Positions 1 to 64,000 of a stretch of DNA of 64,000 bases are shown here, in pieces. The stretch covers positions 1 to 64,000 of the forward strand of contig JAFGCX010000035.1 in the NCBI GenBank assembly GCA_016932415.1, given 5' to 3'. A program made the translations under genes and the position numbers. The stretch comes from Candidatus Krumholzibacteriota bacterium. Lineage in GTDB: Bacteria > Krumholzibacteriota > Krumholzibacteriia > Krumholzibacteriales > Krumholzibacteriaceae. The notes beneath the pieces are model-generated. The model saw only the letters and a program-made list of their open reading frames with translations. It searched no databases and was not told the DNA's origin. How positions within the stretch are numbered: position 1 is the first letter of the stretch; every line of letters starts with the position of its first letter.

Positions 1-46
1 ATAGAGGATTGCGGCCGCGCCGCAAATGCTCACAACGTTATGTGGC
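1..46. other. 3' part of an integron attC site (cut by window start)
   Basis: The stretch 11-46 aligns without gaps to 626-661, with 29 of 36 positions identical. Both end in a core site of the form GTTATG(T/C)G. The core GTTATGTGGC at 37-46 is the exact reverse complement of GCCACATAAC at 536-545. CGCAAATGC at 21-29 is likewise matched inverted at 551-559. R and L boxes paired in inverted orientation with a short spacer are the hallmark of attC sites; the rest of this site lies outside the window. No integrase gene is visible. Confidence 0.65.
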
Positions 47-107
47 ATTTATTTTACTTTCGCGAGAAGAAGGAAGACACATATATTTCGGGCGAGGGGG
101 TAATATC

Positions 108-518
108 ATGAAACATGCTATTCTTGCTCTGTCAATTTCTCTATGCGTTTCCGTTCAGCTTGGTTGTGGAGAGGATAATACTATTTTTGACTTGCCAAGT
201 TGTGATTGCAATGTAACCGATACGGTTACGGTTGATCTCGGGGCAACTTTTACTATTACTCTTTTTGCTGCATATTCAGTAGGGGAATGGTGGGAATTTG
301 AGAAAGGATTTGATGATCAATACGTAGAGCTTGAGTCGTATAAGCTTATTCCTGTAACTCCTGTTGATCCAAATGATGATATATGTGGGATAGCCTATTA
401 TCAGAATTGGAAATATAGAACAAGAAAACAAGGCGTTGTATGTGCCACGCTGATATATAGATGTATCAATGAAGATAGATCACAAGATGAAAAGAATGTA
501 CTGGTAATAATCGAATGA
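108..518 (+). CDS. Chagasin-like (I42) cysteine-protease inhibitor lipoprotein
   Basis: 136 aa. The ATG at 108 has a GAGGGGG ribosome site 7 bases upstream; the reading frame open further upstream runs through attC sequence. A signal sequence ends in a lipobox, QLGC, with Cys20 lipidated. The rest fits the small beta-sandwich of chagasin/ICP inhibitors: a GATFTITL strand (45-52), a loop before G59-E-W-W-E-F, VELES (73-77), and a WKYRTRKQG...LIY strand (101-117). Chagasins block papain-family (C1) peptidases through three loops. Here the classical NPTTG loop is replaced by AAYSVG and the RPW loop is not evident, so inhibitory activity is uncertain. It is the only gene in the first integron-like cassette. 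It would act in the periplasm or at the outer membrane. The assignment is by fold pattern only. Confidence 0.55.
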   Translation: MKHAILALSISLCVSVQLGCGEDNTIFDLPSCDCNVTDTVTVDLGATFTITLFAAYSVGEWWEFEKGFDDQYVELESYKLIPVTPVDPNDDICGIAYYQNWKYRTRKQGVVCATLIYRCINEDRSQDEKNVLVIIE

Positions 519-532
519 AAGATTCTTGTTTA

Positions 533-661
533 AACGCCACATAACAGAGGCATTTGCGCACTCGCCCGATGCGGGCTCGGTTGTCACGGCCGCTGGGGCT
601 GAGTGCTTGCAGATAAACAAGTGGAGGGGCAGCGCCGCAAGGGCTCACAATGTTATGCGTC
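533..661. other. Integron attC site (about 125 bp)
   Basis: It begins at R'' GCCACATAAC (536-545), 18 bases after the stop of the chagasin-like gene, and ends at R' GTTATGCG (652-659), 19 bases before the next gene. The 3' half repeats the site at the window start (29/36 identical). The 5' half pairs inverted with that site: GCCACATAAC with GTTATGTGGC, and GCATTTGCG with CGCAAATGC. A length near 125 bp resembles the long, VCR-type sites of chromosomal integrons. Crossover is expected between G and TT at 652/653. Confidence 0.65.
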
Positions 662-677
662 ACATGGGGAAGATGTT

Positions 678-1091
678 ATGAAACACGTTTTGATTATTTT
701 CGGAATACTCTTAATTGTAATTTCTTGCTATGATGAGATATCGACGACGATACTAAACCAGCCAAACCTGATATATGAAATTGAGGTTGAGACAGACCGG
801 TGGCGCTCATACGTTGAGCCTTTTCATACCTTTTCATATGATACATTTATTGTGCAAGAGGGAGAGTCGTTTGGTCCTGAATTAGATCCGGGAGAGTATC
901 GCTTCACGCTGTATGCCGCGTTATCCGCTGACTCGGTATTGATTACTTTCGATGAGGGACTTGTTGTTGTTGGGGAAGCGATTGCTCAACCTTCAAGTCA
1001 TAGATATGTCGGTCTGTCAGAGCTTGAGGCATGTTTAAGGACAAGAAGTTACGATTCCGGGAGTGATTACTGTATAAGAATACTTAAATAA
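678..1091 (+). CDS. Small lipoprotein, unknown function
   Basis: 137 aa. The start at 678 lies just after the attC core and gives a compact signal sequence ending in VISC (Cys17), a lipobox. The mature part is predicted beta-rich: it contains PELDPGEYRFTLY, a pattern seen in Ig-like or carboxypeptidase-regulatory-like folds, and a C-terminal segment with Cys pairs. I do not recognise a family. Its position directly behind an attC core makes it the likely second cassette gene. The first residues (MKH) and the spacing from the core resemble the preceding chagasin-like gene. No convincing attC follows directly. Confidence 0.6.
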   Translation: MKHVLIIFGILLIVISCYDEISTTILNQPNLIYEIEVETDRWRSYVEPFHTFSYDTFIVQEGESFGPELDPGEYRFTLYAALSADSVLITFDEGLVVVGEAIAQPSSHRYVGLSELEACLRTRSYDSGSDYCIRILK

Positions 1092-1274
1092 CATTTACTA
1101 AATTAACCCATTACCTGAGCCCGAGGCTCTCGGACAGTGACTTCGAGTAGTTCAATTACTTTGTTGAAATTCATAGGAAAACGTAGTAAAATACAAAGCA
1201 AGCGTAAGAGGTTAAATAATCACTTAGGGGACAATACATTGTTAAGGAGGACAGAGTCCTTTTCAGCTCGCCGT

Positions 1275-1374
1275 ATAATGGATGGGTCTGCGCATTCTCC
1301 CTTGTCGATCTGGCAGCAGGGAACCCAGGTTGCCAGGCTCTGACCGGCAGTTGGATCAATTGACGCTCCATTAT
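1275..1374. repeat. 100-bp nested imperfect palindrome (attC-like fold?) in a 300-bp gene-free gap
   Basis: The gap 1092-1391 carries no credible gene. It holds nested inverted repeats around one centre near 1323: ATAATGGA (1275-1282) with TCCATTAT (1367-1374), and CTGGCA (1310-1315) with TGCCAG (1331-1336). Size and nesting resemble an attC fold, but the arms lack the AAC/GTT core triplet, so a degenerate site is the most that can be said. The right half, 1338-1376, resembles 2051-2088 upstream of the next gene (CTCTGA, CCGGCAG and later matches). Confidence 0.4.
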
Positions 1375-1391
1375 GGTGAAAGGGGGAAAAT

Positions 1392-1997
1392 ATGCTTCAC
1401 AGATATAGCATGGCGTATAGCACATTGATTATTCTCATGCTAGTTCCTGTTACTCTTTTGTCTCAGACTGGTACTCCGGGATATATAGGACTTTACACTG
1501 AAAATTATAGTGATTCCCTGCCTGTGATATCCAGCTATTGCCCATTTGAGGGGATTAACGCTCAAGTCGAGATGTGGATTATTTGCCGACCGAATGAGTT
1601 GGGACAATGCGCTGGTGAATTTAAAATTGAGTACCCGGATAACGTAGACTCGGTTTTAGTCACTGTCAGTCCGGATGTATGTGTAATCATGGGCACATTG
1701 GGGACCGGAATTTATTATAGTTATTACGAGTGCCAGACTGAATGGAATTGTCCATTTCATCAGACGCTCCTGATTACTTCCCATGAGAGGTCATCCGTGA
1801 GTGTTGCGGGGTATCCGGCTACAGGACTGATTTCCTACGCAGATTGCACAGATTTGCGTTCATCCTACGAATGTGTAGCAACTCATGAACTGAACTTGAA
1901 TTATAGAGATGACGACTACGGATGCACGGAAATCGACATAGGAGTAGAGATAGAATCATCAAGCTGGGGAGTAATCAAGCGGCTATGCAATGATTGA
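1392..1997 (+). CDS. Secreted protein with C-terminal SWGxIK motif (paralog A)
   Basis: 201 aa. The ATG at 1392 follows an AAAGGGGG ribosome site. The N-terminus is a signal peptide ending near LLSQ, and the mature protein has many Cys (12 or more), suggesting disulfides and export. It ends in SSWGVIKRLCND. The next gene's product has the same layout: signal peptide, an xVGxWxxE-type start, central beta strands, and a (S/T)WGxIK end, so the two are paralogs. I know of no characterised function. The WG-IK tail is a visible shared motif, and calling it a sorting or anchoring signal would be inference. The gene is preceded by the palindrome and followed by an attC-like segment. Confidence 0.6.
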   Translation: MLHRYSMAYSTLIILMLVPVTLLSQTGTPGYIGLYTENYSDSLPVISSYCPFEGINAQVEMWIICRPNELGQCAGEFKIEYPDNVDSVLVTVSPDVCVIMGTLGTGIYYSYYECQTEWNCPFHQTLLITSHERSSVSVAGYPATGLISYADCTDLRSSYECVATHELNLNYRDDDYGCTEIDIGVEIESSSWGVIKRLCND

Positions 1998-2008
1998 ACT
2001 GATTACCG

Positions 2009-2088
2009 CACCGCATAACACGCAGTAAATTTTCAATGTCGCGAGACAATCTCTGAACCGGCAGCTGATGCATCAGGCGTTGAGAATG
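2009..2088. other. Possible degenerate attC or duplicated upstream element
   Basis: CACCGCATAAC (2009-2019) resembles an R'' box and would match the preceding core GTTATGCGTCAC inverted at 9 of 12 positions. A possible R' is GCGTTGAGAA (2078-2087). The inner L boxes do not pair well. The 3' half (2051-2088) resembles 1338-1376 in front of the paralogous gene, so the segment may instead mark a tandem duplication that included the upstream region. Confidence 0.3.
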
Positions 2089-2102
2089 AGAATGAATAAT
2101 AG

Positions 2103-2666
2103 ATGGTGAAAATAACGATCTTCTGTATTCTGATGATCCTTGCTGGCGGGTCGCGGGCTCAGCTGCCTCCTAATCCATCCGAGTTCTACGTGGGGACCTG
2201 GGCTGACGAGGCTCACCTGGAATCGGTCGTGTGCGGTGACACCGGAACGGTTTTTCAGCTTTATACCATGGCGTGGATCCCCTCAGGATCCGGTCTGAAC
2301 TATATCACGCTAAGATTTGATTTTCCCGGCTGCCTGGACGGCTCGGCGCGTCCGGTGTTCAGCGAATATTATTTGAAACTGATAGTGGTAGATTATGGGA
2401 CTGGCGGGACTGAATGGACTGTCCTGTTCGACCAGTGCCCGTCTGGATGGGTGCTTGTCTTCAGGCAGGATATAATGATAATCGATCCTGATCAGTGTGG
2501 GGTGATCATTGCGGGAGAACATTCGCTCGCCCGTGATTGCGATTTCGTTCTGCGGGACCTGACTGTTCTGAATGATTTGTCGATAAACGGTCCGGGCTGT
2601 GATCCGACACCGACGGGGAACGGCACCTGGGGAAGGATAAAATGCCTGATGGGGAGCGAAAGTTAA
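2103..2666 (+). CDS. Secreted protein with C-terminal TWGxIK motif (paralog B)
   Basis: 187 aa with a signal peptide ending near GGSRAQ. It is homologous in layout to the protein at 1392-1997: FYVGTWADE near the mature start, a beta-rich middle with regularly spaced Cys, and TWGRIKCLM at the C-terminus. The two genes are adjacent and share a related upstream segment, so a tandem duplication is likely. The base composition is richer in GC than the neighbour, so the copies are old or of separate origin. The ribosome site is weak (GAGAATGAG). Function unknown; a surface or periplasmic location is inferred from the signal peptide. Confidence 0.65.
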   Translation: MVKITIFCILMILAGGSRAQLPPNPSEFYVGTWADEAHLESVVCGDTGTVFQLYTMAWIPSGSGLNYITLRFDFPGCLDGSARPVFSEYYLKLIVVDYGTGGTEWTVLFDQCPSGWVLVFRQDIMIIDPDQCGVIIAGEHSLARDCDFVLRDLTVLNDLSINGPGCDPTPTGNGTWGRIKCLMGSES

Positions 2667-2950
2667 TTCGATGGGTGGTATTGAATCAAGTTTCAGACTG
2701 ATTCCAATCGTCCCGGCCGCGCAGCGAGCCATCAGAGCATTACGTAAAAATCAGTCAGTGTCTCCTCTCGCTTTTATAGTCGGTTATATACCTGGGTTAC
2801 TGATAGGAAGTTTATATTGGCGAGAGGAAACATTTAAAATAAACGCAATGACAGACAAATAAGGCGCTCCTTCCCGGTCATTCAATTATTTCAATTTGAA
2901 AAAATCAACATCATTTATTATATTGAACATAGTGAAAAAGGAGGGGGATC

Positions 2951-3667
2951 ATGGATGACTTGAGGCGAGCGTTCTCGTATTTCGTTGTCTGCGTATTCCT
3001 TGCTGCCCAGATGTCTTGCTCGGAAAAAGTGAATGAACCTGATACCGAGCCTCCTGCAGTCGGGATCTCTTATCCAACAGATTTATCGACCATAACTGAT
3101 CAGGTCCACATTTTGGCTGAATGTCATGACGAGAATGGGATTTCGATTGTTCAATTCTTCGTGGATGATGTATTGATCGCTGAAGATAGCAAACCACCAT
3201 ATGATCAGATATGGTATACGGGCTTCTGGCTCGACAGGCAGGGCTATGTGCTATCTGTCGTCGCGAAAGATCAAAATGGTAACATCGGGACTTCAGCACC
3301 TGTTACGGTAACTTTGGCAAAGGATTCAGAGTGCGTCCCGGAATTGATCGAGCCTGAAAATGGTAGTGTTATTAATCTGTGGGATGAATACTCGTTTAGC
3401 TGGCGGCCAGTGCATGGAGCCAGGGGTTATATCCTTAAAGTGCGAACGTCTGATTTTGAATTCAATCAATATTTTTGCACATCAGGGGGCCCGCAGGAAT
3501 GTTTCGTGAATCTCAAAGAAACGATCTTTTCTGGACCGATAATGCCCTATAATGCGCCTCCTTTCGGCGATTGGAGCGCTGATGGGTATTGGTCAGTACA
3601 GGCTTACTGGAGCAGCTATTATCTTTCGAGTTGGAGCGAAGAGCGGTATGTTCGATTCTCCGATTAG
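2951..3667 (+). CDS. Lipoprotein with bacterial Ig-like (Big_9-type) domain
   Basis: 238 aa. The ATG at 2951 follows GGAGGGGGATC. The signal sequence ends in AQMSC (Cys23, lipobox). After the linker NEPDTEPP comes an Ig-like domain (about 33-120): VGISYPTDLSTI, then HDENGISIVQFFVDD, then VVAKDQNGNIG, the pattern of repeats that describe change of a vector about an axis of beta strands. The second half (about 128-238) reads as a fibronectin-like domain (PELIEPENGSVI, FSWRPVHGARGYILKV). It is probably an outer-membrane or periplasmic adhesion or scaffold protein; no enzymatic motif is visible. The 284-bp gap before it contains no convincing gene. Confidence 0.7.
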   Translation: MDDLRRAFSYFVVCVFLAAQMSCSEKVNEPDTEPPAVGISYPTDLSTITDQVHILAECHDENGISIVQFFVDDVLIAEDSKPPYDQIWYTGFWLDRQGYVLSVVAKDQNGNIGTSAPVTVTLAKDSECVPELIEPENGSVINLWDEYSFSWRPVHGARGYILKVRTSDFEFNQYFCTSGGPQECFVNLKETIFSGPIMPYNAPPFGDWSADGYWSVQAYWSSYYLSSWSEERYVRFSD

Positions 3668-3718
3668 AACAGTTAACAGATGCGATCGCGCATTGTTTAA
3701 GTGGGTGGGAGAATGATC

Positions 3719-4408
3719 ATGAATAAGTTTTTCATACTTTGTGCGTCATTTCTGATGATGGTATCGTTGATGAATTCATGCAGTGATACGACCATAAGCC
3801 CAGACGGAGATACAGAAACACTTCTTAATGCTAACTTCCGCGAAGCTGATCTCGAGGATAGCGGCTTTCTGACCTCTAATTTTTCATATAGTATTAGTGA
3901 CGGGAAAGTTATGCTTCAACCTTATGACACCTACGCGTATATGGAATCATTGGAGCAATGGGAAGTTACTCCCGGCTATCTCTACAGATTGACAATCCAG
4001 CTTGAAACCGAAGAGTGCGATGACGGTCCAGGTTTTGATCAGACGAATTACTGCGGATTATTATGCAATGATCTTTACCCGGTCTGGATTGTTACGGAAA
4101 ACCAGGAGTATTTGACAAGGAGTTCCTTTGTAAATGGTATCGACGGTTGGACTTGTTTCTCCGACGAATTCTGCCCCCGGTATGAAACCTATGTGTTTGA
4201 AATAACTCAGAACAGTGTCGTCGGCTTTGTTATTGTCGATAATGATCATGTTGAATTTGTAGATTGTGGAGAAACAAATACTGGAACAGTCGAATCGATA
4301 AGAATAAGCATCCGCATGGAATCTTCCGGAGGTGTTGGGTTAGGCTCGAATCCTGTTCTTAAAATCCGCAAAATCATACTTCAAAAAGTGACGCTGGAGG
4401 ATAATTGA
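3719..4408 (+). CDS. Lipoprotein, unknown function
   Basis: 229 aa from the ATG at 3719, which has a GGGAG ribosome site at 7 bases; the ATG at 3713 is too close to it. The lipobox is MNSC (Cys21). The mature protein looks like a single jelly-roll or carbohydrate-binding-like sandwich: LLNANFREADLEDSG near the start, YLYRLTIQLE, paired Cys in the middle, and SIRISIR...LKIRKIIL at the end. No catalytic motif is recognised. The stop codon overlaps a TTG that may start the next gene, so the two are probably translated together. Confidence 0.6.
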   Translation: MNKFFILCASFLMMVSLMNSCSDTTISPDGDTETLLNANFREADLEDSGFLTSNFSYSISDGKVMLQPYDTYAYMESLEQWEVTPGYLYRLTIQLETEECDDGPGFDQTNYCGLLCNDLYPVWIVTENQEYLTRSSFVNGIDGWTCFSDEFCPRYETYVFEITQNSVVGFVIVDNDHVEFVDCGETNTGTVESIRISIRMESSGGVGLGSNPVLKIRKIILQKVTLEDN

Positions 4409-5217
4409 AACCGAGAATCGTGTTTCTGTTCCAGCGAATAGAATCTCTCACGCGCCCACGCAGTGAGCGCTCACAAGATAATTCCATGCGTATCCGGTTA
4501 TCGCGTTTAAGGGCGAGTGTAGTACCCGCTGTAGTGCTATTGACTCTGGCAACTTCCTCTGTCGAGGCCGCGAGAAATAATAAGGCTGCGATTACAGGGA
4601 CCGGATCTGATTTGAACCAAGAAACCCTGGATTACCCTGAGTTGGAAGTCTATCTGTCGTTCTCGATTTCCAGGCCTCAGCTGGAGGGCGATTTCGACGG
4701 AGAATCTTTTTTCGAGGGTGCGGGGCTTGTTCTTCTGGTACCGAAAGTAAAACCCGCCCTGGGTTTCGGCGCGACTCTTGGAGTGAAAAGGCGGCTTGGA
4801 AGGACCCTCAACAACGCGCTAGGAGCTGAAATATATGTTATACGTTCAAACCACAACGGCTCATGGCTGGGTCTGCCGGGCGAGGGTGTCTTATGGGATG
4901 TAGGCGCCGGCCTCTCCTGGCATTTTCTGACTGACCGCCGCGTCCAGCCCTATTTTAAGGGGTCCATGGGATTTACGGGGTTTGATTTCAATCTCGATGA
5001 CGTCCCCGAAATCGATACATGTCCCTTTGCCGGCACGAAATGGGCCTTTGGCTTCGGCCTGTCAGTATACCTGAACCAGATGTGGTTCCTCGATATAGGG
5101 TTATCAGGCAATAAATATCGATTCGGAGCTCCAGCGGATATCCGCTCCATCGTCCTTGATCCTCCTCTAACTTCCAGCACATTTGATTTTGAAGGCCGCA
5201 TATGTTTCCGATTCTAA
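4405..5217 (+). CDS. Outer-membrane beta-barrel protein
   Basis: Up to 270 aa. The TTG at 4405 overlaps the previous stop and has GGAGG close upstream. The ATG at 4486 gives a cleaner signal peptide (Arg-rich start, hydrophobic core, cleavage after SVEA) but shows no ribosome site, so the start is uncertain. The mature part consists of alternating amphipathic strands (VYLSFSISRPQ, GFGATLGVKRR, LGAEIYVI, WDVGAGLSWHF, WAFGFGLSVYL, LDIGLSG), ending in an aromatic residue (CFRF) as outer-membrane barrels do. About eight strands would fit an OmpW/OmpA-like small barrel. Ligand unknown. Confidence 0.65.
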   Translation: MKPRIVFLFQRIESLTRPRSERSQDNSMRIRLSRLRASVVPAVVLLTLATSSVEAARNNKAAITGTGSDLNQETLDYPELEVYLSFSISRPQLEGDFDGESFFEGAGLVLLVPKVKPALGFGATLGVKRRLGRTLNNALGAEIYVIRSNHNGSWLGLPGEGVLWDVGAGLSWHFLTDRRVQPYFKGSMGFTGFDFNLDDVPEIDTCPFAGTKWAFGFGLSVYLNQMWFLDIGLSGNKYRFGAPADIRSIVLDPPLTSSTFDFEGRICFRF

Positions 5218-5352
5218 ATAGATATCCGGCAGATCCCAAAGATTCCTGAAATCGGCGTTCGAAGGAATTATCCTTGAATAATTATCCATTTCCTGTTGTA
5301 TCTGGTAGGGATATCATACGCTGAAACAAAGATCGTACAGGAGGAAGCGCCG

Positions 5353-5742
5353 GTGTTCTGCCCAGAGTGTAGATCCGAGTATCTTGATACTGTCACGACC
5401 TGCCCTGATTGCGGGGTGCCACTGGTCGAGCGGCTCGAAGTGCCAGATGAGAATGATGGAGATATATCCCCTTCTGACAGTGAAGAGATCGAATTCGTGA
5501 AGATCCTTCATACATTCAGTCCGAACGATATTCTTATGATAAGAAGCGTGCTCGATGCCGCCGGGGCGACTTATTTCATTCAGGGAGAAATGCTGAACTG
5601 CGTCAGGCATGCCGCTGAACCTGCCATACTTCTTGTTGCAAAAGACCAGGAGGATGAGGTAAGGAGCCTGCTCAAGGATATGGATCTGGGGTACTTCATA
5701 GTAGCGTCATTGAAGACAAAAAAAGGCAAGCCAGAAAAATAA
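5353..5742 (+). CDS. Zinc-ribbon plus DUF2007-like protein
   Basis: 129 aa from the GTG at 5353, chosen because AGGAGG lies 8 bases upstream and the family usually starts a few residues before FCPEC. A zinc ribbon comes first (CPEC...CPDCG, residues about 3-21). It is followed by a DUF2007-type domain (about 45-115) with EFVKILHTFSPNDILMIRSVLDAAGA and LLVAKDQEDEVRSLL, a small alpha/beta fold seen in putative signal-transduction proteins. It has no signal peptide, so it is cytoplasmic, unlike its neighbours. The role is unknown; the zinc ribbon suggests protein or nucleic-acid contacts. Confidence 0.75.
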   Translation: MFCPECRSEYLDTVTTCPDCGVPLVERLEVPDENDGDISPSDSEEIEFVKILHTFSPNDILMIRSVLDAAGATYFIQGEMLNCVRHAAEPAILLVAKDQEDEVRSLLKDMDLGYFIVASLKTKKGKPEK

Positions 5743-5758
5743 CCATCCTGATTTAAAG

Positions 5759-5787
5759 TTGTGTTTATTTAAATTGCCAAGTATATT
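5759..5787 (+). promoter_or_regulatory. Candidate sigma70-type promoter
   Basis: A -35-like TTGTGT (5759-5764), a 17-base spacer and a -10-like TATATT (5782-5787) lie in the AT-rich gap before the lipoprotein at 5875. The -35 is imperfect. Confidence 0.4.
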
Positions 5788-5823
5788 TAATCAAGTGGCA
5801 TGAGACCTCCCCACAATTAAAAC

Positions 5824-5857
5824 TGGCTGATGTGATGACTGCTGTTTTCCTCAGCCA
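5824..5857 (+). promoter_or_regulatory. 5'-leader stem-loop next to ribosome site
   Basis: TGGCTGA (5824-5830) and TCAGCCA (5851-5857) form a 7-bp stem with a 20-base loop. It ends directly at the TAAGGAGGT ribosome site of the gene at 5875, so it could influence translation start; chance occurrence is not excluded. Confidence 0.3.
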
Positions 5858-5874
5858 TAAGGAGGTATGTCGAG

Positions 5875-6753
5875 ATGAGACGGTTCTCCCGGTTATCTAT
5901 TTTTGCAATGCTCTTGGTCCTTGTGATCACTCCAGCCGGTTGCAAGGATTCGATACTGACAGCTGACGAAGAAGAGGACGTTATTAATAGCTCGAATCTC
6001 GTTCCACGGATCGATCAGGAACCATTTGTGATTATCGACACTCCACCATCAGCGGTGACAATGTTTCCAACCGTCTTCAGATTCAGCTGGCACAGCGGTA
6101 TCGGTACAGATCCCAAGCGTGTTCGATACCTGCTAAGCCCTGTCGTCGACGAGAACGGCATATACGATCCGATGTTTGATATCATAGGCGATCTGAACGA
6201 GAATCCATGGCGATACGAGGATATGTGGTCCCGCTGGTACTCGTATGCCGCCGGTAACGATATGGGCCGAGAAGTCATTATAGGAGACGATGAAGAGATC
6301 GATATCAACAAGGCTTATGTATTCGCCGTTCAGGCGATAGCCCCCAGAAAAAATATGACGAAAACATTTTACAGAAACGTCAACGCAAGGAATTTTCTGG
6401 TCACCGTGCAGACTTCTCCCATTACTCTGAATATTTCGGAGCCGTTTCTCGGTGGATATGTCTTTATGGGTAATTATTCGATTATCAGCGTCGAGGTTCC
6501 CGTTGGGACACCTTTGAATTATTCCTGGAAAGGTGACGCGACCAGGTATGGTGGAGAAATCGCCGGGTATCGTTACGGTTGGGATATCAGCGATCCAGAC
6601 GATCCCGGGCAGTGGGAAACCGTGTTCTCGCTGGATAATGTTTCGTCGCCGGAAAAAGTGTTCGCGTCTGGAATTCACACGCTGCTTGTCGAGGTCATCG
6701 ATACGTTCGGATTCTCGACAAAAGGTTGTATGAAGATTACTATAGTGCCATGA
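5875..6753 (+). CDS. Lipoprotein, unknown function
   Basis: 292 aa with the ribosome site AAGGAGGT and lipobox TPAGC (Cys23). The mature chain starts with an acidic linker (DEEEDV). It then has a FN3/Ig-like region with PTVFRFSWHSG (about 65-75), VFAVQAIAP (about 148) and, at the C-terminus, VFASGIHTLLVEVIDTFG. The last resembles the final strands of PKD/Ig domains that describe what a reader expects of an extracellular beta-sandwich. No catalytic motif is seen. Similar lipoproteins from related genomes are generally hypothetical. It is convergent with the threonine synthase gene, 85 bases apart. Confidence 0.6.
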   Translation: MRRFSRLSIFAMLLVLVITPAGCKDSILTADEEEDVINSSNLVPRIDQEPFVIIDTPPSAVTMFPTVFRFSWHSGIGTDPKRVRYLLSPVVDENGIYDPMFDIIGDLNENPWRYEDMWSRWYSYAAGNDMGREVIIGDDEEIDINKAYVFAVQAIAPRKNMTKTFYRNVNARNFLVTVQTSPITLNISEPFLGGYVFMGNYSIISVEVPVGTPLNYSWKGDATRYGGEIAGYRYGWDISDPDDPGQWETVFSLDNVSSPEKVFASGIHTLLVEVIDTFGFSTKGCMKITIVP

Positions 6754-6838
6754 CAGAAAAGGAGAGCGATATTCCGGCCCAGGTGTGGATCTGAATATCC
6801 GCAATTAATAATGTATCAGAATGGTGTTGGGATTGATA

Positions 6839-8011
6839 TCAGCGGTCTGCCCACAGATGATGGTATTTGTGGCCGCTGCCAGTGTTGAACAGAAGTACTT
6901 TTTCACCATCCCTGATCCATCCCCTGGCTCTCAGTTTCCTGAACGCCGATAAGGTGGCTCCCCCTTCCGGAGCGGTAAATATTCCCTGCGTCCGGCCGAT
7001 CAGATCAGCATCATCGATCATCTCAGCGTCCGAGACCGAGACGGCAGTCCCACCACTTTCTCTTATCGCGCGCAGAATCAGGAAATCACCGATCGCGGCA
7101 GGCACCCGAAGCCCGGCGGCGACAGTCTTTGCCCCCTGCCAGTATTCAGCGAATTCCGTTCCGTTCTCAACTGCCCGCACAACCGGCGCGCAACCTTCCG
7201 GCTGAACACTGACCATGCGTGGCCGCTCAGACCCGATCCATCCAAGCTGTTCCATCTCGTCGAAGGCTTTCCACATCCCGATCAATCCTGTGCCTCCACC
7301 GGTCGGATAGATTATTACATCGGGTAACTGCCAGTTCATCTGTTCGGCAATTTCGTAGCCCATTGTTTTCTTGCCTTCAACCCTGTAAGGCTCTTTCAGG
7401 GTGGAAATATCAAAACGGCCAAATTTTTTAACGCCCTCGGCGGCGATTTTTCCGCAATCGGTGATCAGGCCGTCGACCAGAGTTACTTTCGCCCCGAGAG
7501 CCTTGCATTCGGCGATAAATGGAACTGGGACATCCGAGGGCATAAATACAAAGGCTTTCATTCCGGCCAAAGCGGCGTAGGCGCTCATCGCGCCAGCGGC
7601 GTTACCGGCGGACGGGATCGAAACTTCTTTTATGCCGAGCTCTGAAGCGCGTGAAAGAGCTACGCACAGCCCCCGGGCTTTAAAAGACGTCGTCGGGTTC
7701 AACCCTTCGTCCTTTATGAAAATATCCTTGAAGTCTATCTGTTCGGCCAAATTTTTCGCGTGAAATATCGGCGTAGAGCCTTCGCCCAGGGAAAGACGAT
7801 ATCTTATCTCTTTTACCGGCAGGAATTCGTGATAGCGCCAGATAGTGGATGCTCTGCCGGCGAGGGCTTCCTTTTGGACAGATTTCTTCGCCGCTTCGAG
7901 ATCATAGCGGACCAGCAAGGGTTTTCCGCAATCGGCGCATAAATTCCAGATCTTGTCAGCGTCAAAAGTCTTTCCGCACAATCCGCACTCAAGATGAGAA
8001 AGATAAGTCAT
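6839..8011 (-). CDS. thrC: Threonine synthase
   Basis: 390 aa; converts O-phosphohomoserine to threonine with PLP in the cytoplasm. It has the N-terminal zinc-ribbon-like segment CGLCGKTF...CADCGKPL (about 10-32). The PLP lysine is K111 in NPTTSFKARG. The phosphate-binding glycine run is YPTGGGTGLIG (about 236-246), and GSGHKYHH lies near the C-terminus. Its length matches class I bacterial and archaeal enzymes (350-420 aa). The ribosome site AGGAG lies 6 bases before the ATG. It stands alone, transcribed against both neighbours, with no hom or thrB beside it. Related PLP enzymes (threonine or diaminopropionate ammonia-lyase) lack the zinc ribbon, so the call is fairly firm. Confidence 0.9.
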   Translation of the reverse strand: MTYLSHLECGLCGKTFDADKIWNLCADCGKPLLVRYDLEAAKKSVQKEALAGRASTIWRYHEFLPVKEIRYRLSLGEGSTPIFHAKNLAEQIDFKDIFIKDEGLNPTTSFKARGLCVALSRASELGIKEVSIPSAGNAAGAMSAYAALAGMKAFVFMPSDVPVPFIAECKALGAKVTLVDGLITDCGKIAAEGVKKFGRFDISTLKEPYRVEGKKTMGYEIAEQMNWQLPDVIIYPTGGGTGLIGMWKAFDEMEQLGWIGSERPRMVSVQPEGCAPVVRAVENGTEFAEYWQGAKTVAAGLRVPAAIGDFLILRAIRESGGTAVSVSDAEMIDDADLIGRTQGIFTAPEGGATLSAFRKLRARGWIRDGEKVLLFNTGSGHKYHHLWADR

Positions 8012-8148
8012 AGATGCTCCTGTTTTGCCGATCGATATTCATATCCGATCCGGTACCCGATGATACTACTTAATCCTGAAAATACCATATACAATATTCT
8101 GGAATCGTGTTATAGATAGACCATTACAAACATACGAAAGGAGACTGT

Positions 8149-8367
8149 ATGTCAGGGACGACAAGAGCAAAGATGATCGTTGCGATAGTACTGGGCTTGA
8201 TTGGAATAATAATAGTCCTGCAAAACTTCCAGCCGGTAGAGACAAAAATCCTCATCTGGAGGCTTACCATGCCTCATGTAGTATTTCTGGGGATCGTTTT
8301 TGCTTCCGGATTGATCCTGGGCGCGGTAATTACGTTCATTCTCTATATGCGGCAGCTGAATAAGTGA
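8149..8367 (+). CDS. LapA-domain (DUF1049-type) inner-membrane protein
   Basis: 72 aa with two transmembrane helices (about 8-27 and 42-64) joined by a short segment with FQPVETKILIWRLTMP, the typical LapA/YciS layout (NxxxVxxxFLxxxxxxPL). In E. coli LapA works with LapB on lipopolysaccharide assembly control. No lapB is next to it here, so the role is open. It starts with GGAG before the ATG and is followed after 30 bases by a small lipoprotein gene, probably one transcript. It is divergent from thrC. Confidence 0.75.
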   Translation: MSGTTRAKMIVAIVLGLIGIIIVLQNFQPVETKILIWRLTMPHVVFLGIVFASGLILGAVITFILYMRQLNK

Positions 8368-8397
8368 GTCATCGGTTTCTGAAAAGGTGTGAAATCC

Positions 8398-8616
8398 ATG
8401 TTCAGGATATTGATCATACTTATCATGGCGATTTTTTTCAGTTCCTGCGGCGGGAAGAGATCTGAAAAGACAGGTAAAGACCTGACCAGGGCGCAGAAAG
8501 ACAGTGTTCTGGCCGAATCGGACCTCCCCGGCGCGAAAGTGGTCGGAAAGGCGATTTCTGTTGCCGACTCGGCCGCCGCGAGGGCCGAGCGGCTCTATGG
8601 AGAAACACAAAAATAA
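8398..8616 (+). CDS. Small lipoprotein
   Basis: 72 aa from the ATG at 8398; the alternative GTG at 8389 lies too close to the ribosome site AAAAGG. The lipobox is FSSC (residues 14-17). The mature peptide is short, highly charged and predicted helical (Lys/Glu/Ala-rich). No known family. It lies 30 bases behind the LapA-like gene, so it may serve as an envelope partner of it (inference from co-transcription only). Confidence 0.6.
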   Translation: MFRILIILIMAIFFSSCGGKRSEKTGKDLTRAQKDSVLAESDLPGAKVVGKAISVADSAAARAERLYGETQK

Positions 8617-8680
8617 AGGGTCAGAAAAACCCGGTTCAGAGTGAAATTCTTGCCGATAATCCGATTATTTTAGGTGCAAG

Positions 8681-8743
8681 TTATCCGGACTTGTGTTAAA
8701 TGGTATTGATTATCCGGGCGATATGACTTCTCCCGGATAATCA
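8681..8743 (+). promoter_or_regulatory. TTATCCGG repeat cluster with 12-bp hairpin upstream of kinase-like gene
   Basis: TTATCCGG occurs at 8681-8688 and 8710-8717, and inverted as CCGGATAA at 8733-8740. The last two belong to a perfect 12-bp inverted repeat, TGATTATCCGGG (8707-8718) and CCCGGATAATCA (8732-8743), with a 13-base loop. It ends 39 bases before the kinase-like ORF. It is not followed by a T-run, which argues for an operator or leader structure over an intrinsic terminator. Confidence 0.5.
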
Positions 8744-8782
8744 GTTGATGGATAATTCTATCTGACCGGGTATAGACCAGAA

Positions 8783-9517
8783 ATGAAAAGCAACTCGAAA
8801 GACGATATCCTCAAATTCGATCTGAGGCCCGGCTTCATGATAGCGGGAAAGTACGAAGTCGTGGAATTGCTCGGCAGGGGCTGGGAGGGGGAGGTATATC
8901 GTGTCCGCGAGAAGATGATCGGGCTTGATCGAGCCGCGAAACTCTTTTTCCCACAGCGAAACAGCAGGAATAAGACATCGAATTTCTACGCGAAAAAATT
9001 GCACAAATTGCGTCATTGTCCAATTCTGATCCAGTATCACACTCAGGAGAAGATACTGTTCAACGGTGTTTACGTAACGGTGCTGGTCTCTGAATATGTC
9101 GAAGGGGAACTGCTTACAAAATTTCTCAAGAGGCAGCCCGGACGGCGTTTGACTCCGTTCGAGGGGCTGCATCTGCTCAATGAGCTCGTGATCGGTCTTG
9201 ATGTAATACATAATTCGCGCGAATATCACGGAGATCTTCATGACGATAATATCATAATCCGACGGGTCGGCCTGTCCTTCAATATCAAGCTGGTCGACAT
9301 GTTCGACTGGGGAGCGCCAAAGGGAGAGAATATCCGCGAGGATGTGATCGACCTGATAAGGATTTTTTATGATTCCCTGGGGGGGGCGAAGACCTATCCC
9401 GGACATCCAAAAGTGATAAAGGATATCTGTTGCGGGCTGAAAAAATCGCTGATCTCCAGAAAATTCCGTAATGCCGGGCAGCTGCGAAGGCATCTGACTA
9501 CGATGGAGTGGCAGTAA
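8783..9517 (+). CDS. Small Ser/Thr protein kinase-like protein
   Basis: 244 aa. The kinase N-lobe and catalytic loop are clear: glycine-rich loop LLGRGWEGEVYRV (29-41), ATP lysine K53 in RAAKLFF, and catalytic loop HGDLHDDNIII with D151 and N156. The Mg-binding DFG is replaced by V-D172-M-F. The protein ends soon after, so most of the C-lobe substrate region (APE and beyond) is missing or short. HGDLH is common in aminoglycoside-phosphotransferase-like and atypical kinases. No signal peptide or transmembrane helix is seen. Activity is plausible since K53, D151, N156 and D172 are present. It sits behind a strong hairpin and a cluster of repeated boxes. Substrate unknown. Confidence 0.7.
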   Translation: MKSNSKDDILKFDLRPGFMIAGKYEVVELLGRGWEGEVYRVREKMIGLDRAAKLFFPQRNSRNKTSNFYAKKLHKLRHCPILIQYHTQEKILFNGVYVTVLVSEYVEGELLTKFLKRQPGRRLTPFEGLHLLNELVIGLDVIHNSREYHGDLHDDNIIIRRVGLSFNIKLVDMFDWGAPKGENIREDVIDLIRIFYDSLGGAKTYPGHPKVIKDICCGLKKSLISRKFRNAGQLRRHLTTMEWQ

Positions 9518-9657
9518 GAATATCCTTGCTCCCGCAGGGGGGCTGGTAGCGATCAGATAATCCCGGTCATGAAATATTGATTTTGAATATTTGGGGCAAT
9601 TTTCTGTAATAACAGCAGAAACTCGTTTCAAACGGTGTTCGACCAGAAGGGGGAACC

Positions 9658-9858
9658 ATGAAGATAGGACAAGCAATCCTGGAATTCCTGATAATTTTCG
9701 TAATCGCGTTTTGCGTATCCTCGGGCGTCTCTTTCCTGTGGAACCTGCTCTTTCATGGCATGGCTATCGTAGATTGGGAGACATCGAGCCGGCTGGGCGT
9801 CATTCTAGGAGTGATAGGGCCCTACGTGATATCGAGGAGCAGCAGGAGCGCGAAGTAA
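9658..9858 (+). CDS. Small membrane protein, unknown
   Basis: 66 aa with a GAAGGGGG ribosome site before the ATG. It has two hydrophobic stretches (about 7-33 and 45-58) and a basic C-terminus (SRSSRSAK), suggesting an inner-membrane protein. No family is recognised. It is followed after 42 bases by a beta-barrel gene on the same strand. Confidence 0.5.
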   Translation: MKIGQAILEFLIIFVIAFCVSSGVSFLWNLLFHGMAIVDWETSSRLGVILGVIGPYVISRSSRSAK

Positions 9859-9900
9859 AACAGGCGGCAGAGACCCCACTCAGGAACGATTGGAGGGAAA

Positions 9901-10524
9901 ATGCGCAGGAGACCAGCCATAGCTGTGGTGGCAATAGTGGTATTGCTTACTGCGAGCGATCTCTCTCTCGCCGGAGGGTTATCGATCCGGATGAGAGGCG
10001 GGGGCACAAAAGTGACTGGAGACAAGTTCGAGGATTCGCAGTTCCGGATGATCACCGGAGTTGATCTGCTCTATCCTATCGCTAAAAGATTCCACGCCGG
10101 ATTGCGCGTGGGATATTCAAAATGGGAACCAACCAGCATACCGATCTCTCTTGTCGGATCTTCGCGGATGGTAGACGGCACCATATCGAATGTCGAGATC
10201 GCCGGGACGATAAGGTATGACGAACCTTTGACCAGGTTTGACCGACTGAGCATTTTCGGTGAGGCGGGGATCGGGTTCTGTCTTCTCAATTCAAAAGCGG
10301 ATGTATACTCGCGTCCGGTCATCCCTGATCCAGGTCCCTGGGAGTATCTGTATACGATCGATTCGGAAAACAGGCCCTCTTTCTGCGCAGGCGCGGGGCT
10401 GAACTTTCGCGTGACAGAATTGGTCGGCCTGGAAGCGCTGGCCGCTTACAGCTATATTTTTACCGCCGACGAGCCGACAAAATTCTACTCATTTAACGGC
10501 TGTATTGTGTTAAATTTGTTCTAG
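9901..10524 (+). CDS. Outer-membrane beta-barrel protein
   Basis: 207 aa, with the ribosome site GGAGGG and a signal peptide ending near LSLAGG. Alternating strands typical of small barrels follow: LSIRMRGGG, RFHAGLRVGYSKW, VEIAGTIRY, SIFGEAGIGFC, FCAGAGLNFRV, LVGLEALAAYSYIF, ending in VLNLF with a terminal Phe. The layout matches OmpX/OmpW-like eight-strand barrels. Loops lack obvious binding motifs. It probably forms a transcript with the small membrane protein upstream. Confidence 0.65.
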   Translation: MRRRPAIAVVAIVVLLTASDLSLAGGLSIRMRGGGTKVTGDKFEDSQFRMITGVDLLYPIAKRFHAGLRVGYSKWEPTSIPISLVGSSRMVDGTISNVEIAGTIRYDEPLTRFDRLSIFGEAGIGFCLLNSKADVYSRPVIPDPGPWEYLYTIDSENRPSFCAGAGLNFRVTELVGLEALAAYSYIFTADEPTKFYSFNGCIVLNLF

Positions 10525-10622
10525 ATCGAATTTGCCGAGTTGATAATTGAATGACCAGTACTTAGCGGCCGGGACTGTGAAGGGCTGTTTCTGCCCGTCA
10601 GGTCAATGATAAAGGTATAACA

Positions 10623-11954
10623 GTGGGTATCTCCAGGACAGTCTATACGATGGGGACCAGGGCAAGAGGGACTGACGTCATAGGGATCCGCGACCGACTC
10701 CTTCAGTCGCAGTGGTGGAGCAGGGAGCGTTTTCGCGAGCACCAGCTCGCGCGGCTCAACGATCTTATAGCCCATGCCAGGAGCAATTCTCCTTTTTACA
10801 GAAAGATATTCGAGGATAACGGGCTTCATGGCGGGGTGTCGGATCTCGATCAGCTTCGCCTGCTTCCATCGACAGGGAAAAGAGACCTGATCGAAAAGAA
10901 CGATCTGATCCAGAACCAGGGGTCAGGCGGAAAGATGATTCCTTCCCGGACATCGGGTAGTACGGGGGAAGCGCTTCGATTTTCAAGGTCCGCGCCCTGG
11001 GACGCCGCGCATCGCGCCGCTATAGCTAGAGGATACAGCTGGTACGGCGTCGAACCATGGATGAGAAACGGTCTTCTGTGGGGTATTCCATCTTCCTTTT
11101 CCGGGAGGTTGAAAACGCGTTTCGCCGACGTCCTGCAGAACAGGTTCAGGACAAGGAGTTTCGATCTCAGGCCTGACACGCTTGAAGATTTTTACGACAG
11201 GCTCCGGGGAGCTGAATTCCTGGAGGGGTATTCGAGCATGATTTTCGAGCTTGCCCGTTTTATAAATGAGAACCACCCCGGAGATGACAGGCTGCCGCTG
11301 AGGATGATCAAAGGGACTTCGGAGAAGATATATCCGTATTACCAGGAAGAGTCGAAAAAAGCTTTCGGGATGAAGATCGTCGGTGAATATGGGGCGGCTG
11401 AAACGGGGATCATCGCCTTCGAATGTCCCGAGGGAAGCATGCATCTGAACATGGAACACGTTATAGTCGAAGTCGAAGAAGAGGAGATAATCGTCACGAA
11501 CCTCCTGTCCCATTCTTTCCCGGTTATCCGCTACAGGCTCGGGGATTACGTCACGCTCGATGAGGATTCAAAATGCCCGTGCGGGAGGGATACGCCGATC
11601 ATAGCAGAGATCACCGGGCGGACGGGGAAGCTGATCCGAGGAATAAGCGGAGCGACCTTTCCGAGCCTCGTCGTGTATTATATCATCAAGAACGTCACTG
11701 GCGACAGCTGCCAGATAAGGGGACTCCAGGCAGTACAGGAACGGGAAGGAGCCCTCATCTTCAGGGTCGCGGCTCCGCCGGATATCGATCCTGATTCAAG
11801 GTCGGCGATCGATGCGAAGATAAAAAGGGCGGCGCGGCGCTATTTCAACGAAGAGATCGAATCATCGATCGAATTCGTGTCTTCTCTTCGCCAGGAGAAT
11901 GGGAAAATGACTGATTTCATCTCTCATGTCCAGCCGCGGCGCCAGCGATCCTAA
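10623..11954 (+). CDS. Adenylate-forming enzyme, PaaK/CapK-like
   Basis: 443 aa from a GTG at 10623 with AAAGG upstream. It is related to phenylacetate-CoA ligases and coenzyme F390 synthetase-like proteins of capsule and lipid loci. It contains HARSNSPFYRKIF (about 50-62), the ATP-binding loop SRTSGSTGEALRFSRS (about 107-122), GEYGAAETGIIAFECP (about 256-271) and a C-terminal PCGRDTPIIAEITGRTGK with a Cys-rich turn. It activates a carboxylic acid as an acyl-adenylate; the substrate cannot be told. It has no neighbours from phenylacetate degradation, so that pathway is not implied. The gene ends in a 4-base overlap with the stop of the convergent peptidase gene. Confidence 0.75.
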   Translation: MGISRTVYTMGTRARGTDVIGIRDRLLQSQWWSRERFREHQLARLNDLIAHARSNSPFYRKIFEDNGLHGGVSDLDQLRLLPSTGKRDLIEKNDLIQNQGSGGKMIPSRTSGSTGEALRFSRSAPWDAAHRAAIARGYSWYGVEPWMRNGLLWGIPSSFSGRLKTRFADVLQNRFRTRSFDLRPDTLEDFYDRLRGAEFLEGYSSMIFELARFINENHPGDDRLPLRMIKGTSEKIYPYYQEESKKAFGMKIVGEYGAAETGIIAFECPEGSMHLNMEHVIVEVEEEEIIVTNLLSHSFPVIRYRLGDYVTLDEDSKCPCGRDTPIIAEITGRTGKLIRGISGATFPSLVVYYIIKNVTGDSCQIRGLQAVQEREGALIFRVAAPPDIDPDSRSAIDAKIKRAARRYFNEEIESSIEFVSSLRQENGKMTDFISHVQPRRQRS

Positions 11955-14080
11955 AGCATGCCAAGCTGCCATAGAAGGAAGATCACCCTGTCGGCGTCGT
12001 CCTCTATCTGCTTGCTGACAGGAGTGCCTCCCGAGTGTCCCGCTTTCGTGTCATAGAGAAGCAGGATCGGGTTGTCAGAGCCGTTATTTTCATGCATCAG
12101 CGCCGTCATCTTCCGGATATGAAGAGGAGCGACACGCGTATCGGAATCGCCCGAGATATATAGCGTTGCCGGGTATTTCGTCCCCTTCTTCACGTTATGA
12201 TACGGCGAATAGGCATGGATATATTTGAACTGCTCCGGATCGTCAGCAGATCCGTATTCTGGGACCCAGAAACGGCCGAGCATGAATTTATGGTAGCGGA
12301 GCATATCGAGAAGCGGATATGTGCAGACGACCGCCTTATAGAGCTCCGGCCGCTGGTTTTCGACTGCGCCGACGAGCAGGCCGCCATTGCTACCACCTGA
12401 GATCGCCAGCCTCGAAGGGCTGGTGTATTTATTGTCGATCAGCCACTCGGCCGCAGCGATGAAATCGTCGAAGACATTCTGTTTCTTTTCGCGTATACCG
12501 GCCTTGTGCCACTTCTCACCGAATTCTCCGCCGCCTCGCAGGTTCGGCATGGCGAATATGCCTCCTCTTTCCACCCAGAGGACACCAAGGGCCGAGAATC
12601 GGGGGGTGAGGCTAACGTTGAATCCCCCGTATGAGGTCATCAGAACAGGGTTGTCGCCGTCGAGCTTGATGCCTTTTGAATGAACAAGGAACATCGGGAT
12701 CTTCGTTCCGTCCTTCGATTCGTACCAAACCTGGTCTACAGCGATCGTCTCCGTATCGACAGGGACATCGAGCTTTGCCCAGATCTGCTGTTTTCCCTCG
12801 ACCATATCGTATCTATATATCGTCGTCGGTACGTGGAATGATGAAAAGACGAAGAAAGCTTCATTCCTGTCCCAGTTGCCCGCGATCCCGCTTACGGAAC
12901 CGAGCGTGGGAAAGGATATCTGCCGTATGAATTTTCCATCCGGCTCGCAGATATCGACCCTGGAGACGACGTTGTCAAGGTAGCGCAGGCAGAGTTTTCC
13001 TCCCACAAGTGAGAATCCTTCCAGAACGCGATCCGATTCGGGGATCACTTCTTTCCAGTTTTTCGGCGCGGGGTCGGACATATCGGCGACCATTATTTTT
13101 CCGTTCGGGGCATTCCAATTCGTCTGTATGTAGGCCTTGTCGCCTATTATCTCGGGGAAGAAATTGGCGTCTATATCGTTGACGACAGTCTTGACAGGCC
13201 CATTCTCGCTGAGGTCCTTGTAGTATATTTCGACCTTTTCCCCGGCCGAACCGTGGAAGACCAGGATCCCGAGATATCGGCCGTCTTCCGAGAGTCCGGC
13301 GCCGATCCCGATTCCCGCTCCGAAACCTTCACCGAATATCTCCTCGTCATCCGCCATATCCGAACCGATTTTGTGGAAGTAGACCCTGGACCCAGAGAGT
13401 GGATTGTGAAGGGAGTAATAGAATCCGCTGTTGTCCGGCATGATAGATATTCCGAAATAGAGCCCCTTCGGCAGCTGATCCGGAAGGTCTTCCTTTTTAT
13501 CGACATTGAAGAGGCGGACGGTCAGTTCATCCTGACCACCCTCACGGATGCCGTAAGCGAGGAGAGAGCCGTCCCTGCTTACGTCGAGCATGTCGACGCT
13601 GCTCGACTGGTCCTCGCTCATACTGTTGGGATCGATCAGTACGACATCTTTGCCTTCGAGTCCTTCTCTCATGTAGATAACGAATTGATCCTGATCGGCC
13701 GAGCGGCGCGAAAGAAAATACCTGTTGCCGCGGACGGTGGGGATACCGATCCTGTCGATCTTCATCAGGGCGGTAAGCCTCTCAACGAGCTCCTTGCGCC
13801 CTGGAAGCTGATCAAGGATCGAATGGGTGTATTCGTTCTCTGCCTTTATCCATGCCCTGGTCTCGGCACTTTCCTGATCCTCGAGCCATCGGTACGGGTC
13901 GACGATCTCGATTCCGTGCAGGGTGTCGACGACATTGTCTTTTCTCGTCACAGGTGGACGGGGTACTGTTATCTTTCCAGCGTCAGCGAGAGTGACGGCA
14001 GCAAGGGAAAGAGTGAATAAAAGAAGCAGGCCTCGAAGAACAATTTTTCCAAATCCCGGCCGCGCTGATTTACCTGACAT
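11951..14080 (-). CDS. Prolyl oligopeptidase family serine peptidase (S9A), exported
   Basis: 709 aa with the ribosome site GGGAGG, then a basic start and a hydrophobic signal peptide ending near TLADA. The mature chain has the N-terminal DTLHGIEIVDPYRWLED segment, a seven-bladed propeller (about 100-450) and the alpha/beta hydrolase domain. The catalytic triad reads S564 (GGSNGGLL), D647 (SDTRV) and H682 (GHSGG), close to the spacing of animal prolyl oligopeptidase (554/641/680). It cleaves short peptides after proline, here probably in the periplasm. The gene is preceded after 103 bases by an NTF2-like gene on the same strand. Confidence 0.92.
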   Translation of the reverse strand: MSGKSARPGFGKIVLRGLLLLFTLSLAAVTLADAGKITVPRPPVTRKDNVVDTLHGIEIVDPYRWLEDQESAETRAWIKAENEYTHSILDQLPGRKELVERLTALMKIDRIGIPTVRGNRYFLSRRSADQDQFVIYMREGLEGKDVVLIDPNSMSEDQSSSVDMLDVSRDGSLLAYGIREGGQDELTVRLFNVDKKEDLPDQLPKGLYFGISIMPDNSGFYYSLHNPLSGSRVYFHKIGSDMADDEEIFGEGFGAGIGIGAGLSEDGRYLGILVFHGSAGEKVEIYYKDLSENGPVKTVVNDIDANFFPEIIGDKAYIQTNWNAPNGKIMVADMSDPAPKNWKEVIPESDRVLEGFSLVGGKLCLRYLDNVVSRVDICEPDGKFIRQISFPTLGSVSGIAGNWDRNEAFFVFSSFHVPTTIYRYDMVEGKQQIWAKLDVPVDTETIAVDQVWYESKDGTKIPMFLVHSKGIKLDGDNPVLMTSYGGFNVSLTPRFSALGVLWVERGGIFAMPNLRGGGEFGEKWHKAGIREKKQNVFDDFIAAAEWLIDNKYTSPSRLAISGGSNGGLLVGAVENQRPELYKAVVCTYPLLDMLRYHKFMLGRFWVPEYGSADDPEQFKYIHAYSPYHNVKKGTKYPATLYISGDSDTRVAPLHIRKMTALMHENNGSDNPILLLYDTKAGHSGGTPVSKQIEDDADRVIFLLWQLGML

Positions 14081-14183
14081 GGGCGGTACCTCCCTGGTTG
14101 AATCGGAGATGCTGTCCGACAGTTTGACTACCGGTCAGAAGCGTATCAATCAACTGCTGACTGCATTTTTCATCCAAATATTC

Positions 14184-14633
14184 TTATTTATGCCCGTGAT
14201 AGACCTTGGCGACAATCTTCCAGCCGTCCTCGAATTTCAGGAGGGACAGATAGTCGGTATATATGAGTTTTCCATCTCGTGACGCTTCGATCTTGGCGCT
14301 TGCGCATCCTCCCGTGACGTCAAGAGCGACTATTTTGCAGTCCATTCTGACTTTTGTCCTGTCAAAAGAGGGATCACTTTTGCGCTTTTCGATCCCCGCG
14401 ATCCAGGTATCTATCGGGTAACGGTTTATCTTGTTACCATCTGCCGAGAAAATTGCGAAATCAGGATGGAATCCATTGCGCATCGTAGCGGTGTCCTGGT
14501 CGTTGAAAGCGCCATTGAAGTAGCTTGACTCGATTACTTTCCTTACATCTGCCTGATCGTCGGCGTGGATCGCTCCCGCGTAAAAAGCCGTAATCAGGAG
14601 AAGTGCTATAATGAGTGTAAAAGATTTTTTCAT
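14184..14633 (-). CDS. NTF2-like protein, putative lumazine-binding family, exported
   Basis: 149 aa with a signal peptide (cleavage near AIHADD) and a GGAGGG ribosome site. The rest fits the PF12893-type NTF2-like fold: DVRKVIESSYFNGAFNDQD (about 29-47), RNGFHPDFAIF (52-62), YPIDTWIAGI, then strands CKIVALDV, ASAKIEA and TDYLSLLKFEDGWKIVAKVYH (122 onward). Members are mostly uncharacterised ligand-binding or accessory domains; no active-site residues can be named. It lies upstream of the peptidase gene on the same strand, and co-transcription is possible. Confidence 0.75.
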   Translation of the reverse strand: MKKSFTLIIALLLITAFYAGAIHADDQADVRKVIESSYFNGAFNDQDTATMRNGFHPDFAIFSADGNKINRYPIDTWIAGIEKRKSDPSFDRTKVRMDCKIVALDVTGGCASAKIEASRDGKLIYTDYLSLLKFEDGWKIVAKVYHGHK

Positions 14634-14844
14634 AAGGCCCTCCTTTTTTCCGATCTTGTCAATCTACCATCGTATCGGCCTGTCCCGGCCGCCATTTCCA
14701 TTCCGGAGACTCATTTTATCAATTACGACTGAATTTGAACAGGGATAATTATTCCTTTTGACGATCAGCCTATGCTTGATAGAATCATCCCCGCGGTCCA
14801 GGGCGATTGAATAATAATCAGGAATCGAAAGGGAGTCGCAGCGG

Positions 14845-16086
14845 ATGAATGATCTTAATGATAATACGACCGTCAACGTGCCGGTCGCGCCCCGCGAGCG
14901 GATCGCCGAGATCGACACTCTTCGCGGATTCGCGATGCTCGGCATCCTGATCATGAATATCCAGTCGTTTTCCATGATGAGCGCGGCATACCTGAACCCG
15001 ACCGCGTATGGCGATCTCGAGGGGATCAACAGGTGGGTCTGGATCCTGAGCCACATATTCGCCAACATGAAGTTCATGACGATCTTCTCGATGCTTTTCG
15101 GCGCCGGGATCGTGCTTATGACCGGCAGAATGGAGGAACGCGGAAAGAGCTCGGCCGGCATTCACTACAGGCGGATCTTCTGGCTTATCGTTATCGGGCT
15201 TATTCACGCGCATCTTCTCTGGCACGGAGATATTCTCGTGCCGTACGCCCTCTGCGGCCTTCTGGCCTGGCTGTTCAGAAGGCTTTCTCCGGGCAGGCTT
15301 CTTTGGATCGGTTTGGCAGTTGTGGCCGTCTCATCCCTGCTCTTTATTTTTTTCGGGATCACGATGCCGTACTGGCCGAAAGAATCGGTCCGGGGAACGA
15401 TGGCAAGCTGGATGCCGACCGCGGAGCAGATCGCCGAAGACCTCGCCAATCACAGGGCTGGATGGCTCGGTCAGATGGCTCACCGGAGCAGCGACTCCCT
15501 CAAGATGGAGACGGTATATTTCGTAATGGGTTCAGCCTGGAGAATAGGCGGTCTCATGCTTATGGGAATGGCTTTTTTCAAATGGGGGATCCTCACGGGG
15601 AAAAGATCGGCGAGGTTCTATCTGTCGATGGCGATGACCGGCCTCGCGACAGGTCTTACTATTGTAATCTTCGGACTGCAGAAGAATTTCGCCGCCGGCT
15701 GGGCCATGGAATATTCGTTCTTCCTCGGCTCCCAGTTCAATTACTGGGGAAGTATTCTCGTTTCCGGCGGATATATCGGCATTGTCATGCTGGCCTGCAG
15801 ATCTGCTCTGTTAAGGGGGATCACCTCGAGACTCGCCGCGGTAGGAAGGATGGCCCTGACAAACTATCTCTCCCAGACGCTGATCTGTACGACGATCTTC
15901 TACGGCCACGGATTCGGGCTCTACGGCAGCGTAGAGAGGAAATGGCAGATCATGATCGTATTCGCAATATGGATCCTCCAGTTCTATCTTTCTCCTCTCT
16001 GGCTCAAGTATTTCAGATTCGGACCGATAGAGTGGGTCTGGCGCTCGCTTACGTACTGGAAAGTACAGCCGATGCGGCAGGTATAA
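14845..16086 (+). CDS. DUF418-family integral membrane protein
   Basis: 413 aa. The family signature is at the start: RIAEIDTLRGFAMLGILIMNI (residues about 17-37), then IFSMLFGAGIVLMTGR (about 78-93). About ten hydrophobic helices follow, and the DUF418 domain near the C-terminus contains GRMALTNYLSQTLICTTIFY (about 333-352), FGPIEWVWRSLTYW and PM. The family (YeiB-like) is related to membrane acyltransferases. Its role is undefined, so transport or acyl transfer remain guesses. It is a single-gene transcript. Confidence 0.8.
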   Translation: MNDLNDNTTVNVPVAPRERIAEIDTLRGFAMLGILIMNIQSFSMMSAAYLNPTAYGDLEGINRWVWILSHIFANMKFMTIFSMLFGAGIVLMTGRMEERGKSSAGIHYRRIFWLIVIGLIHAHLLWHGDILVPYALCGLLAWLFRRLSPGRLLWIGLAVVAVSSLLFIFFGITMPYWPKESVRGTMASWMPTAEQIAEDLANHRAGWLGQMAHRSSDSLKMETVYFVMGSAWRIGGLMLMGMAFFKWGILTGKRSARFYLSMAMTGLATGLTIVIFGLQKNFAAGWAMEYSFFLGSQFNYWGSILVSGGYIGIVMLACRSALLRGITSRLAAVGRMALTNYLSQTLICTTIFYGHGFGLYGSVERKWQIMIVFAIWILQFYLSPLWLKYFRFGPIEWVWRSLTYWKVQPMRQV

Positions 16087-16213
16087 TTATGGCATATCTG
16101 GTAATTTTTTCAGGATCTGCGATTTGGAACGGTTATTGATTCAATAATAGATAATTATTGACCTGGAGGGTATTTCGAATGATTTTCTGTCGTTTTCGAC
16201 AAGGAGGCGCGAA

Positions 16214-17917
16214 ATGAGAGCTGGAAATCTTTCACAGGCTGTTTTCGCTTTATCGCTTATCTTTCTGGTATCGCTGGCTGGTTGTTCCGGATCGGACAGC
16301 GGAGGGAGCAATCCTGATCCTGATACTACAGCGCCTTATGTGACCGGAAGCTATCCGGCAGATGGCGCTACGGGAGTCTCAAGGACAGGTCCGTTCTGGA
16401 TCTCCTTCAGCGAAGCGATGGACGAGGAAAGCTTCGATGGCAATATCATTGTCTCCGGGGCCGCGTCGTTCGATTTCTACGCGAACGATAATTGTGACAC
16501 TCTTTTCTTTGCTCCCTATTCCCTGCTTTCGGCGAATACAACTTACGGGATCGGGATCGAAGCGGATGTAGAGGATCTTGCCGCCAATCCGATGGGCGCC
16601 GCATATGATCTCTCTTTCACGACCAATTCCGATGTCGATAATACTCATCCCCAGGTCTTGTCGGTCTATCCGGCCAATGGCGCTACCGGTGTAAGTTCAG
16701 GTGAAGTGATCGTTATCACCTTCACTGAACCGATTATTCAGTTCGACGACTGGGATACCCCGGCGCACATCATAATCACCCCGATGCCTGAAGATGGATA
16801 CTTCGAATTCCAGGGAAATTCAGTCTTTATCTATCATTCGCCATTCCCCTCCGAGACCCTGATCAGTGTCGAGATCACTTCCCTTGTCGAGGACCTGTCG
16901 GGAAATAATCTATCGCTGCCGTATTACTATTCATTTACGACAATCGCCGATAATGTCAGGCCATATCTGGCCAGCGCCTCTCCCTCGAATCACGCGACGG
17001 GGGTGTCGACCGAACTGGAGACGATGAGTTTTACATTCAGCGAACCGATGTATCCTGAATTCGATATGCCTGACGAGAACGTCGACGCGAGGATAATGCA
17101 ACTCTTTGCCGGAAACCCCGAATGGAACGAAGATTATTCCTCGCTGGAAATATCGCTTGCCAACGATCTTCTTCCCGGGTGCACCTACTGGGTCTATTTC
17201 GAGGATGTCACCGATATGGCGGAAAATCTTATTACACCAAATCCGACATATTATTACTTCTCCACGGCCGGGGAGACTTCGTACTATCCGGTCGGAGATA
17301 TGTACACATGGTATTTCATCAGTGAATATGCCGAACCGGCCAAGGTCGCCCAGGCAGAGCCCGATTACGAAATGTACAGGAGAATAGAAAACTATAACCC
17401 GTCGACGGGATATTTCGATGATGTCTTCAAAAGATGGGATGGAACGATTGAAGACAAGTCGTTCCTCCGGCTCGATGGAAATACAGTCTATCATGTCGGT
17501 CGCGAGGAATATGATGACGGGGTCTCGGTAATGACGATGATTTGGGATGATCCGATGCCTTACATCAAGCTCCCGGTCCCCGATCATGCCGGTGAATCAT
17601 GGTCCGTATCGGCGACGCTCACGGTCGAATCAGAATTGGTGATGTCGATCTCCGGTACATGCGAGATCGAATCGGGGACAACGACTGTAGAAGCCCCCGG
17701 TATGACGGGAGTATTCCGTCAATGTTACGTGCACCATCTGTATGTGACCGTGCAGAACTATGACGAAGGAGAGCCGAGCGGCACGAGCGACGTTCATCAG
17801 ATCACCTATCTGTGCGAAGGAGTCGGCCCGGTCATGTATACCGATTTCAGCAGCGATCCCCCTTATGAACAGTATGATTCATCGATCATAAACTGGTACT
17901 TTGGATCTCACGAGTAG
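16214..17917 (+). CDS. Lipoprotein with three SbsA-type Ig-like (Big_5) domains
   Basis: 567 aa with the ribosome site AAGGAGG and lipobox SLAGC (Cys24). Three repeats follow, each with a TxPxVxxxYPAxGATGVS start and an LSFTTNxD end: about 37-140, 145-240 and 246-355. This is the Big_5 pattern found in S-layer and adhesin proteins. The last 210 residues form a different, beta-rich domain that begins near YYPVGDMYTWYF and includes ...WDGTIEDKSFLRLDG and WSVSATLTVESELV. I read it as an exported surface protein with tandem Ig spacers; ligand unknown. Confidence 0.8.
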   Translation: MRAGNLSQAVFALSLIFLVSLAGCSGSDSGGSNPDPDTTAPYVTGSYPADGATGVSRTGPFWISFSEAMDEESFDGNIIVSGAASFDFYANDNCDTLFFAPYSLLSANTTYGIGIEADVEDLAANPMGAAYDLSFTTNSDVDNTHPQVLSVYPANGATGVSSGEVIVITFTEPIIQFDDWDTPAHIIITPMPEDGYFEFQGNSVFIYHSPFPSETLISVEITSLVEDLSGNNLSLPYYYSFTTIADNVRPYLASASPSNHATGVSTELETMSFTFSEPMYPEFDMPDENVDARIMQLFAGNPEWNEDYSSLEISLANDLLPGCTYWVYFEDVTDMAENLITPNPTYYYFSTAGETSYYPVGDMYTWYFISEYAEPAKVAQAEPDYEMYRRIENYNPSTGYFDDVFKRWDGTIEDKSFLRLDGNTVYHVGREEYDDGVSVMTMIWDDPMPYIKLPVPDHAGESWSVSATLTVESELVMSISGTCEIESGTTTVEAPGMTGVFRQCYVHHLYVTVQNYDEGEPSGTSDVHQITYLCEGVGPVMYTDFSSDPPYEQYDSSIINWYFGSHE

Positions 17918-17940
17918 GGCAATGACCGATCTTTACAATT

Positions 17941-17977
17941 CAGCCGGCGGATGGGAAAAGGTCCCGTCTGCCGGCTG
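17941..17977 (+). terminator. Stem-loop after the Ig-like lipoprotein gene
   Basis: CAGCCGGC (17941-17948) pairs with GCCGGCTG (17970-17977), with a further GGGA/TCCC inner match. No T-run follows, so it may be a weak terminator or a 3'-end stabiliser. Confidence 0.5.
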
Positions 17978-18044
17978 TGTCTATGATTCGTTCAATAAAA
18001 CCAGCTTAACCAGAGATTAATATAAATAGGAAAGGGTATCTCTC

Positions 18045-18073
18045 TTGACTTTTAGAGAGCCTCTATTTATGTT
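18045..18073 (+). promoter_or_regulatory. Sigma70-type promoter of the glutamate dehydrogenase gene
   Basis: TTGACT (18045-18050), a 17-base spacer and TATGTT (18068-18073) lie 42 bases before the ATG. The spacer carries the small inverted repeat TAGAG-AGC-CTCTA (18053-18065), which could be an operator. Confidence 0.6.
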
Positions 18074-18114
18074 GCCAACGAAAAGAGGTTCTCAACACGA
18101 CAGGAGGAATATTA

Positions 18115-19401
18115 ATGGCTGATAAGTCGTTTAATGCCTTTGAAATGGCGCAATCGCAGTTTGACAATGTGGCCAATATTCTGGATCTCGATGAAGGTAC
18201 AAGGGATCTGCTTCGTTTTAACCAGAGAGAGTACCATGTGAGCATCCCCGTTCGCATGGATGATGGAAGCTTTAAAGTATTCAGGGGTTTCAGAGTTCAG
18301 CACAATGATTCCAGAGGTCCGGCAAAGGGTGGAATACGTTTTCATCCGATGGAAACAATAGATACTGTGAGAGCCCTTGCCATGTGGATGACATGGAAGT
18401 GTGCCGTAGTGGATATTCCTCTGGGAGGAGCCAAGGGTGGAGTGATATGTGATCCGCATAATCTCAGCGCCCGGGAACAGGAAGGCATATGCCGAGGGTG
18501 GATCCGTCAGCTCTCGAGGGATGTGGGACCTCTAAACGATGTTCCAGCGCCGGATGTAATGACATCACCACAGCATATGTTATGGATGCTTGATGAATTT
18601 GAAACCATCAGGGGGGCTAAATACCCGGGATTTATTACTGGAAAACCTGTGGGGATGGGAGGCTCGCTTGGCAGGACAGAGGCGACCGGGTATGGAGTAG
18701 TATTCAATATTCGTGAGGCTCTCAAGGAGTTGAACATCTCCCCCGCTGATACGACAGCGAGCGTTCAGGGTTTCGGTAATGTCGCCCAGTACGCTGTCGA
18801 GCTTTACACAGAGATATGGGGAAAAGTCATCTGCATATCCTGCTGGGACCAGAAAGACCAGGTCTCTTACAGTTTTAAAAAAGCTGATGGGATCGATCTG
18901 AAGGAACTAAAAAATATTACGGACAGATTCGGTGGAGTTGACAAGAAGAAAGCCGAAAGTCTGGGATATGAGATTCTTCCTGGTGGCGCCTGGATCGAGC
19001 AGGAAGTCGATATTCTGATTCCGGCAGCTCTCGAAAACCAGATTACGATGGAGAATGTCGGTAAAATCAGTGATAAGGTGAAGATTATTGCCGAGGGCGC
19101 GAATGGACCGACGACACCTGGAGCAGATAAAGAGATTGCCAAGCGCGGCATTTTCATGATTCCTGATCTTCTGGCGAATGCCGGTGGCGTAACCTGCAGT
19201 TATTTTGAACAGGTCCAATGCAACATGAACTATTTCTGGGAGAAAGACGAAGTTCTTGGTAAGCTTGACACGAAAATAACAAACGCATTCAACGCCGTCA
19301 ATGAAATGGCAAAATCCCGAAAGCTGTATATGCGCGACGCGGCTTATGTCATAGCCGTGGGACGCGTGGTTGAAGCGTGCAGGGAACGTGGCTGGATCTG
19401 A
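18115..19401 (+). CDS. Glutamate dehydrogenase (Glu/Leu/Phe/Val dehydrogenase family)
   Basis: 428 aa with the ribosome site AGGAGG. It converts glutamate to 2-oxoglutarate and ammonium, or the reverse, with NAD(P). Family motifs are complete: PAKGGIRFHP with K71, WKCAVVDIPLGGAKGGV with the catalytic K107, APDVMTSPQHMLWMLDEF, the Rossmann start SVQGFGNVAQYA (about 220), IIAEGANGPTTP, and GGVTCSYFEQVQ near the end. Length and order match hexameric bacterial/archaeal GDH (about 420 aa). Coenzyme choice cannot be decided. It has its own promoter and stands 230 bases before the two ATP-grasp genes. Confidence 0.92.
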   Translation: MADKSFNAFEMAQSQFDNVANILDLDEGTRDLLRFNQREYHVSIPVRMDDGSFKVFRGFRVQHNDSRGPAKGGIRFHPMETIDTVRALAMWMTWKCAVVDIPLGGAKGGVICDPHNLSAREQEGICRGWIRQLSRDVGPLNDVPAPDVMTSPQHMLWMLDEFETIRGAKYPGFITGKPVGMGGSLGRTEATGYGVVFNIREALKELNISPADTTASVQGFGNVAQYAVELYTEIWGKVICISCWDQKDQVSYSFKKADGIDLKELKNITDRFGGVDKKKAESLGYEILPGGAWIEQEVDILIPAALENQITMENVGKISDKVKIIAEGANGPTTPGADKEIAKRGIFMIPDLLANAGGVTCSYFEQVQCNMNYFWEKDEVLGKLDTKITNAFNAVNEMAKSRKLYMRDAAYVIAVGRVVEACRERGWI

Positions 19402-19633
19402 TGGTAGAAAGAGATTAAAACCGGCATTCAACAGGAAATTTGATTCAGGACTGAAACGAAATCAGGCTTATCGTTTTGCCAGGGTTTGCCGTTGGTGATT
19501 CGATGGGATATTTATACTGGATATAGAGACTCACGAACGTGGGCCGGTGGGTATTTAATTACGATTTTCCTCCCGGGTTGACGGGAAACCCCGGTATACG
19601 CTGAGAGTATCTTCCTGCGAGAGGTGTTCGCTG

Positions 19634-21400
19634 ATGGCCAGGAAAAGATACAGTCCTCACAAAGGTTCACTTGTTCCGTTCGACCGCACTTTATTTTCAA
19701 ACAAACATAAATTTACATATATCGGAAAGGGGGAAATCGGTGGCAAGGCCCACGGATTGGCCGAGTTCAAAGGTATTATTGAATCGGGGGTCTTCGACAG
19801 GTTTTCTCCGGATATTTCTGTAACGATACCCGCGTTAACGGTTATTACTACCGAATATTTCGATCAGTTCATCAGGCAGAATGACCTCAAAGAGATAGCG
19901 TTTTCAAGCGCGAGAGATGATTTGATCGCCAATACCTTTCTGCAGGCCAGGCTTCCGGTTCAGCTGCTTGGAGATCTGAGGTCGCTGGTTCAGCAGGTCC
20001 ATACGCCTCTGGCGGTGCGTTCTTCGAGTATGTTGGAGGATGCCATGTTTGAACCGTTCGCAAGCGTGTACGGGACAAAAATGATACCGAATAATCAGCC
20101 GGGCGTGGACTCAAGATTCCATAAACTTGTCGAAGCGATAAAATATGTCTATGCTTCGACCTTTTTCAAAGCCGCGGCAAATTACATGAAAGCTACTCAT
20201 CACACCCTTCATGACGAGAAAATGGCTGTCATCATCCAGGAAGTCATTGGGACAAGGTTTGGGGAGCGATTCTATCCACATATATCAGGCGTAGTGCGTT
20301 CATACAATTTTTATCCATACGGAAACGCCGAGCCGGAAGAAGGTGTGGTGGATCTGGCCCTGGGAATGGGGAGAACTATAGTAGATGAAGGAACAGCCTG
20401 GTCGTATTCGCCAGCTTATCCTAAAACCGGCCCGCCGTTTAATTCTGTAAACGATATGATGAAAAGTTCCCAGACAAAATTCTGGGCTGTGAACATGCAG
20501 GCTCCGGGCAGGTACAATCCGGTGGATGAAGTCGAATATATGGAAAAATACGACCTTACCGCAGCGGAATATGATGGTTCCTTAAGTTACATAGCTTCAA
20601 CACTGGATTTACAGGATGGAAGAATTACATCCGGCACTGGTATCACGGGCCCAAGAATCCTCGATTTCGCGCCGATTCTCAAATCAAAAATGATACCACT
20701 GAACGAGCTTCTGGAAACGCTTCTCAAGATAAGCGAAGATCGGCTCGGTATGAGAGTCGAGATCGAATTCGCTTTGCGACTGGACAGGATGGACTGTTCT
20801 CCTGCCGATTTTGGTTTTCTTCAGATCAGGCCGATGGTTGTATCCGACACTGAGGTTGAATTGAACCAGAGTGAACTGATCGGAGATGGGGTTCTCGTCT
20901 CGTCAGAGACAGTACTTGGAAACGGGATCCTGGATACTATAAGAGATATCGTTTACATAGACCCCGATCGGTTCGATGTAAGCAACTCGAGGGAAATCGC
21001 CGGGCAACTGGATAAATTCAACGAAATTCTTGTTGATTCAAAAAAACCCTATCTTCTCATAGGCTTCGGCAGGTTGGGAACATCGGATCCTTCATGTGGA
21101 GTGCCAGTTACGTTCGATCAGATATCCGGGGCAAAAGCGATAATCGAATCCTCACTTCCAGATCTGGCTTTCAATCTAAGCCAGGGATCGCATTTCTTTC
21201 ATAATGTTACAAGTTTCAGGATTTTTTATTTTTCTGTAAATCACTGGAGCGAGTATGGTATTGACTGGGACTGGTTGAAGAAACAGAAAGTGATCAGAGA
21301 GACGGAGTTCCTGAAACATGTTGAGCTTCCTTCTGCTTTACTGGTCAAGGTGGACGGACGGAAGGGCAGGGGAGTCATATTTTATGAGCGAAAAAAATAA
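19634..21400 (+). CDS. PEP/pyruvate-binding (PPDK_N, ATP-grasp) protein without swivel or PEP domain
   Basis: 588 aa. The N-terminal half resembles the ATP-binding domain of pyruvate phosphate dikinase: GGKAHGL (35-41), LAVRSSSMLEDA (about 125-136), MAVIIQEVIGTRFG, VRSYNFYPYG and FGFLQIRPMVV (about 395-405). In PPDK the equivalent Lys and Arg bind ATP. The phosphohistidine segment (GGxTSHAA) and TIM barrel are absent. A C-terminal domain (about 430-545) with VYIDPDRF, GFGRLGTSDP and GSHFFHNV is shared with the next protein. No signal peptide. It overlaps the next gene by 17 bases, so the two products are probably made together and may form a complex. Confidence 0.8.
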   Translation: MARKRYSPHKGSLVPFDRTLFSNKHKFTYIGKGEIGGKAHGLAEFKGIIESGVFDRFSPDISVTIPALTVITTEYFDQFIRQNDLKEIAFSSARDDLIANTFLQARLPVQLLGDLRSLVQQVHTPLAVRSSSMLEDAMFEPFASVYGTKMIPNNQPGVDSRFHKLVEAIKYVYASTFFKAAANYMKATHHTLHDEKMAVIIQEVIGTRFGERFYPHISGVVRSYNFYPYGNAEPEEGVVDLALGMGRTIVDEGTAWSYSPAYPKTGPPFNSVNDMMKSSQTKFWAVNMQAPGRYNPVDEVEYMEKYDLTAAEYDGSLSYIASTLDLQDGRITSGTGITGPRILDFAPILKSKMIPLNELLETLLKISEDRLGMRVEIEFALRLDRMDCSPADFGFLQIRPMVVSDTEVELNQSELIGDGVLVSSETVLGNGILDTIRDIVYIDPDRFDVSNSREIAGQLDKFNEILVDSKKPYLLIGFGRLGTSDPSCGVPVTFDQISGAKAIIESSLPDLAFNLSQGSHFFHNVTSFRIFYFSVNHWSEYGIDWDWLKKQKVIRETEFLKHVELPSALLVKVDGRKGRGVIFYERKK

Positions 21401-24400
21401 TATTACAGACGATCTGATCAAATCTTTCCTTGAAAGGGAAAAGGAACTGAAATGTCTTTACAGGATCGAGGAGATCCTCAAACAGTCTGATAAAGATCAG
21501 GATCAGATTTACAGCAGGATCCTCGACGCCGTTCCGCCGGGGTTACAGTATCCGGATATTTGTAAAGCCAAAATAACGCTCGGAACGAAGATATTCGAAC
21601 CTTACAGGTTTGTGGAGACGGAGTGGGTTTTAAAAGCTGATATTCTGGTCCAGGAAAAGAAGGCTGGAGAAATCAGTGTCTATTATTCAAGGGAAATGCC
21701 TCCGGAAGATGAGGGTCCTTTTCTTAAACATGAGAAAAGGTTGCTTGAAGCGATAGCGGACCGGCTCGGCAGTTCGATTCTTCACCAAAACCTCAAGGAT
21801 GCGGAAGAAGAGTCCGGAACCGATCATGGAGATGAATCCCACGAATGGAACGTCGTACTCAACCTCCTGCGCCATACTGACAGAAACTTGTTTATAAGCC
21901 TTTCGGAGAGGATGCTGAATCATCTCAGCTGGACCGGATTATCAGAAATAGAGGATATCCCTCTGATATCAAAGAAAAACAGATTGGATGGGGCCGCTGA
22001 TCTGGACAGGGAAAGCAACAAACCTCACATGAGAGAGAGATCTGAACTTTCAGACGCCAATTGCGAACAGATATTCAAGGTTGCAGCCAAACACTATACT
22101 GATGAGAAGATCCTCGATTATCTGCAGAAATGGATAGCGGATGATAAATTGAAATACCTGGTGCACGTAGCTAACCGCAACCTTACTCTTGCCGAGATCA
22201 TTTCGGCAGTAAGGAGATATAGGGATATCGCGCATGAGGGTATCGATCTATCTCCCGTCGCGAGAAAAGGTGTTATCGTATCTTTGATAAGAAGGTTTTT
22301 TTCAAGCCAGCTGAACTACATTCGATTGGCCAAGAATTACGTCAGAAACAATGACTTCTTTGATATCATCGACAGAATAGTTTTTACAAGGGACAGTCAC
22401 GGCAGGCTGGGAGGAAAAAACGCCGGCCTATTCCTGGCGGAAGCTATAATAAAGAAATCCAATGATTCCAACGATCTGTTGAGAGCGGTGAAATTTCCCA
22501 GGAGCTGGCACGTCACATCCGATGTCATCCTGGGATTCCTGAAGTACAACAATATGGATGAGGTGGTCGAACAGAAATACAAGGAAATAAACCAGATTCG
22601 GCAGGAATATCCATATGTCATCCGGACCTTTAAAAACGGGCAGTTTCCGCCGGAAGTCGTTCAGGGTCTTTCGATGGTTCTCGACGAATTCGATGAAAAA
22701 CCGCTTATAGTAAGAAGTTCGAGCCTTCTCGAAGACAGCCTTGGCGCGGCCTTTTCCGGCAAGTACAAGAGTCTTTTTCTGGCGAACCAGGGAAGCAAGC
22801 AGCAGAGGCTGGAAGCGCTCATGGACGCGATCGCGGAAGTCTATTCATCGGTATTCGGCCCCGACCCGATACAGTACAGGGCTGAAAGGAATCTTCTCGA
22901 TTTTGCCGAAGAGATGGGAATCATTATCCAGGAGGTCGTTGGAAGGCGGATCGGCGATTATTATTTACCGGCTTTCGCCGGGGTGGCTTTCAGCAGGAAC
23001 GACTTCAGGTGGTCTCCAAGAATAAAAAGGGAAGATGGATTGATGCGTCTCGTTCCCGGACTCGGAACAAGAGCCGTGGACAGGATAAGCGAGGATTATC
23101 CGATCCTTATCGCTCCCGGGCAGCCAGGGCTCAGGGTCAACGTGACGGCGGAGGAAATCGTCTATTATTCTCCGAAAAAGATAGATGTTATAAATTTAAA
23201 GACAAATTCCTTCGAAACGATCGATATAAAGGAACTGTTGAAGAAGCATGGCGCTGAACTGCCGCTCGTAAATAAAATAGTATCAAAATTTGAAGATGAT
23301 CATCTGAAAAAACCTATGGCAATGAATGTCGATTTTGCCAGGGATGATCTTGCGGTTACGTTTGAAGGAATAATCAATGATTCCGACCTGATAAACCAGG
23401 TCAATGGGCTTCTAAAGCTTCTGGAAAACAAGATGGAATCATCCGTCGATATAGAGTTCGCTCATGACGGCGAAAATTTTTATCTTCTTCAATGCAGGCC
23501 CCAGAGTTTCAATGTGGACAGCGCGCCGGTGGCGATACCAAAGGATGTACGGAGTGATAGAGTAATATTCTCAGCTCATAAGTATGTTTCGAACGGCCGC
23601 GTTCCCGATCTCACTCACATCGTTTATGTGGATCCACAGAAGTATTCAGAACTTGGCAGGAGGGAAGATCTGGTCAAGGTTGGAAGAGCTGTCGGGGAAC
23701 TGAACAAGCTTTTACCAAAGCGTCAATTCATTCTCATGGGTCCCGGCCGCTGGGGGAGCCGTGGAGATATCAAGCTTGGCGTCAGTGTCTCCTATTCAGA
23801 TATTAACAACACGGCAGTGCTTGTGGAGATAGCCAAGAAGAAGGGCAACTATATGCCGGACCTTTCATTCGGCACGCATTTCTTCCAGGATCTGGTCGAA
23901 GGGCAGATCCGCTATCTTCCGCTCTACCCTGACAACGCGAAAAACGCTTTTAACGAAAAATTTCTGCTTGGTTCGAAAAATATACTTGGAGATATGTTGC
24001 CGAAGTATTCATCGCTTTCCGATGTAATCCGTCTTATTGATATTCCGGAAGTGACCGGCGGTCTTGTTTTCAGGGTCCTGATGAACGCTGATCTGGGCGA
24101 AGCTCTGGGTATTCTTGACGAACCGGGAAAAGAAGCAGACACGGATGACCGAGAGATCGTTAACTATGAGATTCCTACTGAAAAGTACTGGTTGTGGCGG
24201 CTTCGCATGGCTGAACAGATAGCGTCAGAGCTGGATCCGAACCGTTTCGGAGTCGCCGGTTTCTATGTCTTTGGAAGCACGAAGAACGCTACCGCGGGAT
24301 TGAAGAGTGACATCGACATATTGATTCATTTCAGGGGAAATAAAAATCAGCGAGGGGATCTTACCGCATGGCTGGAAGGTTGGAGCCTGTGCCTGGATGA

Positions 24401-24554
24401 AATCAATTATTTGAAGACCGGTTACAGGATCGGAGGATTGCTCGACGTCCATATAATTACCGATGATGACATCCGTAACAAAACGAGCTATGCCGTCAAG
24501 ATAGGGGCGATCACTGATGCTGCCAGAGAGATACCCCTCAAAGGGAAAGACTAG
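21384..24554 (+). CDS. Sensor-like/PPDK_N/nucleotidyltransferase fusion protein
   Basis: 1056 aa from the ATG at 21384, which has GGGGAG upstream and overlaps the previous gene. Order: a GAF-like sensor region (about 15-140); a helical region (about 155-330); a PPDK_N ATP-grasp domain with LGGKNAGLF (341-349), VRSSSLLEDSLGAAFSG (about 442), IIQEVVG and LLQCRPQS; then the domain shared with the upstream protein (about 720-860) with VYVDPQKY, GPGRWGSRGD (785) and GTHFFQDL (829). It ends in a polymerase-beta-type nucleotidyltransferase (about 945-1056): VFGSTKN...SDIDILI with a third acid in LLDVHII. No phosphohistidine or PEP site is visible. An ATP-dependent, regulated nucleotidyl or phosphoryl transfer is inferred; substrate unknown. 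Confidence 0.8.
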   Translation: MSEKNNITDDLIKSFLEREKELKCLYRIEEILKQSDKDQDQIYSRILDAVPPGLQYPDICKAKITLGTKIFEPYRFVETEWVLKADILVQEKKAGEISVYYSREMPPEDEGPFLKHEKRLLEAIADRLGSSILHQNLKDAEEESGTDHGDESHEWNVVLNLLRHTDRNLFISLSERMLNHLSWTGLSEIEDIPLISKKNRLDGAADLDRESNKPHMRERSELSDANCEQIFKVAAKHYTDEKILDYLQKWIADDKLKYLVHVANRNLTLAEIISAVRRYRDIAHEGIDLSPVARKGVIVSLIRRFFSSQLNYIRLAKNYVRNNDFFDIIDRIVFTRDSHGRLGGKNAGLFLAEAIIKKSNDSNDLLRAVKFPRSWHVTSDVILGFLKYNNMDEVVEQKYKEINQIRQEYPYVIRTFKNGQFPPEVVQGLSMVLDEFDEKPLIVRSSSLLEDSLGAAFSGKYKSLFLANQGSKQQRLEALMDAIAEVYSSVFGPDPIQYRAERNLLDFAEEMGIIIQEVVGRRIGDYYLPAFAGVAFSRNDFRWSPRIKREDGLMRLVPGLGTRAVDRISEDYPILIAPGQPGLRVNVTAEEIVYYSPKKIDVINLKTNSFETIDIKELLKKHGAELPLVNKIVSKFEDDHLKKPMAMNVDFARDDLAVTFEGIINDSDLINQVNGLLKLLENKMESSVDIEFAHDGENFYLLQCRPQSFNVDSAPVAIPKDVRSDRVIFSAHKYVSNGRVPDLTHIVYVDPQKYSELGRREDLVKVGRAVGELNKLLPKRQFILMGPGRWGSRGDIKLGVSVSYSDINNTAVLVEIAKKKGNYMPDLSFGTHFFQDLVEGQIRYLPLYPDNAKNAFNEKFLLGSKNILGDMLPKYSSLSDVIRLIDIPEVTGGLVFRVLMNADLGEALGILDEPGKEADTDDREIVNYEIPTEKYWLWRLRMAEQIASELDPNRFGVAGFYVFGSTKNATAGLKSDIDILIHFRGNKNQRGDLTAWLEGWSLCLDEINYLKTGYRIGGLLDVHIITDDDIRNKTSYAVKIGAITDAAREIPLKGKD

Positions 24555-24556
24555 TC

Positions 24557-25423
24557 TTATACAAGTTCACGGCTGATCTCTTCGATATTTTCCAGGTCGA
24601 ATCTTACAAGCGCGAGTTCCGGCCCGTCATGAGCTGCTGATACGGCGAGAGTCCTTCCGATGTGACATTTCCAGGAACCGGTGATCCTGGCTGATTCGTG
24701 AATATGGCCGTGCATCGTCAGAAAAGGTTGCTTGTTCTCGATGAACCTTTTAATGGCGATACTACCGACATTGACATCGAGTGGAGCGTGATCGACTTTG
24801 ATGCCGTCCAGTGCCGCGCGGTCGAGGTCTGTCTGATAGGGTGGAGAGTGAAACAGGATAATGGCATCGTTCAGTTCAAGGTCGCCGCTCAACCTGTCCA
24901 GGTCAGCCTTTATAGTTCCGAACTTCAGGTTATCCGGTTTTTCGGGCACAGAGCGGGTTCCTTCTTCAGGAGAGATACAACCTGGATCGACATATCTTGA
25001 CACGTCATATTTTTCCCAATCCTTGAGCAGAAATGGAGTCGGTGGGACAAAAGAGTATCCAAAGATCATTCTCCCTTTACAGGTCGTTATTTTCTCATGG
25101 ATATAATCAATAGTGCCTTTTTCTGTCGCCTCTATCATCGTAGCTTCATCAGAACGCCCGTCATCGTTACCCAGGATCATGAAGATCTTCGGATACGATT
25201 TGCCGAGGTCATTGCGCAACTTTTCAAGCTCCTTAAGTAAGTATCCGTTAATAAAACCTTCAGGGCCGAATTCATCGCTCCAGGCATGAGGGAGTATGTC
25301 ACCACCGATAAATACAACCGAAGGGTGTTCTTTTTTTATGGCATCGAACAGTTTCCCGAACCTGTCGATTTTACCGTGAAGGTCGGAGACGAAAAAACAT
25401 TTTAAATTTTGATCCTCACTCAT
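24557..25423 (-). CDS. Metallophosphoesterase (calcineurin-like)
   Basis: 288 aa from the ATG at 25423, which has AAGGA 7 bases upstream. All five metal-binding blocks are present: SDLHGK (about 12-17), GGDILPHAW (about 38-46), GNDDGR (about 86-91), LFHSPPYQT (about 205-213) and HGHIHE (about 239-244). It is a cytoplasmic phosphohydrolase of broad family; substrates could be nucleotides, phosphodiesters or phosphoproteins. It converges on the ATP-grasp/nucleotidyltransferase genes with only 2 bases between stops, so a functional link is possible but not shown. Confidence 0.85.
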   Translation of the reverse strand: MSEDQNLKCFFVSDLHGKIDRFGKLFDAIKKEHPSVVFIGGDILPHAWSDEFGPEGFINGYLLKELEKLRNDLGKSYPKIFMILGNDDGRSDEATMIEATEKGTIDYIHEKITTCKGRMIFGYSFVPPTPFLLKDWEKYDVSRYVDPGCISPEEGTRSVPEKPDNLKFGTIKADLDRLSGDLELNDAIILFHSPPYQTDLDRAALDGIKVDHAPLDVNVGSIAIKRFIENKQPFLTMHGHIHESARITGSWKCHIGRTLAVSAAHDGPELALVRFDLENIEEISRELV

Positions 25424-25435
25424 CCGTAAATCCTT

Positions 25436-25460
25436 GCCAGGCAGAAACAGACTGCCTGGC
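25436..25460 (-). promoter_or_regulatory. 9-bp leader hairpin next to the metallophosphoesterase ribosome site
   Basis: GCCAGGCAG (25436-25444) and CTGCCTGGC (25452-25460) form a perfect 9-bp stem with a 7-base loop. On the minus strand it ends exactly where the AAGGA ribosome site begins. The placement suggests control of translation start or a protein-binding site. Confidence 0.45.
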
Positions 25461-25843
25461 GCGATTGAAATCATCAGACGCGCGGGTTTCCGCAGCGCAT
25501 GGTCTTGCCAAGTATATCCCGATATAATGACATTACATAATATAAAGCAATTTCAACCCGTGCAACGCACAAAACCGTATTTTGTGGACATCGATATTTG
25601 GGATATGATAACATGCGCTACCACTAAATCACTTATGCCCGTCTTCGCGTGGTGAATGCCTTTTCCCAAAGGGCAGCAAAGAGGGGTAGATCGACAGGGG
25701 CTGCACAGGAGAAAGGAGACCATTACCGGCCGTTTTCAGTTGCGCAGGCACATAAATGCCGTACTTCCCACCAGTCAGATGCCCCGGGAGTACTCCCCGA
25801 AAAGTATTTCCAGGGTCAGCGACACAAACGGTTAGGAGTGAAA
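25461..25843. other. Gene-free gap between divergent genes
   Basis: No credible gene lies here. An AT-rich island at 25500-25555 includes TATAAT (25523-25528) with a weak TGGTCT 17 bases upstream, a possible promoter for the S8 peptidase gene. The rest would be a leader of about 300 bases for that gene; I do not recognise a riboswitch class in it. Confidence 0.4.
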
Positions 25844-28800
25844 ATGACAAAAAGATCGATACTTGTATCAATCTGTCTGTTACTGATTTTGATGCCTCTC
25901 TCAAGCGTCCAGTCAGCCGCGCCGCGACAATTCTCTCCGGTGCAGAAAGGTTATGTGGGATCGGCAGAATCGGTCCTTCCATACGCCCCCAACCGGATAC
26001 TGATTAAATTCACCGATTCAAGTTACAGGACTTCCAAGCTGAACATCAATCTCGACAGGGGCGCGACTCCCATCGATGAGATGACAGGTCTCGCGTCGGT
26101 CGACGCGATAAGCCGCGATCTGGGCGTCCTCAAGATATCGAGGCCATACATAGAGCCAAAGAACAGGATCCTCTCTGTTCAGCTCGGAGTCGACAGGTGG
26201 TTCCGGGTAGACCTGCCGAATGGCGTTGATATCGAGGATGTTGTTGCGCGATACGCCGCCGACCCCAATATAGAATACGCAAAGCCCGACTATCGGGCTT
26301 TCCCGGCCGCCGTGCCAGGCGATCCCCTCTACGCCGACCACTGGGGACATAATAACACGGCGCAGCTTCCCGATCTCGACTGGGGAGGCACCTACAGCCA
26401 TACGCTGCCGAACACAGTCGGGACCCCCGGTTTCGACGCCAACGCCCAGGGAGCGTGGGACGGAAGCCAGGGATTCGGAAGTTCCAGCATTATCATAGCC
26501 ATCATTGATTCAGGAGTCGATATCGATCATCCCGACCTTAACCTGGTCAGCGGATATGATTTCGGCGATAACGACAGCAATCCCGACGACAATTCCGCGG
26601 CGCCCGGGCATGGGACCTGCTGCGCCGGTGTCGCCGCGTCTCTGGCCAATAACGGCCGGGGCGCATGCGGAGCGGCGCCAGGATGCAGGATCATGCCGGT
26701 CAAGGTGGCCAACAGCGCCGGTTCGATGTACTTCTCATCGATTGAGAACGGCCTTTACTGGGCCGCAGATAACGGCGCGGATGTTATAAGTATCAGCCTT
26801 GGCGCTCCTATCAGCAGTGATCCCGCCACAGACGCTGCCATCGCCTACGCGTACAACTCAGGATGCGTCATAGTGGCGGCGACAGGTAACGAGAACGACA
26901 ACGCGATCAGTTACCCGGCCATCAATGCCTATGTTGTCGGTGTAGGGGCAGCTTCGCCATGCGGCGACCGCAAGCGATCGAGTAGCAGCAGCACTGAGTG
27001 CAACCCCGGCGTCAACACCGATCCGAACGGTTATACATGCGATGGTGAGCGCTGGTGGGGGTCTAACTACGGAACAACCGTGAAAGACGCCGCCGGCGCG
27101 GTCGATATACTCGGCCCGACGATCCTTCCGACGACTGATATCGGCGGAAGCGGGGGATATACCAGCGGAGACTACGATCCGTTCTTCAACGGAACATCGT
27201 GCGCCACTCCTTACGTCGCGGGAGTCGCCGCCCTGGTAAAATCGAAGAACCCTGCCTGGACGGCTGCCCAGATCCGCGACCAGATCTGCGATACGGCGAT
27301 CGATATAGTCAATGTCGAATCAGGCAGCGGTTGGGACCGTTACAGTGGATACGGTATGGTAGACGCTGAAGCGGCAGTCGGTGGAGGAGGACCGGTCGCT
27401 CCGGTCGCCGAGTTCTATGGCACTCCTACCAGTGGAACGGAACCTCTGACTGTGAACTTCACCGATCAGTCGACAGGCGCGCCTACCAGCTGGGCGTGGA
27501 GTTTCGGCGACGGCGGTACTTCGACGGCGCAGAATCCGAACCATACATATAACAATGACGGTAGTTACACGGTGACTCTGACCGTCACGAATTCGGTCGG
27601 TTCCGACGCTGAGACAAAAAGCGGATACATCACGGTAAGTCCCTGCGTAGCCCCTGTCGCCGCTTTTACCGGCTCGCCGACATCGGGAGACGCGCCTCTC
27701 GCGGTCAGCTTCACCGACCAGTCGACCGGGGCGGCCTCCTGGTCGTGGACTTTCGGTGACGGCGGCACATCGACCGCGCAGAATCCATCCCACACCTATA
27801 CTTCCGAAGGAACGTACACTGTCTCGCTGACTGTTGTGAACTCCTGCGGCAGCGACGGTGAGACGAAAAGCGGCTATATTACAGTGACCGAGGCTGTCGG
27901 CGGCTGGGAAGTCATCACCTACGACGATTTCGAAGGCGGATTCGGTAACTATACTTCCGGCGGAGGAGATTGTTCCCTCTATACGTCAGGCACTTATGCT
28001 CATCAGGGGAGCAACGCCGCCGATATCCAGGATAACAGTGGAGTAGCTTCGTCGTTCTATCATACGGCCAGTTACAACGTGTCCGGATATACAAGTCTTG
28101 AAGTCGATTTCTGGTTCTACGCCTACAGCATGGACAACACGAGCGAGGACTTCTGGGTGCAGTACTTCGACGGATCGACATGGCGTACCGTTGCTACGTA
28201 CGCAAGGACGACCGATTTCGAAAACGGTGTTTTCTATCACAAGGTCGTTCAGATCCCCGCCAGCACTTATAATTACCCTGCGAACGCGAAGCTCCGGTTC
28301 ATGTGCGACGCGAGCGGTAACGCAGACGACGTCTTTATCGATGAAGTCGAGTTCAGAGGCTTCGGCACTGGTGGCGGATCTGTCGCTCCCGTGGCTGCGT
28401 TCACCGGAACACCTACTACCGGTGATTATCCACTGGAAGTGACATTCACCGATCAGTCGGAGAATGATCCGGAAAGCTGGTCGTGGGCGTTCGGCGACGG
28501 CGGGACTTCGACCGCTCAGAATCCGACCCACACATACACAGCTGCCGGGACATATACGGTGACACTGACTGCAGCCAACACGGCAGGTTCCGATGATGAG
28601 GTAAAAACAGGGTACATCACAGTGACCGAACCGTCGGCGGGAGGCTGGACGACGATCACTTACGACGACTTCGAAGGCGGATTCGGCAGCTACACCGATG
28701 GCGGAGGAGACTGTTCGCTGTACGCTTATGGCACTTACGCGCATCAGGGGAGCCGAGCGGCCGATATCCAGGACAACAGCGGTACGGCTTCTTCGTTCTA

Positions 28801-29425
28801 TCACACAGCCAGTTACAATGTTTCCGGGTATTCGAATCTCGAGGTCGAGTTCTGGTTCATGGCGGTAAGCATGGACAGGAGCGAAGACTTCTGGGTCCAG
28901 TACTTCGATGGATCGGCATGGCGGACCGTCGCCAGTTACACCAGTTCGACCGATTACGACAATGGCATCTTCTACAACAAGGTAGTTCAGATCCCGGCCG
29001 GGACGTATAACTACCCGACGAACGCGAAGATACGTTTCATGTGCGACGCGAGCAACAACACCGATGATGTCTATATCGACGAGATCGAGTTCAGAGGGTA
29101 CAGCGGTGGAGCGATGGCTTCCGGGGCGATAGCCCAGGTGGAGACTGGGTCTGATATTCCGGAGGCCTTCAAAGTCTGCCAGAACTATCCGAACCCGTTC
29201 AACCCGGTAACCACGATAAGGTTCGAACTTCCGAAGGAAGGGTACATGAGGCTGGATATATTCAACGTAGCCGGCCAGCGGGTAGCGAATCTTGTCAGCA
29301 GGAATATGGATGCCGGAGTGCATGAGATCCCGTGGAACGCGGCGGGCCAGGCATCAGGCGTCTATTTCTACAGGATCATGTACGGTGACAAGAGAGTGAC
29401 GAAGAAGATGATCCTTCTCAGATGA
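25844..29425 (+). CDS. Subtilisin-like (S8) secreted protease with PKD and jelly-roll repeats and C-terminal sorting domain
   Basis: 1193 aa from the ATG at 25844 behind TTAGGAG. A signal peptide (cleavage near VQSA) and an inhibitor-like propeptide (about 30-140; NRILIKFTD, DPNIEYAKPDY) precede the S8 domain. The triad is D222 (IIDSGVDIDHPDL), H256 (GHGTCCAGV) and S452 (GTSCATPYVAG). After it come PKD1 (about 518-600), PKD2 (about 602-680), jelly-roll 1 (about 685-845), PKD3 (about 847-928) and jelly-roll 2 (about 930-1088). The end is a FlgD-Ig-like sorting domain with QNYPNPFNPVTTIRFELP and a KKMILLR terminus, as in type IX-like cargo. It is expected to be secreted and cut for activation. 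Confidence 0.93.
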   Translation: MTKRSILVSICLLLILMPLSSVQSAAPRQFSPVQKGYVGSAESVLPYAPNRILIKFTDSSYRTSKLNINLDRGATPIDEMTGLASVDAISRDLGVLKISRPYIEPKNRILSVQLGVDRWFRVDLPNGVDIEDVVARYAADPNIEYAKPDYRAFPAAVPGDPLYADHWGHNNTAQLPDLDWGGTYSHTLPNTVGTPGFDANAQGAWDGSQGFGSSSIIIAIIDSGVDIDHPDLNLVSGYDFGDNDSNPDDNSAAPGHGTCCAGVAASLANNGRGACGAAPGCRIMPVKVANSAGSMYFSSIENGLYWAADNGADVISISLGAPISSDPATDAAIAYAYNSGCVIVAATGNENDNAISYPAINAYVVGVGAASPCGDRKRSSSSSTECNPGVNTDPNGYTCDGERWWGSNYGTTVKDAAGAVDILGPTILPTTDIGGSGGYTSGDYDPFFNGTSCATPYVAGVAALVKSKNPAWTAAQIRDQICDTAIDIVNVESGSGWDRYSGYGMVDAEAAVGGGGPVAPVAEFYGTPTSGTEPLTVNFTDQSTGAPTSWAWSFGDGGTSTAQNPNHTYNNDGSYTVTLTVTNSVGSDAETKSGYITVSPCVAPVAAFTGSPTSGDAPLAVSFTDQSTGAASWSWTFGDGGTSTAQNPSHTYTSEGTYTVSLTVVNSCGSDGETKSGYITVTEAVGGWEVITYDDFEGGFGNYTSGGGDCSLYTSGTYAHQGSNAADIQDNSGVASSFYHTASYNVSGYTSLEVDFWFYAYSMDNTSEDFWVQYFDGSTWRTVATYARTTDFENGVFYHKVVQIPASTYNYPANAKLRFMCDASGNADDVFIDEVEFRGFGTGGGSVAPVAAFTGTPTTGDYPLEVTFTDQSENDPESWSWAFGDGGTSTAQNPTHTYTAAGTYTVTLTAANTAGSDDEVKTGYITVTEPSAGGWTTITYDDFEGGFGSYTDGGGDCSLYAYGTYAHQGSRAADIQDNSGTASSFYHTASYNVSGYSNLEVEFWFMAVSMDRSEDFWVQYFDGSAWRTVASYTSSTDYDNGIFYNKVVQIPAGTYNYPTNAKIRFMCDASNNTDDVYIDEIEFRGYSGGAMASGAIAQVETGSDIPEAFKVCQNYPNPFNPVTTIRFELPKEGYMRLDIFNVAGQRVANLVSRNMDAGVHEIPWNAAGQASGVYFYRIMYGDKRVTKKMILLR
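27895..29105 (+). repeat. Internal duplication of a PKD/jelly-roll unit in the S8 protease gene
   Basis: The segments 27895-28370 and 28640-29105 encode two near-identical domains (TYDDFEGGFG...SLY, SSFYHTASYNVSGY, EDFWVQYFDGS, RFMCDAS, IDE(V/I)EFRG) and are also clearly similar at the DNA level. A PKD domain lies between them (28381-28630). This is a candidate site for recombination-driven copy change. Confidence 0.85.
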
Positions 29426-29517
29426 TCGGGGCGATCATCGATCTGCCGCTACGGCCCTGGCAGCGCTTTTCCGGTAAGGAGAGTCGCTTGACTGGAAGTC
29501 TGTAGCAGTTGAAAAGG

Positions 29518-29549
29518 GAGGCCGGCTCTTTAAACAGGAGTCCGGCCTC
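29518..29549. terminator. Stem-loop between convergent genes
   Basis: GAGGCCGG (29518-29525) pairs with CCGGCCTC (29542-29549) across a 16-base loop. It lies between the stops of the S8 protease gene and the convergent hydrolase gene, and could stop both transcripts. The T-rich tract is poor. Confidence 0.55.
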
Positions 29550-29576
29550 TCTTGCGTAGCATTTTGATTTGAGTTC

Positions 29577-30671
29577 TTATCTGAGGACTCCGGCATCCGG
29601 TTTCACCCCTGATGATAGCCACTTGCGAAGCATGTCGAAAGCGTCGCCGGTCTGACCGGGAGTGAATCTGCAATGTCCGTCAGCTTCGACCCTCATCATC
29701 ACGAACTTATCCCCGTTGCCTGCTATCCTGACCGTTGTGTCATAATTGTCCTGCAGTGCAGGAGGTACGCCGGCGTCATATGTCGTATGGACAGCGAGTA
29801 CAGGATCGCTGATATTGCCGGTCGGCGTGTAGAAGCGGTGCAGGTAGTCGAAGGCGCCAGACTCGAGTCTATAGCGGGGAACATCGTTGTTGAGCGATCT
29901 TTCATCACCCAGGCCTGTATAGAGGCTGTTGCAGTTATCGATCGGGTTTCCACCGGCGCGAGCGGCGATCTCCCTGTAAAAAAGGTGGTAGAAGGAGATC
30001 GTGGCGACGAGGTCGGACAGACGAATATCCCACTGGCGCGCGAAAAGCCGCGTCATGGAGGAATCGGCCGCAAATGCCGCGGCGACGATCTGCCCGGAAA
30101 GCTCGGGAGCTTCGATGACCGGTCTGGCGTCATCGGGGAGATACTGGCCGAAAAGCGCCTCGAAAGTGACGAGCATGTCGAATACCGTATCCTTTATGAA
30201 GACCAGAGAAGGTGCCAGCGGGCCGCAAAAAGGCAGAGCCCCGTCATAGTTTTCAGGATAGGTCTCTATCGTGGCAAGAGTGATAATACCGCCCATCGAA
30301 TGTCCTGTCACAAAAGTCGTATCGGGCCGGCCGTAATTTTTAGTGAAATGTTCCCGCAGCTGTTCGGTTTCCTCTATAGCCTCTGCCACCGCCCAACCCT
30401 GCCTTGAATATCCAGATTCGGCGAACGCGAAACCGCGCGAGAGGAAAACAGCACTCAAAGCGTCTGCAAGAGGCCTCCATTGACGGCCCTCGGTAAGGTA
30501 GCCGTGGGCGTACATGACAAGACCGTTGTTCCAGTTCTCCGGGATCTGGATCCGGTATGGAGCTTCTCCGAGTTCGCCGGTCTCGTCGACACGGTCGATG
30601 GCGACAGCGGTGCCGCATGCCGCAGTGAAGACGATCATTAACGCGATTATGAAAATAACTTGATGGTTCAC
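29577..30671 (-). CDS. Exported alpha/beta hydrolase
   Basis: 364 aa from a GTG at 30671 whose GTGA overlaps the upstream stop. The N-terminal hydrophobic segment contains TAAC (Cys19), so it is either a lipoprotein or has a normal signal peptide. Hydrolase motifs: VMYAHGYLTEGRQW with the HG oxyanion pair (56-57) and nucleophile S125 in GHSMGG. Candidate Asp and His lie in VHTTYDAGVPPALQDNY and EADGHCRF near the C-terminus. Substrate unknown; peptide, ester or polyhydroxyalkanoate hydrolysis are all possible. It belongs to a probable operon with the membrane protein and PilX-like genes upstream. Confidence 0.8.
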   Translation of the reverse strand: MNHQVIFIIALMIVFTAACGTAVAIDRVDETGELGEAPYRIQIPENWNNGLVMYAHGYLTEGRQWRPLADALSAVFLSRGFAFAESGYSRQGWAVAEAIEETEQLREHFTKNYGRPDTTFVTGHSMGGIITLATIETYPENYDGALPFCGPLAPSLVFIKDTVFDMLVTFEALFGQYLPDDARPVIEAPELSGQIVAAAFAADSSMTRLFARQWDIRLSDLVATISFYHLFYREIAARAGGNPIDNCNSLYTGLGDERSLNNDVPRYRLESGAFDYLHRFYTPTGNISDPVLAVHTTYDAGVPPALQDNYDTTVRIAGNGDKFVMMRVEADGHCRFTPGQTGDAFDMLRKWLSSGVKPDAGVLR

Positions 30672-31282
30672 ATCGATTCTCCTTTCAAGTTTCCGCCTGG
30701 CCGGCGTCTAACGCGCAATTCTACTCTTGCCATAAGGGCCATCAGTAGCGAGGTCGAAATGATCGCCCGGAAGGCATAGACAGAGGCGAGTATCCCCTTG
30801 CTCGAAAGGAGGGAAAAGACAGGCGCAAGGAGAAGAGCGAACCAGACGGCAAACGATTCGGTGTTTTCATCGGAGTTCCAGAGCCGCCTTACCACGGGGA
30901 AATAGGCGATCACCAGTATGGTCTGGATGAGCAGGTTCGCCGCGATATGTCTTCGGGTAAAAGCCCAGAAAGTGATGATCACAAGGACGGCTATCATGCA
31001 GCCGGTGTCAAATCGCGTGAATCTCGTGCTTCGGTCGCCGAGAAGGAAAATGACGATAGAAAGATAAACGCAGAGGATAAGATCTGAGGAGTTCAGGATA
31101 TTATCGAGAAGGTTGTAGTTACCTCCGAAAAGGTATGTCGTGAGGCTTCCTCCCACAGCGATCGAAAAGAATATCCACATCGCCAGCGCCGGTTTGATCT
31201 TTCTGCGCCTTATAAGAACGGTGTTTCTTACGGCGATGAAAAGGTTGATAGCCAGCACGGCGGCTATTGAAAATGTCCTCAC
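30668..31282 (-). CDS. Multi-pass membrane protein, unknown
   Basis: 204 aa from the GTG at 31282, chosen because AAGGAGA lies about 7 bases upstream; an earlier in-frame start would overlap the preceding gene and lacks a ribosome site. Six or so hydrophobic segments (from residue 5: IAAVLAINLFIAV; then AMWIFFSIAVGG, LILCVYLSIVIFLLG, MIAVLVIITFWAF, and two more) alternate with basic loops (RRRK, RRH). The C-terminus is basic (ELRVRRRPGG). No family is recognised. It is coupled to the hydrolase gene by a 4-base overlap. Confidence 0.6.
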   Translation of the reverse strand: MRTFSIAAVLAINLFIAVRNTVLIRRRKIKPALAMWIFFSIAVGGSLTTYLFGGNYNLLDNILNSSDLILCVYLSIVIFLLGDRSTRFTRFDTGCMIAVLVIITFWAFTRRHIAANLLIQTILVIAYFPVVRRLWNSDENTESFAVWFALLLAPVFSLLSSKGILASVYAFRAIISTSLLMALMARVELRVRRRPGGNLKGESM

Positions 31283-31373
31283 CAGCGGTCTCCTTTTCGC
31301 GGGATCATAGTGGAAAATCAGCGGGAAGGGAAGGTCAGTTTCAAGGGAAAAGTAAAAATCTCGCGGGCCGCAG

Positions 31374-32606
31374 TCAGAGTTCTCTCCACCTGCCAGCAAG
31401 CTCCTTAGTGGCCGCGCCTCCGTTTCCTCCGGGAGGGGTCAATCCGGCGGGTAATGGGGAGGGGAGATACCCGGTATTGCCGAGGATCTCAATACCTGAG
31501 GGGATACTCTGGTCAAGGAAGTCTTCTGTCCAGACAGCGCCGTTTATACCAATGCTGCCATTTAATCTGAAGAGGTCGCCGGCGTAGACAAATCCGTTGA
31601 TCGTGGAGTGATTTTCGACCTGGCAGGTGTTTGGAGTAATGACAGCGCCATTTATCGCCGCCTGCTGAGAAAGGTATATGTTATTTCCGGTTGAGATGAG
31701 CAGATTTCCACTTCTTCCAGTTGTAGACCCGATCTCGATCGAGTTGCCTGACAGAGTGATAATACCGCTCGCTACGATCGAGATATTATCAGCCAGCGTT
31801 GAGTGATGGTTTATTGTGACATTTCCATTCACAACGATGAGGGCAGAGCTTCCCGAGACAGTCAGATCAGTGTGGTGGCCCAGCGTAAGATTCCCGTTTA
31901 CCAGCACCTCCGCGGCAAGGGCTCTGTCACCCCAGCTTTGGTTTCCAGTTGGCAGTATGGCGGCTTCGGCGATCTTTGCCTGGTATGATGAGAGATCAAG
32001 CTGTGGCGTTGAAGGCGCCGGGTTCATTTCGGTGCATGGAATAGCATCGCCTCCGATGTGATAGGCCGATTCGCCTTCGGGGACGTAAAACTCAGCGCCC
32101 GATATATTCGCCCCGCTATAGACCCTGATGCTTCCATTTCCATAAACATTGCCCGCTACCCTGCTCGAGTTCTCGAGCGTAAGATCATTGTCGCTCCACT
32201 GAAAGATCGAATAATCAGCGACTGAACCGGATGATTCGACCTCGTTCCTTACGCTTCTTCTCACTCCGTTTACAACACCTGAAGCTGTAATAATATCCAT
32301 CGATTCAGCCGCCTGGAAACTGGCAACGACGCCCGTTTCAAAGATGACTGTTTGTGGACTGATCGTGCCGTATCCTTCTGAAGGGGGGCCGTAGAGTTTT
32401 TCAGAATATTTGATCTCCCAGAAAGAATCGTTCAGCCCCGCCTCGGCGAGAAAAAGAGCCCTCGCCCTTTCAAGAGCGACGACTCCTGAAGCTGAACTCT
32501 GACTGACCAGTACCTGGACTGCGAGGGCAAGAGTTCCGAAGATCGTGATCATGATCGCAAGTGTAACGAGAGTCATACCTGACTGGTTGCCGCGTTTTTT
32601 TTTCAT
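31374..32606 (-). CDS. PilX/GspK-like prepilin-type protein with beta-helix
   Basis: 410 aa from the ATG at 32606 with GGTGA upstream. Its start is pilin-like: a basic leader KKKRGNQSG, then a hydrophobic helix (MTLVTLAIMITIFGTLALAVQVLV) and ERARALFLAEAGLNDSFWEIKY, the typical PilX/minor-pilin pattern. The usual Glu5 is absent. The second half (about 150-390) is a polymer-forming or right-handed helix region rich in Asn/Ser/Gly (NVYGNGSIRVYSGANISG, VNGNVTINHHSTLADNISIVASGIITLSG). It may cap or decorate a type IV pilus or secretion pseudopilus. No other pilus gene is nearby except the lone pilin at 60586. Confidence 0.7.
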   Translation of the reverse strand: MKKKRGNQSGMTLVTLAIMITIFGTLALAVQVLVSQSSASGVVALERARALFLAEAGLNDSFWEIKYSEKLYGPPSEGYGTISPQTVIFETGVVASFQAAESMDIITASGVVNGVRRSVRNEVESSGSVADYSIFQWSDNDLTLENSSRVAGNVYGNGSIRVYSGANISGAEFYVPEGESAYHIGGDAIPCTEMNPAPSTPQLDLSSYQAKIAEAAILPTGNQSWGDRALAAEVLVNGNLTLGHHTDLTVSGSSALIVVNGNVTINHHSTLADNISIVASGIITLSGNSIEIGSTTGRSGNLLISTGNNIYLSQQAAINGAVITPNTCQVENHSTINGFVYAGDLFRLNGSIGINGAVWTEDFLDQSIPSGIEILGNTGYLPSPLPAGLTPPGGNGGAATKELAGRWREL

Positions 32607-32992
32607 AATTTTCACCAGCCAGCCGCTATTTGGGCGGCCGGCATCGTTTGCCAGGGTGAGGGTAACGTTCAGGGCGTTATAATCGATATAACTGACCTCC
32701 TGAAGTGGTTTTCGGTCATCTGAAGGAATAATTGATTAAATAATCACAGCAAATGGTTTTTGGTCTCTTCTCATCGGTTGAAGTGCAGAGTGTCGTGGGC
32801 GTTGAAAAGCGTAATAAAAGATTTACGTTCCACTGAGTGAAAATAACCGGGTGTATCCATCTAACCCTTAAAAATAATAGACATTTACAAAAATTTCTGA
32901 TATATTTCACATGCAGAAAAGAAATGGTTCTGCCAGGATTGAATACGACATTTTCAGATTGACCTAGAGGCCTTTCGCGGAAGGGTTTATAG
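32607..32992. promoter_or_regulatory. Divergent regulatory gap with two palindromes
   Basis: No gene is seen in these 386 bases between divergent genes. Two short palindromes stand out: GTTATA-ATCGA-TATAAC (32676-32692) and TGATTA-AA-TAATCA (32733-32746). The half nearest the TonB receptor gene is AT-rich. I could not settle a -35/-10 pair for either direction; the receptor gene's ribosome site is GGAAGGG. Confidence 0.4.
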
Positions 32993-35758
32993 ATGAGTCG
33001 ATTCCGGGTATCCCTCCCCCTGCTGAAGGGGTATTTTTGTCTTTTTCTGGCCTTTGCCATTCTCCTTCCATCCTCCGCGGCAGCCCAGAAAAAGGGACGG
33101 CTGGCAGGCAAGGTCATCGATATACTCAGCAAAAAACCGGTAAAAGAGGCACTTGTCGCGATCCAGGGAACGACTCTCAGCACCCTGACAGATGAAAAGG
33201 GCCACTTTTCATTCGATCTTTCAGAGGGGAAGGTCTCGATTTCCGTATACCACCAGGAATATTTCGTCTCCAACTACCAGGACCTCGAGATATCGAAGGG
33301 CCGTATCACAACATATGAATGCGAGCTCGTCCCCGGCGACCCCGGCCATAATATTTTCTTTTCAATGGGGGGAATAAATGTCCTCGAATCGCGCGAACTG
33401 ATCCCGGAAGAGATAGAGACGGTGCACATGATCTCGAGCGCCGAGATCGAGCACCAGCTCTCGACGAACCTCGGTGACATACTCGATATAATACCTGGGG
33501 TGGAGAGAAACGCCCCGCCGGGGCTTTCGAAGAAGACCCAGGTCGGTCTGAGGGGCACAGCCGATATCGTTGAAAACCAGAGCCTCGCCCTCGCTGGGAC
33601 GAAGATCGTCCTTGACGATATCACCCTCTCGAACAACGCCAACCTCCAGACCGGCACAGGGACGGCGACATCAGTGACGTCGTCGACCGCGGGAAGCGGT
33701 ATCGACCTCAGGACGATCCCCGCCGACAATATAGAAAGTGTCGAGGTGATCACCGGAGTCCCTTCGGTCGAATACGGGGATGTCACAAGCGGTATAGTCA
33801 GGGTGAAGACGAAATCGGGGAGGGTGCCTCACAGGTTGAAGATAAAATCGAACCCCGATACGAAAGAGGGGAATATCAACGGCGGATTCATGATCGGCGG
33901 AACGAATATCACATATAATGCCAACACGGCGTACAGCCAGAGGGATATCAGGCGAGACGGAGACGAATATGTCAGGTACGGAGGGCAGCTGTCGATCAGG
34001 AACGAGCTGATGGACAAACGCCTCAAGATAATGAACAAGCTCTATTACACCGGAGTCCACGACGAGAACGACCTCGACCAGGATGATCCACTTTCAATGG
34101 AACAGAAGAACAGGGACAAGACGTTTATTTACGGGCATACTGTCGATTATGAGGCGAAGGATGACCTGAAACTCGAATGGAACGCAAATATCAGCTATAC
34201 GAAACGGGACAGTTACTATCAGAGGTTGACCGGCGCCGATACGAGGATCATTACTGACGAGACCGAACCGGGGACTTACGAAGGCATCTTCGGCGCGGGA
34301 TCGTACCTTTCGCGGATATGGACCAAAGGAGAAGAGTGGAATTTCAGCGCCAAATCGAATCTCCGGTGGGATTTCAATCTGATCGACCACGACAACTCCC
34401 TTCTTGTCGGAGCGGAGTATACATTCGATGACAACGTCGGAGAGGGAAAGATCTTCGATCCGCTCTATCCGCCGGGAGGCGCTACCGGTCGCAGGCCTCT
34501 TTCATTCGACGCTGTACCGGCCCTTCAGACAGCAAGCCTCTATATCGAAGATGAGATCGGTGGTTCGTTCCGGATGCGTCCGTGGAACCTCAATCTCGGT
34601 TTCAGGTATGAGATGTATACGCCGTTCAAGCTCCATCTCGACGGTATTTTCAACGAAAAGGGTGTCGTCGAATCGAAGAACGGGACGTATCTCAATCCCA
34701 GGGTAAGATTTAAATATGAACTGGCTGACAATTCCCAGGTAAGGCTGAGCTGGGGAAAGTCCTCGAAGATGTCGCCTATGACTAACATATTCCAGGGGCC
34801 GACATATATCGACGTGATTGAATTAAACACGACACCCCCGCCGGACTCCGTTCCGTTGATTACGACCTATGTCTATAACTATGATAACTCGCGACTGATG
34901 GGATACCAGGATGAAAAGTTCGAAGGTTCTTTCGACCAGAAGATAGGTCCTCTCGGCATAATCCTCACTGGTTTTTATACTTCATCGAGCAAGATGCCGC
35001 GAAGCCAGGATTCCCCCGTGATGATAGAGAGGTATTCGTGGTCAGACTGGCCGGATCCGGAAAGTGCCGTACCAATCGATACAATATATACCGACAATAA
35101 TGCCTATTACAAGAATGTAGGATGGTACGAGAATTACGGGCTGGAATTCCAGCTCTACACGAAGAGGATCGAGAAGCTCTCGACCGTATTCCGCGTGAAC
35201 GGTTCCCTCTACAGGTCAAGGTCGGGATCTGACGGGATATATATGTCAAGCCCAAGGCCTAACCTTGCGCTCGACAGGACTATCTATCCTTTCTATGAAT
35301 ATATCGACAAGGAGAGGGACAAGATGGTGATCAGCTACAGCGCCGACTGGCTGATCAAGAGACTCGGCATGTGGGTGACCTTCTTTGTCCAGCATACAGC
35401 GCTCGACAGGAGAAAGGACGCGATCGACCCGAACGCCAGCGCCACGGGGTATTACGACCCGATCGAAAACAGGTATATATCGATCTCTTCGGACCTTTCG
35501 ACCGAGCTCGGGCTTGACAGGACGATCGACGATGAGGATATCATCTGGTACAGTAAACCGGGAGACCGGTTCCTCTTTAACATCAATGTGACAAAATCAG
35601 TGGGCCGTTCGGCGGAGATATCGATGTTCGTCCATAACGTTTTCGATGACGCTGCCTATTTTCTCAATAGGCAGGAATCTATGGAGGCAAGAAATCACAG
35701 GATATTCTACGGCGTGGAGTTCAGCATGATGCTGAACGATCTTTTCCGCAAATTTTAG
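32993..35758 (+). CDS. TonB-dependent outer-membrane receptor with carboxypeptidase-like N-domain
   Basis: 921 aa with a signal peptide (cleavage near SSAAAQ). A CarboxypepD_reg-like domain follows (about 37-115; GRLAGKVIDILSKKPVKEALVAI, TDEKGHFSFDL). The plug domain is about 140-270 (STNLGDILDIIPGVE, GLRGTADI, SVEVITGVPSVEYGDVTSGIV). A large beta-barrel runs to the end, finishing with VEFSMMLNDLFRKF (aromatic C-terminus). It is the usual architecture for SusC/TonB-type import in Bacteroidetes and relatives; the substrate is unknown. It is the first gene of a three-gene cluster with a DUF4876-type lipoprotein and a second barrel. tonB, exbB and exbD are not in the window. Confidence 0.9.
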   Translation: MSRFRVSLPLLKGYFCLFLAFAILLPSSAAAQKKGRLAGKVIDILSKKPVKEALVAIQGTTLSTLTDEKGHFSFDLSEGKVSISVYHQEYFVSNYQDLEISKGRITTYECELVPGDPGHNIFFSMGGINVLESRELIPEEIETVHMISSAEIEHQLSTNLGDILDIIPGVERNAPPGLSKKTQVGLRGTADIVENQSLALAGTKIVLDDITLSNNANLQTGTGTATSVTSSTAGSGIDLRTIPADNIESVEVITGVPSVEYGDVTSGIVRVKTKSGRVPHRLKIKSNPDTKEGNINGGFMIGGTNITYNANTAYSQRDIRRDGDEYVRYGGQLSIRNELMDKRLKIMNKLYYTGVHDENDLDQDDPLSMEQKNRDKTFIYGHTVDYEAKDDLKLEWNANISYTKRDSYYQRLTGADTRIITDETEPGTYEGIFGAGSYLSRIWTKGEEWNFSAKSNLRWDFNLIDHDNSLLVGAEYTFDDNVGEGKIFDPLYPPGGATGRRPLSFDAVPALQTASLYIEDEIGGSFRMRPWNLNLGFRYEMYTPFKLHLDGIFNEKGVVESKNGTYLNPRVRFKYELADNSQVRLSWGKSSKMSPMTNIFQGPTYIDVIELNTTPPPDSVPLITTYVYNYDNSRLMGYQDEKFEGSFDQKIGPLGIILTGFYTSSSKMPRSQDSPVMIERYSWSDWPDPESAVPIDTIYTDNNAYYKNVGWYENYGLEFQLYTKRIEKLSTVFRVNGSLYRSRSGSDGIYMSSPRPNLALDRTIYPFYEYIDKERDKMVISYSADWLIKRLGMWVTFFVQHTALDRRKDAIDPNASATGYYDPIENRYISISSDLSTELGLDRTIDDEDIIWYSKPGDRFLFNINVTKSVGRSAEISMFVHNVFDDAAYFLNRQESMEARNHRIFYGVEFSMMLNDLFRKF

Positions 35759-35776
35759 GTGAACCGAGGTGGCGAA

Positions 35777-36919
35777 GTGAAACGAATAGCGTTGATTCTG
35801 ATGGCAGCTGCAGCTCTTACTATTTCCTGCGCCAACGAAAGACCCGATATGATCGACGGGGGGGGAATGATCCTGGTAACGGTTGTCGATACCTCCGGGG
35901 TCGTTTCCGGCAGTTCTCCCGAAAATCCTGTCGTTCTTGGGGAGGCTAACGTGATCGTACAGGCCAGGACTCACGTCTACTCCAGCGAGGTAATGACAGG
36001 CGAGGAAGGCGATGCCGCCTTCCCTTTTCTTCCTTCAGGAGAATATTCGGTAATAGCGAGAAAAGAACTCGTTTTCGGAGCGCAGAAAAAGATCTTCTCC
36101 GGATATGCAGATATAACGGTCGAGGGGAGCAATACGATCGAGGACACGATTTACACCACTTCAGCGACCGTGACAGATGGCCTGATAATAAACGAGGTGT
36201 TCTATTGCGGGTCAGACAGGTCAAAATATTACTTCTATGACCAGTTCGTCGAGCTTTACAATCCTACCGCCGATACTCTCTATCTCGACGGCGTGATCCT
36301 GACGAGAAACTCTCCCTCCGACCGCGATGAGATCGAGGATATAGACGTTGTAAGGGCGACATACGCCTTCCAGTTCCCAGGGACCCCGGTGACAGGGAGG
36401 GAATATCCCATAGCTCCCGGAAAATACCTCGTGATCGCCGCCGACGCTATCGACCATACCCAGTACGCCGACAACAGCATCGACCTCTCAGGCGCCGACT
36501 GGGAGTGCGTCAACTTTCTCGGGCACGACTATGATGTCCCCGGCGTGCCTAATCTGACAAGCATACATCCCGAGAGCGGGACCGATTATATGATCAACCT
36601 CTCGCATGAAGCGGTAGTTATCACTACCGGAGAGGAATGGGACTGGGAGATATATATCAACAGCGCCGGATACGAGAGCATCAGATTGACGATGCCGCTG
36701 AGCACGGTGATCGACGGGGTCGAATATGCCTCCAGTGCCGATAATGTGAAGGAACTGACAGTCCGCGTCGACGCGGGGTTCGCCGGCATAGGATGCAGCA
36801 AGTACAGCGGCCAGTCGACCGAGAGAGGCGAGGTGGGAGTAGATACGAACAATTCGACGTTCGATTTCATTCTTCTTCCAAGGCCGACTCCCGGGTACTC
36901 GCATCTCGATGAGGAATAG
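35777..36919 (+). CDS. DUF4876-type lipoprotein partner of the TonB receptor
   Basis: 380 aa from the GTG at 35777 with GAGGTGG upstream; it starts 18 bases after the receptor stop. The lipobox is LTISC (Cys18). It matches what I recall of DUF4876: an N-terminal regulatory-like beta domain (MILVTVVDTSG, ANVIVQARTHVY, FPFLPSGEYSVIARK, about 25-130). A lamin-tail-like domain follows, with LIINEVFYCGS (about 135), DQFVELYNPTADTLYLDGVIL, and later VIDGVEYASS and GCSKYSGQST. In Bacteroidetes such proteins are encoded next to a TonB receptor and an outer-membrane barrel, as here. It is probably a surface-exposed substrate-binding subunit; ligand unknown. Confidence 0.7.
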   Translation: MKRIALILMAAAALTISCANERPDMIDGGGMILVTVVDTSGVVSGSSPENPVVLGEANVIVQARTHVYSSEVMTGEEGDAAFPFLPSGEYSVIARKELVFGAQKKIFSGYADITVEGSNTIEDTIYTTSATVTDGLIINEVFYCGSDRSKYYFYDQFVELYNPTADTLYLDGVILTRNSPSDRDEIEDIDVVRATYAFQFPGTPVTGREYPIAPGKYLVIAADAIDHTQYADNSIDLSGADWECVNFLGHDYDVPGVPNLTSIHPESGTDYMINLSHEAVVITTGEEWDWEIYINSAGYESIRLTMPLSTVIDGVEYASSADNVKELTVRVDAGFAGIGCSKYSGQSTERGEVGVDTNNSTFDFILLPRPTPGYSHLDEE

Positions 36920-36962
36920 ATAAGAAGACAGGCATTAAAAAAATGAAGGGATAGAGGGCGTC

Positions 36963-38438
36963 GTGAGAATATTTGCGATGAGAACAAAAATATCTGCGGT
37001 CCTCCTGACGGTTTTTGTCTCCACCTTTGCCGCTGGAGCCGGAGCTGACGAGTTGAGGGTATCGACGCTGGCCGGGGCATCACTCGTCATTATCGACAGG
37101 GACACGGAGATCAATCCTTACGATTTCGGTAGGAATCCTGCCTGGATCCTTTCAGACATGGAATATTCCTATATCAGGTTTTTCTCGGGGTTGGAGGAGA
37201 TCTCGGGCAACCTTCGCCGCAATTACGATCCGGGCCTGCAGACCGATCTTTACGCGGGGTTCCAGGGGATCAAGAAGCTCGGTGAGCGACACGCGGCCAG
37301 GGGAAGATTCGATTACCGCCGTCTCTGGCAGCGGGACGTATATCACAGCCTGGAGAAGGACCAGTACAACGACCCGTTCTATCTTACCGATCTCAATAAA
37401 GGAAATTTTGAATATTACGGTCCGACAACGAGCGTCGACTATGCCTACCGGATATCCGACAGGATTTTTCTGGGAGGAGGATTCGATTACGAAATAGATA
37501 CAGGGTTGAAACAGGAATATACGAGGCCCGAACTGGTGCATAACTACTTTCGCGGTAATCTAGGGGTAGTATGGGAAGCGAATGAAAAATATCAGTTCGG
37601 AATGATCTACAGGCCGACAAGGCTTCAGAACAAGACTTATTTCGATGACACGGACGAGGGAATAGACAACCTCATACACGCGTATATCGGCGACGGCATT
37701 TATGAGACTCGGAATTTCGGATCGTACACCGTTGCCGAGGTCATGTACGGGCATGAAGCGGTAGCGCAAATCTTCCGCAGGGGTGAGGCGATAAAGGCCG
37801 GGCTTACCGCGGCATATTCGTTCGGGGAGAATGATGTAACTTTCGGTTCCTCGACACAGTACAAAAAGTTCCACTGGGAAGAAAACAGGTTCGACATACA
37901 GATGAAGGGAAGATGGACCGGGGAGTCTCCATTGTCGGTCGGCGCGAGCGCGAGGTATTTCCATGCCGACGGCTGGGCGACGCGGCCGGAGATCTCAAAC
38001 AACGTGATCGTCTATGAAACGCCGTTCTCATTCATTGAAGCGGGAATCGGAGGGGCGTACACCTTCAAAGCGTCAGACCTCACCCTGGCCGCAGAATACC
38101 ACGTCAGGCTTTACGACGCCAAGGTCAGCGATTACAGCGGGGGATTCCACAGGGAAAGCACCGTGACGACCAATACGGGAAAGGTATCCCTTGAGAAGAG
38201 ATTTTTGAATGTATACTCGATACGCACCGGGTTCGAATATATCGATTATCCTGTAGACAGGTGGCTCAAGCTGCCGCAGAACATAGATATCATGAAGTTT
38301 ACGGCGGGGGGCGGATATTATATCAGGGGATGGGAGATCGATCTTCATCTCGAGTATGAGGACTGGTCGAAGGATGACCTTGACGTGGGCAGGCGCGGGC
38401 TTGGCGCGATCGTCTGGTTCACGAAGATAGTGGAATGA
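36963..38438 (+). CDS. Outer-membrane beta-barrel protein of the TonB cluster (DUF6850-like?)
   Basis: 491 aa from the GTG at 36963, with GAGGG 4 bases upstream; the later ATG has no site. The signal peptide ends near GAGADE. Many alternating strands follow: RGRFDYRRLWQRDVYHS, TSVDYAYRI, FRGNLGVVWEANEKYQFGMIYRP, ADEYHVRLY-type repeats, and WEIDLHLEYEDW...GAIVWF near the end, consistent with a 16-or-more-strand barrel. Position after receptor and DUF4876 gene matches the DUF6850 partner known from Bacteroidetes; I assign that name from context more than from sequence. Probably involved in the same uptake or export process. Confidence 0.6.
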   Translation: MRIFAMRTKISAVLLTVFVSTFAAGAGADELRVSTLAGASLVIIDRDTEINPYDFGRNPAWILSDMEYSYIRFFSGLEEISGNLRRNYDPGLQTDLYAGFQGIKKLGERHAARGRFDYRRLWQRDVYHSLEKDQYNDPFYLTDLNKGNFEYYGPTTSVDYAYRISDRIFLGGGFDYEIDTGLKQEYTRPELVHNYFRGNLGVVWEANEKYQFGMIYRPTRLQNKTYFDDTDEGIDNLIHAYIGDGIYETRNFGSYTVAEVMYGHEAVAQIFRRGEAIKAGLTAAYSFGENDVTFGSSTQYKKFHWEENRFDIQMKGRWTGESPLSVGASARYFHADGWATRPEISNNVIVYETPFSFIEAGIGGAYTFKASDLTLAAEYHVRLYDAKVSDYSGGFHRESTVTTNTGKVSLEKRFLNVYSIRTGFEYIDYPVDRWLKLPQNIDIMKFTAGGGYYIRGWEIDLHLEYEDWSKDDLDVGRRGLGAIVWFTKIVE

Positions 38439-38623
38439 AGCGCGGGAGGCCGGGAATGTGGATATCCGTTCATCAGCGGCCAGACGGGCCGCGCCGGCGC
38501 ATGATTTGGATCAGAGAAGTTACAGGTTTTATTTATTGTATTCCGAGAGGGGGTGATCGATTTTCCGGGGGACTAAATTCAGATTTATACAGGTTCTGAT
38601 ACAACAGCACAGGAGGTGCACAA

Positions 38624-40837
38624 ATGAACAGACTATTCGCTGTTTGTATCGCTTTCGTCCTGATCTTCTCCGCGGGGTCTGCCAGCGCCCAGTGGAATGT
38701 CGAATACATGCAGGATCCGGACATCGACTTTAACGGAGTATGCTTTCCTTCCTCGACGGTGGGATACGCTGTAGGCTCCGGAGGCGCCATATTCAAGACG
38801 ACCAATGGCGGAGAAGACTGGATCGCGCAGACCTCACCGACAGCTCTTTCTCTTTTCGATGTTTTCTTCACAAGTACGACCGATGGATTTGCCGTCGGCG
38901 ATAATGGCGTGATGATTTACACGAACGACGGAACGAACTGGTACGTACACGCCCAGAGCCAGGTCCTGACGACGGCAGATCTTAATTCCGTCTACTTCGT
39001 TGACAGCTACGCGTGGACAGGCGGAGATTCGGAAGATATCTTCCGCAGCACCGACAGCGGCGCTACGTGGTACCTTTCCGCCGCTCTCGGATCTAACTCC
39101 GAAGTAGAGGGAATCAGTTTCGTCGACACTCTCACCGGATACGCCGCTGTCGATGGAGACATGATTGCATATACGACAGATGGCGGAATGAGCTTTACCC
39201 TTTCGTCAAGTATCGATGTCGGACCGGCCCCGTATTCGAGATTCGATATGGAAGAGATCTTTACGATCGACGATACTACGGCGATCGCGACCGGTTGGGG
39301 ATCACTCGTCGGCGCGCAGCCGACGCTGATCATAATCAGCGAAGATGCCGGAGAAACATGGGATATCGCCAACGCCGATTACCACTGGGATACTTATACG
39401 TATGGATTCGGCATCACGATGTTCGATGACGGCGAGCTTATGATCGTCGGCGGCGGCTCGGGGTGTCCGGGAATCCTCCTTCACAGTACGGACGGATACA
39501 ACTGGACCACATCGGCGGCCTTTACAGGTGAAACACTTAACGACGTCGCGGCTATTCCCGGAACGAACACGGTAGTCGCCGTTGGCGCCGGCGGATTCAT
39601 CGCCAGGTCGACAGACAAGGGATACACATGGAGCTATATGGGAACCCCCAGCTGGGGATTCGCCGGATGGCAGAAGTATGTCGCGTATGGCAACAGGATG
39701 TACGGTGTCGGCGATGGCGGACTTTTCGGCGTTCTCGAGCACGATGGCAGCAGCTGGACAGGCGAGATCCAGACAATAGCCGTCGATAACTTCGTATCGA
39801 GGCTATACGATGTGGCCGTCTTCCCCGAAGACGGTATCATCTACGCCTGCGGTTCGCAGGGATCGTTCTACAGGTCGAACGACATGGGGGCGAGCTGGAC
39901 CATGCTTGAGCATTCGTTCAGCGCTACCGACGGGTTCTGGGGCATGCACTGGTTCGACAAGGATAACGGCGTGCTTGTCGGAGAACTCGGCGGGGACGAT
40001 GTGATCTACACGACGACGAACGGTGGGGATGACCTCACACAGGTCTGGTTGAACGTCACAACCCAGCAGCTCAACTCTGTCTCCTTCGCCCCTGGAAGTT
40101 CCACGATTGGAGTGGCGGTTGGCGATAATATGGGAATCGTATACACGACCGACGGTGGAGCGAACTGGGCCGTGGCGACGGAAGATGTCGTCTCGACACT
40201 GGATGATCTCGAGGAAGTCCATATGGTGACTGCCACCGACGGATGGGCAGTCGGCGACAACGGTACGATCGTCAAGACGACTGACGGCGGCGCCAACTGG
40301 GCTCAGCAGCCTACATGGACGACCGTGACCGAGCTGAACGATGTCTATTTCAACAATCCCGGATTCGGCTGGATCTGCGGCAATGCCGGAGAATGCCACT
40401 ATACGGACGATGGCGGGACGACGTGGAACGACATCAACACAACCGCTGAAACGGGCAATGATATAAACACGATCTACATGCAGGGAGCACTCGGCATCCT
40501 CTGGGCCGGCGGCGATTATTTCGTGATGCTCACCGACGATAATCCTGTCGTCACCGATGTCGATCCGATAAGCATACCGTTCGCGCTTGAACAGAACTAT
40601 CCGAACCCGTTCAATCCTTCGACGACGATCAGGTTTACGATCAGCCAGAAGGGTTTCGTCTCGCTCAATATCTTTGACGTAGCGGGACGGATGGTGGCGA
40701 AGGTAGTAAACAGGGAAATGGATGAAGGGGATCATGCCGTGAACTTCCAGGCAAACGGTCTTTCCTCCGGCGTCTATTTCTACAGGCTTGAGACAGGCGA
40801 CGAGGTTCAGACCAGAAAGATGATTCTTCTTCGCTAG
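38624..40837 (+). CDS. YCF48/BNR-repeat propeller protein with C-terminal sorting domain
   Basis: 737 aa with the ribosome site AGGAGG and a signal peptide ending near SASAQ. About a dozen repeats of the type VGxxGxIxxTxDGGxxW (for example GSGGAIFKTTNGGEDW, GDNGVMIYTNDGTNW, GDNGTIVKTTDGGANW) make a beta-propeller of the YCF48/photosystem-stability (HCF136-like) class; photosynthesis is not implied. The C-terminal 80 residues are a FlgD-Ig-like sorting domain with EQNYPNPFNPSTTIRFTISQ and TRKMILLR. It is exported, presumably by a type IX-like system. The propeller may bind glycans or proteins on the surface. Confidence 0.85.
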   Translation: MNRLFAVCIAFVLIFSAGSASAQWNVEYMQDPDIDFNGVCFPSSTVGYAVGSGGAIFKTTNGGEDWIAQTSPTALSLFDVFFTSTTDGFAVGDNGVMIYTNDGTNWYVHAQSQVLTTADLNSVYFVDSYAWTGGDSEDIFRSTDSGATWYLSAALGSNSEVEGISFVDTLTGYAAVDGDMIAYTTDGGMSFTLSSSIDVGPAPYSRFDMEEIFTIDDTTAIATGWGSLVGAQPTLIIISEDAGETWDIANADYHWDTYTYGFGITMFDDGELMIVGGGSGCPGILLHSTDGYNWTTSAAFTGETLNDVAAIPGTNTVVAVGAGGFIARSTDKGYTWSYMGTPSWGFAGWQKYVAYGNRMYGVGDGGLFGVLEHDGSSWTGEIQTIAVDNFVSRLYDVAVFPEDGIIYACGSQGSFYRSNDMGASWTMLEHSFSATDGFWGMHWFDKDNGVLVGELGGDDVIYTTTNGGDDLTQVWLNVTTQQLNSVSFAPGSSTIGVAVGDNMGIVYTTDGGANWAVATEDVVSTLDDLEEVHMVTATDGWAVGDNGTIVKTTDGGANWAQQPTWTTVTELNDVYFNNPGFGWICGNAGECHYTDDGGTTWNDINTTAETGNDINTIYMQGALGILWAGGDYFVMLTDDNPVVTDVDPISIPFALEQNYPNPFNPSTTIRFTISQKGFVSLNIFDVAGRMVAKVVNREMDEGDHAVNFQANGLSSGVYFYRLETGDEVQTRKMILLR

Positions 40838-40857
40838 TATTAGAGTCTATATTTGTC

Positions 40858-40883
40858 GCGGGGGCGGTATTTACCGTCCCCGC
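40858..40883 (+). terminator. Strong GC-rich stem-loop after the YCF48-repeat gene
   Basis: GCGGGGGCGGTA (40858-40869) pairs with TACCGTCCCCGC (40872-40883) with one mismatch and a 2-base loop. The sequence after it is A-rich instead of T-rich, so factor-independent stopping is uncertain. Confidence 0.55.
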
Positions 40884-41032
40884 AGGAAAAAGAATAAACA
40901 GTCCGGAGTAAAGTCAAGGGGATGCCGCGGGATAGGGTAAACTGCATCAGAGAAGATCAGGAATTCTGAAGGTTTCCCGTCAATATCAGTATTAAACCGA
41001 CTTCTGAATTTCCGGGGGAGGAAGGAAGAAAT

Positions 41033-44000
41033 ATGAGAAAGAGCGTCTTGTTACTGGCGCTGATCGCAGTCCTTATGCCATTGAATATTGACGGTTCGGC
41101 TGCCGCAGATTCGATGATGGGAGAACCGATAAGGTTGATGCGTCATCCCGACATCAATAACGGGACAATAGTATTCAGCTACCAGGGGGACCTGTGGTCG
41201 GTTCCCGAAAACGGAGGACTGGCCAGGCGTATTACTGTCCATGAAGGAACGGAAGATTACCCCAAATTCTCTCCGGACGGCATGAGGATCGCGTTCACCG
41301 GCGACTATAACGAAAGAAGAAACGCCCTTTTCGTTATGCCGGCTGTCGGAGGGGTGCCGGAACCATTGACTTATCACTCCTCCTCGGCCCAGGCTGTGAC
41401 CTGGACGAGAGATGGAAAATCGGTCATATTTTCATCGGCAAGAGAATCATTCACCCGGTTTTTCAAGCAGTTTTTCACCGTGCCGGCTGACGGCGGGCTT
41501 CCAGTCGAGATCGGACTGGGAAAGGCGAGTTTCGGCACTTTTTCCGATGATGGCGCCAGGATGGCTTATAACAGGCACCCCGGGCGCTTCTGGTGGTGGA
41601 AGCGTTACAAGGGAAGTCAGAACACGGATGTCTGGATACACGATTTCGAAAAAGATACTTTCAAGCAGATAACAGATTACGAGGGTAACGACTCCTGGCC
41701 TATGTGGACGGGAGAGAAGATATACTTTATCTCCGACCGAAACGGCGATATCGCCAATCTATGGGTCCACGATCTTTCAACCGGCACGGAGAAGCAACTG
41801 ACCAGCTTCGGGAAACACGGTATAACGTGGCCTTCCATCAGTCCGGACGGCTCGAAGATCGTCTTCGAAAGAGAAGCGAGGATATATCTTTTCGACACCG
41901 GCACTGAAGAGGCAAAGGAAGTCGTCGTATACGCGCCGATCGATGACCGGACAAACATGGTCTCCTGGGTCAGCCCGCTGGAATTCGTAAGAAGCTTCGA
42001 TATCTCTCCGTCGGGCAAGAGGATCATCTTTGAGGCGCGAGGGGAGCTTTTTTCAGCTCCCGCGAAGCATGGCGATGTGCGAAACCTCACTGAATCGTCA
42101 GGATCGCGCGATTCATCCCCGGCATGGTCGCCTGACGGCAAATGGATAGCATATATATCCGACAAGAGTGGAGATGACGAAGTCTACCTGATCGACCAGA
42201 TGGGAAAAGATCCCGAGCGAAAGCTTACCTCTTCAGGGCACTTCAAGAAAGGTCTCATGTGGTCGCCTGACAGCAAGTACATACTCTTTTCCAATGAAGA
42301 TAATGCCCTTTATCTTCTCGATGCCGGAAACGGGGAAGAGACCCGGATCGTCAGGAATGAACATAGCGACATCACCACGTACAGCTGGTCGCCTGACAGC
42401 AAATGGATAGCGTATGATTTTTCCCGCCGCAACAGAAAAAGGGATATCTATTTTTACGACCTTAAGAAGAAGGAACATCATCAGCTTACGCATCATCTGG
42501 CCGACGATACCGAGCCGGTCTTTACGCCTGACGGTAAATATCTCCTGCTTATTTCCGAGCGTTATCATGGAGCGCGCAAACTCTGCAGGCTGAGCCTTCT
42601 TCCGGAAGAGAAGGAACCGTTCATTTATCCCGACGATGAGGAGATCATTGATGACGACGGGACGGACGCTATAGAAAAAGACGATGGCGACGATGAAAAG
42701 GACAAGAAAGACAAAAAGGATAAAAAGAAGGAAAAGAAAAAAGATGTAAAGGTCAGTATAGATTTCACCGGTATCGAGGAGAGGATAAGACCTGTCCCGA
42801 AGACCGGAGGGCGGATGCTGAACAACGTCCAGGCGGCCGACAAGTATTACTATTATCTTGTCCTGAGCGCTCAAAGAGTGATGATGAGAGTCACCTATGA
42901 CCTCTACGCTTTTGATACGGAAAAGTTCAAGACAGACAAGATCGCTTCGACTATTTCCGCTTACGGTCTGGCCTCGGGGAAAGAACATATCGGCATCTTC
43001 GATGGAAGCAATTTCATGATCGTCAAGGTAGGAAGCAAAGCGTCAGCGAAGAAGACCGACGATGACGAAGATAAAAGCGGCAAGCTAGAGATCAAGCGTA
43101 ACACGACGATGATGCTGGATCGCCGCGCTGAATGGGGCCAGATATTCAACGAGGGCTGGCGGGTCATCAAGTATCATTTTTACGATCAGAACACCCATGG
43201 GGTAGACTGGGATTATATCCGGGATTATTACGGAAGCCTCCTTCCTTACGTGAAGAGCCGCAGTGAACTCAATACGATGATGACCGAGATGGTCGGCGAG
43301 CTCAATGCTTCCCACCAGGGAGTGAGCGGTGGCGATGGCGAGCAGGTTGAAAGAGTACCGATGGGATTCATGGGAGCTCGTCTGTATCTCGATGAGGATT
43401 CCGGCCTGCCGAGATTCGACAGGATCTTCAGGGGGGACAAGCTGTCGATCAGAGACAGGTCCCCGCTCGACAACGAATTCGTGAAGATCAACAAGGATGA
43501 TTATCTCCTCGCGATCGATGGCGTCGAGATCAAACCGTTTGAGAATTTCTACAAGCATCTGGTGGGTAAAACGAGAAACAAGGTTTCGATCATGACTAAC
43601 GATAAGCCGACTTTGAAGGGCGCGATCGAGACGAAATTCCAGCCGATATACCAGGATATCACCCTTCAGTACAACGACTGGGTATATCAGAACGAAGAGG
43701 CAGTCGACAGGGCCAGCGAGGGACGGATCGGATATATGCATCTTCAGGATATGTCGGGATCGGGATGGACCGAATTCCGCGAAAAATTCGAACAGTACCG
43801 TTACAAGGACGCGATGATAATCGACGTTCGGTATAATGGTGGAGGCTCGATCGACACGAGGGTGATAGATTATCTCGAAAGGCGCCCATATCATATTCAG
43901 CAGTCGAGGGGAGAGTCACCGATCGAGAGGCCGACTGATGTCTTTGCCGGTGAAGTAGTCGTACTCTGCAACGAGTATTCATATTCCGACGCCGAGGTAT

Positions 44001-44314
44001 TTCCAAGCGCGGTCAAGGAACGCGGGCTCGGAACGGTCATCGGCGTACCGACGCTCGGATTCGTGATAGCGGTCGTGCCGCACTATCTGATTGACGGCGG
44101 CGCGATAAGGAAGACATTCATCGGTATATGGGAAGCGAGCAGCATGGCGCAGCTGGAGAGCCGTGGAGCGATACCCGATATCATAGTGCCGAGTCCTCCC
44201 GAAATGGAAAAAGCGGGGCGGGACGTGCAGCTTGAAAAAGCTATCGAGTTCCTGAAAGAGAAGTGCTGTGATCCGAGGAGCTACGATTACAAGACGAAAA
44301 TCGAAGAAAGATAG
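41033..44314 (+). CDS. Tricorn-type protease (S41), exported
   Basis: 1093 aa with the ribosome site GGAGG...AGGAAG and a signal peptide (cleavage near GSAAAD). It has the layout of bacterial Tricorn homologs: WD40-like six-bladed (about 35-310) and seven-bladed (about 310-570) propellers with many (K/T)ISPDGxxIAF repeats, a C1 helical region (about 690-760), a PDZ domain (about 775-865) and the S41 peptidase domain (about 880-1060). The last has IGYMHLQDMSGSGWTEF, DVRYNGGGSIDT and the probable nucleophile Ser in NEYSYSDAEVFPS. Between propeller and core lies a strongly charged linker, 540-577, of Asp/Glu then Lys. It degrades peptides, here in the periplasm. Confidence 0.9.
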   Translation: MRKSVLLLALIAVLMPLNIDGSAAADSMMGEPIRLMRHPDINNGTIVFSYQGDLWSVPENGGLARRITVHEGTEDYPKFSPDGMRIAFTGDYNERRNALFVMPAVGGVPEPLTYHSSSAQAVTWTRDGKSVIFSSARESFTRFFKQFFTVPADGGLPVEIGLGKASFGTFSDDGARMAYNRHPGRFWWWKRYKGSQNTDVWIHDFEKDTFKQITDYEGNDSWPMWTGEKIYFISDRNGDIANLWVHDLSTGTEKQLTSFGKHGITWPSISPDGSKIVFEREARIYLFDTGTEEAKEVVVYAPIDDRTNMVSWVSPLEFVRSFDISPSGKRIIFEARGELFSAPAKHGDVRNLTESSGSRDSSPAWSPDGKWIAYISDKSGDDEVYLIDQMGKDPERKLTSSGHFKKGLMWSPDSKYILFSNEDNALYLLDAGNGEETRIVRNEHSDITTYSWSPDSKWIAYDFSRRNRKRDIYFYDLKKKEHHQLTHHLADDTEPVFTPDGKYLLLISERYHGARKLCRLSLLPEEKEPFIYPDDEEIIDDDGTDAIEKDDGDDEKDKKDKKDKKKEKKKDVKVSIDFTGIEERIRPVPKTGGRMLNNVQAADKYYYYLVLSAQRVMMRVTYDLYAFDTEKFKTDKIASTISAYGLASGKEHIGIFDGSNFMIVKVGSKASAKKTDDDEDKSGKLEIKRNTTMMLDRRAEWGQIFNEGWRVIKYHFYDQNTHGVDWDYIRDYYGSLLPYVKSRSELNTMMTEMVGELNASHQGVSGGDGEQVERVPMGFMGARLYLDEDSGLPRFDRIFRGDKLSIRDRSPLDNEFVKINKDDYLLAIDGVEIKPFENFYKHLVGKTRNKVSIMTNDKPTLKGAIETKFQPIYQDITLQYNDWVYQNEEAVDRASEGRIGYMHLQDMSGSGWTEFREKFEQYRYKDAMIIDVRYNGGGSIDTRVIDYLERRPYHIQQSRGESPIERPTDVFAGEVVVLCNEYSYSDAEVFPSAVKERGLGTVIGVPTLGFVIAVVPHYLIDGGAIRKTFIGIWEASSMAQLESRGAIPDIIVPSPPEMEKAGRDVQLEKAIEFLKEKCCDPRSYDYKTKIEER

Positions 44315-44330
44315 AGGAAGCTTTTCTTTA

Positions 44331-44363
44331 AAGGGGCTGGAGATATCTCCAGCCCCTTTTTTT
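44331..44363. terminator. Rho-independent terminator (bidirectional)
   Basis: AAGGGGCTGGAG and CTCCAGCCCCTT form a nearly perfect stem around ATAT, followed by seven T at 44357-44363 on the plus strand and preceded by an A-run useful for the minus strand. It separates the convergent Tricorn and ankyrin genes. Confidence 0.9.
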
Positions 44364-44380
44364 GTCCAAAAATGTGATCA

Positions 44381-46396
44381 TTATCTGTCAGCGCATCCGC
44401 TGGCGGTCTTCTCGGCGCATTCCGCCTTTTTCTTTCCATAGGCCAGATCCTCGATGAACGGTCTGGGATCTATGATCTTTCCCTTCTTATAGATGAAGTG
44501 ATCGCCGCGGTTTTCCGGCGCGACCATCCCTGTCTTGCTGAATTTTTCACTGATCCCGCCGATGAATTCCCTGTAGGCGCTGCCGTCCGCGGAAGCATGC
44601 ATCGGGATAAATACCATCGGTCTGAGTTTTTCAAGAGTGTATTCGATCCCTTCCTTCACCTGGTCAGGCTGACCGAGGCTGCAACCCCTGATCCCCATGA
44701 AGCAGATATCGGGGCGGGGACATCTCGCGGCAAGGAAATCGATCTCTTCAGTGAATTCATCCATCAGTCCGGTCTCCCCGTTAGCGTGGTCGCCAGCGTG
44801 GAATATCGTAAGGCCGTCTACCTCGACAAGCATCCCTACTCCCGCGTCGGTCGAATGGATCGTGGTAAGCTTTATATCACCGTATTTCTTTTCCATACGC
44901 TCCGTCATGAATTCATATGGCGGTACGCTGTCTCTCGGCTGGAGCCCGAGAAAATAGTTAATATCAGCGATCTGGTCCTTCCACTCGAATATTCCGGGAT
45001 AGTAATGGTCCCCGTGGAAATGGGAAGCGAAGACGCTCACCATCTCTCCAGATAGTTCTGCCGGGTCGATCCTTCCGTTACAAAGGCCTGGCTTGTCGGG
45101 ATCTTCGCGCTGTTTGAAATAATCGAATATCAGAAAGTGATTCCGGGTCCTGACCGCCCAGCCGCTGTGGCCGAGAAAATATATGGTGGCTTCATCCTTT
45201 CCCGGCCTTCCCAGTGAAGAAGGGGACCTGTCGATCGCTTTTGATCCGGCGCGAGCGCCTTTTGCCTTGAGCAGACTGGTGACCGCGCCATTCCCATAAT
45301 ATCCGGCAAGATCGACTGGGGATATGCCGCAGGCGCCCTTACTGTCCGGGTCGGCTCCGGCGGTGATAAGCATGCGGGCTATATCGCTGTAACCGCCTAT
45401 CGCTGCGAGCTGCAGAGCTGTCCTTCCGCACTTATCCTTTCCCAGTTCAGGCTTCGCGCCCGCTTTTATCAAAGCTTCCACCTGACCGGCTTTTCCCTTT
45501 TCGGCTGCCAGCACAAGCGCCGTGGCTCCGTTTTCGTCGACAGCGTTCACATTGGCTCCATGCTCTATGAGCAGGCTGGCCATTTCCATGGAACAGTTGT
45601 CAGCGGCGTTCATCAAAGCTGTTTTTCCCTGATATCCCCGGGTCTCCGTATTCGCGCCGTTTTCAAGCAGAATACGCGCTGATTCCACCGCGTCTCGCCA
45701 TGTCGTGAAAATAAGGGGAGTGACATCGCCTTTTTTGACAGGGGGATTGGGGTTCGCTCCATTTTCAAGCAGCATGCGGACGATTTCAGTATTGTCAGAC
45801 CCGGCGGCATAGGCGAGAGGAGTACCTCCGTTTATCGACTGGGTTTCCAGGTCGGTCCCGTTCGCGACGATATGAGCGGCGAGCGCCGGAAGACCCCGTT
45901 GACAGGCATAGTGAAGCATGGTCTCTCCGTGGGGATTTCTGAAGTAGAGATCTGCTCCCGAATCGATCAGGATCTGGACCATCTCGTCATTACCCCTATA
46001 GCAGGCAAAGCTGAGAGGGGTATCGGCCTTTCGGTCGCGGTGATTGACATCAGCTCCCTGTTCGAGCAGGAACCTGACCATTTCATGGTGCTTGCGCATC
46101 GCGGCGATCCCAAGCGCCGTACTGTTATCGCTGTCCCCGGCGTCGACATCGGCTCCAGCGTCGAGAAGGATACGGGCGATCTCGATATTTCCCACCGTTG
46201 CCGCAAAATGGATCGGCAGTTCGCGAAAAGTGTTGTCCGCGCGTTCATTGACCGCTTCGGGGACATTCCTCAGTATTTCTTTTACCCTGGCTGCATCTCC
46301 CGCCTCTATCGCGGCATGGATATCGCCAGCAACAGATGGAACTGTAGCTCCCAGGATAAGGACGGCGGCTACCAGGGGGATAATAAAAGATCTCAT
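44381..46396 (-). CDS. Exported ankyrin-repeat/metallo-beta-lactamase-fold fusion protein
   Basis: 671 aa with the ribosome site AAGGAG and a signal peptide ending near PSVAGD. About ten ankyrin repeats (about 25-380) of the type TPLxxAAxxGxxExVxxLLxxGADVN follow. An MBL-fold domain (about 400-640) comes next: ATIYFLGHSGWAV, the metal motif SHFHGDHYYP (H-x-H-x-D-H), FHAGDHANGE and PMHASADGS. It looks like the UlaG/YcbX-type branch of hydrolases, with a lactonase or phosphodiesterase-like reaction possible. Ankyrin arrays usually bind proteins, so the enzyme may be targeted. An exported fusion of the two is unusual. The gene has its own promoter at 46505-46533. Confidence 0.85.
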   Translation of the reverse strand: MRSFIIPLVAAVLILGATVPSVAGDIHAAIEAGDAARVKEILRNVPEAVNERADNTFRELPIHFAATVGNIEIARILLDAGADVDAGDSDNSTALGIAAMRKHHEMVRFLLEQGADVNHRDRKADTPLSFACYRGNDEMVQILIDSGADLYFRNPHGETMLHYACQRGLPALAAHIVANGTDLETQSINGGTPLAYAAGSDNTEIVRMLLENGANPNPPVKKGDVTPLIFTTWRDAVESARILLENGANTETRGYQGKTALMNAADNCSMEMASLLIEHGANVNAVDENGATALVLAAEKGKAGQVEALIKAGAKPELGKDKCGRTALQLAAIGGYSDIARMLITAGADPDSKGACGISPVDLAGYYGNGAVTSLLKAKGARAGSKAIDRSPSSLGRPGKDEATIYFLGHSGWAVRTRNHFLIFDYFKQREDPDKPGLCNGRIDPAELSGEMVSVFASHFHGDHYYPGIFEWKDQIADINYFLGLQPRDSVPPYEFMTERMEKKYGDIKLTTIHSTDAGVGMLVEVDGLTIFHAGDHANGETGLMDEFTEEIDFLAARCPRPDICFMGIRGCSLGQPDQVKEGIEYTLEKLRPMVFIPMHASADGSAYREFIGGISEKFSKTGMVAPENRGDHFIYKKGKIIDPRPFIEDLAYGKKKAECAEKTASGCADR

Positions 46397-46504
46397 CCGT
46401 GTGCTCCTTTCGTTTTAAGATGGCGCGATGACCCTTCGTACTCCGATTGGGACGGGGCGGAAGCGGTAAGCCGCGCAATAATGCGAACAGATTAACATGT
46501 GTAA

Positions 46505-46533
46505 AAAATAACATCACCGTCGCTCGAAGTCAA
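46505..46533 (-). promoter_or_regulatory. Sigma70-type promoter of the ankyrin-MBL gene
   Basis: Reading the minus strand: TTGACT (46533-46528), a 17-base spacer, then TATTTT (46510-46505). It lies about 100 bases before the start codon, so the leader is about 100 nt long. Confidence 0.6.
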
Positions 46534-46564
46534 ATCTATTTTTACGCGGGGAGCGTGAAAAAGA

Positions 46565-47542
46565 TCATTTCGCCTGGTAGATCACGAAATACTGTTCCGG
46601 AAGATAATCGTACGATCCGACGACTTTGAAACCGGCTCCTTCCATATCCTCATCCATCGTTTCGCGCGGGATCTGCTGCTCCGGAGGCGGTCCCCAGGGT
46701 CTTTCCTCCATCGGTTTAGGCCGATAGTCGATGATCACGAATTTACCGCCGGGTGCCAGCCCATCGAGGACTTTTTTCGCGTAGGCGGCGCGGTCCTTGA
46801 CGTAATGGATCGTATCTATCATGAAGATCATATCCATAGATCCTTTTTCCAGAAGGGGATCTTCCGGTCCGACCTTTACCAGCTCGACATTGTCGATCTT
46901 CTCCACTTCAAGTCGTTTTTCGAGGTAGTCGAGCATCTCCTGCGAGATATCGCGCGCCCAGACCTTTCCATCCGGACCGACAGCTCTCGCGAAACGGACG
47001 GTGAAATAACCCGTTCCCGCACCGATGTCGGCTATACGGAGCCCGGGCTTGAGATCGAGGGATTCCATCACCTTATCGGGGTACTGGCTCTCGCCGCGGT
47101 CCTCCCGTTCAAGAAGGGAAGCATATCCTTTAGACCAGGCGTACCTTACCAGTTCCCTGAACCACGGCTCAGCCCTGAATCTCTCAAGGTCTTTTTCGTC
47201 CATGATCCCGCGCGCCCACCAGTAACCGGCGTCGATCGCTCTTTTGAGCCAGATATAAGTCTCCATATCATTGCCAAGGCGGCTGTGCGTCCGGGCGATA
47301 TTGAATAAGGCTTCCGCGTGGTCCCATTCGAGAGTCTCATTCATTTTTTTCGCTTTCTCGAGAGCCGTCGAATAATCGCCGCTTTCATACGCTGTGGCGA
47401 ACTCCTCCCGGAGAGTTTCGATATCGGCGGACTCCTTCTCCTGCGCGAAAAGGCGGGGTGTGGAGAAAAGGCAGAGAACAGAGAAGACAAACGCCATGAC
47501 GGCGATGGATCGAGGCAACCTGGACGATAGACCGGTGTACAT
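46565..47542 (-). CDS. Exported TPR/SAM-methyltransferase-fold protein
   Basis: 325 aa from the ATG at 47542 with AAAGGAG upstream; a longer frame exists but lacks a ribosome site. The N-terminus has a signal peptide (hydrophobic AVMAFVFSVLCLF, cleavage near LFAQE), then TPR-like helices (about 35-110; YESGDYSTALEKAKKMNETLEWDHAEALFNIARTHSRLG-type). The class I methyltransferase domain is about 145-320: RIADIGAGTGYFTVRFA with the SAM-binding glycines, DISQEMLDYLEKR and GGKFVIIDYRP. SAM is thought to be cytoplasmic, so an exported form is odd: the signal may be an anchor, or the fold may be reused. The start choice decides this point. Confidence 0.7.
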   Translation of the reverse strand: MYTGLSSRLPRSIAVMAFVFSVLCLFSTPRLFAQEKESADIETLREEFATAYESGDYSTALEKAKKMNETLEWDHAEALFNIARTHSRLGNDMETYIWLKRAIDAGYWWARGIMDEKDLERFRAEPWFRELVRYAWSKGYASLLEREDRGESQYPDKVMESLDLKPGLRIADIGAGTGYFTVRFARAVGPDGKVWARDISQEMLDYLEKRLEVEKIDNVELVKVGPEDPLLEKGSMDMIFMIDTIHYVKDRAAYAKKVLDGLAPGGKFVIIDYRPKPMEERPWGPPPEQQIPRETMDEDMEGAGFKVVGSYDYLPEQYFVIYQAK

Positions 47543-47812
47543 GGAAAAACTCCTTTTTGAAAGATCCCGGAACGGCCTATGGACGATCATTTCCCATCAT
47601 GACCGCCCGGTGGACGCGGCCAGAGGAAAACTCCGCAAAATCACGGTCCGCTTATAGAGAGGGACCAGTATTAATACGAATGAAAGCATCAAGAGTTTCC
47701 GGTAAATAATACGAAACATTTGGGTGCTCAGCGCGGTATACTAAACCGGTGGCAGCGCTTCCGTGATTCCTTCGAAAGGATAGGCAGCCGGATCACATCG
47801 ACTGGAGATAGA

Positions 47813-49201
47813 ATGAATACCGAGAAGAGGGAGCGCGGCATCACCCCGGGCATTTCAAGACAGATCGGAAGTTTTTCAGCAACGAATATCGTCGTCGCCA
47901 ATATCATAGGGGCGGGGATATTCACTACATCGGGGATCCTTGCCGGCTATCTTCCCGGGCCCCTTGCCGTCCTTTCCTGCTGGCTCTTCGGCGGGTTAAT
48001 AGCGATCGCCGGGGCTCTATGTTATGCCGAGCTTGCCACCAGGATGCCGTTTGAAGGAGCTGAATATATCTATCTCAAGACCCTTTACCATCCAGTCCTT
48101 GGTTTTCTTACCGGGTGGACAAGCCTGATCGTCGGATTTTCCGCGCCGATAGCTGCTTCGGCGATCGGCTTTTCCGAGTATACCTTCGCCGGTCTGAACG
48201 GAGATCTGATATCCCTTCAACCCGGCATGTTGATGATAGCGAAGAAAGCGGTCGCCGTCGCGATAATAGCGATATTCACCGCTATTCACTATACCGGCGT
48301 AAGGAGAGGGTCGAGGATCCAGAACATACTTACGATCGTAAAGATCGCCATCGTGATCGGAATCGCCGTGGCGGGGCTTGCCGCAGGCAAAGGAGCCTGG
48401 TCAAACATCGGTTTCCGCGAAAGTGTCGGACCATGGTCATGGCCCTCTTTCGGAACGGCGATGATGCTGGTGATGTTCGCCTACAGTGGATGGAACGCCA
48501 GTGCCTATATCGCCGGGGAACTGAAGAATCCGCGGCGGACGCTCCGAGTTTCTCTTATCTCCGGGACGGGGATAGTCATAGTACTGTATCTCGCGATCAA
48601 TATATTCCTTTTCCATACGATCCCTTATCAGCAGATCAGGGGGACAGTAGTAGCCGTCGAACAGGCTTCCGTTATAGCTTTCGGCAGCTGGATGGGGAAG
48701 GGGCTTAGCCTGATGGTCGGTCTTGCCCTGCTTTCTTCCCTCAGCGCGTTCATAATTATAGGTCCGAGAGTATATTTCGCGATGGCCAGGGATAAGCTTT
48801 TCCTGCCGTTTGCTTCGAAAGTACATCCAGGATACGGGGTGCCGGGGCGTTCGATCATCATCCAGGGAGTCATCGCGATGGTGATGGTATCGATCGGATC
48901 GTTCGAGCAGCTGCTCGTCTACCTCGGGTTCGGGCTGAGCATCTTTCCCTGGCTCGCCGTCGCCGGCATTTTTATCGCCAGGAAAAGAAAGACCGGTGAA
49001 TCGACAGCGGTAAAGGTTCCATGGTATCCATTCGTCCCTCTGTTTTTCCTTATCAGCATGCTCGCCCTTATGGCAGTCGCATTCTATAACAGGCCCTTTG
49101 AATCGGGGGCGGCGATTGTATCTGTCGTCGCCGGTATCCCCGTATATTTCATCTGGGTCCGGGCGTTGGGCGGAGGGAAAAAGATTAACGAAAACTTCTG
49201 A
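47813..49201 (+). CDS. APC-family amino acid permease
   Basis: 462 aa from the ATG at 47813 with TGGAG upstream; the frame further upstream has no ribosome site. Twelve hydrophobic segments. APC motifs: NIVVANIIGAGIFTTSGILA (about 22-41) in TM1, ALCYAELATRMPFEGAEYIYL (TM3 region), FSAPIAASAIGFSEY, and MMLVMFAYSGWNASAYIAGELKNPRRTL (about 223-250) in TM6. It belongs to the LAT/APA-like transporters that exchange or import amino acids in the inner membrane. Substrate unknown. It ends in a short A/T-rich symmetrical stretch just before the BlaI promoter. Confidence 0.88.
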   Translation: MNTEKRERGITPGISRQIGSFSATNIVVANIIGAGIFTTSGILAGYLPGPLAVLSCWLFGGLIAIAGALCYAELATRMPFEGAEYIYLKTLYHPVLGFLTGWTSLIVGFSAPIAASAIGFSEYTFAGLNGDLISLQPGMLMIAKKAVAVAIIAIFTAIHYTGVRRGSRIQNILTIVKIAIVIGIAVAGLAAGKGAWSNIGFRESVGPWSWPSFGTAMMLVMFAYSGWNASAYIAGELKNPRRTLRVSLISGTGIVIVLYLAINIFLFHTIPYQQIRGTVVAVEQASVIAFGSWMGKGLSLMVGLALLSSLSAFIIIGPRVYFAMARDKLFLPFASKVHPGYGVPGRSIIIQGVIAMVMVSIGSFEQLLVYLGFGLSIFPWLAVAGIFIARKRKTGESTAVKVPWYPFVPLFFLISMLALMAVAFYNRPFESGAAIVSVVAGIPVYFIWVRALGGGKKINENF

Positions 49202-49218
49202 AAAAACAGAGTTTTTTC

Positions 49219-49262
49219 TTGACTGTGACGATAAATCTAGTATTATTACTATAGATATAGTA
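49219..49262 (+). promoter_or_regulatory. Promoter of the BlaI/M56 operon with palindromic operator
   Basis: TTGACT (49219-49224), a 16-base spacer and TATTAT (49241-49246) are followed at once by the palindrome TACTATA-GA-TATAGTA (49247-49262), which would overlap the transcription start. BlaI/MecI repressors bind TAC(A)...(T)GTA-type dyads, and this site has the outer TAC/GTA. The regulator gene starts at 49289. Confidence 0.7.
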
Positions 49263-49288
49263 GATATATGGTCGTGTTAGGAGGATCG

Positions 49289-49687
49289 ATGAAGAGAAAA
49301 CCGAAACTGACTCCGGCAGAGTGGGAGATCATGGAAGCTGTCTGGGATCTGGGGGGTGAGCCATCAGTACGCGAGGTCCTCGAACATCTCTTTCCGAACG
49401 GGGAAAAGGCTTATACGACGGTGCAGACTGTCTTGAACACTCTTGAGAAGAAAAAGCTGCTCACCCGGCACAAGACGGGACTGGTCAATTTCTATTCTCC
49501 AATCTGTTCGAGGGAGGAACTTACCAGAACAGAGTTATCGTCAATAGTCTCGAGGATCTTTGGAGGTTCGATCCCGGCATTTGCCAATTCGCTTCTTTCG
49601 CTTGATAGCGTCGATCTCGACGAGATCAAAAAGATCAAGAGACTTATCGATCGGCGCGAGAAGGAACTCAGGGAGAAGGAATCATGA
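49289..49687 (+). CDS. BlaI/MecI-family transcriptional repressor
   Basis: 132 aa from the ATG at 49289 with TTAGGAGG upstream. The winged-helix domain (about 6-75) has the family features: LTPAEWEIMEAVWDLGG, SVREVLEHL, AYTTVQTVLNTLEKKKLLTRHK. The C-terminal dimerisation helices are about 85-130 (ELSSIVSRIFGG, FANSLLSL). Such repressors silence their own operon and are cleaved when a membrane M56 sensor receives a signal. The M56 gene follows with an ATGA overlap. No beta-lactamase is nearby, so the signal need not be a drug. Confidence 0.88.
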   Translation: MKRKPKLTPAEWEIMEAVWDLGGEPSVREVLEHLFPNGEKAYTTVQTVLNTLEKKKLLTRHKTGLVNFYSPICSREELTRTELSSIVSRIFGGSIPAFANSLLSLDSVDLDEIKKIKRLIDRREKELREKES

Positions 49688-51300
49688 CAGATCTGATAAA
49701 CCAGTTCGCGCAGGCATGGGGAAAATACTTCGGAATCGCGATATTGCAGAACAGTATTTTTCTCACTCTAATTTTTATTTTACTTTACCGTCTTCGAAAC
49801 AGCGGCGCCTGGATCAAATACATTATCGCGATGACAGGGATATTTAAACTCCTGTTGCCCCCTTTCATCCCGTCGAGCCTGTTGCCGGCTTTCTCCAACA
49901 TCGAAGTGGCCAGATCTCTCCATGGCACAGTGTCATCTGACTTCGGCTCCATTCCTTTCACGGCAGGTTCTGAATTTTCCGGTCAGGCCGAAAACGGGAT
50001 CGGGATAATCGGCCTTGTATTTCTTCTCTGGATGGCAGGCGTGATCAGCTCTATTGCCTTATCAGCCTTTTCGACCATCCGCCTGCGCGAGAAGCTGAAA
50101 AAGGCGAAGCAGTTTCCCGATGAGTATTCCATGGTCTATACGGGAGACAGGAGGACAGGTATCTGTCTTTCCGGAGAGATATCATGCCCGCTGAGTCTCG
50201 GCATCTTCCCGCGAAAGATATTCGTTCCAGTTCAATGGAACGACTGGAGCATCGAGTGCCGCAGACTTGTCATCCTGCACGAAATGGCCCATATAAAAAG
50301 AAAAGACAGTGTCTTTCAGATATTTCAGTTATCAGCTCAGGCGATCTATTTCTTCCACCCGATGGTCAATATCCTTTGTTCGAAACTGAGGGAATACCGG
50401 GAGATGGCCTGCGACGATATTTCAGTGGGAAGTAAAAGAAGCACTTCAATAGAGTATTCCAGGTACCTGGTTGAAATCGCCGAGAAGATGGTAAGCGATC
50501 AGGTCGCTTGCCATTCGGCGTCTGCCCTGATCAGGCAGAAGAACGAACTGTTGAGTCGAGTCATCTATCAGATGAGAGGAGGAATGATGCGTTCTATGAC
50601 AAGAGGCAAGGCAGCAGTGATAACGGCTTTGTCTGCTATCATGATCCTGCCCTTTTCATGGTACTTCAGCAGCGCTTCAATCGAGCAACCAGGTTTTCAA
50701 AACGCGCCAGCAGCGTCACGATCGGAAAATTCAGCAAAAGACGATCTCCCGGCTCCCGACAGTGAAAAAGGTCTGAGAGTGACCGTCGATAGCGATAATT
50801 CGGTCTGGTTTGAAGAAAAGCGCGTCCCGATCGAAGAATTGTTGGAGATTCTTAAAGGCAGGTTCAAAGAGGCCGGTGAATATCCGATCATAGAGATAGA
50901 TTGTGACGCAGATGTCGTAATGAATACGATCTTCAGTCTTCACAGGCTTCTTTCGGAAGCGGATATGACGAAAGTCAGATACAAGGTAGAGGGAAACGGC
51001 GGAGTGCCGCTGAGGCTTCCCGACAGGGAGGTGATAAGGCGGATGGAAGAAGTACCGGAGCAGCATATAGCTCCGGTGGTCATCGCCTCATCAGGAGAAG
51101 TGGACTTCGATGGCGATCAGATGGGGTTGGACAAGCTCCAGGCCGTCCTCAGAGATCGCCTGTCGAAAGACCCGGGGCTCGTTGTCTCTCTGTCGTCCGA
51201 CAGTGATACGAGATATCTTGTCTTCATCAACGTACTGGAGAAAATCACAGGGGCGGGCGTGAAAAGAGTCTTTGTGGAAACGCCTGAAGTGAAAGACTGA
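49684..51300 (+). CDS. M56 (BlaR1-type) membrane metallopeptidase with two ExbD-like periplasmic domains
   Basis: 538 aa. The N-terminal membrane part has four helices in total and the zinc motif HEMAH (199-203) with a following E in EYREMACDD (about 240). It would cleave the BlaI-type repressor next to it (family knowledge). Instead of a penicillin-binding domain, the part after the last helix holds two repeats like the periplasmic ExbD/TolR fold. The first is about 364-430 (RVTVDSDNSVWFEEKRVPIEELLEIL, PIIEIDCDADVVMN); the second is about 455-535 (VVIASSGEVDFDGDQM, LRDRLSKDPGLVVSLSSDSDTR). ExbD-like domains bind TonB-type partners or peptidoglycan, so the signal may be envelope state. Confidence 0.8.
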   Translation: MTDLINQFAQAWGKYFGIAILQNSIFLTLIFILLYRLRNSGAWIKYIIAMTGIFKLLLPPFIPSSLLPAFSNIEVARSLHGTVSSDFGSIPFTAGSEFSGQAENGIGIIGLVFLLWMAGVISSIALSAFSTIRLREKLKKAKQFPDEYSMVYTGDRRTGICLSGEISCPLSLGIFPRKIFVPVQWNDWSIECRRLVILHEMAHIKRKDSVFQIFQLSAQAIYFFHPMVNILCSKLREYREMACDDISVGSKRSTSIEYSRYLVEIAEKMVSDQVACHSASALIRQKNELLSRVIYQMRGGMMRSMTRGKAAVITALSAIMILPFSWYFSSASIEQPGFQNAPAASRSENSAKDDLPAPDSEKGLRVTVDSDNSVWFEEKRVPIEELLEILKGRFKEAGEYPIIEIDCDADVVMNTIFSLHRLLSEADMTKVRYKVEGNGGVPLRLPDREVIRRMEEVPEQHIAPVVIASSGEVDFDGDQMGLDKLQAVLRDRLSKDPGLVVSLSSDSDTRYLVFINVLEKITGAGVKRVFVETPEVKD

Positions 51301-51357
51301 AAGATCGTCGCGGGTTTTTCAACGTCGCCGCTCATCTGCCGCGAGTTATCCAAAAGA

Positions 51358-51397
51358 GATGATCCGGGGGCCGGGAACGCCCGTCTCCCGGATCATC
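51358..51397. terminator. Strong stem-loop between convergent genes
   Basis: GATGATCCGGG (51358-51368) pairs perfectly with CCCGGATCATC (51387-51397) over an 18-base loop. It sits between the M56 gene stop and the stop of the convergent lipoprotein gene at 51399. There is no T-run on either side. Its arms resemble the hairpin at 8707-8743. Confidence 0.55.
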
Positions 51398-51398
51398 G

Positions 51399-52253
51399 TC
51401 AGTCTGCAAGTTTCCACAATTGACGTTTGGCAAGCACGGTTGTCGAGCCGACTTCCTGGAAATGCAGAGCTGTCGCTTCGCTTATCCCGGCGTAGTATTC
51501 TATCCCCTCGGCGGTTTCAAGATAGAGAGTCGAATATATGACGCAGGCGGCAAGGTACGATCCGAACAATGACGGGTGATTCCAGTCATCCTGGTGAAGG
51601 TAGTGAAGTGGATTGTGAAGTTCCGTTATTATAGCGCGAAAAGCCGATCCCACCGGTGCTATGACGAAATCGACCTGTCCGGCGAATAGCAGCGTATTGT
51701 CGATTATCCTCTGCTGCATCACGTCATATGTCTCGAAGATCCACGGAAATTCTTTCATAAACGTCATGCCGTCCTCGTAAGCCCATGGCATGAAATAGAC
51801 CATCTTTGTCCGCTCGCAGTTCCCGTGTATCTTTGCTTCAAGGGTCACCAGGGAAGGCAGAAGGGGGTGGAGCAGCGTCGTCGAGCTGAAAGGGTTATCC
51901 GGTTCAGGATAGGCGATAGTGGTGCATCCACCCTGCAGGAATATATAATCCCATTCTTTTTCATTTATCCTGAGCGCCGTGGCAGAGCTTTTGGCGTGAT
52001 AGTCGAGGTACCTGCCTGGAACGATCTCGGTCGATATATTGATATCTTTTCCCGAAGCAGCGATAAGATCTCCGACCATTGACGGCAGGTCGTTCGACGC
52101 GAAATAACTGCTGCCTATGAAAAGAATATCGAGCGGAGTGTCCGGTTTTGTTTCGGGAGCGCTCACACTCTCCGGTCCGCAGGAAACAAGTAAAACAATA
52201 AGGCCGGGAATGGTCAATATCACCAATTGTCGCGGGAGCCTGTAATATTTCAT
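51399..52253 (-). CDS. SGNH/GDSL-type hydrolase-like lipoprotein
   Basis: 284 aa from the ATG at 52253 with AAGGAG upstream; the earlier GTG is less likely. The lipobox is LLVSC (Cys25). Block I is LDILFIGSSYFASNDLP (about 40-56), with S in the FIGSS position in place of the GDS consensus. A glycine-containing middle block is DYIFLQGGCTT, and the Asp-His end is DDWNHPSLFGSYLAACVIY (about 228). This layout fits DUF4886/SGNH proteins, often deacetylases or esterases acting on glycans. Activity is not certain. It is divergent from the sensor kinase gene, 250 bases apart. Confidence 0.7.
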   Translation of the reverse strand: MKYYRLPRQLVILTIPGLIVLLVSCGPESVSAPETKPDTPLDILFIGSSYFASNDLPSMVGDLIAASGKDINISTEIVPGRYLDYHAKSSATALRINEKEWDYIFLQGGCTTIAYPEPDNPFSSTTLLHPLLPSLVTLEAKIHGNCERTKMVYFMPWAYEDGMTFMKEFPWIFETYDVMQQRIIDNTLLFAGQVDFVIAPVGSAFRAIITELHNPLHYLHQDDWNHPSLFGSYLAACVIYSTLYLETAEGIEYYAGISEATALHFQEVGSTTVLAKRQLWKLAD

Positions 52254-52504
52254 CTCTACTCCTTCCTCGCGGATCACAATTCTCTTTTATATCCTGAATT
52301 TATCCTGTTCGAACGATAGAAAGAGAAATTTTAGATCAAAGACAGCTTCAGCTTCCCTGACAGCGCGATTTCCCCGATGAATGACGCCTGGAGGTATTAT
52401 CCCGCTGTTCATAAGTCTTTTTCCGCCTCCGGGCGATTTTAATTTTCATTAAATTGCCAGGAAGGTATATTTATGGCGAATCTTCAATTCGGCGGGGAAT
52501 TTCA

Positions 52505-53572
52505 ATGGCAGGTCCGATCATAAAATTCAACCATAGGCGCGTTCTATCCCATGCCGGGTTCTGGATCGCCTATCTCGCGATCAATACTTTCATCTATGGT
52601 TATCCCGAGGGGAATTACAAGCTCCAGTTATCTCTTTTTCTCCTCTATATGCCAGCGACAATGCTGGCGACGTACTTTACGACATATCTCCTGATTCCGT
52701 ATTTTCTTCTGCGAAAAAAACTGACCCTCTTTTTTCTCCTTACCCTGGTCTCCTCTTTTCTGTTCGGCATGCTGCAGCAATTGAATGTCGTATATCTGGT
52801 CGTACCGAAGTATATGCCTGAATATACAGGTCGGTATACATTGATCTCGTTCGGGATCACATACCGGATCGTTGCGATATATACCACCGTGGCGATAGCG
52901 GCGTCGATCAAGCTGCTCAAGTACTGGTACAGAACGGAGTATTTGAAGCAGCAGGTCGAGAAGGAAAAGCTAAGGGCAGAGCTCGCATACCTGAAGGCAC
53001 AGATCCATCCTCATTTTCTCTTCAACACTCTTAACAACCTCTACGCGCTTACCCTGAAGAACGATTCCCGCGCTCCGGAGATCGTCCTTAAGCTTTCCGA
53101 GCTTCTCGACTATATTCTTTATGAATGCGGCACGCCGGTGATCAGTCTGAAGAAGGAGATCGCTCTTATGGAAAACTATATCGAGCTTGAAAAACTGAGA
53201 TATGGTACGAGGCTCAATATTGATTTCCGCGTCGACGGAAAAGATGACAGGATCGAGATCGCCCCGCTGCTTCTCCTGCCACTGGTGGAAAACGCCTTCA
53301 AGCACGGCACCAGCCATGATCCCAAAGATCCCTGGATGCGCATACGACTTGATATCGATGAGAACAGGATAGAATTTCTGGTAGAGAACGGAAAGTCAGG
53401 AAATGGAAAAGGCGAAAATGGGCAACATCAGGGGATAGGGCTGGAAAACGTCCAGAGGAGGCTTGAGCTTCTTTATCCGAAAAAACATGACTTCGAATTG
53501 TCTGACCTGGATGAGAGTTTTTCGGTAAAAGTCAGCATCATTTTCGATCAGACGGAGAAAGACGGCATATGA
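52505..53572 (+). CDS. LytS/YehU-type sensor histidine kinase
   Basis: 355 aa from the ATG at 52505 with GGGGAA upstream; an earlier TTG has no good site. Four transmembrane helices occupy about 12-140, with no large sensor domain. A coiled-coil-like segment (LKQQVEKEKLRAELAYLKAQ) leads into the His_kinase (PF06580) domain with the phosphoacceptor H in QIHPHFLFNTLNNLY (about 161-175). The ATPase part contains LLPLVENAFKHG (about 257-268) and GIGLENVQRRL. It pairs with the response regulator gene, which starts inside its stop codon. It is a cytoplasmic-membrane sensor; the signal is unknown. Confidence 0.88.
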   Translation: MAGPIIKFNHRRVLSHAGFWIAYLAINTFIYGYPEGNYKLQLSLFLLYMPATMLATYFTTYLLIPYFLLRKKLTLFFLLTLVSSFLFGMLQQLNVVYLVVPKYMPEYTGRYTLISFGITYRIVAIYTTVAIAASIKLLKYWYRTEYLKQQVEKEKLRAELAYLKAQIHPHFLFNTLNNLYALTLKNDSRAPEIVLKLSELLDYILYECGTPVISLKKEIALMENYIELEKLRYGTRLNIDFRVDGKDDRIEIAPLLLLPLVENAFKHGTSHDPKDPWMRIRLDIDENRIEFLVENGKSGNGKGENGQHQGIGLENVQRRLELLYPKKHDFELSDLDESFSVKVSIIFDQTEKDGI

Positions 53573-54291
53573 AAAACCGGTGTATTATCGTAGACGACGA
53601 ACCGCTCGCGATAGAAGTGATCGCGAATCATCTCGAGCGGTTCAGCGAGTTCGAGATAGCGTCGACGTGCGCGAACGCCGCTGAAGCTCTGGAAGTCCTG
53701 AAATCTGAAAAGATCGACCTGATGTTTCTTGATATCCAGATGCCTGATATCAAGGGAACCGATTTTCTCAGGTTGCTCGACAATCCGCCGGCAGTGATAT
53801 TCACGACCGCCTACCGCGATTTCGCGCTCGAAGGATACGAGCTTTCAGTTCTTGACTATCTTGTGAAACCTGTCTCTTTTGACAGGTTCATGAAGGCGAT
53901 CAACAGATATCTCGATAGCCGCGGAAAGAAAAAAGAACGATCCGCCGCCGATGAACCGATTCCGTCGGGCAATGGATATATCAACGTGAAAAGCGAACGG
54001 AAAACTGTCCGCGTTCCGCTGGACCGGATCATCTACCTTGAGGCGATGAAAGATTATGTCAATATAGTATCGACAGATGGTCATATCATGACGAACACGG
54101 CGATGCATATCCTTGAGGCAGGGCTGCCTCCGGAGAATTTTCTCCGTATCCACAGGTCGTATGTCGTGTCGATCGACAGGGTGAACTCATTCAATTCGGA
54201 GATGATAGAAACAGGTAAAAAGCAACTTCCGATCGGGAGAAGTTACAAAAAACGCGTGATGAAGATCCTCGAGTCGCCTCGAAGCGGATGA
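53569..54291 (+). CDS. LytTR-family response regulator
   Basis: 240 aa; ATGA overlap with the kinase gene. The receiver domain (1-120) has acidic pair D9/D10, phosphoacceptor D55 in LMFLDIQMPD, and YLVKPVSFDRF at the end. The LytTR DNA-binding domain (about 138-235) contains RIIYLEAMKDYVNIVSTDG, HRSYVVSIDRVNS and QLPIGRSYKKRV. It is the partner of the LytS-type kinase. The targets are not in sight; no clear LytTR direct-repeat site was found in the 250-bp divergent region upstream. Confidence 0.9.
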   Translation: MKNRCIIVDDEPLAIEVIANHLERFSEFEIASTCANAAEALEVLKSEKIDLMFLDIQMPDIKGTDFLRLLDNPPAVIFTTAYRDFALEGYELSVLDYLVKPVSFDRFMKAINRYLDSRGKKKERSAADEPIPSGNGYINVKSERKTVRVPLDRIIYLEAMKDYVNIVSTDGHIMTNTAMHILEAGLPPENFLRIHRSYVVSIDRVNSFNSEMIETGKKQLPIGRSYKKRVMKILESPRSG

Positions 54292-54365
54292 TGACGTCAG
54301 ATCTGCCGGTGTTCTTTTCCGTGATCGCGGCGCCGCGCGGCTGGCATCTTCAATTGCCCCGGATG

Positions 54366-55499
54366 TCACTTTCCTTTGACTAATTCGCAAAGATTCTCGA
54401 TGACATATTCGATCTCGCCGGCAGTGAGTTTCGGATAGAATGGGATGGTCAGCGTCCTCGATCCGATCTCCTCTGCCGCTGGAAAATCCCCCTTTTTATA
54501 ACCGAATCTTTCCCGGTAATATGTCATCAGGTGAAGGGGATGGAAATTTATCGACATTCCTATGCCCCTTTTCTGCATTCCCGCCATCACCGCGTCGCGC
54601 CTGTCAGGGTCTACCAGAAGAGTGATCAGGTGGAAGGCGTGAGTGGCTTCAGGCCTTACGGAGTGCAGTTCGATACCTTCGATCCCGGAAAAGGCGTCAT
54701 GGTACCTGGCGTATATCTCCCGGCGCCTTTCAAGCATCGACGGGAGTTTTTTCATCTGTTCGTTGAGTATCGCGGCGTGGATATTGTCCATGTTGTATTT
54801 CCATCCGAGGATACTGACGTCGTACTGTTCGAAATGATCGGTATAGCGCTCCATCGCGTTGCGATCGAAACCGTGAAGCCTGAGCTGGCGGAGCAGTTCG
54901 TTCTTGTCATGGTCCTTCACCGATATCGCGCCTCCCTCGCCGGAGGTGATGTTCTTGGTCGCGTAAAAGCTGAAACAGGCATAGTCGCCGTAGTGGCCGG
55001 GTTTTTTGCCGTTCCACTCAGCCTCGAGAGAATGAGCGGCGTCTTCGACGATGAAGAGTCCGTGCCTGTCGGCGATCGCGCGGAGAGCTTCCATATCGCA
55101 CATCTGGCCGTAGAGGTGTACTGGCAGGATCGCGCGGGTGCGCCCGGTGACGGCGGAGGCTACGGCCGCGGGATCGATATTCCCCGTAGACCGGTCGATA
55201 TCGGCAAGGACAGGAGTCGCTCCGGTCATCAGGATGGCATTGACAGAGCCTATGAAGGTAAGCGGCGTGGTGATGACTTCATCCCCCGGACCGACGCCCC
55301 CGGCGAGAAGGGCGAGCTGCATCGCCGCCGTGCAGCTTGTGACAGCCGCCGTGAAGGGAAGGTCGAGGTAGCTGGCAAGGGTCGACTCGAATTCGGCCAC
55401 TTCGTTACCGGTCGTAAGGAAGAGCGACCTGAGGACTCCGCCGACTCTCGCGATCTCCTCCTCCCCGACGCTGTGCCTGAAGAATTCTACTTTTCTCAA
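54366..55499 (-). CDS. DegT/DnrJ/EryC1/StrS-type sugar aminotransferase
   Basis: 377 aa from a TTG at 55499 with GAGGAAAG upstream; TTGA overlaps the stop of the upstream cation-efflux gene. PLP-dependent, cytoplasmic. Motifs: VTSCTAAMQLALLAGGVGPGDEVI (about 53-76), DIDRSTGNIDP, PVHLYGQMCDMEAL, VEDAAHSLEA (151-160) and the PLP lysine K182 in SFYATKNITSGEGG. Such enzymes aminate keto-sugar nucleotides for O-antigen, capsule or glycoprotein glycans. No other sugar-nucleotide gene is in the window, so the product is open. Length matches the family (365-400 aa). Confidence 0.88.
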   Translation of the reverse strand: MRKVEFFRHSVGEEEIARVGGVLRSLFLTTGNEVAEFESTLASYLDLPFTAAVTSCTAAMQLALLAGGVGPGDEVITTPLTFIGSVNAILMTGATPVLADIDRSTGNIDPAAVASAVTGRTRAILPVHLYGQMCDMEALRAIADRHGLFIVEDAAHSLEAEWNGKKPGHYGDYACFSFYATKNITSGEGGAISVKDHDKNELLRQLRLHGFDRNAMERYTDHFEQYDVSILGWKYNMDNIHAAILNEQMKKLPSMLERRREIYARYHDAFSGIEGIELHSVRPEATHAFHLITLLVDPDRRDAVMAGMQKRGIGMSINFHPLHLMTYYRERFGYKKGDFPAAEEIGSRTLTIPFYPKLTAGEIEYVIENLCELVKGK

Positions 55500-56407
55500 T
55501 CTTTCCTCTCTTCATATGGATCGACATGGACGAGTACTTTTTCGACTTCGGGGTACTCTTCAGTTATCCTTTCGACGACGGCATCGACGATGCGATGGGA
55601 ATCGGCAACCGTCATGAGCGGATCGACCTGTATGTGGATCTCCATTCTTATCCTGTCGGCATAATACCTTGCCATAAGATCGTGGCATTCACGAACGCCG
55701 TCGATATCAGCGGTCAAGCCCCGGACGCGGTCGAGGAACTCTTTTGACGGCGAAGTATCTATGATCTTCTTAAAGGCGCTTTTGAGAATACCGAATGAGA
55801 CTTTAATAATAAAGAAAGAAACGAGAAGGGCGGCATATGAATCAAGCACCCTGAGAGAAGGGTTGTATATCGCCACCGTTATTCCGACGAGGGTTATCAC
55901 GGAGGATATAGCGTCTGAACGATGGTGCCAGGCGTTGGCTATCATAGCTTCGCTTCGCGCCGTCCTGCCGATCCTCACCGTCAGATGATAGAGGATCTCC
56001 TTAAACGCCACTGAAAGGGCGGCGATTATTATGGTATACCCGTGGGGGATCGCGATCTCACCCCTGTATATCGCCATCGAAGCGTCTATCCCTATTCTGA
56101 AAGCGGCGAGAAGGAGCGTCACCCCGACGAAGAGCGTGGCTACGCTTTCGATCTTGCCATGGCCATAGGGGTGGTCTTCGTCGCTTTCCTTCGCGAGGAA
56201 ATGCAGGCCGATAAGTACGACAATATCGGAGATGAAGTCAGAGACTGAATGTATTCCGTCGGCGAGAAGGGCCCTGCTTTGGCCGAATATGCCTCCGAGG
56301 ATCTTCAGAACGATAAGGAAAGCATTGATCCAGATACTGGCCCAGGTGATTTTTCTTCCAGATTCGATCCCGTGACTGTGATGAGCGTGGCCGCTGTGAC
56401 TGCTCAT
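55496..56407 (-). CDS. Cation diffusion facilitator (CDF) efflux transporter
   Basis: 303 aa. A His-rich start (HSGHAHHSHG) may chelate metal. Six transmembrane helices lie in about 22-205, including HSVSDFISDIVVLIG with the metal-site HxxxD pattern (residues about 53-57) and WHHRSDAISSVITL (H/D site of TM5). The cytoplasmic domain is about 215-300 and contains RMEIHIQVDPLMTVADSHRIVD. It exports Zn2+, Co2+, Fe2+ or a similar ion in exchange for protons; specificity cannot be read. It is translationally coupled (4-base overlap) to the aminotransferase gene, an odd pairing. Confidence 0.9.
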   Translation of the reverse strand: MSSHSGHAHHSHGIESGRKITWASIWINAFLIVLKILGGIFGQSRALLADGIHSVSDFISDIVVLIGLHFLAKESDEDHPYGHGKIESVATLFVGVTLLLAAFRIGIDASMAIYRGEIAIPHGYTIIIAALSVAFKEILYHLTVRIGRTARSEAMIANAWHHRSDAISSVITLVGITVAIYNPSLRVLDSYAALLVSFFIIKVSFGILKSAFKKIIDTSPSKEFLDRVRGLTADIDGVRECHDLMARYYADRIRMEIHIQVDPLMTVADSHRIVDAVVERITEEYPEVEKVLVHVDPYEERKD

Positions 56408-56438
56408 TATATCCTCTGCCGTTACTGTCCCATGAGAC

Positions 56439-56465
56439 GGGACCGCCCCGGTAAGGGGAGGTCCC
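56439..56465. terminator. GC-rich stem-loop between protease and CDF genes
   Basis: GGGACC-G-CCCC (56439-56449) pairs with GGGG-A-GGTCCC (56455-56465) around a GGTAA-type loop. It is the likely 3' end of the minus-strand protease transcript; there is no T-run. Confidence 0.5.
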
Positions 56466-56498
56466 GCTTATGGCAGCGATTATATTCTTTGCTTGATC

Positions 56499-59400
56499 CT
56501 AGCGCAAGTAGACTATTTTCCTCGTCTGCCGGAATTTCCCCGCTTTTATCCTGCAGAAATAGACTCCCGAAGTGACGGAACGTTTCGCGCCGTCTTTTCC
56601 GTCCCAGGCGGTGAAATGCCTGCCCGGTTCCCTGGTGACCTTTTCAAGTGTTCTCACCAGGCGTCCGGCAGGATCGAAGATCGATAGTTCAACGTCGCAT
56701 CTCTCTGAAAGGGTATACGCTATCGTCGTGTTTCCATTGAAAGGATTCGGGTAGTTCTGTTCCAGAGCGGTCGCGTATACCGGAGTGCCAGGTTCTTCCT
56801 CATCTTCTCCGACCCCCGTTGGATCGAAGACGGAGAAGAAATCGTCGCTGGTGTCCTCTCCCTCGTTCAATCCGGAGTCGAAGGCGACCACCCTGATCAG
56901 GCACGAGTCGGCGACCATGGAAGGAGCGAACCAAACATAAAGCGAATCGTTATCCTCTCCCTGGGCGACAAGTTCAAAATCGTCTCCACCGTTCGAAGAG
57001 AACCAGATGCTGACTGAATCGACACCGATATTGTCCGTCGCTATCCAGGCGATATTTACCGGGTCTCCCGTCTCGAAATATTCTCCGCCGTTCGGCAGGG
57101 TCACTGTCACGACCGGATCGATATTATCGACGCCGGAGACGCACGCTCTGGCCTGGGGCGAATATCCCCCCGCGTATCCCGCGAGGTCCACGGCCGACAC
57201 CCGGTAATAATGACATCCGTCAAGATGCGTTACGTCGAGAGTGGTCAGGCCTCCGGTGACAGTGCCGAGGAAGTTCGTCTCGAGCGGCCGGAACCGGTCG
57301 GTAAGTGAAGAGTATATGGCGTAATAGTCAAGCCCAGGAGATGACAGGGCGGACCATTCGATATGTATCGTCGAATCGTTGAGCGCCGAGGCGGTAAGCC
57401 CGGCGATATGATCAGGAGCTGCAAAGAGAGCCCCTTCTCCTCCATACGCCCCCATATCGGCCGTCGAGCCGTCGGGGTCGCCGCCAAGGGAAGGATCGCC
57501 GCCGTCTATCCCAGCCGAGTGAAGGGCAAGGTGATAGTCCAGGGCCGTAGTGTCTGCATAATGGGGATTTTCAAAGATATTCGTACTGTCCGAATCGATC
57601 ATGAAGAGATCTTCAGGGAAATTTCCGAAGATGTCGTTGTACTGAAGAGTGATCTTCACCTGGCTTGTCGCCTGCAGCCCGTACTTGCGTCCGTAGGTGA
57701 CGAGGTTGTTTGTTATCGACGTCGTTTCCATGTTGGCCAGAAAGAGATTGCCGCCGCCGAACGCCGCCGTGTTTCTGTCAACGGTATTGTTGATTATCTC
57801 GCCCCACGAGCTGTCGGCATAGACGCCGCCGCCGACGAAGGCGGCCTCATTGAGCGCTATTATCGAGTTTTTCAGCGAAAAGCTGGCGCATTTATGGAAA
57901 AGGCCCCCTGCCATACTTGTAGAATAATTATCAATGACGCTCATACGAGAGCCGGTGAATGAAGAACGTTCGATATATAAGCCTCCGCCGGTGTTTTTTG
58001 AGGAATTTCCGGAGATCGTGTCGCCGGAAGATGTGACTGGGCTGAAACGGGCGTAGACACCTCCGCCGTAGACATACCCGGAGTTCGACGTTATGCTGTT
58101 ATTTTCAAGTTCCACAGAGGAGTGGAGGGCATAGATTCCGCCGCCGTTCTTCGTTCCGCCATAGTCAGCATTCGGAAAAGACCTCGAGATGACATTCCCC
58201 GAAATCACGGCGTTTGTCTGATAGAGGTAAATCCCACCGCCCGACTGCGCCGAGCAGCTGTCGATCGTATTGTCCTCGATCGTTACATCGCCGTTGTAAC
58301 ATGAGATCCCCCCTCCGCCGCTGAAACCCGAGGCGTTAGTGTAACCGCAATCGAAGATCGTGTTGTTTCTTATCACGGGAGATGAGTTGTAGCAGAATAT
58401 CCCTCCGCCATAGAGGCCATTTGACGGGATGAGGGCGCTTTTTCCCGTTCCACCGGCGATAGTGAACCCGTCGATGCCGCAGGGGAGGGTCGTAGTGTTC
58501 ATGAACGAGACTACGCTTCCCACCGACTGCAGCCTTGAGATATAGACCCGCGGGTCTCTCCCCGAGAATCCGGCGTTCCAACCCCCGAGAAGCCAGACAG
58601 GTTTCGAGACGGTGACCGGCCCGACGTAGACGTGTTCTCCAGCGACCATGATCGTGTCGTTGTCGTCGGCGAAATCGACAGCGTCCTGCACGTTATGCGC
58701 CGCCCAGGCAGGTATCGAATATGGTTCGCGGTTGTCGCCGTCAGGCGAGACATATTTGTACGGCGGCCCGACTATCGTAAAATCAGCGTCGCTCTCGTCA
58801 AATCCGCCGATCACTCCGTCAAGCCAGGCTACGATCTTGATCCTCGCGCTTTTTACCGGAGTCTCGGTGACGGACCAGATCAGGCTGTCGACAGTCCCTT
58901 CAAGACCATTCGCCAGCGACATCTCGTAAGTGTCGCCGCTGTTGAAACTGAGAAAAACATTAACCGAATCGGGCACTGCCCTTCCAAGAGTCCAGTTGAT
59001 CTCGTAGAGCTCTTCCATGTCAAGCTCTTCGCCGCCGTTGGGATTATCGAGATGCACCAGGACGCTGCTCGGCTGATATTCTATCTGGTAAGGAAAAGAG
59101 CCGATGCTGCAGACGCCGTATTGTATATAGCAAAATCCATCGGTCCCCCAGTCCTCTCCCCAGCTGTTCTTCATTATCCACGCGCCCTCGCCGCCGCAGG
59201 CGTTATCGTCCCATCCGACAAGCAGGACGGCGTGGTTCGGCGTGTCAGCGTAATCGTGGTCGTAGCAGCCGGAGTAATAACTGCTGAAGTCATCATGGGC
59301 GAACATGCCGCACGCCACAGGACCGTAATCGTAGATAGCCTGCTTGATCTGCGAGGGCTGTGTGGAGATCGACCAGAACGAGTTGATCCACGCCAGTTTT

Positions 59401-59984
59401 TCGCAGCCGTCCATCACGCACGGGAGTCCGTCCGTCGCCTGGTAAGGCATGCAGTTCTCATGGACAGCCCCCCTGTCGCGCAGGAGCTCATGCGCGCCTG
59501 CCACCCATCCGCCACCGCAGTCTCCTCCCCATGTGTCGCAATCGACGACCGCCTGTTCGGAGAGATCGAGGATCCTCTGGTCGTATATCCTCGCGTGCGC
59601 CTCGAGCTGGCCGATCGCGGCGAAAGCCCAGCATGAGCCGCAACTTCCCTGGTTTTTCGCGATCGTAACGCCGCTGTGTCCGCGCCAGTCGTAGTAAGCT
59701 GGCAGGGCGGCTGATTCGGCAAGGACCCGAAGGGGCATCTGTTCCCATTCTTCTGCCGTCGGGGGTATCATGCCGCTGAGACGCTGCCTTTCGGCGTAGG
59801 GAAGCGAACCGGCGGTGGTCAATCCCGCCGTCCAGTGGCCTCCCTTTTCGGCGATCTCACGGTTGATCCTGTCGACTCTTTCCCGCGGCGATTCCTCTTC
59901 CGCGGAAAAGGCTGCCGCCGAGAAGGCGAAGACAGCGAGGAAGATAAGTGATATCAAGTAACTTTTTCGATGACGCTGAAACAT
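56499..59984 (-). CDS. Secreted papain-like (C1A) protease with Ig, beta-helix and C-terminal sorting domains
   Basis: 1161 aa with the ribosome site AAGGAG and a signal peptide (cleavage near FSAEE). A short propeptide-like segment (about 30-95) precedes the C1A domain (about 96-300). Catalytic residues: Q112 and C118 (NQGSCGSCWAF), H251 (PNHAVLLVGWDD) and N273 (MKNSWGEDW). Next come an Ig-like domain (about 303-405), a right-handed beta-helix of parallel Asn/Gly-rich turns (about 430-830; GGGIYL, NNSITSN, NNTVDRN), an FN3 domain (about 845-940) and a second Ig-like domain (about 945-1050). The sorting domain (about 1070-1161) has LEQNYPNPFNGNTTIAYTL and RKIVYLR. It is exported and surface-bound or released. 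A chagasin-like inhibitor is encoded at 108-518. Confidence 0.92.
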   Translation of the reverse strand: MFQRHRKSYLISLIFLAVFAFSAAAFSAEEESPRERVDRINREIAEKGGHWTAGLTTAGSLPYAERQRLSGMIPPTAEEWEQMPLRVLAESAALPAYYDWRGHSGVTIAKNQGSCGSCWAFAAIGQLEAHARIYDQRILDLSEQAVVDCDTWGGDCGGGWVAGAHELLRDRGAVHENCMPYQATDGLPCVMDGCEKLAWINSFWSISTQPSQIKQAIYDYGPVACGMFAHDDFSSYYSGCYDHDYADTPNHAVLLVGWDDNACGGEGAWIMKNSWGEDWGTDGFCYIQYGVCSIGSFPYQIEYQPSSVLVHLDNPNGGEELDMEELYEINWTLGRAVPDSVNVFLSFNSGDTYEMSLANGLEGTVDSLIWSVTETPVKSARIKIVAWLDGVIGGFDESDADFTIVGPPYKYVSPDGDNREPYSIPAWAAHNVQDAVDFADDNDTIMVAGEHVYVGPVTVSKPVWLLGGWNAGFSGRDPRVYISRLQSVGSVVSFMNTTTLPCGIDGFTIAGGTGKSALIPSNGLYGGGIFCYNSSPVIRNNTIFDCGYTNASGFSGGGGISCYNGDVTIEDNTIDSCSAQSGGGIYLYQTNAVISGNVISRSFPNADYGGTKNGGGIYALHSSVELENNSITSNSGYVYGGGVYARFSPVTSSGDTISGNSSKNTGGGLYIERSSFTGSRMSVIDNYSTSMAGGLFHKCASFSLKNSIIALNEAAFVGGGVYADSSWGEIINNTVDRNTAAFGGGNLFLANMETTSITNNLVTYGRKYGLQATSQVKITLQYNDIFGNFPEDLFMIDSDSTNIFENPHYADTTALDYHLALHSAGIDGGDPSLGGDPDGSTADMGAYGGEGALFAAPDHIAGLTASALNDSTIHIEWSALSSPGLDYYAIYSSLTDRFRPLETNFLGTVTGGLTTLDVTHLDGCHYYRVSAVDLAGYAGGYSPQARACVSGVDNIDPVVTVTLPNGGEYFETGDPVNIAWIATDNIGVDSVSIWFSSNGGDDFELVAQGEDNDSLYVWFAPSMVADSCLIRVVAFDSGLNEGEDTSDDFFSVFDPTGVGEDEEEPGTPVYATALEQNYPNPFNGNTTIAYTLSERCDVELSIFDPAGRLVRTLEKVTREPGRHFTAWDGKDGAKRSVTSGVYFCRIKAGKFRQTRKIVYLR

Positions 59985-60172
59985 AAAGGCTCTCTCCTTG
60001 AGTATCCGTGCCTGGCTTCCGACCGGTTATCTACCGAGCAAAAGTCAAGCCATCCAGGATTCCTCCTTACCGGGCGGGTATTATGATTAACAATAGGGAA
60101 CAATGAGCGTCGGTACAAGCGATTTTTACCTCTCCAGGCCGGTCACGAGGCAATGCCGCCGGGACCGATAAC

Positions 60173-60187
60173 GTCCATTATATGGAC
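60173..60187. promoter_or_regulatory. Palindrome upstream of the nfu promoter
   Basis: GTCCAT-TAT-ATGGAC (60173-60187) is a perfect dyad with a 3-base centre, ending 13 bases before the -35 box of the Fe-S scaffold gene. It is placed as an activator or operator site. The regulator is unknown; it does not match the IscR sites I know. Confidence 0.45.
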
Positions 60188-60200
60188 AATAACTTCTTTC

Positions 60201-60229
60201 TTGGAAAGTAGAGTATGATATAGTATATT
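60201..60229 (+). promoter_or_regulatory. Sigma70-type promoter of the nfu gene
   Basis: TTGGAA (60201-60206), a 17-base spacer and TATATT (60224-60229). The start codon is at 60263, giving a leader of about 27 bases with the ribosome site GGAGGT. Confidence 0.65.
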
Positions 60230-60262
60230 TTTTCCGACACAACTTATTTGGAGGTTAAAATA

Positions 60263-60490
60263 ATGTTCGAAAAAGTAAAAGCGGTACTCGAGGAGATCAG
60301 GCCAAACCTTCAGGCTGACGGAGGCGATATCAAGCTTGTATCGGTCGAGGATGGAGTGGTAATGGTAAGGCTCAAAGGGGCCTGCGCCGGCTGCCCGATG
60401 TCGCAGATGACATTGACGTTCGGAGTGGAGAAGGTCCTCAAGGAGAGGATCCCCGAGGTGGTCAAGGTAGTTCCGGTACCTTTCGAATAA
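60263..60490 (+). CDS. NifU C-terminal-domain (Nfu) iron-sulfur scaffold protein
   Basis: 75 aa from the ATG at 60263 with GGAGGT 7 bases upstream; an earlier TTG would overlap that site. It is the complete Nfu domain: VKAVLEEIRPNLQADGGDIKLVSVEDG (5-31), VRLKGACAGCPMSQMTLTFGVEKVL with the cluster-binding C41 and C44, and IPEVVKVVPV. Nfu proteins assemble or deliver [4Fe-4S] clusters in the cytoplasm. It is monocistronic: own promoter, and a strong terminator 30 bases after the stop. No isc or suf genes are nearby. Confidence 0.92.
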   Translation: MFEKVKAVLEEIRPNLQADGGDIKLVSVEDGVVMVRLKGACAGCPMSQMTLTFGVEKVLKERIPEVVKVVPVPFE

Positions 60491-60518
60491 CGGTTTATAC
60501 GAAGCCACAGAGAAGCAG

Positions 60519-60550
60519 AAGGAGGAGGACAGCGGTCCTCCTCCTTTTTT
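60519..60550 (+). terminator. Rho-independent terminator of nfu
   Basis: AAGGAGGAGGAC (60519-60530), loop AGCG, GTCCTCCTCCTT (60535-60546), then a T-run to 60550. A textbook intrinsic terminator. Confidence 0.92.
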
Positions 60551-60585
60551 GTCATGTTTTTTGCAAAGAAATCAGGCGAGATGGA

Positions 60586-61125
60586 ATGAAAAGGTTTTAT
60601 ACGCAGAAGGAGTGCATCTTGCGATTTTTCCGCGCTATGGCAGGTAGTAATGCAATCTGGACCGGAAGAAGGAAAAAGTCCCTTCTTCGAAGGATCGGAA
60701 TAGCCGGATTTACCCTACTCGAACTTTTCATCGTGGTGGAGATCATCGGTTTTCTCGCCACGATCGTCGTCTCGAACTACTATCGCTCCAAAAAAGCCGC
60801 CCAGGTCGCCGTCACCGTGCAGAATATCAAGAATGTCCAGGTGGCGCTGACATCGTACTTCGCGATGGAAGGGGAATTCCCCGCTACTTTGAACTCGATC
60901 TGGCTCCAGTTCTATGGCGGAAGAGTCGTTGCAAACCTCGAATATATCGGCGGCGCCACAGCGGGGGACCAGGGTGGATGGGAGTTTTTCGCGAGCCACA
61001 GCGATGATATCAGGTTCAACGGACCGACATTCCAGGAGTACGCGATCAGAAGCACCGAAGAACTTCTTCCATATGCCCTTTACGTCTACGGCGACGCAGC
61101 CACCTCGGCCAAGATCATCCATTAG
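60586..61125 (+). CDS. Type IV pilin-like protein (orphan)
   Basis: 179 aa. The prepilin signature is clear: cleavage after G41, then F42-T-L-L-E46 with the conserved Glu5, followed by a hydrophobic helix ending near VVSNYYRSKKAA. The mature domain has IKNVQVALTSYFAMEGEFPATLNSI, typical of type II/IV pseudopilins, and a C-terminal beta-like part. The leader of 41 residues is long for a class III signal. The start could be the ATG at 60637, which gives a 24-residue leader, but neither ATG has a good ribosome site. It stands alone, without pilus machinery nearby. Confidence 0.8.
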   Translation: MKRFYTQKECILRFFRAMAGSNAIWTGRRKKSLLRRIGIAGFTLLELFIVVEIIGFLATIVVSNYYRSKKAAQVAVTVQNIKNVQVALTSYFAMEGEFPATLNSIWLQFYGGRVVANLEYIGGATAGDQGGWEFFASHSDDIRFNGPTFQEYAIRSTEELLPYALYVYGDAATSAKIIH

Positions 61126-61237
61126 TGGCTTAAATCTTCTGTAATTAATATCACGGATATTTTATCATCGTTCATCGCGTGGGGGATGCCTCTATCCCGG
61201 CGCCATTCAAGCGGCAGGCAACGTATGGAGGAGAAAT

Positions 61238-62338
61238 ATGGATTATAAAAAAGCGGGATTCATCTTTGACGCCCACTGCGATACGGCGACCAGGCTCAAG
61301 GGGGACGATACCATCGATCTCGGGAAACGCCTCTCCGAAGGGCATATCGATCTTCCCAGGATGAAAGAGGCCGGATATGGAGCCCAGGTCTTCGCCTGCT
61401 GGGTCGATCCCGATCTTCCCCCCGAAAGATGGAACAGCAGCACTCTCGAAATGGCGGAGAGGTTGCGGGGACAGGTCGAAAAGAACTCAGGCGCGGCGGA
61501 GATCGTCAGAAAAGGAACCGATATAAGGGAGATCGCCGGAAAAGGAAAAATAGCGTCGATCATAGGTGTCGAAGGGGGGCACGCGATCGGTTCCGATATC
61601 GAAGCGCTCCACAGGCTCTACGATAACAGCGTCAGGTGCATGACGCTGACCTGGAACAACAACAACGAGATCGCTGACTCCTGCGAGGGCGAGGAAAGAT
61701 GGAGGGGGCTGAGCCGGTTCGGCAGGGAGGTTGTGGCCGGGATGAACGCGATCGGGATGGTCATAGATACCTCGCACAGTTCAGACAGGACTTTTTTCGA
61801 TACGCTGGAGCGTTCCTCGAACCCGATACTCGTCTCGCATTCCTGCATGCGTTCGATCTGCGACGTCCCGAGAAATATCACTGACGAGATGCTGAAAGCT
61901 CTCGCGCAGAACGGAGGAGTCGTCGGGATAAATTACTTTCCCGCCTTTCTCGAAGAGGTATGCAGCGAGAGAATAATGTCTGTCTGGAACAGGTACAAGG
62001 CGGAGAGAAAGACTCTGGCGGCGAAGTATGGCGGCGACGTGGCGCGTGTGGACAGGGAAATACTGGGCCGGTATATGCTCGAGATCGACAAGATCCCGAT
62101 GCCCGGTATCGACGCCGTCGGCGATCATATAGAACACGCCGTGTCGGTAGCGGGGATCGATCATGTAGGGCTCGGCTCCGATTTTGACGGAACGCCTGTC
62201 ATGCCGGTCGGGCTCGGCGATATATCAGGGGTTCCCCTGATAGCGGAGGAGCTTGAAAAACGGGGATTTACCGCTGAGGAGACGGACCGCGTCATGGGAG
62301 CGAACCTGGTAAGGCTTTTCGAAACGGTCTGCCGGTGA
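61238..62338 (+). CDS. Membrane (renal-type) dipeptidase, M19
   Basis: 366 aa with the ribosome site TGGAGGAG. It hydrolyses dipeptides, including D-amino-acid ones, with two zinc ions. Motifs: DAHCDTATRL (about 9-18) with the H-x-D metal pair; EGGHAIGSD (about 112); CMTLTWNNNNEIADSC; IDTSHSSDRTFFDTLERSSNPILVSHSCMRSIC (about 180-212) with the metal His residues; and VGLGSDFDGTPVMPVGL (about 309-325). There is no obvious signal peptide in this frame, so a cytoplasmic location is likely. It may take part in peptidoglycan-peptide or peptide recycling along with the other peptidases. Confidence 0.9.
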   Translation: MDYKKAGFIFDAHCDTATRLKGDDTIDLGKRLSEGHIDLPRMKEAGYGAQVFACWVDPDLPPERWNSSTLEMAERLRGQVEKNSGAAEIVRKGTDIREIAGKGKIASIIGVEGGHAIGSDIEALHRLYDNSVRCMTLTWNNNNEIADSCEGEERWRGLSRFGREVVAGMNAIGMVIDTSHSSDRTFFDTLERSSNPILVSHSCMRSICDVPRNITDEMLKALAQNGGVVGINYFPAFLEEVCSERIMSVWNRYKAERKTLAAKYGGDVARVDREILGRYMLEIDKIPMPGIDAVGDHIEHAVSVAGIDHVGLGSDFDGTPVMPVGLGDISGVPLIAEELEKRGFTAEETDRVMGANLVRLFETVCR

Positions 62339-62372
62339 GCCTGCTTCGAGGGGCCGGGGCAGGTCATATCGA

Positions 62373-64000
62373 TCATTCGATATCTTCTCCGCTGATCGTC
62401 CTGTCGAAGTCGCTATCGCCTGAAGGCCAGAATCCGCGGGCCGCTTTGAGGATGCCGAGCGGGGAGATCTCCCGCGAATTGAAAAAGAATCCCCTGAAAG
62501 CTCGAAAATAGAGCGTCGTGTAATCGTTATCTATCCCCGCCATACTTGCCGCGGCTTCCACGGCGTCCCACAGCCCTCCGAGTTTGTCGACCAGGCCAGC
62601 TTCAAGCGCCTGCGAACCGAGGTAGAGCCTTCCCCCGGCGAGAGGATAGACCTCTTCCTTTTCGATCTTTCTACCCTCCGATACTTTCGTTATGAAGATC
62701 TCGTATATATTGCTGATACGCTTTTCGACCATGACGGATTCTTCTTCGGTGGCGTGCCTGGCGCTTGAAAAAGCGTCGGAATATTCCCCCGATTTGAAGG
62801 TCTCGTTATTGATCCCCGCTTTCTCATACAGTCCCTGAAGTACAGGTTTTGCCGAAACGACTCCTATCGAGCCTGTGATCGTAAAGGGGTCGGCGTATAT
62901 GGCGTCTCCATACATCGATATCCAGTATCCACCGGACCCGGCGATATTTGACATCGATATCAGCACCGGGATCTTCCTTTTTTCCTGTATATCACGGATC
63001 TCTTCCAGTATCGCGTCGCTTGCCAGGGCCGATCCGCCGCCGCTGTCGACGCGAAAGACGATAGCTCTTACGCCCGGCCAGTTGGACGCTTTTCTAAGAG
63101 AATGGACGATCGACGATGATCCCATCTTTCTTGAACCCCTGATCGGGTCGAGGCTGTTTTTACCCGGTTCGATGCTTCCGTAAGCTCCGACTATTGCTAC
63201 GGCGGGAGGGGGCGCCCACCGGTCATCCCAGTAGATTCTGCCCGATACATCCGTAGTGGGGGTCGATTCCGGGTCTTTCCTTCCGGCGAGCTTGCCGAGT
63301 TCTTCCACAGCTTCAGCCTTCCATCCGACCCGGTCGATAAGGCCCTCATCGACCGCTTCTTCCGGCGAGAATATCTGCCCCTGTGCGAGGCGGCCCATCT
63401 TTTCACCGCTTATTCCCCGTCCTTCCGCGATCGCCGCGGTCAGAAGGCGGTACGATTCGTTGACAAGCCCCTGGATCTCCGCCGCCTGCGCCACGGTGGA
63501 AGTATCGGTATACTGCGTGTGGAAAGAGGACTTGTATTCTCCGGCCGTCGAATGGTCCCATTCGATGCCGAACTTGTTGAAAAGATTCTTCAGCCTCTTG
63601 ACTTCGAGGGAAACGCCGATGTTGCCGACCGTGCCGAGCTGAGGCGAGACGATCCTGTCGGCAGCGGAGGCGAGGTAGAGCTCTGAAGCTCCTCCGCCGG
63701 ATGTCAGATAGGCGACGACAGGTTTTCCCGCCGACCTGACCTGAGATATCGCCTGGCGGATCTCGTAGAGATTGCCGCTCACGGGGCCGATGAATCCGCC
63801 GCCGAGGTTGCCGACACTAAGAAGCAGCCCATTGATATCCTCGTCATCGCGGATGTTCCGGAGCTCTCTCAGGAGGGTGTGCAGGTTGTTGTTTTTCGAC
63901 CCGACAAGCTGAAACCTTCCTCCTTCATCGAGATATTCGCCGCTCACTTCCACCCTGGCGAAAAGGTCTTTCCTCACCAGGGTATCTTTCCTGTACGCTT
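62373..64000 (-). CDS. sppA: Signal peptide peptidase SppA (67K type), 5' end cut by window
   Basis: At least 541 codons: the frame is open from the stop at 62373 up to the window edge, and the GTG at 63977 is unlikely to be the true start because family members begin with a membrane anchor. Two ClpP-like S49 domains. The first (N-terminal) carries the general-base Lys in AGEYKSSFHTQYTD after VSLEVKRLKNLF. The second carries the nucleophile Ser in IAGSGGYWIS, preceded by FRVDSGGGSALASD, and TGSIGVVS after it. This split of Ser and Lys between domains matches E. coli SppA. It degrades remnant signal peptides at the inner membrane. Confidence 0.9.
   Translation of the reverse strand, partial: AYRKDTLVRKDLFARVEVSGEYLDEGGRFQLVGSKNNNLHTLLRELRNIRDDEDINGLLLSVGNLGGGFIGPVSGNLYEIRQAISQVRSAGKPVVAYLTSGGGASELYLASAADRIVSPQLGTVGNIGVSLEVKRLKNLFNKFGIEWDHSTAGEYKSSFHTQYTDTSTVAQAAEIQGLVNESYRLLTAAIAEGRGISGEKMGRLAQGQIFSPEEAVDEGLIDRVGWKAEAVEELGKLAGRKDPESTPTTDVSGRIYWDDRWAPPPAVAIVGAYGSIEPGKNSLDPIRGSRKMGSSSIVHSLRKASNWPGVRAIVFRVDSGGGSALASDAILEEIRDIQEKRKIPVLISMSNIAGSGGYWISMYGDAIYADPFTITGSIGVVSAKPVLQGLYEKAGINNETFKSGEYSDAFSSARHATEEESVMVEKRISNIYEIFITKVSEGRKIEKEEVYPLAGGRLYLGSQALEAGLVDKLGGLWDAVEAAASMAGIDNDYTTLYFRAFRGFFFNSREISPLGILKAARGFWPSGDSDFDRTISGEDIE

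Follow-up and report, generated by a model that had tools for sequence, protein, structure and literature searches.

The window (64,000 nucleotides of a contig from a Candidatus Krumholzibacteriota bacterium) contains a gene for glutamate dehydrogenase (GDH1), followed on the same strand by two genes for proteins with a PPDK-type ATP-grasp domain (PPDK_N), here called small and large, and by a convergent gene for a calcineurin-like metallophosphoesterase (Table 1). The two PPDK_N frames and their 17-bp overlap, described in an earlier sequence-only reading of the locus, were confirmed. The nearest solved structure to GDH1 was GDH 1euz (E 2e-118), and one homolog of the metallophosphoesterase matched PF00149 (E 2.7e-8). 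The large gene lies in an open reading frame spanning 21318-24554; the ATG at 21384 was taken as its start, giving a protein of 1056 aa, and this choice was backed by alignment of the N-terminus with that of an 85%-identical ortholog. Elsewhere in the window, reading by eye of the forward strand at 25649-29425 gave a subtilisin-like protease that has PKD-type repeats and ends in a sorting-like tail (NPFNPVTTIRFELP...).

Table 1. Genes, domains and selected codons of the GDH1 locus, in window coordinates
Feature	Position	Strand	Evidence
GDH1 (glutamate dehydrogenase, 428 aa)	18115..19401	+	ELFV_dehydrog E 1.7e-67, ELFV_dehydrog_N 8.9e-53
Small PPDK_N protein (588 aa)	19634..21400	+	PPDK_N E 2.9e-34
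ATP-grasp (PPDK_N) domain of small	19733..20863	+	Pfam PPDK_N residues 34-410
Shared unnamed C-terminal domain in small	20864..21397	+	GFGRLG 477-482, SQGSHFF 516-522
His520 codon of small	21191-21193	+	in SQGSHFF
Overlap of small stop and large start, 17 bp	21384..21400	+	
Large PPDK_N-nucleotidyltransferase protein (1056 aa)	21384..24554	+	PPDK_N E 2.7e-58
N-terminal sensor-like domain of large, residues 10-140	21411..21803	+	without Pfam name
ATP-grasp (PPDK_N) domain of large	22404..23549	+	Pfam PPDK_N residues 341-722
Shared unnamed C-terminal domain in large	23556..24128	+	GPGRWGSRGD 786-795, SFGTHFFQD 828-836
His832 codon of large	23877-23879	+	in SFGTHFFQD
Nucleotidyltransferase (MNT-like) domain of large, residues 933-1056	24180..24551	+	NTP_transf_2 E 8.8e-7
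Calcineurin-like metallophosphoesterase, convergent neighbour	24557..25474	-	weak Metallophos_2 and PRK09453 matches

ATP-grasp residues were assigned by motif, with the PPDK of the same genome set beside both proteins. The reference residues, which we take to be K22, R92, D321, E323, Q335 and R337 in Clostridium symbiosum PPDK numbering, correspond to K38, R129, E376, E378, Q397 and R399 in small and to K345, R444, D689, E691, Q703 and R705 in large. All six were invariant in 50/50 small and 76/76 large homologs, which bears out the earlier statement that the ATP-binding motifs are kept. For the AlphaFold2 models of small (pLDDT 88.2, pTM 0.87) and large (pLDDT 82.0, pTM 0.65), the best PDB folds in Foldseek were rifampin phosphotransferase (RPH-Lm), PEP synthase, HpeI and PPDK, with matches that mainly cover the ATP-grasp; phmmer searches of the PDB with the single sequences gave no or weak matches.

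Pfam searches of small and large found neither a PF00391 swivel nor a PEP-binding domain, nor a PEP/pyruvate-binding barrel, and the chains end in a shared C-terminal domain or in the nucleotidyltransferase. Among the 50 homologs of small, no swivel or PEP domain was matched at E<=10 either, and a swivel HMM run over all ORFs of the fetched neighbourhood loci gave no match. The genome has only two PF00391 matches, both on other contigs and one of them in a 920-aa PPDK. The earlier claim that the swivel and PEP domains are absent thus stands insofar as profile searches recognise none in or near the genes; however, the swivel's place is held in both proteins by a conserved domain, missed in that reading, whose invariant His lies at a helix start. 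That the proteins do without a phosphohistidine step therefore does not follow.

The replacing domains of small and large are homologous (hhalign E 4e-22), had no Pfam match in either protein or in 50 small homologs, and recur in a third, receiver-fused paralog. In all three, this GRWG...[ST]HFF domain occupies the usual swivel position after the ATP-grasp and has a common core of NG, N, GxGRWG, D, G, E, SxGxHFF and Y. R480/R789, E505/E815 and H520/H832 (small/large) are invariant among the respective homologs, and in large R789, D795, E815 and H832 are so in 76/76; in the AlphaFold2 model of large, a helix begins at T831, beside His832. The domain may be a strongly diverged swivel in which the histidine of the [ST]H motif (His520/His832) accepts phosphate from the ATP-grasp, which would bring phosphohistidine chemistry with it, and we put this at a little under even odds. 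Its place directly after the ATP-grasp, the invariant His at a helix start in both models, the agreeing order of secondary structure and a terminal VDGRxGRGVI strand pair argue for such an origin, as does a Foldseek alignment to PEP synthase 2ols that spans 593 columns with a query TM-score of 0.44, versus 0.37-0.38 to the isolated ATP-binding domain. Profile comparison argues against it: hhalign with genome-derived swivel profiles was non-significant (E 0.075-0.45) with disagreeing registers, one of which puts GRWGS, not His, on the TSH site, so that homology by this route was rejected, and the lack of PF00391 across the small homologs points the same way. The diverged-swivel reading is separate from, and compatible with, both of the enzymatic functions weighed below, regulator and metabolite enzyme.

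Beyond PPDK_N, which had been correctly described in both proteins, large has two further domains that the earlier reading overlooked. Regions similar to its N-terminal ~140 residues occur in further proteins of related genomes, and since one is found in a PAS/HisKA/HATPase/receiver protein encoded in the same genome as large (L151:2781-6155), a sensor role is likely. The C-terminus scored 29.7 bits against PF01909 (cut-off 21), and its Foldseek matches were MNT antitoxin, 2rff and AAD(9), with probabilities of 0.97-1.0 yet E-values of 0.03-0.2. Catalytic positions are kept almost throughout the 76 homologs (G964 76/76, S965 75/76, D976 74/76, D978 72/76, D1021 76/76), and the domain combines the GS...DxD...D motif with the fold of MNT/NTP_transf_2 nucleotidyltransferases.

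The gene-neighbourhood analysis covered 80 loci from a scan of genome contigs. Their record titles, which for metagenome bins may mislead, name more than 10 (about a dozen) phyla: Krumholzibacteriota, Zixibacteria, Acidobacteriota/Aminicenantes, Bacteroidota/Ignavibacteria, Calditrichota, Gemmatimonadetes, Planctomycetota, Eisenbacteria, Delongbacteria, Cloacimonadota, Spirochaetes, Myxococcales, Verrucomicrobia and others. In 54 loci the sequence reaches 3.6 kb or more upstream of large, and 53/54 of these have GDH within 7 kb on that side, so that a link to GDH, previously offered as a possibility, proved very strong. The small gene lay upstream of large in 40 of the same 54 loci, and the metallophosphoesterase lay downstream in 40 of the 59 loci with at least 1 kb on that side. 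Overlap of small and large, estimated at 1-20 bp, was kept in 40/52 homologous loci, which supports the translational coupling of the two genes. In loci without small, however, large directly follows GDH, and whole-genome searches found no small-like gene in ten large-bearing genomes (loci L041, L046, L049, L055, L060, L086, L092, L099, L102 and L104), in three of which (L041, L060 and L092) large was the only family member matched. The pair is therefore common but not obligatory.

Presence and absence across 39 genomes of the class, the window's included, followed the same association: 25 had GDH1 and large, none had GDH1 alone, three had large alone and 11 had neither (Fisher p 2e-7, uncorrected for phylogeny and with related genomes non-independent). 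Two of the three genomes with large alone are fragmented assemblies and one is rearranged. When operon GDH1 sequences were compared with five other GDH paralogs, 19 alignment columns were conserved only in the former. One of them, Tyr285 (window 18967-18969), is present in 58/59 operon GDHs and is Ala in the five other paralogs from the same genomes, and is a possible candidate modification site. As a marker of such a site the operon-specific columns are unconvincing, as lineage alone can account for them.

Some loci departed from the common layout. One genome (G036) appears to have a large gene split by rearrangement or assembly error, with the N-terminal half behind small at 1.73 Mb (L146) and the C-terminal half fused to a MASE1-PAS-SpoIIE frame at 4.11 Mb, then GDH2 and a phosphoesterase (L147). 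A second large-like copy with one in-frame stop lies opposite the first in another (G026:C99:14158-16290, reverse strand), and L040 has another GDH type downstream of the phosphoesterase, with a GDH2-like gene and a partial receiver paralog upstream of the module.

The third paralog in the window's genome (988 aa; G000:C26, L107:8103-11069) carries two Response_reg stretches, a DUF5752 match, PPDK_N and the shared C-terminal domain, and is without the nucleotidyltransferase. By eye, its first receiver lacks the usual phospho-acceptor Asp (VILTMRI), while the second keeps it (VISDVRF). In 15/27 genomes of other groups, coordinates placed the receiver paralog no more than 2 kb from a second GDH (33-37% identity to GDH1). 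In 10/11 class relatives outside the window's family the two lie side by side, within about 3 kb, and several of these arrangements were confirmed as loci; in the window's genome the two are on different contigs. At L152, GDH1, small, large, phosphoesterase, paralog, GDH2 and paralog follow one another within 15 kb. The strongest argument for GDH as the common theme is that two paralogous PPDK_N types each adjoin a different GDH.

We propose, at a probability of roughly 0.45, that the genes at 18115-25474 form a GDH control module in which large, driven by ATP and regulated by a signal, modifies GDH as its dedicated target. Such a module would probably modify GDH covalently, much as GlnE/GlnD or MntA act on their targets; MntA is a precedent for adenylylation of a partner, and RPH for a change of acceptor among PPDK_N enzymes. 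The N-terminal domain of large would sense a signal, its PPDK-type ATP-grasp would split ATP, the shared GRWG...[ST]HFF domain would receive or position the activated phosphate, and the MNT-like C-terminal domain would transfer a nucleotide. The likely target would be GDH itself, through AMPylation and/or phosphorylation, with small as an auxiliary ATP-grasp subunit and the metallophosphoesterase as a candidate eraser. The proposal builds directly on the domain composition, the retained catalytic residues and the conserved tie to GDH that both paralogous forms display; from these we infer that GDH is the substrate, how it is modified and that the phosphoesterase acts as eraser. Regulation is suggested because sensor-like and receiver input domains occur on family members. 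That the phosphoesterase and small are not universal counts against the modifier reading. Moreover, the common function may not need the nucleotidyltransferase, because a few homologs have other residues in place of D976/D978 and the domain is absent from the receiver paralog. In its widest form, which we hold tentatively, the proposal extends to widespread GDH-specific regulators of the PPDK ATP-grasp type that transfer phosphoryl or nucleotidyl groups to GDH via a new GRWG/[ST]HFF acceptor domain, in two paralogous forms, each with its own GDH.

The gene association could also fit an enzyme acting on a metabolite of the GDH reaction instead of GDH. The ATP-grasp and C-terminal domain would then phosphorylate or adenylylate a GDH-linked small molecule (glutamate, 2-oxoglutarate, a nucleotide or a second messenger), and the phosphoesterase would hydrolyse the product. 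PPDK_N relatives use small molecules (PEP synthase, PPDK and rifampin phosphotransferase; PMC4844700), RPH-Lm and PEP synthase are the closest folds, and the invariant R/D/E/H cluster of the C-terminal domain would suit such chemistry. We nevertheless consider a metabolic enzyme less likely, as different family members bear sensor-like or receiver domains, a sign of regulation, and the association is with GDH itself, the second GDH type included, and not with a pathway. Even less probable is a non-catalytic, energy-sensing scaffold, in which ATP/ADP binding to the PPDK_N domains alters their binding to GDH and gates it allosterically: the fixed gene association and sensor-like domains would agree with this, but the six invariant ATP-grasp residues and the nearly intact nucleotidyltransferase site argue for catalysis. 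Remnant PEP synthase genes lying by chance beside GDH without a common role, for which PPDK_N homology and nothing further speaks, are contradicted by the 53/54 GDH adjacency, the conserved overlaps and the invariant residues, and are most improbable.

No published account of this architecture, or of GDH with such neighbours, was found in the open-access papers searched. The individual domains are known except for one that has no name; what is new is their combination and a tie to GDH that is highly conserved yet undescribed. GDH connects carbon and nitrogen metabolism, and a dedicated GDH-modifying system across many phyla, if true, would fill a substantial gap in textbook nitrogen control, with a role comparable to that of glutamine synthetase adenylylation, and would show the PPDK ATP-grasp in a new use. 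With so few genes, the set lends itself to direct tests with recombinant proteins.

Among known systems, PPDK and PEP synthase have in common with small and large an ATP-grasp in which the six catalytic residues (K, R, D/E, E, Q, R) are all present. They combine PPDK_N with PEP-utilizers and PEP-binding barrel domains, whereas small and large lack a PF00391 match and a PEP/pyruvate barrel and have the GRWG/[ST]HFF domain, to which large adds sensor-like and nucleotidyltransferase domains. Rifampin phosphotransferase (RPH-Lm, 5hv1/5fbs), the best Foldseek match of both models over the ATP-grasp, is a PPDK_N enzyme that has come to use an acceptor other than pyruvate, but its rifampin-binding domain and canonical swivel His825 (PMC4844700) were not recognised in small or large, which scored 16.0 and 28.8 bits against the family model NF041857 (cut-off 999). 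MntA, an MNT-domain protein that adenylylates its partner protein (PMC7641770), resembles the C-terminal domain of large in fold and catalytic motif. In large, however, the MNT-like domain is fused to ATP-grasp and sensor-like parts, and the partner gene is GDH, not a HEPN toxin; the type VII toxin-antitoxin MntA family NF047752 gave 17.1 bits against a cut-off of 60, and GDH is the conserved neighbour. GlnE and GlnD exert nucleotidyltransferase-based control over glutamine synthetase and PII. Their families gave no Pfam/NCBIfam match at E<=1, the sequence relation being limited to the nucleotidyltransferase superfamily, and they differ from large in its ATP-grasp and in GDH as the proposed target; they serve as a working analogy in that a nucleotidyltransferase governs a central enzyme of nitrogen metabolism.
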